From Candidatus Poribacteria bacterium (GTDB taxonomy: Bacteria; Poribacteria; WGA-4E; GCA-2687025), in the NCBI GenBank assembly GCA_016866785.1, contig VGLH01000033.1, forward strand, positions 1 through 34,165: a stretch of DNA of 34,165 bases, given 5' to 3'. Made by a program: the position numbers and the translations under genes. A model generated the notes under the pieces. The model saw only the letters and a program-made list of their open reading frames with translations, was not told the origin of the DNA and ran no database searches. Below are positions 1-34,165 of the stretch, piece by piece; position 1 is the stretch's first letter, and each line of letters starts with the position of its first letter.

Positions 1-806
1 TCGTCCATGAGCAGCCTCGACCGCATCACGATGACGGCGTCCATCGTCTGCATCTCGGCGAGGCGCTGGATCGCCCTGCACTGCACCCAGATGTTCTCTT
101 GCGGATCCATGCTGTACGACGTGATCACGTGAACCGTGCTGAAGTCGAGCAGAGAGAAGCGCATCTCCACCGGCAGGGCTCGGACGATCTTCCCGAGCGC
201 ATTGAACGCGGCGAGACGGCTCTGCCAGCGAGTCGATTCGCGAACCGCTTCCAGCAGAAACGGCTCTACCTTGACCGTCGCTAGGAGCTCCCGCGCATTG
301 GCTTCGCCGTTCTCAAAGTCCAGCGCGACGGTCATCAGCACGCTCGCGGTGAAGCTCCCGACGGTCCCGATGGCGAACGTCTCCAGCATCTCCTCGCGCA
401 ACAGTCGCCGCTTGTACCGCTCCGTCACCGTGTCGAGACCCATGGAGCGCCGGAACGCCCTCACGTCCCGTTTGTGCTCGCGCTTGTCCGGCGACAGGAT
501 CTGGAGGAACTCGCCCATGAAGCGCTCTTTCCCCCCGAGTCGAGACCAGGGCGAGGCACTCCATGAGCGTGCCGTACTGCGCCGCCAGCTTCTGCCTCCG
601 CTCGTGGGAGCGATGCGCGATCTGTATGCACTGGTAGACCACCGACAGGCGGTCGGAATCGCCCTCATCGAGCGACGTGATCTGGAAGTGATACTCCGGC
701 TCGCGCGCCAGTTCCGCCATCAGTTGTTCGACGTACTGTGCAGCAGCAGTCGTTCTACGTCCGTGAACGCGAGTTCGAGCAGAATCAGCAGTTCGTCTCG
801 CGTCAT
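1..806 (-). pseudogene. HEAT-repeat-like protein, frame-disrupted, 3' end off the left edge
   Basis: Minus-strand coding begins at ATG 806 (MTRDELLILLELAF) and runs off the window, but in three frames. The first piece stops at TGA 722-720. A second begins MAELAREPEYHFQ at 720, overlapping that stop as TGATG. It loses frame at a run of six G (531-536 on the plus strand), after which a third frame (MGEFLQILSPDKREHK from 518) stays open to the edge. Removing one G restores a continuous reading, STRGKERFMGEF. The last 170 residues are alternating amphipathic helices such as RLAAFNALGKIVRAL and WVQCRAIQRLAEM, which suggest HEAT or armadillo-like repeats. The family is not recognised. Either the gene is decaying or the reads carried indel errors here. 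Its ATG overlaps the stop of the preceding small ORF as ATGA, so it was probably co-translated with it. Confidence 0.5.
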
Positions 807-976
807 GCGCCGTCTCCCTCGCTCGCGGTCCGCCCGGAGCCGATAGGCGACCACTGGAACCGCGCCTTCTCGTCAGCGAACTCCATCTCCGACGGCGAGA
901 AGGTTCCGTAGTCGCGGTCGGGCGTCAGCATGGTGGACAGCGACAGCACGACCGTGCTGCGATCTCGGTTCGTCAT
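803..976 (-). CDS. Small hypothetical protein, 57 residues
   Basis: This short intact frame runs from ATG 976 (MTNRDRSTVVLSLSTMLTPD) to TGA 803. Both ends show ATGA overlaps: its ATG overlaps a stop in the upstream frame (973-975), and its own stop overlaps ATG 806 of the next gene. That geometry is typical of translationally coupled genes and is the main reason to call it. The composition is plausible for a soluble protein, with no signal peptide, transmembrane segment or recognisable domain. The C-terminal part (SEMEFADEKARFQW) is acidic and helical. Because both neighbours are frame-disrupted, this could instead be a fragment of a larger decayed gene. Confidence 0.35.
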   Translation of the reverse strand: MTNRDRSTVVLSLSTMLTPDRDYGTFSPSEMEFADEKARFQWSPIGSGRTASEGDGA

Positions 977-1770
977 CGCCGCTGGTCGCCGATGTCGTGA
1001 TCCCGAGCAGCGGGGCGAACGTCGGCGTCGGAGCGAGCGATAGAGAGCGCCGCGCTTCCTCCGCGCCGAACAGCGGCGTTCCAAGCGCTGGACCGCCACT
1101 CCATCGACGACCGCCGGTAGCCCCTGCCGCCCAGCGCACGTGTCCGGTGCGCCAGCGCCATCGAACAGTCGACGAACCCGGACGTTCACCACGCCAGCGG
1201 GATCAGCGGAGCTCACGGGACGCACCACGATGCGGAAGTGCGCGGGCGCATACGCCCTGAGCCGCACAGCCCTATCCGGCGAGGTGACGAAGTAGCGCCG
1301 CCGGAGGGGGCTCGGCGCGATCACCGCACCCGCGTCTTCTGAACGCCATGAGGAGCCCGCGAGATCGCACACGACGCGCAGCAGGACGATTCCATCCGGC
1401 AAGCTGGCGCGAAGCCGCGTTCGGACGACGTGCGAACCCGCCGCGACGGGAACGCCCGACGACGAGTCGGACGAAAGCAATCCTCCCGCCGCCGTGACGC
1501 CGTAGCGTCTCGGCGTCTACACGCGGAGCGCGAACGTCCGCTTCCATGTGGCGCGGAAGTCCTTCTCCAACCAGCCTCCTTCTGCCGCTTCGTCAGGTCA
1601 CGGAGCTGTACGGCAGCCATCTCGTGGCTGATTCGCTCGTGGACGAGGTCTCGGAAGACCGTCTCCGCCTTCTTGCTCCGACGGCGGCTGTCGAACGTGT
1701 CCAGGATCTGCTCTGTCTACTCGGAGAGAACGGACGCGGGACCCGATGCGCTGGAACCTTCCGGAGCCAC
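973..1770 (-). pseudogene. Decayed hypothetical: coiled-coil N-terminus plus beta-rich domain
   Basis: A minus-strand protein can be pieced together starting near GTG 1770 (APEGSSASGPASVLSE). It is interrupted by TAG at 1719-1717. It continues as a charged helical stretch (TEQILDTFDSRRRSKKAETV, then LVHERISHEMAAVQLRDLTK), shifts frame near 1568, reads KDFRATWKRTFALRV and meets a second TAG at 1519-1517. The same frame then continues with a beta-rich stretch (GVPVAAGSHVVRTRLRASL, RRRYFVTSPDRAVRLRAYAP). Another frameshift falls near 1150, and the frame ends either at TGA 973 or in the alternate frame containing APTPTFAPLLGITTSATSGD. No family is recognised. Two stops plus at least two shifts indicate a pseudogene. 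TAG is an ordinary terminator elsewhere in the window (for example at 2905-2907), so recoding is unlikely. Confidence 0.4.
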
Positions 1771-1794
1771 TGACCGCTAGCGACCCGCGGCGTC

Positions 1795-2907
1795 GTGACG
1801 ATGTACGGGTGGAACCCGTCGCTGGCTGTCCCGAACTGGGAACTAGTGACGCTCACCTCTCCCGATCCGCTGCCGTTTGTTTCGAAGGGCTACTTCACCT
1901 TCCGCGATCCTGTTGCCGGACCATTGGCGACGACGTTCTCCGTGTACACCAGCCACGCGGCGGAGCGGTCCGTGGAAGTGATGCTGTATCCGGGGTGGAA
2001 TCTTGTCGGCGTCACGCTCGGCGGCCTGACCGCTGCGGCTTACACCACGACGCCCAACACCATCTTCGGCTACGACGGCGCGGACTACTTCGTGGCAAAG
2101 GCTGGGGCAGCGAATCTTGTGCCATTCAGGGGCTACTGGGTCTACAACGAGCTGACGACGCCTCGGACGGTGACGATCAGTCAGGCGCCGACGGCTCCTG
2201 CCATCGTCCAGCGTCCGGCTCCGTCTCCGGACTGGGTCGCGCCGCTGACGATCTCGCTGGACAGCGGGGCGCTCAAGGCGGTCGAGCTCGGAAGGAGCCT
2301 GAAGGCGCAGGTGGGCTTCGACGCCTACGACGTGGGTCTGCCTCCGGCTCCTCCGATCCGCAGCTACTCCGAGTTCTTCGTCCAGACCGACGACCCCATC
2401 GAGCGGATGACGCGGAACGTCCTTCCGTCGAGTCAGCGCGAAGCCACGTGGGAGCTCTCAGCGAACCTTGCGGAAGCGGGCACGCTCCGCTGGACGGCGC
2501 AGACGCTTCCGGCTGGCTACCGGATCGTCGTCGAATCAGGCGATGAGCGTTGCGACCTGAGCCGCGACGGCTCGATGCGTCTCGACGCGGGTAGGCACAC
2601 CTTCACGCCGCCGTCGCGGAGCCGCCTGATGGCGAACTACCCCAACCCCTTCAACCCGGAGACGTGGATTCCCTTCGAGCTCAAGGAAAGCTCCGTCGTC
2701 ACGGTGAACATCTACGACGTGTCGGGAGCTCTGGTCCGCAAGCTCGATCTGGGCTATCGCGAGGCGGGCTACTACACGTCGCGGACTGGTGCGACGTACT
2801 GGGACGGTCGGAACGAGCTCGGGGAGCGCGTCGCTAGCGGGGTCTACTTCTACGAGCTCCGCGCGGGCTCCTTCCGCGGGACGCGCCGGATGGTCATCTA
2901 CAAGTAG
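1795..2907 (+). CDS. FlgD-tailed (type IX sorting-like) exported protein, probably N-terminally truncated
   Basis: The 370-residue frame starts at GTG 1795 just after an in-frame TGA and has no signal peptide, although its C-terminus is that of an exported protein. Residues 1-135 contain the motifs PGWNLVGVTLGG, IFGYDGADYFVA and FRGYWVYNE, a module that often precedes sorting tails in Poribacteria-like secreted proteins. Residues about 280-370 are a FlgD-like immunoglobulin domain: NYPNPFNPETWIPFEL, VTVNIYDVSGALVRKLDLG, YWDGRNELGERVASGVYFYE, RRMVIYK. Such tails are the T9SS type A-like sorting signal. The missing signal peptide and the rearranged DNA directly upstream suggest that this is the 3' remnant of a longer gene, perhaps not expressed. 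A strong hairpin follows the stop. Confidence 0.75.
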   Translation: MTMYGWNPSLAVPNWELVTLTSPDPLPFVSKGYFTFRDPVAGPLATTFSVYTSHAAERSVEVMLYPGWNLVGVTLGGLTAAAYTTTPNTIFGYDGADYFVAKAGAANLVPFRGYWVYNELTTPRTVTISQAPTAPAIVQRPAPSPDWVAPLTISLDSGALKAVELGRSLKAQVGFDAYDVGLPPAPPIRSYSEFFVQTDDPIERMTRNVLPSSQREATWELSANLAEAGTLRWTAQTLPAGYRIVVESGDERCDLSRDGSMRLDAGRHTFTPPSRSRLMANYPNPFNPETWIPFELKESSVVTVNIYDVSGALVRKLDLGYREAGYYTSRTGATYWDGRNELGERVASGVYFYELRAGSFRGTRRMVIYK

Positions 2908-2931
2908 CCCACGTCGAGGGTCAATCCCGCA

Positions 2932-2962
2932 GATAGGGGCGACTCGTCGAGTCGCCCCTATC
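2932..2962. terminator. Perfect 15-bp inverted repeat, probable bidirectional terminator
   Basis: GATAGGGGCGACTCG is followed by a single T and then its exact reverse complement. The hairpin lies 24 bases after the stop of the plus-strand gene and 33 bases before the stop of the convergent phosphotransferase gene, so it can serve both. Downstream on the plus strand is only a short T-run (GTTTCGG). A rho-independent role is likely because of stem strength but is not proven. It could also be a short palindromic repeat element. Confidence 0.65.
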
Positions 2963-2995
2963 GTTTCGGCTCAGCAGCGCTCACGCATTCCAGCG

Positions 2996-3985
2996 TTACG
3001 ACGGACTCCTCACCCACTCCCGCACCTGCTGTACGCGGGCGTCAAACCACGAAAGGTCGTCCCCGAACAGACGCGCCCAGGACAGCGTGCGCTCAGGGAA
3101 TCCATCGACGAAGTGGAGCTGGAGCCACAGGCTGACGCCACGCCAAAGAGCGAGATGGAGCCATGCTGGAAGCGACTCGCGCTCGCCTTCCGTCAGCGGA
3201 TTGCCCCGCGTGTACGCCCGAAGAATCTCCTCGGTCTCTTGCGCCGACATGGGCCCGCCCCGGTAGACCGACGCGTAGAACAGCAGCGTGTAAGTGAGGT
3301 CGGCGATCCGCGTCCCGATGTGGGCTCCATCGAGGTCGAGCAGCGCTCGGGCTCTACCGTGGCGGAACCGCAGGTTCTGCGCCCGAAAGTCGCCGTGCAC
3401 CACGCATGTCGGAAGCTCGGCGCTCGGCGGATGCGCCATGTGGAGGGTTTGTTCGAGCCGATCGAGCCATCGCGTCGGACATGGCGAATCGACGAGCAGT
3501 TCCGCCCGGCGGAGAATCTCGCCGCGCCACAGCTCGGAAATGCCGCCCTTCGGTCGCGGAAACAGCGGATCGTCATACTGGGCGACCGCGCGGTGGAACT
3601 CCGCCATGTACGCGCCGGCCTCCGTGAACGCATTGGGATGGTTCGCGTTGAACTCGTCGCCGTCGATCCAGTCGAACAGCAGATAGATTCGCCCGTCGTC
3701 CATCAAAGCCGATCGCGTGCCGTAGACGGTCGGGACGACGCGCAGCTCGGACACTCCCGCCTCGCACAGACGCTCGATCAGCCGCACGCGGGCGAGGATA
3801 TCGGTTCCTGCGACGTCCTCAGGAACGCGCTTCAGAACCGCGATTGCGGGCGTCTGACCGTCCCGAAACTCGACGCGCCATGTCTCCCCCATGGCGTGCG
3901 CACCGATCGGCAGCACTCGCGCGGACCGGCGCTCCCACATGGCTGCGAGCGCGGACGTCAGTTCCTGGGTGGGTGTGTTGTTCAT
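2996..3985 (-). CDS. APH-family phosphotransferase (aminoglycoside/choline kinase-like fold)
   Basis: The 329-residue cytosolic protein starts at ATG 3985 (MNNTPTQELT). It carries the kinase-fold signature of the APH family: AIAVLKRV with the probable ATP-binding Lys52, the Brenner motif CVVHGDFRAQN (H197, D199, N204) and the metal-binding ALLDLDGAHIG (D217, D219). Length and motif order fit small-molecule kinases such as homoserine, choline or fructosamine kinases. Nothing specifies the substrate, and resistance to aminoglycosides should not be assumed. No motif suggests protein kinase activity. The gene is divergent from the catabolic operon starting at 4105, with about 120 bases between them, and converges on the hairpin at 2932-2962. 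Confidence 0.85.
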   Translation of the reverse strand: MNNTPTQELTSALAAMWERRSARVLPIGAHAMGETWRVEFRDGQTPAIAVLKRVPEDVAGTDILARVRLIERLCEAGVSELRVVPTVYGTRSALMDDGRIYLLFDWIDGDEFNANHPNAFTEAGAYMAEFHRAVAQYDDPLFPRPKGGISELWRGEILRRAELLVDSPCPTRWLDRLEQTLHMAHPPSAELPTCVVHGDFRAQNLRFRHGRARALLDLDGAHIGTRIADLTYTLLFYASVYRGGPMSAQETEEILRAYTRGNPLTEGERESLPAWLHLALWRGVSLWLQLHFVDGFPERTLSWARLFGDDLSWFDARVQQVREWVRSPS

Positions 3986-4029
3986 TCGTGCGTCACCTGT
4001 GTGCTGCCGGCATGCTGGTGCGTTCCCTG

Positions 4030-4057
4030 TTGCGCGACGGGGTCACGCTGGTAAGAT
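4030..4057 (+). promoter_or_regulatory. Candidate sigma-70-like promoter of the catabolic operon
   Basis: In the divergent gap, TTGCGC (4030-4035) is followed after 16 bases by TAAGAT (4052-4057), about 48 bases before the ATG at 4105. The -10 match is fair and the -35 match is weak. The site is proposed because it is the only candidate I saw upstream of a six-gene same-strand run. Confidence 0.3.
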
Positions 4058-4104
4058 AGCCCCGTGGCGCTCCGCCGCTCCTTCGCCGCCGAGTGGAGTT
4101 ACGC

Positions 4105-5127
4105 ATGGAACGCACCGTCCCACGCATTCTGTACGTCTGCACGCCGAGCCACACGCGCAAGGTCTTCCGACCTGAGGACTACACACGCCTCCAGACCCAC
4201 TTCGATGTGCACGCCAATTCGTCGGAACGGAACTACACGTCCGAGCAGTTGGCGAACGAGATCGCCGGGTACGATGCGCTCCTGACGGGCTGGGGAGCCC
4301 CCCGGATCACCCAAGATGCGATGGCGCGCGCAGACCGGCTGCGTTTGATCGCCCATTCTGCGGGATCGGTGCGCGGCATGCTCAACGACGTCGCCGACTC
4401 GATCATGGCTCGCGACATCGCCGTGTTCAGCGCCAACCGCGCTATCGCGTACAACGTGTCCGAGGCGACCGTTGGCTACATGATTATGGCGAGCCGCCGC
4501 TGGTTCGACCACATGAGCACCATCCGTAGCGGAGGATGGAGCAAATCGGAGGTTCCAAGCAACGGTCAGTACCTGCGGGGCAGCACGGTCGGCATCGTCT
4601 CGGCGAGCACCGTCGCTCGCGAGCTGATCGAACTGCTTCGCCCATTCGGCGTGGAGATCATCCTGTACGACCCGCTGTTGAGCGAGTACGATGCGGGGGT
4701 CCTCGGCGTCGAGCTCGTGCAGGTGCTGGAGGACCTCTTCGCGCGTGCCGACTTCCTGACGGTTCACGCGCCGTCGATCCCGGAGACGGACCGCATGGTC
4801 GGGGCGCGCGAGCTTGCGCACCTTCGCGACGGAGCCGTATTCGTCAACACGTCGCGCGGGTCGGTCGTGGACCACGAGGCTCTCTACCACGTCGCCCGAT
4901 CCGGGCGCATCCAGGTCGTGCTCGACGTGACGACGCCAGAGCCTCTGCCGCCCGACCATCCGCTGCGCTCGCTGACGAATGTGTTCATCACGCCGCACGT
5001 CTCCGGAGCGGGATACTACGGTTACTTCAAGATCGGGGAGCTCACAACGGCGGCGATCGAGAACTACTTCGCAGGCAAGCCCTTCGAGGGTCGAGTCGAC
5101 ATGTCACGGTGGGCGATGTTGGCATGA
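4105..5127 (+). CDS. D-isomer-specific 2-hydroxyacid dehydrogenase with altered nucleotide-binding loop
   Basis: The 340-residue protein is read from ATG 4105, six bases after a GGAG; GTG 4093 is a weaker alternative. The fold and catalytic residues of the D-2-hydroxyacid dehydrogenase family are present: Arg251 in NTSRGSVVDHEAL, Glu279 in TTPEPLPPDHPL and His298 in FITPHVSGAG. The cofactor acidic residue also appears (ILYD, about residue 189). In the Rossmann loop, however, the usual GxGxxG is replaced: VGIVSASTVAR has Ser166, Ser168 and Ala171 where the three glycines should be. The enzyme may bind NAD(H) differently or have lost activity. The family reduces or oxidises 2-keto/2-hydroxy acids, and a sugar-acid substrate would suit the neighbours. 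The stop overlaps the next start by 4 bp (ATGA). Confidence 0.85.
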   Translation: MERTVPRILYVCTPSHTRKVFRPEDYTRLQTHFDVHANSSERNYTSEQLANEIAGYDALLTGWGAPRITQDAMARADRLRLIAHSAGSVRGMLNDVADSIMARDIAVFSANRAIAYNVSEATVGYMIMASRRWFDHMSTIRSGGWSKSEVPSNGQYLRGSTVGIVSASTVARELIELLRPFGVEIILYDPLLSEYDAGVLGVELVQVLEDLFARADFLTVHAPSIPETDRMVGARELAHLRDGAVFVNTSRGSVVDHEALYHVARSGRIQVVLDVTTPEPLPPDHPLRSLTNVFITPHVSGAGYYGYFKIGELTTAAIENYFAGKPFEGRVDMSRWAMLA

Positions 5128-5840
5128 CGATCACGCGGAAGCAGCCCGCCGCAGGCTACCTCAAGATCGCGCATCGCGGAGCCTCTGCGCACGAACCCGA
5201 GAACACGCTGAGAGCGTTCCGAAGGGCGTTAGAACTGGGCGCCGACGCCATCGAACTCGACGTCCATGTGTCGAAGGACGGCGAGCTCGTCGTCATCCAC
5301 GACGCCTATGTCGACAAGACGACAGACGGAACCGGAGCCGTCGCCGAGATGGCGAGCAACGAGCTCCGTCGACTCGACGCTGGCGAGGGCGAACCGATCC
5401 CAACGCTTGCCGAGGTCATCGACGGGTTCGCCCGCGAAGCCGTGCTGTGCATCGAGCTCAAGGGCGAGGGATCCGCCATCCCAACGGCGGATCTGGTGCG
5501 CGGCAAGAGGTGCGTGGATCGCGTCATTCTCTGCTCGTTCGATGCTGCCAAGGTGCGACGCGTCAAGGAACACGCGCCGGAGATCGAGACGTCGGTCTTG
5601 ACGGGAAGCTGGGAAGAGGATTTCCTGCTGTTGGCGCGGGAGGCGAAGGCGGACTGCATCCACTTCTGCTGGGAGCGGCATCCGCAGCCGCACACGCTCC
5701 TGACCGACGACGTGATGCGTCGCGCCCACGAGGCAGGGCTCGAAGTCGTCCTCTGGCACGAGGAACGTCCCGACGAGATCCGCGAACTGATCCGCAAGCC
5801 AATCTACGGCATCTGCAGCAACAACCCCGAACTGCTCTAG
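5124..5840 (+). CDS. Glycerophosphodiester phosphodiesterase (GDPD) family protein
   Basis: The 238-residue cytosolic protein starts at ATG 5124, overlapping the upstream stop (GTG 5109 is an in-frame alternative). The GDPD TIM barrel is clear: AHRGASAHEPENTLRAF with catalytic His17, IELDVHVSKDGELVVIHD with metal ligands Glu44 and Asp46 and catalytic His59, then CIELKGE on the next metal-binding strand. The C-terminal strand GLEVVLWHEER and the closing GICSNNPELL resemble the usual GLxVxxWTV and TDxP ends. Members hydrolyse glycerophosphodiesters to glycerol-3-phosphate plus alcohol, though many in sugar operons have unknown substrates. There is no signal peptide. The next gene begins 9 bases after the stop. 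Confidence 0.9.
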   Translation: MTITRKQPAAGYLKIAHRGASAHEPENTLRAFRRALELGADAIELDVHVSKDGELVVIHDAYVDKTTDGTGAVAEMASNELRRLDAGEGEPIPTLAEVIDGFAREAVLCIELKGEGSAIPTADLVRGKRCVDRVILCSFDAAKVRRVKEHAPEIETSVLTGSWEEDFLLLAREAKADCIHFCWERHPQPHTLLTDDVMRRAHEAGLEVVLWHEERPDEIRELIRKPIYGICSNNPELL

Positions 5841-5849
5841 GAGAACGCG

Positions 5850-6686
5850 ATGAAACCTGAGAAGCCCATGGAGATCGGCATCATGCTCGGCGTCGGCGAC
5901 GACCCGGCTGAGAGTCTGGAAAAGGTCAAAGCGGTCGGCGTGACGAACGCGCAAATGGGCTGCCCGCCCGAGGAGTACCTCGGCGGAACGCGCTTCGAGG
6001 AACTGCGCGACGCGATCCGGGAGTCCGGCATCACGATCACGACCGTGTTCTGCGGATTCGCCGGCGAGAGCTACGCGGACATCCCGACCGTCCAGAGGAC
6101 TGTCGGCTACGTGCCGGCTGATACGCGCGAAGAACGCGTTCAGAAGACGTTCGCCGTGTCCGAGTTCGCCAAGGGGCTCGGTGTCGACGCCGTTGCGGCG
6201 CACATCGGCTTCGTGCCTGAAGACACAAAGGACCCCGCCTACAAGGAGATCCTCGCGACGATCCAGCGCATCGCCGACTACTGCGCGGTGAACGGGCAAG
6301 TGTTCTCGCTCGAAACCGGACAGGAGCCAGCTGAGACGCTCCTCGGATTCCTCAAGGACCTCAAGCGCGCCAACGTGCGCGTCAACTTCGATCCGGCGAA
6401 CATGATCCTCTACGGCTGCGGGGAGCCTATCGAGGCTCTGGGAGTCCTCAAGGACTACATCGCAAGCGTCCATGCCAAGGACGGCAAATGGTCGGACAAG
6501 CCCGGCGTGACATGGGGCGTGGAAACGCCGCTGGGCGAAGGCGACGTCGGGATGGATCGCTTCGTCGCCAAGCTCAAGGAGATCGGCTACGACGGCTACA
6601 TCACCATTGAGCGGGAGATATCCGGCGACAAGCAGATCGAGGACATCCGAGGCGGGGTCGCGTTGCTGCGGTCGCTCGTCGGATAG
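5850..6686 (+). CDS. Sugar phosphate isomerase/epimerase (xylose isomerase-like TIM barrel)
   Basis: The 278-residue protein starts at ATG 5850 with AGGAG overlapping the preceding stop codon. It has the AP-endonuclease-2/xylose-isomerase-like barrel: the first strand is EIGIMLGVGDDPAES. The metal-site strands are VAAHIGFVPED, FSLETGQEPAE, VRVNFDPANMI, IASVHAKDGKW and GYITIEREISGD, giving candidate ligands Glu (LETGQE), Asp (NFDPAN), His (VHAKD) and Glu (IERE). The PLGEGDVGMDRF segment is typical of inosose isomerase or tagatose/ribulose epimerase relatives. The exact sugar cannot be told from sequence alone. Placement between GDPD and DegT genes suggests a role in sugar or sugar-acid catabolism. 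Confidence 0.88.
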   Translation: MKPEKPMEIGIMLGVGDDPAESLEKVKAVGVTNAQMGCPPEEYLGGTRFEELRDAIRESGITITTVFCGFAGESYADIPTVQRTVGYVPADTREERVQKTFAVSEFAKGLGVDAVAAHIGFVPEDTKDPAYKEILATIQRIADYCAVNGQVFSLETGQEPAETLLGFLKDLKRANVRVNFDPANMILYGCGEPIEALGVLKDYIASVHAKDGKWSDKPGVTWGVETPLGEGDVGMDRFVAKLKEIGYDGYITIEREISGDKQIEDIRGGVALLRSLVG

Positions 6687-6697
6687 GGGGACGCGGG

Positions 6698-7924
6698 ATG
6701 TCTGAAGCGCTCGCCATCGCCGGGGGAACGCCGATTCGGACGACTCCGTTCCCGCCGCGCCGTCCCTTCGGAGCGCGCGAGGAGGAGCTCGTCCTCGAGG
6801 CGATCCGCAGCCAGAACCTGTTCGGAAAGTCGGGCAACTTTGTGCCGCGTCTGGAGACGGAGTTCGCCCAGTTCATGGGGTCCGGCTACGCGCAGACCTG
6901 TACGAGCGGCACGGCGGCGATCCACATCGCCGTCGGAGCGGTGAACCCCGACCCTGGCGACGAGATCATCACGGCTCCCATCACCGACCCCGGCAGCGTC
7001 ATGCCGATCCTCCAGCAGAACGCGATCCCTGTGTTCGCCGACGTCGATCCGATCACGATGAACATGACGCCGGAGTCCATCGAGGCGAACATCACGGATC
7101 GGACGCGGGCGATCATCCTCGTCCACCTCTTCGGCCGCCCGTGCGAGATCGAGAAGGTCGTCGAGATAGCCCGACGCCACAACGTGACACTCATCGAGGA
7201 CTGCAGCCAGACGCATGCGACGCGCTACAAGGGCAAATACGTCGGCACGTTCGGCGACATCGGCTGCTTCAGCCTCCAGCAGTCGAAGCACATGACCACC
7301 GGCGACGGCGGCATCTGCAGCACCGACGACCAAGCCACCTACTACCGGATGAAGCTCTTCTCTGACAAAGGCTGGGACTACCGCTACATGGGCGAACGGG
7401 ATCACGCCTTCCTCGCCCCGAACTACCGTATGAACGAGCTCACGGCGGCTGTCGCCGTCGCGCAGTTGGCGCGCGTCCGGCAGGTCGTCGAGAAGCGCCA
7501 CCGGCTGGGCAGGATACTCTCTGAGCTCATCGCCGATGCGCCGGGCATCACGGTGTTGCCCATCTCCGATGACTACGAGGTTTCGTGGTGGAACTACGTG
7601 TTCCACATCACGGGCCACGACCCGGGCAGGTTCTGCGAAGCAGTCCGCGCCGAGGGCGTTCCCGTCGGCCCGCACTACATCGGCGACCCGATCTACCTGC
7701 GCGGCGACTTCCTCGCCAAGAAGATCACCTACGGCAAGAGCCAGTGCCCGTTCTCGTGCCACGTGACCAGCCGCAACTACGAGTACACGCGCGACCTGGT
7801 GCCGGGAGCCGTCCAGGCGCTGAAGACCGTCGCCATCTTCGGCTTGCACGAGGACATGTCGGAGGGCGACATCGAGGATGTCGGCGCGGCGATCCAAAAA
7901 GTCGCGCGGAATCTAGCCACTTGA
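6698..7924 (+). CDS. DegT/DnrJ/EryC1/StrS family PLP-dependent aminotransferase
   Basis: The 408-residue protein follows the isomerase by 11 bases with a G-rich ribosome-binding site. Family hallmarks are the opening IAGGTPIRTTPFP, the PLP phosphate-contacting TSGTAAIHIAV, LIEDCSQTHATRYKGK with the ring-stacking aspartate (Asp168), and CFSLQQSKHMTTGDGG with the Schiff-base Lys197. NYRMNELTAAVAVAQL is also characteristic. Members usually transaminate or dehydrate keto-sugars bound to nucleotides, but close homologues in Poribacteria-like and Lentisphaerae-like genomes lie in catabolic operons rather than O-antigen loci. This context (isomerase, dehydrogenase, arabinofuranosidase) supports free-sugar or cyclitol metabolism. 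That is an inference. Confidence 0.92.
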   Translation: MSEALAIAGGTPIRTTPFPPRRPFGAREEELVLEAIRSQNLFGKSGNFVPRLETEFAQFMGSGYAQTCTSGTAAIHIAVGAVNPDPGDEIITAPITDPGSVMPILQQNAIPVFADVDPITMNMTPESIEANITDRTRAIILVHLFGRPCEIEKVVEIARRHNVTLIEDCSQTHATRYKGKYVGTFGDIGCFSLQQSKHMTTGDGGICSTDDQATYYRMKLFSDKGWDYRYMGERDHAFLAPNYRMNELTAAVAVAQLARVRQVVEKRHRLGRILSELIADAPGITVLPISDDYEVSWWNYVFHITGHDPGRFCEAVRAEGVPVGPHYIGDPIYLRGDFLAKKITYGKSQCPFSCHVTSRNYEYTRDLVPGAVQALKTVAIFGLHEDMSEGDIEDVGAAIQKVARNLAT

Positions 7925-7969
7925 GCGGAGCCCACTGCTCCGAGTCGTCCCCAACGAGAGGAGCGCGTC

Positions 7970-9961
7970 ATGCTCCCCTTCGCCGCGTTCGCCGTTGCGG
8001 CGGCAGCGCCGACAACAGTCCGCATCGAGATCGATCCGTCCGAACGCAAGCCCGCCATCTCCCGCAACCTGTTCGGGAAGTTCACCGAACACCTCGGCAG
8101 GAACGTCTACCAGGGGATGTGGGCGCAGATCGTCGTCAACCCGGAGTTCGTCCCTTCGAGCCGGTGGCAGAACGCCGAGAACCTGAACCGACGGCTCGAA
8201 GCCGCGTCGAGCCAGTTCGGTCTGGCAGGACTCGCGGAATCCGCTCAGCGCGGCGTCGCGGCGTTCTGGTTAGCGGACGGCGACGTCACGTGCCGTCACG
8301 CGCGCGACGGTGTCCAGGACATCCAGCAAGTGCGCGTCGGACCCGGCGACGGCAGGCTCTCCACGGGCATCTGGGCTCCGCTGCACCGCGTGCGCATGTT
8401 CGACCTGACGCTTGTCGCCAGAGCATCGTCCGCGACCACAGCAGTCGTGCGCGTGCTCCGCACCACGGGCGAGACGGTCGCCGAGACGACTGTTGACATC
8501 GATCGCGAGTGGGGATCGGCGACAGCGCGCCTGACGGTCGCAGGCGACTTCGAGCCAGGCGACCCGACGGTTCTCGCCATCGAGCTCGCCGGAACGGCGA
8601 CCTTCGAGCTCCGACGCATCGTCCTCTTCCCGACGGACCACATCGAAGGATGGGAGCCCGAAGTCGTCGCCATGATGCGCGACGCGAAGCTCCCGATGCT
8701 CCGCTTCCCGGGCGGCAACTTCGTCAGCGGGTACCACTGGGAGGACGGCGTTGGCGATCTGGATGCGCGTCCTTCGCTGGCGAATCCCGCGTGGCACGAA
8801 GTCGAGTTCAACCACGTCGGGACGGATGAGTGGCTCCGTCTGTGCGAGTTGGTCGGTTGCGAGCCCCTTATCTGCAACAACGCAGGCAACGGAACGCCCG
8901 ACGAAGCCCGGCGTTGGGTCGAATACTGCAACGGCAGCACGGAAACGCCGATGGGCAGCCTCCGCGCCAGGAACGGACACGCCGAGCCCTACAACGTGCG
9001 CTACTGGGAGATCGGCAACGAGCTCTATGGCGGCTGGCAGATCGGGCACACGAACGCCGAGGGCTACGCGGAGCGCTACCTGCGGTTCCGCGATGCGATG
9101 CTCGCCGCCGATCCCGACATCCTCATCGTCGCCAACGGAGATACCCAAGCGTGGAACCGGACGCTCGTCGAACGAGCCGGTTCGACCGTGCGATCCATCT
9201 CGGTGCACTCGCTGCCGGGCAGCCACATCCCGGCGGACGCCGATCCGCGCGCGGTGTTCCTGGAGTTCATGGCGCACGCCGAGGGCTACGCGGACTACCT
9301 CCACTCGCTCGCCAAGCCGATGGTCGATGCCGGACTGGAGCCCGTCCTCGCCGTGACGGAGCTCCAGGTGTTCACGAATAAGCCGACGCTACCGAACAAC
9401 GCCTCGCTGACGGATGCGCTTTGGACGGCTGGCATCCTTCACGCGTGCATCCGCAGCGGCATCGTCGAACTCGTGACGCATTCGGCGATGCTGAACCACG
9501 GCGGCGGGCTCCGCAAGGAACGCAGTATCGTCTATACGACGCCCGTGTGGTGGACGACGCGCCTATACGGCGCGCAGGCGGGAACCGTGCCGCTGGGCGT
9601 CCGGGTCGAGTGCGACATGTTCACCAACGACGGGCAATGGCTGGGGAAGCGCGAGAACGTGCCCTATCTCGACGTGATGGCGCTCGCGGACGAGGAGGGC
9701 GACTCGTACTCGCTCTTCGTCGTGAACCGACATCCCGTTTCCGCGATCCGAGCGCTCGTGACGGTCGCAGGAGCCGATGTCGAGCCGGTGGTCGACGTCA
9801 CCCGACTCACGGGCGACGGCTACATGGCGACGAACCGATGGAACGAGACACAGAACGTCGTCGTTGCCGACACACAAGCATCGTTCGAGGACGGGACACT
9901 CGACCACGTGTTCCCGCCCTGTTCGCTGACGCGGCTGACGCTGCGCGTCGGGTCGCGCTGA
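7970..9961 (+). CDS. Alpha-L-arabinofuranosidase, glycoside hydrolase family 51
   Basis: The 663-residue protein starts at ATG 7970, eight bases after GAGGAG. A short hydrophobic N-terminus (MLPFAAFAVAAAAPTT) suggests export, although it lacks the usual positive charge. Family signatures are SRNLFGKFTEHLGRNVYQGM near the start, MLRFPGGNFVSGYHWEDGVG, the acid/base Glu351 in RYWEIGNELYGGWQIGH and the nucleophile Glu464 in VLAVTELQVFTNK. An inserted beta-rich region at residues about 80-225 lies between the N-terminal segment and the barrel, as in two-domain GH51 enzymes. The C-terminal beta-domain includes YSLFVVNRHP and PPCSLTRLTLRV. It would release arabinofuranose from side chains of arabinan, arabinoxylan or arabinogalactan, probably in the periplasm. 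It is the only polysaccharide-degrading enzyme in the run. Confidence 0.92.
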   Translation: MLPFAAFAVAAAAPTTVRIEIDPSERKPAISRNLFGKFTEHLGRNVYQGMWAQIVVNPEFVPSSRWQNAENLNRRLEAASSQFGLAGLAESAQRGVAAFWLADGDVTCRHARDGVQDIQQVRVGPGDGRLSTGIWAPLHRVRMFDLTLVARASSATTAVVRVLRTTGETVAETTVDIDREWGSATARLTVAGDFEPGDPTVLAIELAGTATFELRRIVLFPTDHIEGWEPEVVAMMRDAKLPMLRFPGGNFVSGYHWEDGVGDLDARPSLANPAWHEVEFNHVGTDEWLRLCELVGCEPLICNNAGNGTPDEARRWVEYCNGSTETPMGSLRARNGHAEPYNVRYWEIGNELYGGWQIGHTNAEGYAERYLRFRDAMLAADPDILIVANGDTQAWNRTLVERAGSTVRSISVHSLPGSHIPADADPRAVFLEFMAHAEGYADYLHSLAKPMVDAGLEPVLAVTELQVFTNKPTLPNNASLTDALWTAGILHACIRSGIVELVTHSAMLNHGGGLRKERSIVYTTPVWWTTRLYGAQAGTVPLGVRVECDMFTNDGQWLGKRENVPYLDVMALADEEGDSYSLFVVNRHPVSAIRALVTVAGADVEPVVDVTRLTGDGYMATNRWNETQNVVVADTQASFEDGTLDHVFPPCSLTRLTLRVGSR

Positions 9962-9992
9962 CACGCAGACACATCGGAAGGAGAGAACCGGC

Positions 9993-10727
9993 ATGTCACG
10001 GACGAAGTTGATCGGGTGTCTCGCGGCGCTAGGGCTTCTCGTCGCGCCCATCGCGCGGGGAGAGCTCGTCGCGATGTGGCTCTTGGACGAAGGGAAGGGT
10101 CAGGACGCCAAGGACGGCACGGGCAATGGCTTCGACGGCGTCATCGAAGGCAAGGCGGACTGGACGGACGGCAAGTTCGGGAAAGGGCTCGCGTTCTCCG
10201 GCGGCAGAGCGAACGTGAAGCACTCCGACAAGCTGAGCCTGATGCAGTGGTCGATGTCCGTCTGGGTCAAGATCAAGGGCGCGACGGGAACCTACCAGAT
10301 GGTCATGGGCAAGGAGGGCTGGCCCAACCGCAACTACTCGATGTGGGTTCTGCCGACGATCATGACGTTCGGCTACACATCCGGCGCGAACGATGTCCAG
10401 ACACAGGGCGGCGATGTCGTCGATGACAAGTGGCATCACCTCGTCGGGACGTACGACCAGAAGAACCTGACCGCGTATATCGACGGCGTCATGACGAAGC
10501 AGGTCCCGGCGGCAGGCAAGCCGAACACGTGCGACTGCCCGTTCTTCATCGGTTCGCAGCCCCCGGGCGGCGGAGGTCCCACGATGGGATCGCTCGACGA
10601 AGCCGCCGTCTACAGCCACGCGCTGACCGAGAAGGAGGTCCTCGCAGCCATGAGCGGTCAGAAGACGCTCGCCGTGCGTCCCACTGGGAAACTCGCCGCG
10701 CTGTGGGGCCGGATGAAGGCGCAGTGA
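9993..10727 (+). CDS. Exported LamG-like (concanavalin A-like) domain protein
   Basis: The 244-residue protein has a clear signal peptide (MSRTKLIGCLAALGLLVAPIARG, likely cleaved before ELVAMW) and GGAGAG-type spacing from AAGGAGAG upstream. The mature part is one LamG/jellyroll lectin-like domain: MWLLDEGKGQDAKDGTGNG, GFDGVIEG, GKFGKGLAFSGG, MSVWVKIKG, WHHLVGTYDQKNLTAYIDG and FFIGSQPPGGGG, ending GSLDEAAVYSHALTEKEV. These domains bind glycans or act as accessory modules, and no catalytic residue is evident. About 30 residues after the domain contain no sorting tail. It follows the GH51 gene by 31 bases, so a carbohydrate-binding partner role is plausible. Confidence 0.88.
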   Translation: MSRTKLIGCLAALGLLVAPIARGELVAMWLLDEGKGQDAKDGTGNGFDGVIEGKADWTDGKFGKGLAFSGGRANVKHSDKLSLMQWSMSVWVKIKGATGTYQMVMGKEGWPNRNYSMWVLPTIMTFGYTSGANDVQTQGGDVVDDKWHHLVGTYDQKNLTAYIDGVMTKQVPAAGKPNTCDCPFFIGSQPPGGGGPTMGSLDEAAVYSHALTEKEVLAAMSGQKTLAVRPTGKLAALWGRMKAQ

Positions 10728-10728
10728 T

Positions 10729-10743
10729 CCGCGTACAACGCGG
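10729..10743. terminator. Weak hairpin between convergent genes
   Basis: CCGCG-TACAA-CGCGG forms a 5-bp stem directly after the LamG stop, 17 bases before the stop of the convergent protease gene. There is no T-run on either side, so it may be only a weak or rho-assisted end. Confidence 0.2.
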
Positions 10744-10759
10744 CAATGTCACCATGGCT

Positions 10760-12943
10760 CTAGACGCTGCTCAGATCGTGGCTTGATACGAGCACGATGG
10801 TTTCCGTCGCCACTCCAGGCGGATCCGTGGAGAGGCGGCTCACGCGTACGGTATACGTCTTTCCTGGATCGACGGCGAAGTACAGCTTCTTGACCGAGTT
10901 CTTGCCATGTGATGTATCGCCTGCGACGGTGGTGCCGCCGTCGACCACCTCGAGGTTCACATGGCTGAAGGGCACGACAACTGGGGTCGGTTCCTCGTCC
11001 TCGACGTGCCGCATCCAGCAGACCGTCACGGTGGCTTGCGCGGGTGACACGATGTTCTGGAGATCAAAGGTGCGCGCATCGCTTTCCGCCAAATCGAACT
11101 GCCGGATGTATGTCGATGATGCCTGCGCGGTCTCAACCGCTCGCAGAGCGTTCACTTCTCCCCAACCCCACTGAGGACTCCACGGTCCAAGCCGCCGCAA
11201 TCCCAGTCCGAACTGTGTCGGATGGAGAGCACGCGATCTCGGCGGATCGACGGAATGGACGATGATGGCTTTGGTGACTAACCCGGACGCAGCAGGCAAC
11301 GCACGCTTGACGAGGGCGGCCGTTGCCGCGACATGAGGAGTCGCGATGCTGGTCCCTGTGCCGACGGCCTCGGACGTCCAGTCGTTGACAAGGGTCGTGC
11401 CGGAGTTCTCGCTGAACACACGAGCCGTCGTGATGTTCCACCCGGGCGCACTGAGATCGGGCTTCCTGAAACTGCCGTCGTCGGGCCCGGAAACGCCGTC
11501 GTGCCACGTGTCGTCGCCTACGGCCACTGTTCCATGGTCGTCGAACGTATTGACGGTGATGCAGTTGTAGGCGCCGCCCGGAGATCGGACTGGCGCATTC
11601 GTGTTGTTGCCTGCGCCTTGAGCCCACACGACGTCCGGGCTCTGGGTCAGACGCCAGTCCAACCATTTCTCGTACACAGTGTCGCCTGTTGCAGGGACGA
11701 GCGTTTCCCCTTGGCTGTTGTTCACAACCTTCGACTGGATTTCCGGCTCCGTGATCGCCCATCGCGCGGCGTCCCGTGTCCAACGTATGTCGCCCAGGCC
11801 GTATCTGTTGGCGCATTTGGCATTGACCAGGGTGCAGTTGGGCGCGATCGCGACGTACAGTGGGTGGGAGTTCCTGATGACGCCAGCCACAGCCGTACCA
11901 TGGTTGAAGGCATCCCAGTAGCCGTTCTCCGGGGGTACCATGAAACCAGGATCAACGAAGACGGCTCTCAATCCCAGGTCGATCGGCGCCATCTGCGGAT
12001 GGGGTTGAGCCTCGCTGGCATGGATCCCGGTGTCCAACACGGCGACGCGAACGCCGTCGCCCTTGTTCGGCGGAACCATGGCGTGCACCGCCTGGGCGCC
12101 GATGACGACGCTGCTCACGTTCAGAAACGTGCTCGTGACAACCGACAGCCGGACGTACCCGACTTCAGAGATCGACGCGATGGTATAAAGGCCCGTCACA
12201 GTCCTCGCGGCGACGGAGACGTGAACCTCACCAACAATGTGCTCACTGCGCGGGTACACGTGGACGGTGACGCCGTCAATCCGCCTGAGCTGCTCAATGA
12301 CACGCTCCCAGATGGGATCCGTCAGTTCCATCCACCGCCGCTGCTGCCTATCGCGTACCTCCCGGTCAATACGCACCCGCTCGGATGCCAACCTCTGGCT
12401 CTCGGCGAAAAGACGAGCGTATTCCATCCTTTCGGGTGACCCGGGCGGCGTGTTGAACGGGGCGCCGGGAACGGCTTGGAGCTCCTTCATCCGGGCACGG
12501 ATCGGGGCGCTCTGCTTCTCGAGCTCCTCCCACTCGGGCGGGTACTCGCGAGGCACGGAGCTGTAGTCGAACGCCAGCAGGATATCGACTCCTCGGAGAT
12601 CACCGGGATGCTCCTGGAACCACTGCAGCGCTTCGGGATCGATCTTGCGGGCGATCTTGGCTGGCATTGGCCGCTCGGCTGTGGGAACCCCGCCCAGCGC
12701 AGTCGGAAGGCAGGCACAGCCGGTCACAAGCGTGACGCCGGCGAGAAGGCTAGCTGCCAACACGGCCGCCGTGACCGTGTGGCCAGCCCTACACCGGAGG
12801 CGTGTTGCTGTCGGACGAGGCGCATCGCGCGGCGTCCCGTCGCCGCAGGCGGCCTGCCTTGCCGCTGTCGCCATGTCACTCGCCCTGAGCCGCGGGCAAT
12901 GCCTCCCGAGAGGGGCCGCCACGGCTACGCGCCTGCTACTCAT
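10760..12943 (-). CDS. Subtilisin-like serine protease (S8), probable lipoprotein with long prodomain
   Basis: The frame holds 727 residues from ATG 12943, which overlaps the end of the upstream gene by 8 bases. The true start may be later (Met24 at 12874, or a GTG closer to the hydrophobic stretch). AAVLAASLLAGVTLVTGC is a lipoprotein-type signal with Cys76. Residues about 95-270 are a prodomain: KIDPEALQWFQEHPG, a charged helical insert, then WERVIEQLRRIDGVTVHVY and EVGYVRLSVV, resembling inhibitor I9-like propeptides. The catalytic domain has Asp304 (VAVLDTGIH), His348 (FNHGTAVAGV), oxyanion Asn446 (QGAGNNTNA) and Ser532 (GTGTSIATPHVA). The C-terminal 130 residues are beta-rich, like a pre-peptidase or P-domain-type module. 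It probably acts at the cell envelope. The stand-alone gene upstream encodes a related prodomain. Confidence 0.9.
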   Translation of the reverse strand: MSSRRVAVAAPLGRHCPRLRASDMATAARQAACGDGTPRDAPRPTATRLRCRAGHTVTAAVLAASLLAGVTLVTGCACLPTALGGVPTAERPMPAKIARKIDPEALQWFQEHPGDLRGVDILLAFDYSSVPREYPPEWEELEKQSAPIRARMKELQAVPGAPFNTPPGSPERMEYARLFAESQRLASERVRIDREVRDRQQRRWMELTDPIWERVIEQLRRIDGVTVHVYPRSEHIVGEVHVSVAARTVTGLYTIASISEVGYVRLSVVTSTFLNVSSVVIGAQAVHAMVPPNKGDGVRVAVLDTGIHASEAQPHPQMAPIDLGLRAVFVDPGFMVPPENGYWDAFNHGTAVAGVIRNSHPLYVAIAPNCTLVNAKCANRYGLGDIRWTRDAARWAITEPEIQSKVVNNSQGETLVPATGDTVYEKWLDWRLTQSPDVVWAQGAGNNTNAPVRSPGGAYNCITVNTFDDHGTVAVGDDTWHDGVSGPDDGSFRKPDLSAPGWNITTARVFSENSGTTLVNDWTSEAVGTGTSIATPHVAATAALVKRALPAASGLVTKAIIVHSVDPPRSRALHPTQFGLGLRRLGPWSPQWGWGEVNALRAVETAQASSTYIRQFDLAESDARTFDLQNIVSPAQATVTVCWMRHVEDEEPTPVVVPFSHVNLEVVDGGTTVAGDTSHGKNSVKKLYFAVDPGKTYTVRVSRLSTDPPGVATETIVLVSSHDLSSV

Positions 12944-13577
12944 GGTCGGTTTCCCGCTTCCGCACGACCGTCAGGCTGACGTACCGCACATCAAGTGACG
13001 AAGCGATGGCATCCAGGTGCGCGGCGCTGGATACCACGAGCGAGTACGGTACCGGACCGTACACCCGGACCCCATCGTACCGCAGAAGCTGTCGCTCGAT
13101 CTCTGCCCACGCCTGGCTTCTGAGCTCGCTGAGGTTCTGCCTCTGTCGTACCTGCGATTCGTCCAGCGCACGATAGAGGAGGGCGATTGCGCCTTCAAGC
13201 TCGACTTCCAGTGCGTGATAGGCTCTGCGCACCTCGATGTCTGGATGCTGGTAGGGCTGCCCGACAGCCCCCCTGAATGCTCGCATCCGACCCGACAGCG
13301 CGCGGCATTCCAGTTCGGCCTGCCGGTACGCCGGGGAGTACACCATAGGCGCTGTGTCCGGGTCATGGAACAGGCGAACAGTAACGGGGTGGCTCTCCCC
13401 TGGATGCTCCCTAAACCAGTTTGCCGCGCGTTGGTCAATCTTGGCGACGATCTCTGCTCGTGTGAGCGCGGATTGTTCGACGGTCGTACTTCGGAGACAT
13501 GCACACGCAGGCAGAAGCAGCACGAAACCGATTACAGCAGCCCCGTTCAGCATCCGAATGCCCATATCGGCCTCCAC
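12936..13577 (-). CDS. Stand-alone subtilase-prodomain-like lipoprotein
   Basis: The 213-residue protein begins at ATG 13577 or at Met5 (13565). A hydrophobic stretch, LNGAAVIGFVLLLPACACL, suggests a lipoprotein with Cys25, the proline at -2 being unusual. The rest lacks any catalytic domain but closely follows the prodomain of the protease encoded next: AKIDQRAANWFREHPG against RKIDPEALQWFQEHPG; a helical middle; WAEIERQLLRYDGVRVYG against WERVIEQLRRIDGVTVHV; and VRYVSLTVV against VGYVRLSVV. The stop overlaps the protease ATG region. I infer a duplicated propeptide acting in trans as a folding chaperone or inhibitor of the neighbouring enzyme. It could also be the remnant of a second protease gene that lost its catalytic half. 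Confidence 0.75.
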   Translation of the reverse strand: MEADMGIRMLNGAAVIGFVLLLPACACLRSTTVEQSALTRAEIVAKIDQRAANWFREHPGESHPVTVRLFHDPDTAPMVYSPAYRQAELECRALSGRMRAFRGAVGQPYQHPDIEVRRAYHALEVELEGAIALLYRALDESQVRQRQNLSELRSQAWAEIERQLLRYDGVRVYGPVPYSLVVSSAAHLDAIASSLDVRYVSLTVVRKRETDHE

Positions 13578-13833
13578 GAAGCCGTGGACTGGCTGTCAAG
13601 GCTGTCTTAGGGGCTACCAGCCCGGCGGCGTGCATCGGCGGGACGGCAGCGCCCGAAATGGGTCGGGAACGCCCAGCTGTCGGCCGTCGGCTGGACCAAG
13701 CCCCTGTCAGCGTGTTCGCTGCCCACGAGTGCCACGGCCTGGAAACGGAAGCACAACGCGTGCCAAGCGCAGCAGTCGATGGGATCCCAGCGTCGCTCGT
13801 CGCTGCAGGAATCCAACTCGGATGGGGCGACGC
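13578..13833. other. Intergenic region without recognisable gene
   Basis: These 256 bases lie upstream of the prodomain-like gene and downstream of the SMP-30 remnant. Short open frames exist on both strands, but their translations are low-complexity arginine/alanine-rich and match nothing. It should contain the promoter for the minus-strand protease pair. I saw no convincing promoter or repeat. Confidence 0.4.
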
Positions 13834-14030
13834 TCAGGGAGCCGTAGCCCCCTGCGTCTCGACATACACGGCGTATAGCGACTGGCTCGCCGCTATGAAG
13901 AGCCGGTTCCGCTTGACGCCACCGAAGCAGAGGTTAGCGCATGCCTCGGGCAGGTGGATTCTGCCGATGAGCGTGCCGTCGGGCGCGAAGATGTGGACGC
14001 CGTCGTAGCCCTCGCCCACCCATCCGGCGG
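13834..14030 (-). pseudogene. SMP-30/gluconolactonase C-terminal fragment
   Basis: About 60 residues read WVGEGYDGVHIFAPDG, GRIHLPEACANLCFGG, NRLFIAASQSLYAVYVE. This is the last propeller blade pair of the SMP-30/gluconolactonase/LRE family, which hydrolyses sugar lactones and typically ends with a fGG...LyiTa...ly.v pattern. The rest of a normal protein of about 300 residues is absent. Its frame is joined directly to a transposase fragment near 14030, so the reading frame from 14337 to 13834 is a chimera rather than a gene. The piece probably marks a former neighbour of the catabolic operon cut by IS insertion and deletion. Confidence 0.75.
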
Positions 14031-14337
14031 CGCGCTGCACGCCAACAGCGTCAACTCCGCTTCGGCGCGTCCGTCCAACTTCCGCGCCGCCCCGGGCGAG
14101 GCGAGTCATACAGGGCCGCGTCCAAGCCCTCCGTCGCATACGTCTTGGTCGTGTTGATTTGGTCGTGTTGATCACCGTCTGTTCGCTGACACGGAACGTT
14201 TCGGCGATCTCACGGTTCATGCGCCCTTCCGACGCCTGCAAGAACGTGTGAGCGCGACGAATCACCTGCGCCGATTCCCGTCCCTGCTTGGTCAGCGACT
14301 CCAGCCGTTGCCGTTCTGCCTGATCGAGCGATACCAC
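14030..14337 (-). pseudogene. IS630-family transposase N-terminal fragment
   Basis: The first 60 residues from GTG 14337 (VSLDQAERQRLESLTKQG, VIRRAHTFLQASEG, IAETFRVSEQTVINTTK) are the helix-turn-helix N-terminus of IS630-family DDE transposases. The frame is then broken by a 14-bp tandem duplication (14145-14172). Removing one copy restores NTTKTYATEGLDAALYDSPRPG, the expected continuation. A further shift near 14085 leads to LDGRAEAELTLLACSAPPDG, again typical of IS630. The fragment ends abruptly at the junction with the SMP-30 piece, so the entire DDE catalytic domain is missing. I could not identify terminal inverted repeats. Confidence 0.8.
14145..14172. repeat. 14-bp perfect tandem duplication
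   Basis: TTGGTCGTGTTGAT occurs twice head to tail (14145-14158 and 14159-14172) inside the transposase remnant. The duplication shifts the frame and is one of the inactivating lesions. Slipped-strand replication is the simplest explanation. Confidence 0.9.
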
Positions 14338-14419
14338 GCAGGTGCGATGTCGTCCGATGGATCGTCCTCCTCGACAGAGGAACGACAGCGATAAGCCTAT
14401 CTATTACAGTCACTGACCA

Positions 14420-15610
14420 CTAGGGAGCCTGGATGATGAAGCCCTTGAGGTACTCGGACTCGGGGAAGGTCATCAGAATCGGATGGTCGGGTGGCTGGGT
14501 CAGCTTCTCGAGGAGAACCGTGTCGCGCCCGCAGTCCATCGCTGCTGCCGCCACCACCTGTCGGAAAAGCTGGGGCGTCACCATGCCGGAGCACGAGAAC
14601 GTTGCGAGGATTCCGCCGGGCTCCAGCAGCTTCATTCCGAGCAGGCTCAGGTCCTTGTACCCTCGGCATGCGCCCTCGACATGGGCTCGCGTGCTCGCGA
14701 ACTTCGGCGGGTCGATGACGATCATTCCGAACCGGCGCCCCTCGTCGCGGTAGTCCCGCAGCACCTTGAAGGCGTTGCCTTCGAGCGATTCCCATCGACC
14801 GTCCACGGCGTTGTCGCGAGCCATGCGTTCCCCGACGGCGAGGGCTTCCGCCGACGTGTCCACGTTCGTCACGTGGGACGCCCCGGCTCGCAGCGCGGCG
14901 ATGCCGAACGAACCCGTGTAGGAGAACAGGTTCAGCACGTCGCGCCCGGACGCATACTCGGCAACGCGCTCGCGGTTCACCCGCTGATCGAGGTAGAAGC
15001 CGGTCTTCTGCCCGGAGCCGATGTCGGCGACGAAGGCGCACTCGCCTTCCATGAAGGTGACGGGACCGTCTGCCGGGCTCCCGACGAGTGTGCTCGACAC
15101 GGGCTCCAGCCCTTCTCGCTCGCGCGTGTCGTCGGTGCTTCGTTCGCTGATACGACCGGGACTCAGCTCGTGGACAAGCGCTTCGACGATCTCCGAGCGA
15201 CGGCGCTCCATGAAGGGCGTCAGGATCGACATCACCAGCGAACCGGCATAGTCGTCGACGACCAGCCCGGGGAGCCCGTCCGACTCGCCGAACACGAGCC
15301 GACACGCGCCGCCCTCGGCCAGGTAGCCCATGTCGCGTCGGTGCTGGATCGATGCCGTGATCCGCGCTGCAAGCCAACCATCGTCGATGGGTTCGGCTCT
15401 CGACCAGGAGAGCACGCGGGCGGTCAGGTTCGCATCCGGGTTCACCGACGCGTACGCGAGCCATTCGCTGTTGTCCGCGACGACGTTCACGACATCGCCC
15501 GGGGCGGCAGTTCCTTCGATTCGCATGACGCCGCCGCTGAACACCCACGGGTGACGATGCCGTACCGGCTTGTCGCGGTCGCGCTTGAGTCGCAGCGTTG
15601 CGGTCGCCAA
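14420..15610 (-). CDS. Class I SAM-dependent rRNA methyltransferase, RlmI/RlmK-like (PUA + Rossmann)
   Basis: The 396-residue protein starts at TTG 15610, eight bases after GGAGGAG; a longer upstream frame exists but overlaps the ABC permease gene. The N-terminal 80 residues form a PUA-type RNA-binding domain (RHPWVFSGGVMRIEG, GDVVNVVADN). A central domain (LVFGESDGLPGLVVDDYAG, FYLDQRVNRERV) and a methyltransferase domain follow: motif I VLNLFSYTGSFGIAAL, acidic motif II VTNVDTSAEAL, and catalytic-loop motif IV MIVIDPPKFAST. This arrangement is that of the RlmI/YccW family, which makes 5-methylcytosine in 23S rRNA. An insert around residues 190-220 (ERSTDDTREREGLEPVSST) is less usual. It is the last gene of a minus-strand run, 26 bases after the permease. 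Confidence 0.9.
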   Translation of the reverse strand: MATATLRLKRDRDKPVRHRHPWVFSGGVMRIEGTAAPGDVVNVVADNSEWLAYASVNPDANLTARVLSWSRAEPIDDGWLAARITASIQHRRDMGYLAEGGACRLVFGESDGLPGLVVDDYAGSLVMSILTPFMERRRSEIVEALVHELSPGRISERSTDDTREREGLEPVSSTLVGSPADGPVTFMEGECAFVADIGSGQKTGFYLDQRVNRERVAEYASGRDVLNLFSYTGSFGIAALRAGASHVTNVDTSAEALAVGERMARDNAVDGRWESLEGNAFKVLRDYRDEGRRFGMIVIDPPKFASTRAHVEGACRGYKDLSLLGMKLLEPGGILATFSCSGMVTPQLFRQVVAAAAMDCGRDTVLLEKLTQPPDHPILMTFPESEYLKGFIIQAP

Positions 15611-15636
15611 GGATGCGCTCCTCCGGTTCTGGCTCG

Positions 15637-16785
15637 TCAACCGAGACGCTTCTGCAATCGCATCACGGACACGCCGAGTATCGAGACGCCCAGCGCGGCG
15701 AGGGGAAGCACCTGCTGCCACAGGTCCACCAGCCCCAAGCCCTTGAGCATGATACCCCGGATGACGACGAGGAAGTATCGAAGCGGGATGAGATAGGTCG
15801 CCCATTGGATGACCGTCGGCATGTTTTCGATCGGGAAGACGAACCCGGACAGCAGGAACCAGGGCGTCAGCAGGAAGTTCGCGGCGAGGCTCGCCTGTCC
15901 CTGCGTGTTCGCGACCGTCGAGATGAGCAAGCCGGTTCCCAACGTGCTCAACAGGAACACGAACGCGAGGGCATACAGCAGAACGACACTGCCTCGGAAC
16001 GGCACGCCGAACCAGAACGTTCCGACGGTCAGGATCAGGAAAACATCGATGTAGCCGATGATCATGAAGGGCACGAGCTTGCCGACGATGAACTGCGTCC
16101 GCGAGATCGGCGAGACGATCAACTGCTCCATCGTGCCGCGTTCGCGCTCTCGAACGACCGCCTGCGCCGTCAGCACCGTCGTCACGAGGCTTAGGATCGT
16201 GCAGATGATGCCGGGCACGACGAAGTTCACGTTGTCGAGGTCTTCGTTGTACCAGGCGCGAGCCCGCAGGTCGATTGCCGGAAGCTGGAGCCGGGTTCCC
16301 CGCAGCCATTCCGCCGCGACTTCCGCCGAGTGCTCGCGGGCGATGCTGACGGCGTAACCTAGGGCGATTGCCGTCGTGTTCGAGTCGCTGCCGTCGAGGA
16401 TCATCTGGACGGACGCGCTCTCGCGCCGCTTCGCAGCGCGGGCGAACCCGCGCGGGACGCGGATGGCGATCTCGGCTTTGCCCGACTGGATCAGTTCCTC
16501 GAGTTCGCGCTCCGAGTCGGCGAAGTAGAGCAGGCTGAAGTAGCCGGAACTGCCGAATCGTCCGACGAACGCCCGGCTTTGCGCGGTGCGATCCTCGTCC
16601 ATGATCGCGGTCGGGATGTGACGGATGTTCGTCGCGACCGCGTAGCCGAACAGCGCGAGCTGCACGAGCGGGGCGACGAAGATGAGCGGGAACATGGACG
16701 GATCGCGGCGAGCCTGGATCAGCTCCTTGACGACGATGCTCCACACGCCCCGAAGGAACCGATGCACCGACGCGACCATCGTCAC
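15637..16785 (-). CDS. ABC-2 type transporter permease (YhhJ/YbhR-like)
   Basis: The 382-residue inner-membrane protein can start at GTG 16785 (overlapping the upstream TGA as GTGA) or ATG 16779. The N-terminal cytoplasmic stretch VVKELIQARRDPSMFPLIF leads into a first membrane helix, then a large extracytoplasmic domain (residues about 50-190, with MDEDRTAQSRAF and LIQSGKAEIAIRVPRGF). Five further helices follow, including FVVPGIICTILSLVTTVLTA, VRERERGTMEQLIVSPI and FLLTPWFLLSGFVFPIENMP. This is the layout of the YhbS/YhhJ drug- or lipid-export permeases, which work with an ATPase and a membrane-fusion protein. Neither partner gene lies in the window, which is unusual. Confidence 0.9.
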   Translation of the reverse strand: MTMVASVHRFLRGVWSIVVKELIQARRDPSMFPLIFVAPLVQLALFGYAVATNIRHIPTAIMDEDRTAQSRAFVGRFGSSGYFSLLYFADSERELEELIQSGKAEIAIRVPRGFARAAKRRESASVQMILDGSDSNTTAIALGYAVSIAREHSAEVAAEWLRGTRLQLPAIDLRARAWYNEDLDNVNFVVPGIICTILSLVTTVLTAQAVVRERERGTMEQLIVSPISRTQFIVGKLVPFMIIGYIDVFLILTVGTFWFGVPFRGSVVLLYALAFVFLLSTLGTGLLISTVANTQGQASLAANFLLTPWFLLSGFVFPIENMPTVIQWATYLIPLRYFLVVIRGIMLKGLGLVDLWQQVLPLAALGVSILGVSVMRLQKRLG

Positions 16786-17588
16786 CCGCCGATCAGAAGC
16801 AGAGCGCCCAGGAGGGCGAGCGAGCCCGCGATGAACAGATCGAAATGGGACTGGCGGAGCCGTCTTCCCAACCAGAGCCCCAGTCCGCCGCCTGCCCAGA
16901 TGACCGGGAACCCCAAAGCGTAGACCGCCATGTCGCGCGTTACCAGCCCGCCGACGGAGACGAACGCGACCTTCAGGATGGTCGTCAGGACGAAGTAGGC
17001 GATCAGCGTCGCTCGGATCAGCTCACGGTCCCAGGGCTGGCTGTAGAGGTACAGGATGACCGGGGGTCCGCCGACGTTGACCGCGCCTCCGAGCATGCCA
17101 GCCGTCAAGCCCACAGGAACGCGCCAGCGCAACGATAGACCGGGTCCTGGGGGTCGGCGGCGGAACTTCCGCACCATGAGGTAGATGCAGTACCCAAGGA
17201 TCGACAGCCCGATCAGCCGCTTCAGCATGTCGTCCGGCATTACTCGCAGCGCGTAGACCCCGATGGGAACGCCGACAGCAGAACCGATGAGAAGATGGGA
17301 CACCAGCTTGAAGTCGATGGTGCGCCGCACGCGCCAGGCGAGGTAGAGCGTGTTCGACAGCGCCATGAACGCAACGACGACGCTCGCCGTCCGGGCGCTG
17401 ATGACGAACGGCAGCAGGCTCATCGCGACCATGCCGAATCCGAACCCGCTCATTCCCTGCAGGCAGGCGGCGATGAAGAGAATCGCGCCGACGGCAGCAA
17501 GGAAGGCGGCGTCGCCGCGTATGAGTTCCCCCACGATCACGGTCGCCAGGCTAGCGACATCGCGGGCACCCGCCCAACAGGAAGCCAA
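16782..17588 (-). CDS. TauE/SafE family (sulfite exporter-like) membrane permease
   Basis: The protein has about 268 residues; TTG 17588 is the outer start, but GTG 17540 or 17534 is also plausible because the first 16 residues do not fit the family. About eight hydrophobic helices are visible. The first conserved repeat, GMSGFGFGMVAMSLLPF, and the second, GLTAGMLGGAVNVGGPPVIL, are the paired glycine-rich signatures of TauE/SafE (DUF81). RVMPDDMLKRLIGLSILGYC separates the halves. Members export small sulfonates, sulfite or sulfoacetate and similar anions; the substrate here is unknown. The stop overlaps the ABC permease start, so the two are likely co-translated, although a functional link is not obvious. 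Confidence 0.88.
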   Translation of the reverse strand: MASCWAGARDVASLATVIVGELIRGDAAFLAAVGAILFIAACLQGMSGFGFGMVAMSLLPFVISARTASVVVAFMALSNTLYLAWRVRRTIDFKLVSHLLIGSAVGVPIGVYALRVMPDDMLKRLIGLSILGYCIYLMVRKFRRRPPGPGLSLRWRVPVGLTAGMLGGAVNVGGPPVILYLYSQPWDRELIRATLIAYFVLTTILKVAFVSVGGLVTRDMAVYALGFPVIWAGGGLGLWLGRRLRQSHFDLFIAGSLALLGALLLIGG

Positions 17589-17636
17589 GCCACGATTGCG
17601 GCACGATGCCGACCCATGGATCGTGTGCCGGGAGCA

Positions 17637-18659
17637 TCACGCCCAGTTTAGGATCGCTCCGAGCACGGACGGCTGCCATGCGGCGATCTTCGCGTAGACC
17701 GATGGAGCGTTTTCCGCCGCCACGCGGTCGGTGATGAGATCGGTGACGTTCAGCCGACCCGCCGCGAGCAGACGCAGAATGAGCTGCACGTTCGCGACCC
17801 AGGTCCAGTGTCCGGGATGAGATTCGGAGCCCGGAATGCTCGAGGCGTGGGCTCCCAGAAGAACGAGCCCCTTCTTGTGCACGTCGCGGTAGAAGTTGAC
17901 GCGCTCGGTCTCGCCTCGCGTGCTGCCGAGGAGCACGACACGAGCCATCCAACCGGCGACGGACATCGCGCCGAGGATGGCATCGGGATAGCCCGTCGCC
18001 TCGATCACGACCTGTGGCGCGCCATTAGGCGGATTGGCGGACGACCGCACGCGGTCGAGCAGCGAGGACTCGAAGCCGTCTGCCTTGGGGTCCATCGCGA
18101 TGTCGGCGCTGACGTGCGCCGCGTGTTCGCGCCGACCCGCATCGAGGTCGAGCGCGACGACCGGCGTCGCTCCTGAGGCGCGCGCGAGTTGCATGGCGCA
18201 CTGACCGATGAGCCCGGCTCCGAACACGACAACCGATTCGCCGATCTCGATCCGCGCCTTGCGGATGCCTTGCATCGCAATCGCCATCAGGTTGAAGAAG
18301 GCGGCGGTCTCCGATGGAAGCTCCGACGGCACTTCGACGCATCGCTCCGCGCGGACCGTCGCGTGGCTCGCATGCGACGATGCACACACGATCCGAGCGC
18401 CGACTGCAGGCTTCGTTACGCCCTTCCCTTGGGCGATGACGGTTCCTACGAGGCTATATCCGCCGGTCGAGGGAAACGTGCCCTTGGCGTTGTCGAGCGA
18501 GAGCAGAAATGCGCGCTCAGTGCCGGGGCTGATGAGGCTGACTTCCGACCGGACGAGCACTTCGCCGTCGCCGGGCTCCCTCGGTTCGAACGGCTCGACG
18601 GCGACGGTTCCGGGCGAGAGCCAGAGAACTCGATGCGGATCGGTGGCGTAGTTCGGCAT
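17637..18659 (-). CDS. MDR-superfamily (alcohol dehydrogenase-like) oxidoreductase lacking zinc ligands
   Basis: The 340-residue protein is read from ATG 18659 (MPNYATDPHRV), six bases after GGGGA; ATG 18680 is an upstream alternative. A GroES-like N-terminal domain (GEVLVRSEVSLISPGTERA, GYSLVGTVIAQG) is followed by a Rossmann domain with an intact GxGxxG (SVVVFGAGLIGQCAMQLARA) and the acidic ALDLDAGRR end of the second strand, indicating NAD preference. The catalytic-zinc cysteine and the GHE motif of classical alcohol dehydrogenases are absent, and there is no four-cysteine structural-zinc loop. SPGTER is typical of a BchC-like branch that includes sugar or threonine dehydrogenase-like proteins of unknown substrate. 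It is the first gene of a four-gene minus-strand run. Confidence 0.87.
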   Translation of the reverse strand: MPNYATDPHRVLWLSPGTVAVEPFEPREPGDGEVLVRSEVSLISPGTERAFLLSLDNAKGTFPSTGGYSLVGTVIAQGKGVTKPAVGARIVCASSHASHATVRAERCVEVPSELPSETAAFFNLMAIAMQGIRKARIEIGESVVVFGAGLIGQCAMQLARASGATPVVALDLDAGRREHAAHVSADIAMDPKADGFESSLLDRVRSSANPPNGAPQVVIEATGYPDAILGAMSVAGWMARVVLLGSTRGETERVNFYRDVHKKGLVLLGAHASSIPGSESHPGHWTWVANVQLILRLLAAGRLNVTDLITDRVAAENAPSVYAKIAAWQPSVLGAILNWA

Positions 18660-18808
18660 GTTGTGTCCCCGAAGAGGCATTCAGCGGCTACGGCTCCAGC
18701 ACCGGCTCGTGGACGGTCCCCCGCGATGCTAGAATGCAGTGTATCCGCGCCGCCGGTACGCCGCAACGACGGCGACATTGTGGAGCCATTCGCGGCAGGA
18801 GATCGCTG

Positions 18809-19816
18809 TTGGAGCCGATCCGTTACGCAGCGGCAGCGTGCCAGGTCGACCAGCCGAACCCGGAGCATCGGTCCGACATCGCGAGGAACACGTCGCGCAT
18901 GGTGGACATGGTGCGGATGGCAGTCGAAGGCTACTCGCCGTTCCTGCCGGTGCGCCTGGTCGCGTTCCCGGAATTCGGTCACGCCGCGCCCATCTATGCG
19001 ACCGTGTCGGAACTGCTCGACAAGCTCGCGGTGACCATTCCCAACGAGCACACGGAACGGTATGTCGCGCTGGCGCGGGAGTACGACATCTACATCCAGA
19101 CCGGGACGTTCCTGGAGCGGACGGATCGCTGGACCGACGTCGTGCTGAACACGACCTGCCTGATCGGTCCCGAGGGCATCTTGTACAAGTACCGCAAGGT
19201 GAATCCGTGGATTCCGTGGGAGGTGCACGCCAGTCCCCACGACATATCGGACTTCGACGATCCCATCTTTCCAGTCGCCGACACACCCATCGGCAGAATC
19301 GGCGCGGCGATCTGCTACGACTGGCTGTTCCCGGAAGCTATACGCCAACTCGCCGCCAACGGCGCCGAGGTCCTGATCCGCGTTTCCGCATACATGGATC
19401 CATGGGGCGCGACGCCGCCTATGGACTGGTGGACGGTCGTCAACCGCTGCCGGGCGCTCGAGAACACCGCCTACGTCGTAGCGGCGAACCAGGGAGCGGC
19501 GTTGAGGCACTATCCGCCGTTCTCGTGGCCCGGAGGCAGCATGATCGTCGACTTCGAGGGTCGTCTGCTGGCTCAGGCGGAACCGGGATCCGGCGAAGCG
19601 ATCGTGGTCGCGCCAGTTGACATCACGGCACTGCGACACGAACGGCAGGTGCGCCAGGGACACCAGATGCTGGCTCATCTGCGGAGCGAGTGTTATCCGA
19701 TGTACGGACAGCGTTACTACCCAGCCGGTGCTGCGAGCCGTGGCACGCTGAGCGTCGAGCGGAACCGGGCGGCGATTGAGGAGGCGAAGGTGGGCTTGTC
19801 GAAGCGGCGGCGATGA
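18809..19816 (+). CDS. Carbon-nitrogen hydrolase (nitrilase superfamily)
   Basis: The 335-residue protein is read from TTG 18809, which has AGGAG eight bases upstream and begins exactly at the conserved first strand (EPIRYAAAACQVD); ATG 18734 would add unrelated residues. The catalytic triad is complete: Glu55 in LVAFPEFGH, Lys130 in LYKYRKVNPW and Cys169 in GAAICYDWLFPEAIR. Further family features are the glycine-rich NTTCLIGPEG and ALENTAYVVAANQ. Such enzymes hydrolyse amides, carbamoyl groups or nitriles. The Cys-Tyr-Asp-Trp context suits aliphatic amidases or N-carbamoyl hydrolases better than true nitrilases. It is divergent from the MDR gene and converges with the DUF1015 gene. Confidence 0.92.
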   Translation: MEPIRYAAAACQVDQPNPEHRSDIARNTSRMVDMVRMAVEGYSPFLPVRLVAFPEFGHAAPIYATVSELLDKLAVTIPNEHTERYVALAREYDIYIQTGTFLERTDRWTDVVLNTTCLIGPEGILYKYRKVNPWIPWEVHASPHDISDFDDPIFPVADTPIGRIGAAICYDWLFPEAIRQLAANGAEVLIRVSAYMDPWGATPPMDWWTVVNRCRALENTAYVVAANQGAALRHYPPFSWPGGSMIVDFEGRLLAQAEPGSGEAIVVAPVDITALRHERQVRQGHQMLAHLRSECYPMYGQRYYPAGAASRGTLSVERNRAAIEEAKVGLSKRRR

Positions 19817-19831
19817 CGGCGCTGCCAGCCG

Positions 19832-21148
19832 TCACGATCCGGCGTCGTCGATCCGTCGAAGCACGAGCCCGGTCGGCAGCTTCGGGTAGAAGTAAGTGGA
19901 CTTCTGCGGCATCGTTTCCCCAGCGCGGGCGACTCGCTCGATGTGCCGCATGGTGCACCCCTGCATGAGCACGGCGAGGTCGGCTCTGCCCGCGCGAACG
20001 GCTCCTGTCGCTTCGTCGGCGGCGGTCGTATACGAGACGCGCGACTGACCGGTGTGGGTATCCGTGTCGATCTCCAGCAGATCGCGCAGGACATGCGTGT
20101 GGAGCCGCGTGACGCCCAGTGAGCCGACGGGGCTCGAGTCGCCCGCGTGGCGCAGCCGCAGCGCGTAGGCAGTGTCTCCGCCGATGTAGACGGCGAACTG
20201 CGTATCCGGTTCGGACGCAAGGCGCGACAGCAGCGCGTCCAGGTCGGCGGGGGTTCCTTGTCGCAGAGGGACGTGCTCCACGTCAAACGCTTCCGCCAAG
20301 CTCCTGGAGAGCGCGTCGCGCCGAGCTCGGTCGACGCCCGCGATGACCCGGTGGATGGGCAGAATCGCCAAGGCGTCTGAATGGGCGGAGACAATCGCCA
20401 TCAGGACGCTGTTGGCTGGGTGATCGTCGGACCAACCGGCTGAGCGTTGCCGCGCCGCGTCTCGGTACGCCAACGAGGTCTCGTACCGATGGTGTCCGTC
20501 CGCGATGGTGATCGTGTCGGCGGCGAGCGCAGCTTCGATGCGCGCGATGTCGTCCGGTTCCGTGATCGACCAGAGACGGTGCTCCTGTCCACCACCGTCC
20601 GAGACGACTCCGAGAGGCGTCGCGCGGTCCTTCATCTCACGCAAAGCTCGTTCGAGCGCCCCAGCCGGATCGGACGCGATCCCGAACACCGGCGACACAT
20701 TCGCCTGGCACGTCGAGATGAGGCGCAGGCGGTCCTCTTTTGCGGCGCTCAGCGTTCTTTCGTGAGGCAGAATGGAGCCCTGCGACCACGGCACGAGCCC
20801 TACGGCGGCATGCAGTGCCAGCCGCGAGCGTCGCTCGCTGACATGGACCCCACGGACGCCCGGCGGCAGAAGGAACGTCTGCTCGTGCAGGTAGAATGAC
20901 GCCGTTGGATCCATCGCCAGCACGCCGGATGTCTGCCAGTCCCTTAGCAGGCGAGCCGACTCGGCGTAACGGTCGCGATCCGGCGCGTCGTATCCCAGCT
21001 CGATGCGGACGATGTTGTGGGGGCTCCGCTCGTGCAGCGCGCGACGCGCATCTTCGGATATGATGTCGTAGGGCGGGGCGACGACATGCGCGAGCTCTCC
21101 GGCGGCGCGCGTGTACCTCAGTCCTCGGAAAGGGCGAACGATCGGCAA
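19832..21148 (-). CDS. DUF1015 family protein (SerK-like)
   Basis: The 438-residue protein is read from TTG 21148, nine bases after GAGGAG. Residues 1-60 (IVRPFRGLRYTRAAGELAHV, VAPPYDIISEDARRAL, NIVRIELGYD) match the strongly conserved DUF1015 N-terminus. The middle carries YLHEQTF, GLVPWSQGSILPHERTLSAA and the hallmark ITIADGHHRYETSLAYRD. The C-terminus (VSYTTAADEATGAV, MPQKSTYFYPKLPTGLVLR) is also typical. An archaeal relative is a free-serine kinase (SerK), and the HERT...K and DGHHRYET segments agree with that family. Bacterial copies often accompany serA, serC or D-3-phosphoglycerate dehydrogenase, none of which are adjacent here. Activity is therefore a family-based guess. Confidence 0.9.
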   Translation of the reverse strand: MPIVRPFRGLRYTRAAGELAHVVAPPYDIISEDARRALHERSPHNIVRIELGYDAPDRDRYAESARLLRDWQTSGVLAMDPTASFYLHEQTFLLPPGVRGVHVSERRSRLALHAAVGLVPWSQGSILPHERTLSAAKEDRLRLISTCQANVSPVFGIASDPAGALERALREMKDRATPLGVVSDGGGQEHRLWSITEPDDIARIEAALAADTITIADGHHRYETSLAYRDAARQRSAGWSDDHPANSVLMAIVSAHSDALAILPIHRVIAGVDRARRDALSRSLAEAFDVEHVPLRQGTPADLDALLSRLASEPDTQFAVYIGGDTAYALRLRHAGDSSPVGSLGVTRLHTHVLRDLLEIDTDTHTGQSRVSYTTAADEATGAVRAGRADLAVLMQGCTMRHIERVARAGETMPQKSTYFYPKLPTGLVLRRIDDAGS

Positions 21149-21314
21149 GCCGTCTTACTCCTCGGGATCGACCGCAGGTACGAATGGGCTCCCGCGTAAT
21201 AGTAGCTTCTGACGCCCGCGACGTCGGCTCGTTCTGCGTGATGGTAACCAGACGTATTGCGGAGTCCGTTTCACGGGCAGTGCACCGATCCCGGTTCAAG
21301 ACGGAGAGGTGGGG
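21149..21314. other. Divergent intergenic region
   Basis: These 166 bases separate the divergent DUF1015 and lipoprotein genes and should hold promoters for both. I saw no hexamer pair good enough to name (TTCTGC-17-TATTGC at 21232-21260 is the best on the plus strand). A GGAGAGG ribosome-binding site sits at 21303-21309. Confidence 0.4.
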
Positions 21315-22361
21315 ATGCGTACTCTCAGGCGACGGATGGACGCGCGGACGCTGAGTCTGGTCGCTGCGATCATCCTGGCGGGGATGGAGGCTATCGGGTG
21401 CGGCGACGACGCGGGCCCGTCGAACCACGCCCCGAACGTCCTCTCGCTGACCGTCGTGCCGGAGAACCCGGCGCCCGGTGACGTCGTGCCTGTCCGGTAC
21501 AACGTCGAGGACGTGGACGGCGACCCGGTGTCCCTCAGATGGGAGACGACGGGCGGCTCGATCTCGATGCGGGGCGGCGTCGCCTACTGGATCGTCCCGG
21601 ACACCGAGGGAACCTATCGAATCACGTTGTTCGCCTCCGATGGTTCGGCGTCGGACGCGAAGAGCCTCGACGTCCTCGTGTGGGAGCCGCGACCAGGGAA
21701 CTACTATCCGCTCGCCGTCGGCAACGAATGGCACTACATCGACGGCTCCGGGAACACGGTCGACTTCCGACTGATCGACACGATCCAGATCGAGCACACG
21801 GACGTGACGAGCTACGTTCTGGAGACGACGACGAGCGATCCCGGCGTGCCGGAAGGCATCGCGAACTACTCGTATGTCGGTCGCGCCGCCGACGGAAACG
21901 GCGTTGATCAGCACGCGGTGAACGTCGTGTTCGGATCGCCGGAGACGCTCATCTTCGATCCGTGGCTGCCGCTCTACCGGTTCCCCTTGATTCCCGGCAA
22001 GAAGTGGAGCACCAAGTTCAAGGGCTACCTCCCCGATGGCTTCTTCATCGGCGAAGGCAAGGCGTCGTACCGCGTCGTGGATGAGTCCTCGCTGACAACG
22101 CCCGCCGGCACCTTCGAGCACGTCTTCCAGGTCGAAGAGACGTTCGAGTGGACGCTCATCGGCGAACAACTCGACAAGACGGTGAGCCGCAAGTGGCTCG
22201 CGCCCGACGTCGGCATCGTCAAGCTGGAACAGGAACAGACGCGAGCCGGGCAGACGGCGCGCATACTGGCATCGCTGGCTTCGTATCGCTTGGAGGCGAC
22301 CGACGCGCCGGCATCGCCTCGCAGGGGTGTCGTCGGTCCGGGCCCGTGGCTCCGCTTCTGA
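21315..22361 (+). CDS. Lipoprotein with an Ig/PKD-like N-terminal domain
   Basis: The 348-residue protein is read from ATG 21315, five bases after GGAGAGG. The N-terminus is a lipoprotein signal (MRTLRRRMDARTLSLVAAII, then EAIGC at residues 28-32). The segment NHAPNVLSLTVVPENPAPGD, NVEDVDGDPVSLRWETTGG, GTYRITLFASDG is a PKD/Ig-like domain of the kind found in surface proteins. The rest (YYPLAVGNEWHYIDGSGNTV, FPLIPGKKWSTKFKGYL, TTPAGTFEHVFQVEETFE, RKWLAPDVGIVKLEQ) follows a pattern common to uncharacterised exported proteins, with repeated aromatic strands in an antiparallel beta architecture. No enzyme motif is visible. The next gene starts 32 bases downstream. Confidence 0.85.
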   Translation: MRTLRRRMDARTLSLVAAIILAGMEAIGCGDDAGPSNHAPNVLSLTVVPENPAPGDVVPVRYNVEDVDGDPVSLRWETTGGSISMRGGVAYWIVPDTEGTYRITLFASDGSASDAKSLDVLVWEPRPGNYYPLAVGNEWHYIDGSGNTVDFRLIDTIQIEHTDVTSYVLETTTSDPGVPEGIANYSYVGRAADGNGVDQHAVNVVFGSPETLIFDPWLPLYRFPLIPGKKWSTKFKGYLPDGFFIGEGKASYRVVDESSLTTPAGTFEHVFQVEETFEWTLIGEQLDKTVSRKWLAPDVGIVKLEQEQTRAGQTARILASLASYRLEATDAPASPRRGVVGPGPWLRF

Positions 22362-22393
22362 AGGTTCCCCACTCCGGTCTTCGCTAGTCTGGG

Positions 22394-23221
22394 ATGGTTC
22401 CGCGTATGGGCAGACTCGACGGCAAAGTCGCCATCGTGACCGGCGGCGGAACCGGGATCGGCAGGGCGTCTGCCGAGCTCTTCGCCGTCGAAGGGGCTCG
22501 CGTTGTGATCGCGGGTCGTCGGGCGGATGTCGGTGAGCAGGCTGCGTCGGAGATTCGGGCGCTCGGCGGCGCCGCGCGGTACGCCGAGGCGGATGTGACG
22601 CGAGCAGACGACGTACGCCTCCTGTTCGCTCGCGCACGAGAGCTGTACGGGTCGCCCGATGTCGTGCTGAACGTAGCGGGCATCAGCGGCAGGCGGTACG
22701 GTGACGGTCCCATCCACGAATGCAGCGACGACGGCTGGGACACCGTGATGAACGCCAACACGCGGAGCATGTTCCTCATGTGCCGCGAGGCGGCGCGCTC
22801 GATGCTGGAAAACGGCGGCGGAAGCATCATCAACACGTCGTCGGTCCTGGCGTCGTCGCCCGCGCCGGACCTGTTCGGCACGCACGCATATGCCGCGAGC
22901 AAGGGCGCGATCCTCTCGCTTAGCCGCTCGATGGCGAGCTACTATGCCCGCCATCGGATCCGGGTGAACGTGCTCGCGCCCGCGCTCATCGCGACGCCGA
23001 TGAGCGGACGCGCTCAGTCGGACGCGGGTGTTCTGGAGTACATCCGCACGAAGCAGCCGTTGACGGGTGCTCTGGGGACCGCGCTCGATTGCGCGTATGC
23101 GGCGCTCTATCTGGCGTCAGACGAGTCCGCGTTCGTCACAGGCATCGTGCTCACCGTCGACGGCGGCTGGTCCGTATCGGACGGTCAGTTGCCCCGTCAT
23201 CTCACCGAGGAGTCTCAATGA
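22394..23221 (+). CDS. Short-chain dehydrogenase/reductase (SDR)
   Basis: The 275-residue protein starts at ATG 22394, or possibly at Met5 (22406), where the conserved MGRLDGKVAIVTGG begins; the ribosome-binding site is not decisive. Classical SDR features are all present: the cofactor loop TGGGTGIG (16-23), the adenine-contacting AEADVTRADD, the structural NVAG, and the catalytic Ser150, Tyr166 and Lys170 (NTSSVL; YAASKGAI). The C-terminal motif FVTGIVLTVDGGWSVSDG is standard. Arg43 in IAGRRAD after the second strand hints at NADP preference. The substrate is unknown. The stop overlaps the next start as ATGA, so it is coupled to the MetE-like methyltransferase gene. Confidence 0.93.
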   Translation: MVPRMGRLDGKVAIVTGGGTGIGRASAELFAVEGARVVIAGRRADVGEQAASEIRALGGAARYAEADVTRADDVRLLFARARELYGSPDVVLNVAGISGRRYGDGPIHECSDDGWDTVMNANTRSMFLMCREAARSMLENGGGSIINTSSVLASSPAPDLFGTHAYAASKGAILSLSRSMASYYARHRIRVNVLAPALIATPMSGRAQSDAGVLEYIRTKQPLTGALGTALDCAYAALYLASDESAFVTGIVLTVDGGWSVSDGQLPRHLTEESQ

Positions 23222-24234
23222 GTCGTCTCATCACGACGTCGGTGGTCGGAAGCCATGCGTTCCCTGGGTGGCTGTTTCTCGGCGACGCCGCCGCGCAGCG
23301 AGGCGAACTGGGGTCCGAAGATGTCCGCGAACTGGTTCAAGACGCGATCACCGTCGCCGTCGAGGATCAGCACCGGGCGGGACTCGATGTCATCACGGAC
23401 GGCGAGATGAGTCGGCTCGACTTCAACCTGGGGTTCTACAGCTTCCTCGACAACATCGAGCCGATTCCGACGGCGCGTCAGCTTGGCGTGCCGGCGCACG
23501 ACCAACGCGGGAAGTACCGCGTGGTCGGCGAGCTCGCCGCGCACGGTGGGCTGGGCGTCGTCGAGGACTTCCGCTATCTCAAGTCGATTGCCCGGACCGA
23601 CGTCAAGGCGACGCTGCCGGGACCGTTCACGCTGGCGGGGCGGCTGGAGCCCTGCACGCGCTACCCGGATCGCATGGCGCTCACCGAGGCGCTCATTCCC
23701 ATCGTCCGGTCCGAGGCGCTGCAGCTCGTCGCGGCTGGGGCGGACTTCCTCCAAATCGACGAGCCGTCGTTCAGCGTGTACCCGGAACGGATCGCCGAAT
23801 ACGTCGATGTGTTCAACCGCACGGTCGATGGCGTTCAGGCGCGTATCGCGACACACCTCTGCTTCGGGAACTACCGGGCCCGCGCGGTTGGGCGGCGGCG
23901 CTATCGCGCCCTCTTCCCGGCGGCGATGGACATGCGCGTCGGCCAGTTCGTGCTCGAGTTCGCGTCGCGGGAGTTCGTCGAGCTCGACCTGCTCCGGGAG
24001 ATCGCGCAGGACCGAGACGTCGCCGTGGGCGTCGTCGATGTGAAGAACCTGTGGATCGAGCCAGCGGAGGAGATCGCGACACGGACGCGATTGCTGTTGG
24101 AGCACGTTGCGCCGGAGCGCCTCACGCTGGTTCCAGACTGCGGTCTGTCGCAGACGGCACGATGGGCGGCTCTGCGGAAGCTCCGAGCTATGGTCGATGG
24201 TGCGAGCATCGTACGGCGAGAGTTGGCGGGCTAG
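23218..24234 (+). CDS. MetE C-terminal-like (cobalamin-independent methionine synthase type) methyltransferase
   Basis: The 338-residue protein starts at ATG 23218, overlapping the SDR stop and preceded by GAGGAG. It corresponds to the catalytic C-terminal barrel of MetE: TTSVVGSHAFPGWL at the start, DVITDGEMSRLDFN, LPGPFTLAGRL and FLQIDEPSFSVYP. The zinc site is complete with His213 and Cys215 (THLCFGNY), Glu247 (FVLEFAS) and Cys308 (VPDCGLSQTARWAAL). There is no MetE N-terminal folate-binding half. Stand-alone proteins of this type transfer methyl groups from diverse donors to homocysteine or other thiols, and coupling to an SDR suggests a specialised methylated substrate. The final TAG shares the palindrome CTAG with the stop of the opposing regulator gene. 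Confidence 0.9.
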   Translation: MSRLITTSVVGSHAFPGWLFLGDAAAQRGELGSEDVRELVQDAITVAVEDQHRAGLDVITDGEMSRLDFNLGFYSFLDNIEPIPTARQLGVPAHDQRGKYRVVGELAAHGGLGVVEDFRYLKSIARTDVKATLPGPFTLAGRLEPCTRYPDRMALTEALIPIVRSEALQLVAAGADFLQIDEPSFSVYPERIAEYVDVFNRTVDGVQARIATHLCFGNYRARAVGRRRYRALFPAAMDMRVGQFVLEFASREFVELDLLREIAQDRDVAVGVVDVKNLWIEPAEEIATRTRLLLEHVAPERLTLVPDCGLSQTARWAALRKLRAMVDGASIVRRELAG

Positions 24235-25655
24235 TCGCGCCCATCGTCCTGAACGCCGAGCTGCTTCATCTTCCGGTGGAGCGCCGTTCGACCGATTCCG
24301 AGCTGTCGCGCGGCGTGCGTGCGGTTCCCACCGTTCTGGCGCAGCACGTGCTCGATCAGGAGGCGCTGGAACTCATCGGTAGCGGCTTCCATCGATGGGC
24401 GCGACATGGACGCCAGGAAGCTCTCGATGCCGTTCCCAGAGGCGGCCCTGCCGGTCGGGGCATGTTCGCCGTCCGGTATGTCCTGGGTTCGAATGATCGA
24501 ACCGGAAGCGCGGACACACGCCATCTCGACCGCGTTCTCGAGCTCGCGGACGTTCCCATCCCAACGGCGCGACGTGAGCTCACGCATTGCGTCCGCGTCG
24601 AAGCCGGCAATCGATTTGCCGATTCTCCGCGCGTAGAGCCGCAGAAAGTGCTCCGCCAAACGCGGGATGTCCTCGCGTCGCTCCTCGAGCGATGGAACGC
24701 GGATGACGGCTCCGGTGAGGCGGTAGTAGAGGTCTCGGCGGAAGCTGCCCAGCTCGACGGCGTCGGCGAGCTGGCGGTTCGTCGCCGCGATGATGCGGAC
24801 GTCGGCTTTCGCGACGTCGCTGCCGACTCTCTGGATCTCCTTGAGCTCGATGGCGCGGAGCAGCTTCGGCTGAACGTCGAGGGACACTTCCCCGATCTCA
24901 TCGAGGAAGAGCGTGCCTCCCTCCGCCTCCATGAACCGTCCGGGTCGGGCATCCACTTCCGTCGCCACGCGCCTGCCGATGCCGAAGAGCTCGGCTTCCA
25001 GGAGTTGTTCGGGGATCGCGCTGCAGTTCACCGGCACGAACGGACCGTTGGCGCGCGCGCTGTTCGCATGGATCGTTCTCGCGACGAGCTCCTTCCCGGT
25101 TCCGCTGTCGCCGACGATCAGCAGGTCGAGCTCGGTTCTGGCGACGCGTCCGATGGTTCGCATCACCTCGATCATGACGGGACTGGCTCCGATGATCGGC
25201 GTGAGCGTCTCGGCTCCGTCGACCGGCTCTGGCACGCTCTCCCGCGGCGCGCGCCGTTCGCTCAGGATTTCCCGGAGTGTCGCCACGAGGCGATCGCCGT
25301 CGATGGGCTTGATGAGATAGTCGCGTGCGCCGGTGAGACTGGCGCGCAGAGCGGTGTCCGCCGAGCTGTTGCCGGTGATGATCAGGACGTCGGCTGGCGG
25401 CGTCTGCGCTCGCCCTGCGTCCAGGACACGCAGACCGCCGTGCTCGTCGCGAACGTTCGCGGAGTCCGGCATCCACAGGTCGGCGATCACGACGTCGAAG
25501 GGCGTCGAAGCGTCGCGCAGTTTGGCGAGGGCTGAATCGCGGTCGTAGGCGATTTCGACGTTGACATCCAGATCCGTCTCCATGCGGAGACACTGAACGA
25601 TGTAGTGGCAGGTGTCGTGGTTGTCGTCGGCTACGAGGATCCGCGACGCTGACAT
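24231..25655 (-). CDS. NtrC-like response regulator (REC-AAA+-Fis HTH) with degenerate GAFTGA loop
   Basis: The 474-residue cytosolic protein starts at ATG 25655. Its receiver domain (1-125) has the acidic pair Asp10/Asp11 and phosphoacceptor Asp59 (VVIADLWMPD), plus the conserved Lys in YLIKPID. The AAA+ domain has Walker A GDSGTGKE (182-189), Walker B TLFLDEIGE (248-256), FRRDLYYRL and GNVRELENAVE. A C-terminal Fis-type helix-turn-helix follows (LRQNGGNRTHAARQLGI). The sigma-54-contacting loop, normally FGHxxGAFTGA, reads FGIGRRVATEV (224-234), so the GAFTGA motif is lost and the loop is one residue shorter. It lies 51 bases after the CHASE2 kinase gene and is its likely partner. Confidence 0.93.
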   Translation of the reverse strand: MSASRILVADDNHDTCHYIVQCLRMETDLDVNVEIAYDRDSALAKLRDASTPFDVVIADLWMPDSANVRDEHGGLRVLDAGRAQTPPADVLIITGNSSADTALRASLTGARDYLIKPIDGDRLVATLREILSERRAPRESVPEPVDGAETLTPIIGASPVMIEVMRTIGRVARTELDLLIVGDSGTGKELVARTIHANSARANGPFVPVNCSAIPEQLLEAELFGIGRRVATEVDARPGRFMEAEGGTLFLDEIGEVSLDVQPKLLRAIELKEIQRVGSDVAKADVRIIAATNRQLADAVELGSFRRDLYYRLTGAVIRVPSLEERREDIPRLAEHFLRLYARRIGKSIAGFDADAMRELTSRRWDGNVRELENAVEMACVRASGSIIRTQDIPDGEHAPTGRAASGNGIESFLASMSRPSMEAATDEFQRLLIEHVLRQNGGNRTHAARQLGIGRTALHRKMKQLGVQDDGRD

Positions 25656-25706
25656 CGCGCTGGACCTTGTGATCTCGTGATGGAACGGGCGATGGCGGCG
25701 AGCCTT

Positions 25707-27593
25707 TCAGGACTGCGTAGCGGCGCGTGCTCGCGGCAACACGACCTCGAACGTCGTGCCCGCCCCGATTCGGCTCTCCACCCGAATATCGCCCCGGTGC
25801 GCGGTGACGATGTTCCTGGCGTTCAGCAGACCGAGACCGAGTCCGCGCGCTTTGGTCGTGTGGAACGCGTCAAACACGTGCGCCAAGCGATCAGCCTCGA
25901 TGCCGACGCCGGTGTCCGTGACGCGGATGGCGACCGTTCCAGCCGTCGGCTCTGCGTAGGCGAGAGTGAGGATACCACCCTCGGGCATCGCCTGCATCGC
26001 GTTCCGGATCAAGTTCGTGAACACGACGCGCATCGTCGCGCCGTCGATGTCCGCCAGGGCGCGATCCTGGGGGGCGATGCGTCGAGTCGATACGCCCTGC
26101 TCAGCGAGCTCGGGTTCCATGCTGTCGGCGACCTCCGCCGCCACCTCCCACGCGTCGCCTGGCATTGTCTCCGGGGGTCCGCCGCCGAAGTAAGCTAGAT
26201 CATTGTCCACCATGTCCGACAGGCGCTGGGTTCGTCGGATGATCGTGTCCATCTCGGAGCAGATGGCGTCAGGATTCGATGCCATCCCGAGCGGATCGCC
26301 TCGCTCGAAGTTGCGGCGCACGATGTCGGCAGGAGCGCGGATCGACTGGAGGACGTTGCGCACTTCGTGGCGGACCTGCGCCGCCATGACGCCGAATGCA
26401 GCTTCCCTCTCGGATGCCACGGCGCGCAGATGTGCCGCCTCGAGTCGCGCGGCGTCCAGCGCGAACGCCCATACGAGCGCCGAGAGCCCGATGACCGCGA
26501 CCGGTGCGACGATGGGGATCCAGACTCGCCAAATCTCGAACGCCGCGACGGCGACGAGGACGTGACCAGCGACAGCCGCGCCGCCAAGTACGAGAACGCG
26601 TCGCGACGTGAGAGCCGAAGCGCGGATGCCGAAGACCGCCGTGGCGCTCAACGCAGCCCACAGGACGATGGCGAAGATCGACGTCAGCGGCGTCAACGGG
26701 CGGTTGGATTCGTCAACGAGAAGCGAGTTGGTCGCGACGGCACGAGCTTCCAGAGCGTTGAGTCTGCCGAATGGGGACGGCAGACTGGGAACGGTCGGGG
26801 AATCGTCGACGCCGACGAGGACCCAACGATCTTCCACGGTCTTCCTGACGCTCGTGGCGTTCTCGCTGAGGACGTCCACGAACGACAGAGCCGGCAGAGC
26901 GGGCATTTCGCTCGAAAGCAGCAGGCGTCCTCGGTCGTCGAGATGTCGAGCGAGCTGTTCGGGTGGGACGCCGCGAGCCCGCGATGCGAGCAGCAGTTCC
27001 AGCCCGTAGACGGGCCCGCCGGTCACTCGATCGATCGCCTTCTCCTGCGCGTGGCGATAGACGCCGTCCTCGCGGCTCAGCACGATGGCGCTGAACGACG
27101 TCACGGGGTCTCCGGCTGCCATCTCCGTCGGCACGCGCTGCCATTCGCCGACTTGAGGCGGCTTCCTGGACGAAGCAGTATCCGTGAACGCGTACGGGCG
27201 AACGATGAAAAGGGGAACCCCGGGGGTGAGAGCGTCGTCCGTCGGGTCTTCGCGCGTGAACTGGATCGCGAACATGACGCCCTTGGCGCCAAGGAACTCC
27301 AGACGGGAAACCAACGCCGAGTAGACCTGGTGGGGCCACGGGAAGGGCCCCAGTGCCTCCTCGCTGCGGGCGTCGATGGTCACAATCGCCAGGTCTGGCG
27401 CGACGGCGGCGGGACGTCTCGCCTTGAGACGAGCCCGAAGGTCGTAAGCTCGGTACTCCAACGGAGACAAGAGCCCGAGTGCCTCAAGCATCACGCACAG
27501 GATCAGGGATGCGAGCAGCCATGTGGCTGCCTGCCTGCCGATGATCGGGCGTTCACGCGAGACCGAAGAGCGGCCGCTCGCGGAGGTGTTCAC
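25707..27593 (-). CDS. CHASE2-domain sensor histidine kinase
   Basis: The 628-residue protein is read from GTG 27593, which overlaps the upstream TGA as GTGA; an upstream start at 27638 is less likely. A transmembrane helix (residues about 21-37) precedes a large extracytoplasmic CHASE2 domain (about 40-300), recognisable from EYRAYDLRARLKAR, LAIVTIDARSEEALGPFPWP and the membrane-proximal LNALEARAVATNSLL. Three closely spaced helices follow (about 305-380). The kinase core has His409 (VRHEVRNVLQSI), the N box NLIRNAMQAMPEGG (about 528-541), G1 TDTGVGIE, F box FDAFHTTKA and G2 GLGLGLLNARNI. It would phosphorylate the response regulator encoded next. The extracytoplasmic ligand is unknown; the FecR-like protein encoded upstream is a candidate partner. 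Confidence 0.93.
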   Translation of the reverse strand: MNTSASGRSSVSRERPIIGRQAATWLLASLILCVMLEALGLLSPLEYRAYDLRARLKARRPAAVAPDLAIVTIDARSEEALGPFPWPHQVYSALVSRLEFLGAKGVMFAIQFTREDPTDDALTPGVPLFIVRPYAFTDTASSRKPPQVGEWQRVPTEMAAGDPVTSFSAIVLSREDGVYRHAQEKAIDRVTGGPVYGLELLLASRARGVPPEQLARHLDDRGRLLLSSEMPALPALSFVDVLSENATSVRKTVEDRWVLVGVDDSPTVPSLPSPFGRLNALEARAVATNSLLVDESNRPLTPLTSIFAIVLWAALSATAVFGIRASALTSRRVLVLGGAAVAGHVLVAVAAFEIWRVWIPIVAPVAVIGLSALVWAFALDAARLEAAHLRAVASEREAAFGVMAAQVRHEVRNVLQSIRAPADIVRRNFERGDPLGMASNPDAICSEMDTIIRRTQRLSDMVDNDLAYFGGGPPETMPGDAWEVAAEVADSMEPELAEQGVSTRRIAPQDRALADIDGATMRVVFTNLIRNAMQAMPEGGILTLAYAEPTAGTVAIRVTDTGVGIEADRLAHVFDAFHTTKARGLGLGLLNARNIVTAHRGDIRVESRIGAGTTFEVVLPRARAATQS

Positions 27594-28471
27594 GGCGCTG
27601 GAACGGGGCGCCCCGTCACCTGTTCCTCGGCGTACCACGCCTCCAAGAAGGTCCTGGATGCGGGCGTTGCGCAGAGAGGCAGCAATAGACGGTCTTCATC
27701 CCCGATCCGGTAGAGCGCTTGGTTGGCGGTGAGTTGGCTGGCGGAACGGGACACAACTCCCAGGTCGATCACGACGACGGGCCTCTGGCGCGCATCGATG
27801 TCTCGCGTGATACGGAGCCCCAAACGCTGGAGCACACTCACCAGCAGATACGCGTCGTCGAACGATTCGCCAACGCCACTGCTGTTCTCAGTCGCCCCCC
27901 GAACCGCCTCGAAGGTAGCTCTCGTCTTGGCGAAGACCGACGACGGATACATGGAATCCGACGTCAAGCTGTCGTCCGCCCTCTCCGATGCTTCAAGAGC
28001 GAGCCGCTGGCTCAACGCGCTCGGAGACGGCGTGAATCGCAGCCAGCGTCCTGCCTCTGCACGAGACATGGGGCGCTCGTCGTCGTCGGAGTCGCCGCGG
28101 ACCGGGTCGCCGGCTGGCAGCGCGTCCACCGAACCGGGCTCCGATGCTGCTGCACCGATGCGCCTGCCCTGAGTTCGACCGACTTGTGCGGCCGCTTCGC
28201 TGACCAGGTCCTTCGCAGACGACTCCCGGGCTCCTGTCAGCAGCGGGAGCCCACGCCCGTTGGCATCGGCGATCCTCAACAGAGCCATAGGAGGCATTCG
28301 GACCAGATCGGCGGATTCCAGGCTGTCGCCCGCGCGTATGAATGTCCAGCGGTTGGAGCCCTCACGCAGCACCTCGTTCCGGCCGAAGCTGAAGAGAACC
28401 TTGGGAAGCGTGTCTGCACGCAGCGCTGACGTGACGATGAACGCTGCGAGAAGGGCGATGACGGACCTCAT
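27590..28471 (-). CDS. Exported FecR-like protein with degenerate transglutaminase-like C-terminus
   Basis: The 293-residue protein is read from ATG 28471 (MRSVIALLAAFIVTSALRA, a signal peptide with likely cleavage before DTLPK), nine bases after AGAGG. Residues about 25-90 look FecR-like: FSFGRNEVLREGSNRW, IRAGDSLESADLVRMP, MALLRIADANG. A charged, low-complexity linker occupies about 95-150. Residues 195-282 match the pattern of the transglutaminase-like domain of the upstream gene: GESFDDAYLLVSVLQRLGLR against GDCDDMTVLVASLLESVGVR, and LLLPLCATPASRTFLEAW against AWIPLETTRIMDGFAAAW. The catalytic Cys position here is Ser/Phe and the His region reads RQRPVVVID, so it cannot be an active enzyme. 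A binding or adaptor role with the CHASE2 kinase is an inference. Confidence 0.75.
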   Translation of the reverse strand: MRSVIALLAAFIVTSALRADTLPKVLFSFGRNEVLREGSNRWTFIRAGDSLESADLVRMPPMALLRIADANGRGLPLLTGARESSAKDLVSEAAAQVGRTQGRRIGAAASEPGSVDALPAGDPVRGDSDDDERPMSRAEAGRWLRFTPSPSALSQRLALEASERADDSLTSDSMYPSSVFAKTRATFEAVRGATENSSGVGESFDDAYLLVSVLQRLGLRITRDIDARQRPVVVIDLGVVSRSASQLTANQALYRIGDEDRLLLPLCATPASRTFLEAWYAEEQVTGRPVPAP

Positions 28472-28494
28472 TGGCGTTTCCTCTGCGTCTCGTC

Positions 28495-30543
28495 TCACGG
28501 TGCGCTGTTTAGCAGCGACCGCACCGCTTCGACGAGCCATGGATCATCTAAGCACTCGCGGATCGAACGTTTCAGTTCGCGACTTGAGACACTGACTGCC
28601 ACCGGAGACACCTCGGGTCGGGCTGAGCCGTATCGATCCCATGCCTCACGGGTCGTTGTGCTTCCCAATACCGGTTCGCGCAACTGAGCGATGCCGTCGC
28701 GCCAGGCAGCGGCGAAGCCGTCCATGATCCGCGTGGTCTCCAATGGGATCCACGCATAGCCGTTGACTGCCGCGACGAGCGCATCCGCGTTGCGCTCCTG
28801 CGCCTCCTCTAGCGTGATCCCGCCCGGGTCGAAAGCCATCAGCACATGTCCCCGTTGCTGGATCAGCGCCGTCCGAACGCCGACCGACTCCAGCAGCGAC
28901 GCGACGAGGACAGTCATATCGTCGCAGTCGCCTACAGGTCTGGCGTCAGCCTGTGCCGCAACGAGGGCCCCGAGCACCTCTGCTGGGTATTTGATAGCAT
29001 CAATCGTGCCACTGCCGCTAGGCAGATTGGGGTCGTTGCCGTATGCCAGGCGCCGTAGCGCGCACGAGACCGAGATGGCTCGCGCGATATTCGTCGGCAG
29101 TCGTTCGAGTCCGTTTGGCGGAACCGATGCGAGCACGGACTCAGCGAACCGCCGTACCGTCGGATCGGTCGATGTGACGAACACGCCGAGTTTCGCTATG
29201 TCGTCGATCAGCAGCTCGTTCTTCCCGTGGAGCACGGCGTTCGCCCGTGCCAGGGCGCGCCGTCGTCCTGTGTTCTGAACGTCTGCGACTTCGACACGCA
29301 CTTCCACAGGTCGTGCTGCGCGGACCTCCATCGCTCGTGGGCTGAGGAGAAGCTTCTGCATTGGGACGATGACCCGAGAGCCTGGCTCGATGACGACGCC
29401 ATCGACGACCTCGGTTCCCAACCGACTGGTGAACTCGTCGATCCACACTCGGGCAGCGATTCGCACCGGCTTGTCGCCGTCGTTCCGAAGCACGAGGCGT
29501 CCGAGCCTGTCATCGAGTTGGAGAGCAGCCAATGGCGCATCCGTGTCCAGCCGCTCGCTCGACAGATCGCCAGAGGGCATCGCGTAGTGCTCGGTGAGGG
29601 CTGGATACAGTTCCGCGAACTCGATTCGCTCGATCTCAACGGGAGGGACGCGGTACGGAGCGCTGACCGCCAGTCCCGCGTAGGTCGTCGGACCCAGGTC
29701 CGGCGAGAGAGTGACGGCGGCTGCCAACTCGCCCCATGCGCGGCGGTAAGCGGCGCCGATAGACATTGTCGGTCTATCCCTTCGCCAGTCGGGCACGGAG
29801 ACGCCAGCGCGTATGGCGACCCCCCGAATCGGCGTCATTTCGAGCCCGGAACGAATGCCCCCGCCAACGTCCAACTCGACCGTCAGGAAGTCCGTGGAGT
29901 ATTGCGCACCCCAGACCACCACACGGGGCGAGGCTCGGCGTGGTTTGCCATCGCTCAGCCGGACCCAGGCGCCCGGGAGCCATTTGCCATTCTGGAACGA
30001 CATCCAGTTGCGGGCAGTCGCCGCAACCATGATCCCATCTGCCAGACGCAATCGGACGCCGACATCCGAGCTCCAACCGGTCGCGGTTCCCAAGTCTGTG
30101 CCGTCCATAGCCGCGCGCGCGCTCCGGAAACTGATTCCCGCACCGGTTCCGAGCCTGTCATGTAGCTTGAGACCGTATGCAAGTCGCGCTGTGTCTTGGT
30201 CGAACCGGATCTCGTCGTCAGCGGCGGCGACTCGCAGCCATTCCATCCCAAGCGCCCGGCGTTCCGAGAGTGGCATGACACCGGCAGCGTGCTGAGTTCG
30301 TATGAGCCCGAATCGGTTGGCTGTCGACGCATCTGCCGAATACTCGGCGAGATCGACGATGCTTGCAGGATTGTGACCCACGTCGCTCGCCGATTGCGAC
30401 GCAGCGACGCCTGTGCCGCCCATGCCGATGGATCGCACGCCTGTCGTGAACTCGGCGTCGAATGGCGCGGCATGCGTCAAGACCGCGACGCACCACAGGA
30501 CGCATCGCAGCCAGCGCGACGCGCCTGTAGCGGAATGACGCAC
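28495..30543 (-). CDS. PorV/UPF0164-like outer-membrane barrel fused to a transglutaminase-like domain
   Basis: The 682-residue protein is read from GTG 30543, five bases after GAGGAA. A signal peptide (WLRCVLWCVAVLTHAAPFDA) precedes a beta-barrel region (about 30-300) opening with GVRSIGMGGTGVAASQSASD and HNPASIVDL, the start of PorV/UPF0164-type barrels; alternating strands continue (ALGMEWLRVAA, GTGAGISFRSARA, VAIRAGVSVPDW, MSIGAAYRRAWGELAAAVTL). Residues about 345-425 look Ig-like. Residues about 490-640 are a transglutaminase-like cysteine domain with Cys540 (PVGDCDDMTVLVASLL), His566 (QQRGHVLMAF) and an acidic residue near Glu602 (AWIPLETT). PorV is a shuttle protein of type IX secretion, which fits the sorting tails nearby. 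A barrel with a fused transglutaminase domain is unusual. The gene ends 23 bases before the FecR-like gene. Confidence 0.8.
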   Translation of the reverse strand: MRHSATGASRWLRCVLWCVAVLTHAAPFDAEFTTGVRSIGMGGTGVAASQSASDVGHNPASIVDLAEYSADASTANRFGLIRTQHAAGVMPLSERRALGMEWLRVAAADDEIRFDQDTARLAYGLKLHDRLGTGAGISFRSARAAMDGTDLGTATGWSSDVGVRLRLADGIMVAATARNWMSFQNGKWLPGAWVRLSDGKPRRASPRVVVWGAQYSTDFLTVELDVGGGIRSGLEMTPIRGVAIRAGVSVPDWRRDRPTMSIGAAYRRAWGELAAAVTLSPDLGPTTYAGLAVSAPYRVPPVEIERIEFAELYPALTEHYAMPSGDLSSERLDTDAPLAALQLDDRLGRLVLRNDGDKPVRIAARVWIDEFTSRLGTEVVDGVVIEPGSRVIVPMQKLLLSPRAMEVRAARPVEVRVEVADVQNTGRRRALARANAVLHGKNELLIDDIAKLGVFVTSTDPTVRRFAESVLASVPPNGLERLPTNIARAISVSCALRRLAYGNDPNLPSGSGTIDAIKYPAEVLGALVAAQADARPVGDCDDMTVLVASLLESVGVRTALIQQRGHVLMAFDPGGITLEEAQERNADALVAAVNGYAWIPLETTRIMDGFAAAWRDGIAQLREPVLGSTTTREAWDRYGSARPEVSPVAVSVSSRELKRSIRECLDDPWLVEAVRSLLNSAP

Positions 30544-30601
30544 TGACGTTCCTCGACGGTGAAGCGGCGGTCAGCAACGGACCCGAGGCGTCGCCCACGG
30601 G

Positions 30602-33600
30602 TCACGGAGCCCAAACTAGCACAAGGCGGGTCGCCTCGGCAAAGCGCGTTCCGACGTACACGACGTAGATTCCGTTGGGGACCACATCTCCGTCGTCGTC
30701 TTTGCCGTCCCAGTCGATTGCGTGTTCGCCAGGACGCAGGTCCGAATCGAGGAGCCGACGTACGAGCCTGCCGTTCCCGTGGTAGATGCGGATACGCGTC
30801 GGCGATTCCTTAGCCAGGCGGAACGATACGACCGTCGATCCCGGCAGGTTCCCGCCGGATGGTGAAAACGCGCGCGGTTGGCTGCGGAGCCGGAGGGCGT
30901 CGTCTCCGGAGATGGGCGGCGTACGCCCCCCGTTCAGGACGGCGTACGTCCCGAACGAGGATATGCTGGCTCGGACCGCGCCTCCCGATACGGTTCCGCC
31001 GAGCCATTGCCATTCCTGCGTCACGGCGTTCCAGCGCGCGATTGCGCTGTCGAGCGGCGCATCGGGCGGCAGATGGAACTCGAGCATCGCTGGCTTCCGA
31101 GAGTCCAGCGACGCATCGACCGGCGAGAGAGTGTATACCATCAAGGCGTTGCCAGACGCGACGGGCGCGGGATTGATGGTGATGGCGATAGAAGACGAGA
31201 GCGACTTCGGCGGCACGCGCAGAGCGACGACTCCGTCCGCGCTCACGAGACGCGCACCGGCGTCCGCCGCGACGGGCGCGACCACATCGACCGCGGCAAT
31301 CGACGTGGCGCTCTGTCCGACGACGTCGGTCGCCGTAAGCCGCACGATGGCTTTGCCGGTGATTCCCGTCGTGTCCCACGACGCGAGGCGCCCGTCGATG
31401 ACGGCTGTGGAAACGCTATCCGTGACAGGGTTCCACGTCTCCCCGTCGGCGAGACGCCAGTCGATGCGATACGACGCGAAGTGACGATCCGTGGCGGTGC
31501 CCGCCATCGTCACGATGCCGGACACCTGTGAGCCCGAAACCGGCGAGCGAAGGGATGCCGTAGGACGACTCCGGTCGACGGCGAGTGCCACCACCGCCTC
31601 GGACTCCAGACCGACCGCATCGCGAACACGCAATCGCAGCGAGACCGGGCCCTCTGAGCCCTCGGTGTTCCACTGCCCCAGTACCCCTTGGGTTACACCG
31701 TCGCCCGATGTGCGCGCGGAGATCGGGTGATCGACGCCGTCCGGCGTGGCATAGAGCAGTCGATACTCGGCGAAGTGGCTGTCGCTGGCTGTCCCGACGA
31801 CGGTCACCACGCCGGTGACGATGCCGCCACCCTCCGGGCTGATGATCTGCGCCCTCGGCAGAGCTGCGTCGAGCGACACCTGCCGGACCTGCGGGGCCAT
31901 CTCGTGTCCAGCGGCGTCGGTTGCCAGCAATCGCAGGAGGACGTCGCCGTCCAGTGTCGGCACAGTCCAGAACGTGGATGCTCTGCCGTCGGACGTGGCG
32001 GAACCTGACGCTGCCGGGAGCCAGTCAGACGCCGACGGCGTCAGCGAAGTGGAGTATTCGAACCGGAATGTGATTGGGCTGTCGTCGCGTATGACGGCTT
32101 CAATCGGGATTGTGCCGCGTCCCGAGTAGAGCTGTGCTGGTGACGGGAGAGGAAACGACACGAGAATCGGCGGCGTGTTGTCGATGCGGATGACGAGTGG
32201 CGGAACCGGCGCAATGGTCTCGTAGCCCGCGTCATCGATCGCGCGGACCCGCAACTCGTAGGTGCCGTCCGCCACGCGCGTCGTGTCCCACTCCGACAGC
32301 ACGCCTCCGGTAACAGCGGCGGAACCGAATCCGACGCCTGCCCACGGCTCGGACGCACTGCGACGCGCCTCGACCACGAACCCGACGAGCGTCTCGTCCG
32401 ACGCGGTGCCGACGACGCGCACCACGCCGCTCAGTACGCTGTCAGATGCGGGCGCGGAGACCTGCACGATCGGACGAGCCCCTGGGTTCGACGCAGCGAG
32501 GCCCTGCGACGCTTGCCCCGCGTTGCCCGCCAGATCGTGCGCCACGACGCGCACCTCGACGGACGCGTCCAGCGGGGTGGTGTCCCAACTGGCTGCGATG
32601 GATGCACGACCGCCGGCTCCGAGTGGCAGGTCGCCCGCTTCGATGTTGCGCCATGCCCCGTCCGCGCTGGTACGGTATTCGACGCGGTATGACGACAGGT
32701 TGGCGTCCACGAGCTCCGCTCGGACGAGGACGCGTCCCGATACCGGCGACACCATCGGCTCCAGCGTCACCACCGGGATCGTGTTGTCTACGACCAGCGA
32801 CAGCACGCGCGACCGCTCATGGCGGACATCGTTGGGTCCATCGAGCCGATCCCAGACCGCCAAAGACAACTCGTACTCCCCGTCCTCGACGTTCCGGGTG
32901 TCCCACTCGGCGAGCACGCCGTCCCGCACCGCTCGATCCGACTGAACCGGGTTCGCGCCCGGGATCCGGACCATGTAGCCCTCGAAGTCCGTCTCGTCGT
33001 ACGCCCTCCCCCGGAGTTGCACAACGCCGGCGACGTGGCTTCCGCCGGATGGGAACGCGATCTCCGCGTACGGCGGCGATACGTCGGCGTAAAACACCGT
33101 CCGTGCAGGCGTGGGATCCGCCATGCCGTCACGGTTCACCGCTGCGACTTCGAAGAGGATCGGGCGACCAGGCGCCAAGCCGGACAGAAATACGCTCGGC
33201 TCCGCCTGAGGCGCGGACCACGCGCCGCCGTCGAGACGGATGGCGTACCGAATCTGGTCGGGCGGGGTCGTCACGTCGCCGCCGGTGAAAGAGATGCGCG
33301 TCGCAGTCTCGCCGATGATCCCGCGCGGTGCTTCGAGCAGTCTCGTCTGCGGCAATGAGGTGGATGCTCGGTGTCGGAGTAGTCCTGAATCCCCGATCCC
33401 GCTGAACCAGAGGTCGCCGTTCACCGACTGAGCGACGGACAGGACTCCAGTAGAAGGGACGCCGTCGGCGGCTGTGAATTGGCTCCACTGCCGGATCGGG
33501 TCCCAGTGCGCGATGCCTTCGTCGAGGGCTGCCCATACCGTGCCGTCCGTGCTGTCCTCGATCAGAGCGCGCACCGAGTTGCCGGGCAAGCCGTCGGCGC

Positions 33601-34165
33601 GGCTGTACTCGCGCCATTCGCCGCCTACGCGGGCAAAGAGGCCGTCTGAGGTACCCACCCAAAGCCAGCCTCGTCCATCAGCCAGGATCGCGCGGACCTC
33701 GGACCCGACGGGCAAGGGCTCCTCGATGAACTCGTCGCCGTCTAACCTCAGCAAGCCGCGGCGTTTCGTGCCGATCCATACGGTTCCGCGCACGTCTTCT
33801 GCGATTGCCACGGGCGTGCTCCCCGTGCGCCAGTAGCGCCACGTCGCGCCGTCGAACCGCGCTACGCCTCCAAGGATGTCTACGTCATCCGGGGGGTCGC
33901 GCAGGATTCCGGTGCCGACCCAAGCGCGACCTCGCGAGTCGAAGGCAATCGAGTAGACCTCGTTGCTCTCGCCGATTCCGTTGGCGGCTCGGAGCGTACG
34001 GAACGTCTCACCTTCTGGGATGGCGAGCCCGCCGCGCGTTCCGTCGCTGCCAGCCCACACACGCCCATCGGGGGCGACCGCGACCGCGCGGATGCGCGCG
34101 CTCGGGAGACCGGTCTCGACGCCATACAGGGCAATCGCATCTGCCGAGAGCTGAAGGAGTCCGAC
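30602..34165 (-). CDS. Giant exported protein: Reg_prop propeller, Y_Y_Y-like, Ig-like repeats, ZU5-like, FlgD sorting tail (N-terminus off window)
   Basis: The open frame runs from the right edge for 1187 residues; the start and any signal peptide lie outside. Two-component-regulator propeller repeats occupy about 34165-33380: GLPSARIRAVAVAPDGRVW, AIAEDVRGTVWIGTKRRGLL, VRAILADGRGWLWVGTSDGL, DLWFSGIGDSGLL. A Y_Y_Y-like domain follows (PDQIRYAIRLDGGAWS, LSGLAPGRPILFEVAAVNRD). Six Ig-like modules then occupy about 33070-31290, then a ZU5-like domain with a repeat of dG.v.l.vPP (VVALRVPPKSLSSSIAITI). The tail is a FlgD-like sorting domain (STVVSFRLAKESPTRIRIYH, WDGKDDDGDVVPNGIYVVYV). Reg_prop plus Y_Y_Y is the sensor half of hybrid two-component systems, but here it is secreted. 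It is probably first in the operon with the CHASE2 kinase. Confidence 0.85.
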   Translation of the reverse strand, partial: VGLLQLSADAIALYGVETGLPSARIRAVAVAPDGRVWAGSDGTRGGLAIPEGETFRTLRAANGIGESNEVYSIAFDSRGRAWVGTGILRDPPDDVDILGGVARFDGATWRYWRTGSTPVAIAEDVRGTVWIGTKRRGLLRLDGDEFIEEPLPVGSEVRAILADGRGWLWVGTSDGLFARVGGEWREYSRADGLPGNSVRALIEDSTDGTVWAALDEGIAHWDPIRQWSQFTAADGVPSTGVLSVAQSVNGDLWFSGIGDSGLLRHRASTSLPQTRLLEAPRGIIGETATRISFTGGDVTTPPDQIRYAIRLDGGAWSAPQAEPSVFLSGLAPGRPILFEVAAVNRDGMADPTPARTVFYADVSPPYAEIAFPSGGSHVAGVVQLRGRAYDETDFEGYMVRIPGANPVQSDRAVRDGVLAEWDTRNVEDGEYELSLAVWDRLDGPNDVRHERSRVLSLVVDNTIPVVTLEPMVSPVSGRVLVRAELVDANLSSYRVEYRTSADGAWRNIEAGDLPLGAGGRASIAASWDTTPLDASVEVRVVAHDLAGNAGQASQGLAASNPGARPIVQVSAPASDSVLSGVVRVVGTASDETLVGFVVEARRSASEPWAGVGFGSAAVTGGVLSEWDTTRVADGTYELRVRAIDDAGYETIAPVPPLVIRIDNTPPILVSFPLPSPAQLYSGRGTIPIEAVIRDDSPITFRFEYSTSLTPSASDWLPAASGSATSDGRASTFWTVPTLDGDVLLRLLATDAAGHEMAPQVRQVSLDAALPRAQIISPEGGGIVTGVVTVVGTASDSHFAEYRLLYATPDGVDHPISARTSGDGVTQGVLGQWNTEGSEGPVSLRLRVRDAVGLESEAVVALAVDRSRPTASLRSPVSGSQVSGIVTMAGTATDRHFASYRIDWRLADGETWNPVTDSVSTAVIDGRLASWDTTGITGKAIVRLTATDVVGQSATSIAAVDVVAPVAADAGARLVSADGVVALRVPPKSLSSSIAITINPAPVASGNALMVYTLSPVDASLDSRKPAMLEFHLPPDAPLDSAIARWNAVTQEWQWLGGTVSGGAVRASISSFGTYAVLNGGRTPPISGDDALRLRSQPRAFSPSGGNLPGSTVVSFRLAKESPTRIRIYHGNGRLVRRLLDSDLRPGEHAIDWDGKDDDGDVVPNGIYVVYVGTRFAEATRLVLVWAP
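31290..33070 (-). repeat. Six tandem Ig-like modules encoded in the giant exported protein
   Basis: Modules of about 95 residues share a pattern: a strand with P..G..V.GVV.V.GTA.D, a .YRL/YRV segment, then GVL..WDT or VLGQWNT and a final LRVRDAVG-type strand. Examples are VVTVVGTASDSHFAEYRLLY, IVTMAGTATDRHFASYRIDW and VVRVVGTASDETLVGFVVEA. One module (about 32170-31880) is more divergent. The repeats are protein-level only; DNA identity is modest, so they are ancient duplications. Confidence 0.75.

Follow-up and report, generated by a model that had tools for sequence, protein, structure and literature searches.

The window, by which we mean the whole stretch of DNA analysed (a poribacterial contig of 34,165 bases), carries five ORFs between positions 24231 and 34165, all on the minus strand. 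Their products and features are as follows.

30602..34165, minus strand: REG, a protein with propellers, Ig-like domains and a FlgD-type tail; 1187 codons, 5' end off the contig
28495..30543, minus strand: BTG, 682 aa, predicted outer-membrane barrel, Ig-like region and transglutaminase-like domain (orthologues, AlphaFold2, Foldseek, PDB profile search)
29554..30456, minus strand: barrel part of BTG, about residues 30-330 (strand pattern of the model; PorV_fam match at residues 31-167)
28624..29202, minus strand: transglutaminase-like part of BTG, about residues 448-640 (C540, H566 and E602 invariant in the alignment)
27590..28471, minus strand: FecR-like periplasmic protein; probable ATG start at 28471 (MRSVIALL), signal-peptide-like N-terminus, hydrophobic segment
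27608..27955, minus strand: degenerate transglutaminase-like C-terminal domain of the FecR-like protein (hhalign to the BTG profile)
25707..27593, minus strand: CHASE2 histidine kinase; GTG start at 27593, overlapping the stop of the FecR-like gene by 4 bases
24231..25655, minus strand: response regulator with AAA+ and Fis-type HTH (Pfam; D59, Walker A)
24957..24980, minus strand: L1 loop of the regulator, VAT-type in place of GAFTGA-type (alignment of cassette regulators)

An earlier note on this DNA had described five same-strand genes, as we find; three of its gaps (58, 23 and -4 bases) are correct, but the fourth, given as 113, is not, the kinase-to-regulator gap being 51 bases. A promoter scan of the window returned no promoter-like site; the one terminator-like site returned by a terminator scan, a smaller number than shuffled sequences give, falls within the kinase gene. 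The window also carries a predicted arabinofuranosidase and a sugar isomerase-like gene.

REG matches the Pfam families Reg_prop (9e-21), Big_7 (2e-11) and FlgD_ig (4e-9). When a profile of 15 REG sequences was compared with the PDB, the best matches were HTCS sensors (4a2l, E 1e-78; 3v9f, 1e-66), to which the Reg_prop propellers of REG are homologous, with further matches to FlgD and PorZ (5m11). FlgD_ig is present in all 15 sequences, forming a C-terminal Ig-like, CTD/FlgD-type sorting tail; the match to the PorZ C-terminus is weak. The domains first assigned to REG therefore stand as regards Reg_prop, Ig (Big_7) and the sorting tail, but not as regards Y_Y_Y and ZU5, neither of which matched the window protein at E<=1 (Pfam); Y_Y_Y was matched in 6 of 15 orthologues. 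Because REG is cut by the contig end, its description as exported is not readable from the window; by eye, the starts of several orthologues whose N-terminus is complete resemble signal peptides.

Whereas an HTCS combines sensor, kinase and response regulator on one polypeptide, REG has no kinase and ends in its FlgD_ig tail, the kinase and regulator being separate ORFs. Of 85 genomes, 79 have SprA-like matches, and all 14 genomes tested for large C25 proteins have them. The idea of a detached HTCS-type sensor is thus right about the propellers, but, given the FlgD/CTD tail, the PorV-like partner described below and the SprA-like and C25 proteins, T9SS-type exported surface protein appears to be at least as good a description of REG. 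Export of REG by the T9SS is predicted from the tail and the T9SS-like genes in the genome, and the HTCS-type propellers suggest that REG binds a ligand.

BTG, which has orthologues in about 20 genomes, gave an AlphaFold2 model (pLDDT 84) that resembles FadL and T9SS PorV folds in Foldseek (8gl6, 6h3i), and T9SS PorV was the sole sequence match of the BTG profile in the PDB (E 5e-7). Although the NCBIfam PorV_fam match is weak, scoring below the curated cut-off, the barrel part is of PorV/FadL type by both fold and sequence family, in agreement with the PorV-like barrel first proposed. In the transglutaminase-like domain, Cys540, His566 and Glu602 are invariant in the alignment (DCDD...H...ETT), the third of these residues being Glu as against the usual Asp; PF01841 (Transglut_core) matched 1 of 16 members (E 0.044). 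We conclude from sequence and model that BTG is a PorV/FadL-type barrel fused to a predicted transglutaminase-like domain.

The C-terminus of the third product aligns to the same BTG domain (hhalign about 97%, E 4e-10) and does not conserve the catalytic Cys and His, so that its original designation as a pseudo-transglutaminase domain was apt. The designation FecR-like, conversely, is without Pfam support: none of 16 members matched the FecR domain PF04773 at E<=1, comparing its profile with that of a protein from another genome (G023) that does carry PF04773 gave 3% probability, and plain FecR membership was rejected. The N-terminal domain aligns to equivalent proteins encoded beside transglutaminase (TG) genes in other phyla (hhalign 95%). 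For the AlphaFold2 model (pLDDT 81), Foldseek returned no match at E<=0.001; the top-ranked structure, above that value, was 5ix9 (TM 0.73 on the target), a cell-surface anchoring domain of 76 residues. A plasmid search for this protein found none.

The kinase, correctly recognized from the outset as a CHASE2 kinase, matches CHASE2 (3e-24) and HATPase_c (1e-21), with HisKA below cut-off (0.0014). Its CHASE2 domain is flanked on both sides by hydrophobic segments, as in CHASE2 sensor kinases, and its H-box reads RHEVRN, the pattern RHE.RN being kept in the orthologues. The regulator matches Response_reg (1e-15), Sigma54_activat (6e-56) and HTH_8 (3e-13), and has a phospho-acceptor, D59, and a Walker A motif, GDSGTGK, at 182. 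It was earlier called NtrC-like, which is accurate for this REC, AAA+ and Fis-type HTH architecture; it is not a canonical NtrC protein, however, because the GAFTGA motif is missing.

Conserved synteny in related genomes, which the earlier note had named as the check on whether the five families form one system, was found. BTG, FecR-like protein, kinase and regulator are contiguous in 18 genomes of the poribacterial families f1-f7, in 16 of which REG lies upstream of BTG; most poribacterial families keep the block, usually preceded by the propeller gene, and the synteny search did not find it in the largest family. Of 13-15 splits, 8-12 are common to the component trees, where chance gave at most 3, and together with the synteny this supports the reading of the five families as one system. 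In family f7 (L053, L057) REG does not adjoin BTG, and the propeller is thus not obligatory there. One genome (G009) has an orphan cassette-type kinase (L067), and one poribacterium a SpoIIE phosphatase as CHASE2 output.

In 19 genomes a sigma-70-family factor (regions 1.2-4) lies directly downstream of the regulator on the same strand; at two f1 loci (L039, L040) it was recovered by profile search. In the window genome the orthologue is unlinked, on another contig (C158), and falls in the clade of cassette sigma factors (clade support 0.978; with relatives of its own family, 0.996). Orthologues were not found in the four f8 genomes and two genomes of other classes tested, from which the cassette is also absent.

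A VAT-type loop replaces GAFTGA in all readable main-cassette regulators (the aligned set plus L061, L173 and L174), and every sigma-linked cassette regulator readable across the loop is without GAFTGA. Among all the readable regulators the sole exception is a divergent paralogue (L059) that carries GAFSGA. Eleven other enhancer-binding proteins (EBPs) of the window genome retain a GAFTGA-type motif, as do the CHASE2-EBP fusions of other phyla, and no sigma-70-family neighbour was seen in relatives that retain the loop. Lack of sigma-54 was considered as the cause of the loss and rejected, rpoN being present in 80 of 85 genomes, that of the window included. NtrC proteins that lack GAFTGA work at sigma-70 promoters (PMC10274813). 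The locus is a natural test of enhancer-binding protein re-tooling, in that the sigma-54 loop has been lost where a sigma-70-family factor lies alongside.

In other phyla, 35 of 64 TG loci, as counted with a poribacteria-trained model, have CHASE2 within 6 kb of the TG gene, and in 35 of 35 the two are on the same strand. The TG part is the constant CHASE2 neighbour, the barrel often being undetected in the same protein, and the CHASE2 output is either a nucleotide cyclase (Bacteroidota, Ignavibacteria, Sumerlaeota, Neomarinimicrobiota) or a fusion of CHASE2 to a sigma-54 activator (Ignavibacteria, Calditrichaeota and related groups). The earlier note mentions neither this pairing across phyla with its interchangeable outputs, nor the sigma factor, nor the altered loop of the regulator. 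With about equal weight for and against, we propose that the window represents one branch of a hitherto undescribed class of envelope signalling that spans several phyla and has a constant outer-membrane input, a CHASE2 receptor and a freely swapped output; the input would be the transglutaminase-like protein, with a PorV-type barrel, a FecR-like partner and an exported propeller in many members. CHASE2, for which the environmental factors recognized have been described as unknown (PMC5192318), would then have a defined set of outer-membrane partners, recurring across several phyla.

For the window itself, we give roughly an even chance to a six-component relay from surface to transcription, formed by the five genes and the sigma factor kept alongside them in relatives. 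In this relay as we infer it, in its physical contacts, direction of flow, ligand and regulon alike, REG would leave the cell through T9SS-like machinery, and its FlgD/CTD tail would anchor it outside on the BTG barrel, which is PorV-like. The transglutaminase-like domain, which we place either in the periplasm or at the mouth of the barrel, would change in response to a bound ligand or substrate, or to the secretion and occupancy state of the barrel; the FecR-like protein, which carries an inactive copy of this domain, would link BTG to the inner-membrane CHASE2 domain. The kinase would then phosphorylate the regulator, which, having no sigma-54 contact loop, would work without sigma-54 and instead act at promoters of the dedicated sigma-70-family factor or control that factor. 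If so, T9SS-type surface proteins would be tied to transcription in bacteria for which we found no such pathway described.

Rather than sensing a ligand, REG could be a reporter cargo by which the cassette monitors T9SS-like machinery, that is, the flux of CTD proteins through the barrel. One locus joins a PorV-like barrel, a CTD-type tail, a kinase, a regulator and a sigma factor, there is a precedent in PorA/PorXY/SigP, and the genomes hold T9SS-like genes. However, families f8, f9 and f10 have SprA-like and C25 genes and neither a CHASE2 match nor the cassette, which the T9SS therefore does not need; since the HTCS-type propellers also speak for ligand binding, we think such surveillance unlikely.

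Sensing of a glycan or host polymer, in which REG binds a surface polysaccharide and the relay induces genes for uptake or degradation, would suit the HTCS matches of REG and the two predicted sugar-related genes of the window. By eye, however, no CAZyme, SusC/D or sulfatase genes were recognized beside the inspected cassettes, and Reg_prop proteins with a CTD can have other roles, as in PorZ; we consider this explanation distinctly improbable. A comparably low probability attaches to a proteolytic switch, akin to LapG logic, in which REG or an envelope protein is processed by the transglutaminase-like domain, acting as a cysteine peptidase or cross-linker whose activity the CHASE2 branch would control or read. 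The invariant residues, the constancy of the TG part beside CHASE2 in other phyla and the inactive copy in the FecR-like partner, which could be a regulatory subunit, are consistent with it, but the third residue is Glu and Transglut_core is significant in hardly any member. That the cluster is conserved yet functionally loose, with a kinase-regulator pair independent of the outer-membrane genes, would account for the detachable REG of f7, the unlinked sigma factor of the window genome and the orphan kinase, but is very improbable in view of the congruent trees, the deep conservation across families and the independent, always same-strand TG-CHASE2 association in other phyla.

In the literature searched on CHASE2 with transglutaminase, CHASE2 with sigma-54 activators and Reg_prop with FlgD, which excludes most subscription papers, we found no description of the full set; the earlier note likewise knew of no named system with the five. 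Part of the set is not unprecedented, however, since FecR/CHASE2 linkages have been published both with and without a response regulator (PMC5192318, PMC9239204). The BiofilmReg operon of Burkholderiales (response regulator, LysM/FecR protein, CHASE2 kinase, DUF4136; PMC5192318) likewise brings a response regulator together with a CHASE2 kinase and a FecR-type protein of the periplasm. It differs in gene order, in its LysM/FecR protein (the FecR-like protein of the window does not match the FecR domain model) and in its CreB-like regulator, that of the window being AAA+/Fis, and it has no barrel, transglutaminase or propeller, all present in the window, and no sigma factor, which in the window genome is unlinked. 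In a Campylobacterota cluster of a CHASE2 adenylate cyclase, a FecR-domain outer-membrane protein, a TPR protein and a phosphodiesterase (PMC9239204), a FecR-type partner is again genetically linked to a CHASE2 effector, but the output is cAMP and no transglutaminase, propeller or sigma factor is described. The barrel NsrA of Sinorhizobium meliloti is reported to feed the CHASE2 cyclases CyaD1/CyaD2/CyaK and thence Clr (PMC13001267), so that CHASE2 receptors sense a signal through an outer-membrane barrel, as in the proposed relay; the two barrels are compared here by role, the output is of the cAMP/CRP family, and no transglutaminase is described.

Bacteroides HTCS (4a2l, 3v9f, 3ott) share Reg_prop propellers with REG, but REG ends in a FlgD/CTD tail and CHASE2 sits on a separate kinase. 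The T9SS attachment complex offers both a propeller-plus-CTD protein, PorZ, and a PorV-fold barrel (5m11, 6h3i); by contrast, BTG joins its barrel to a transglutaminase-like domain, Big_7 Ig repeats are part of REG, and a two-component system is linked. In Porphyromonas gingivalis, the CTD protein PorA binds PorV and acts on PorXY and SigP in T9SS control (PMC7712824). As in the relay that we propose, an exported CTD protein is the starting point of signalling to kinase, regulator and sigma factor, although SigP is an ECF factor. PorY is not known to carry CHASE2, nor are the PorA-PorXY-SigP genes known to form one operon. By analogy, the window would be a variant of scattered outer-membrane/FecR/CHASE2 relays, with PorA-PorXY-SigP appearing closest to it in logic.

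The window is one whole contig (C33, 34165 bases) from a fragmented assembly, and its cassette consists of five minus-strand open reading frames (ORFs), running from 34165 down to 24231:

30602-34165, minus strand: ORF of REG, the propeller/Ig/FlgD-tail protein, open at the contig end
28495-30543, minus strand: ORF of BTG, the barrel fused to a transglutaminase-like (TG) domain
27590-28540, minus strand: ORF of the FecR-like protein, likely start at 28471
25707-27638, minus strand: ORF of the CHASE2 kinase, likely GTG start at 27593
24231-25655, minus strand: ORF of the NtrC-like regulator

The first three intergenic gaps are 58, 23 and -4 bases, as in the earlier note, but the 113 bases reported there between kinase and regulator are in fact 51. 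A convergent cobalamin-independent methionine synthase-like gene overlaps the regulator's end by 4 bases, so that the five-gene run stops there in this genome. A scan of the cassette region for sigma-70-type promoter-like sites found none, a result that proves nothing either way. Positions 1-24230 are occupied by unremarkable genes, recognised with Pfam or by eye as sugar isomerase-like, aminotransferase, arabinofuranosidase-like, subtilase, methyltransferase, DUF1015, SDR dehydrogenase and methionine synthase-like.

Using BTG as query, we searched 85 genomes of the phylum; the counts refer to species representatives, several of them incomplete, and were tallied by hand, and many contigs end within or beside the cassette. 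BTG was detected in about 20 genomes of families f1-f7; in those of family f8, and in the single genomes from f9 and f10, only the barrel was matched. CHASE2 was found in 20 of the 85 genomes and in none of f8-f10. In 18 genomes (G005 via a second cassette), BTG forms an uninterrupted block with the genes for the FecR-like protein, kinase and regulator, and REG lies upstream of BTG in 16, separated from it by a transposase-like ORF in G018 and by two ORFs in the second cassette of G005. REG is not adjacent to BTG in family f7 (loci L053, L057), and its adjacency is not readable in G011 and G021, where contigs end. Trees of BTG, the FecR-like protein, the kinase and the regulator have 8-12 of 13-15 splits in common, compared with a maximum of 3 in 500 label shuffles, which shows that the block was inherited as a unit.

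Several neighbouring arrangements were also recorded. In families f5 and f6, the gene upstream of REG encodes a protein of ~790 aa whose start looks WD40-like by eye (L043, L044, L046, L047, L049-L051), and mobile-element-like ORFs (by eye) lie beside or inside the cassette at L054 6488-7705 (G005) and L044 8106-8843 (G018). G009 encodes an orphan cassette-type CHASE2 kinase (L067 8841-10697), with BTG, FecR-like protein and regulator not beside it. BTG paralogues stand beside large ORFs with TIR-like starts (by eye) at L062 (G024:C21), where a REG-like gene is present too, and at L072 (G023:C511).

A sixth gene belongs to this picture: 19 genomes encode a sigma-70-family factor with regions 1.2 to 4 just downstream of the regulator, in the same orientation. 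In a sigma-factor tree, these cassette-linked factors form one clade (support 0.978). The orthologue in the window's genome (G000:C158:1496-2707, L172) falls inside this clade with its family relatives (0.996), and among genomes with a readable cassette end only this one has the factor away from the cassette; there it stands alone beside a formate-tetrahydrofolate ligase-like ORF (by eye). In a relic in G025 (L066 8911-10746), only ~200 residues of BTG are left; the sigma factor comes immediately after this stub, and the genes that normally lie between them are missing. None of the six genomes tested for it, four from family f8 and two from other classes, yielded a sigma factor with a score similar to those from the cassettes.

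Pfam assigns Reg_prop, Big_7 and FlgD_ig domains to REG; the Y_Y_Y domain previously read in it was not found in the window copy but was found in 6 of 15 REG sequences, and the proposed ZU5 domain was found in none of the 15. The BTG profile has the T9SS shuttle PorV as its sole PDB sequence match (E 4.8e-7), and the AlphaFold2 model of BTG (pLDDT 84) matches FadL and PorV barrels. In the alignment, DCDD, a His and ETT are invariant in the C-terminal part of BTG, a combination that appears typical of transglutaminase-like cysteine enzymes; as Pfam support is weak, the family was assigned by motif. This domain is homologous to the C-terminal domain of the FecR-like protein (hhalign 96.7%), which lacks its Cys and His. 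The FecR-like N-terminal domain, for its part, shares homology (95%) with proteins encoded just after TG genes in Bacteroidota and Ignavibacteria. Among 16 orthologues no relevant Pfam match was obtained except one to Transglut_core; the name "FecR" reflects a resemblance of pattern only.

The kinase combines CHASE2, surrounded by hydrophobic segments, with an H-box and G-boxes, and the regulator has a phospho-acceptor (D59), a Walker A motif and a Fis-type HTH. All aligned cassette regulators, without exception, have a loop with an invariant VAT after ELFG instead of a GAFTGA-type loop, as do the regulators of L061, L173 and L174. The 11 other enhancer-binding proteins read in the window's genome have GAFTGA-type loops (GAFTGA, GSFTGA, GAFTNA, GAYTGS), and rpoN is present; a divergent second cassette in G005 (L059) retains GAFSGA. 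By these alignments, the cassette regulator has lost the sigma-54 loop. In Rhodobacter and Caulobacter, NtrC proteins that lack GAFTGA work at sigma-70 promoters (PMC10274813). Besides the canonical sigma-54 factor, several families encode another, divergent one, mostly of 450-470 aa (G005, G012-G014, G016, G017, G019-G022 and others), and in G011 only the divergent type was seen.

A BTG-profile scan of GTDB genomes yielded at least 64 loci outside Poribacteria among the 80 listed, a non-random sample found with models trained on Poribacteria. A CHASE2 protein lies less than 6 kb from the TG gene in 35 of those 64, always on the same strand (35/35), compared with 0 CHASE2 matches in 35 control loci (139 kb); the spirochaete loci are without CHASE2. 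The outputs vary: CHASE2 may share one chain with a nucleotide cyclase domain (L110, L119, L122 and L138 tested) or with a sigma-54 activator that keeps a GAFTGA-type loop (identified by Pfam in L144 and L149, and elsewhere by profile and motif). The one-chain CHASE2-AAA+ activator fusion supports placing CHASE2 and regulator in one pathway. In one poribacterium (L060, G005:C236), CHASE2 is split over two ORFs, with a SpoIIE phosphatase and PEGA, and separate PorV-barrel and transglutaminase-like genes then follow. We give roughly even chances to the broader proposal that one input module recurs across phyla and its outputs can be exchanged; if true, this would be a larger finding than the cassette set.

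The most likely working of the cassette, judged from sequence, would be a surface-to-transcription relay. An SprA-like translocon is found in 79 of the 85 genomes, with weak scores and in most cases as a single large ORF, and these genomes also encode C25 proteins, many of ~2000 aa; together these genes make it plausible that REG is exported, held at the surface and docked on the PorV-like barrel of BTG. BTG may then signal across the periplasm via the FecR-like protein, a pairing suggested by the inactive copy of the BTG domain in the latter, and the FecR-like protein would act on CHASE2 in the inner membrane. The kinase would, as family knowledge suggests, pass the signal to the regulator by phosphotransfer. 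Because the sigma-54 loop is lost and the genes are linked, we infer that the dedicated sigma-70-family factor is either the partner or the target of the regulator.

The individual pieces and pairings are already known, and the kind is that of outer membrane to CHASE2 relays: a FecR/CHASE2 link has been reported for BiofilmReg (PMC5192318) and in Campylobacterota (PMC9239204), and in Sinorhizobium a barrel feeds CHASE2 cyclases (PMC13001267). In the literature searched we found no description of the whole set. The features that appear to be new are the barrel-transglutaminase, its putatively dead partner copy, the propeller with its predicted export, the regulator that lacks GAFTGA and the sigma factor linked to it. 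The nearest worked-out logic to the proposed relay is that of PorA-PorXY-SigP, in which the signal of a PorV-binding CTD protein reaches a kinase, regulator and sigma factor (PMC7712824).
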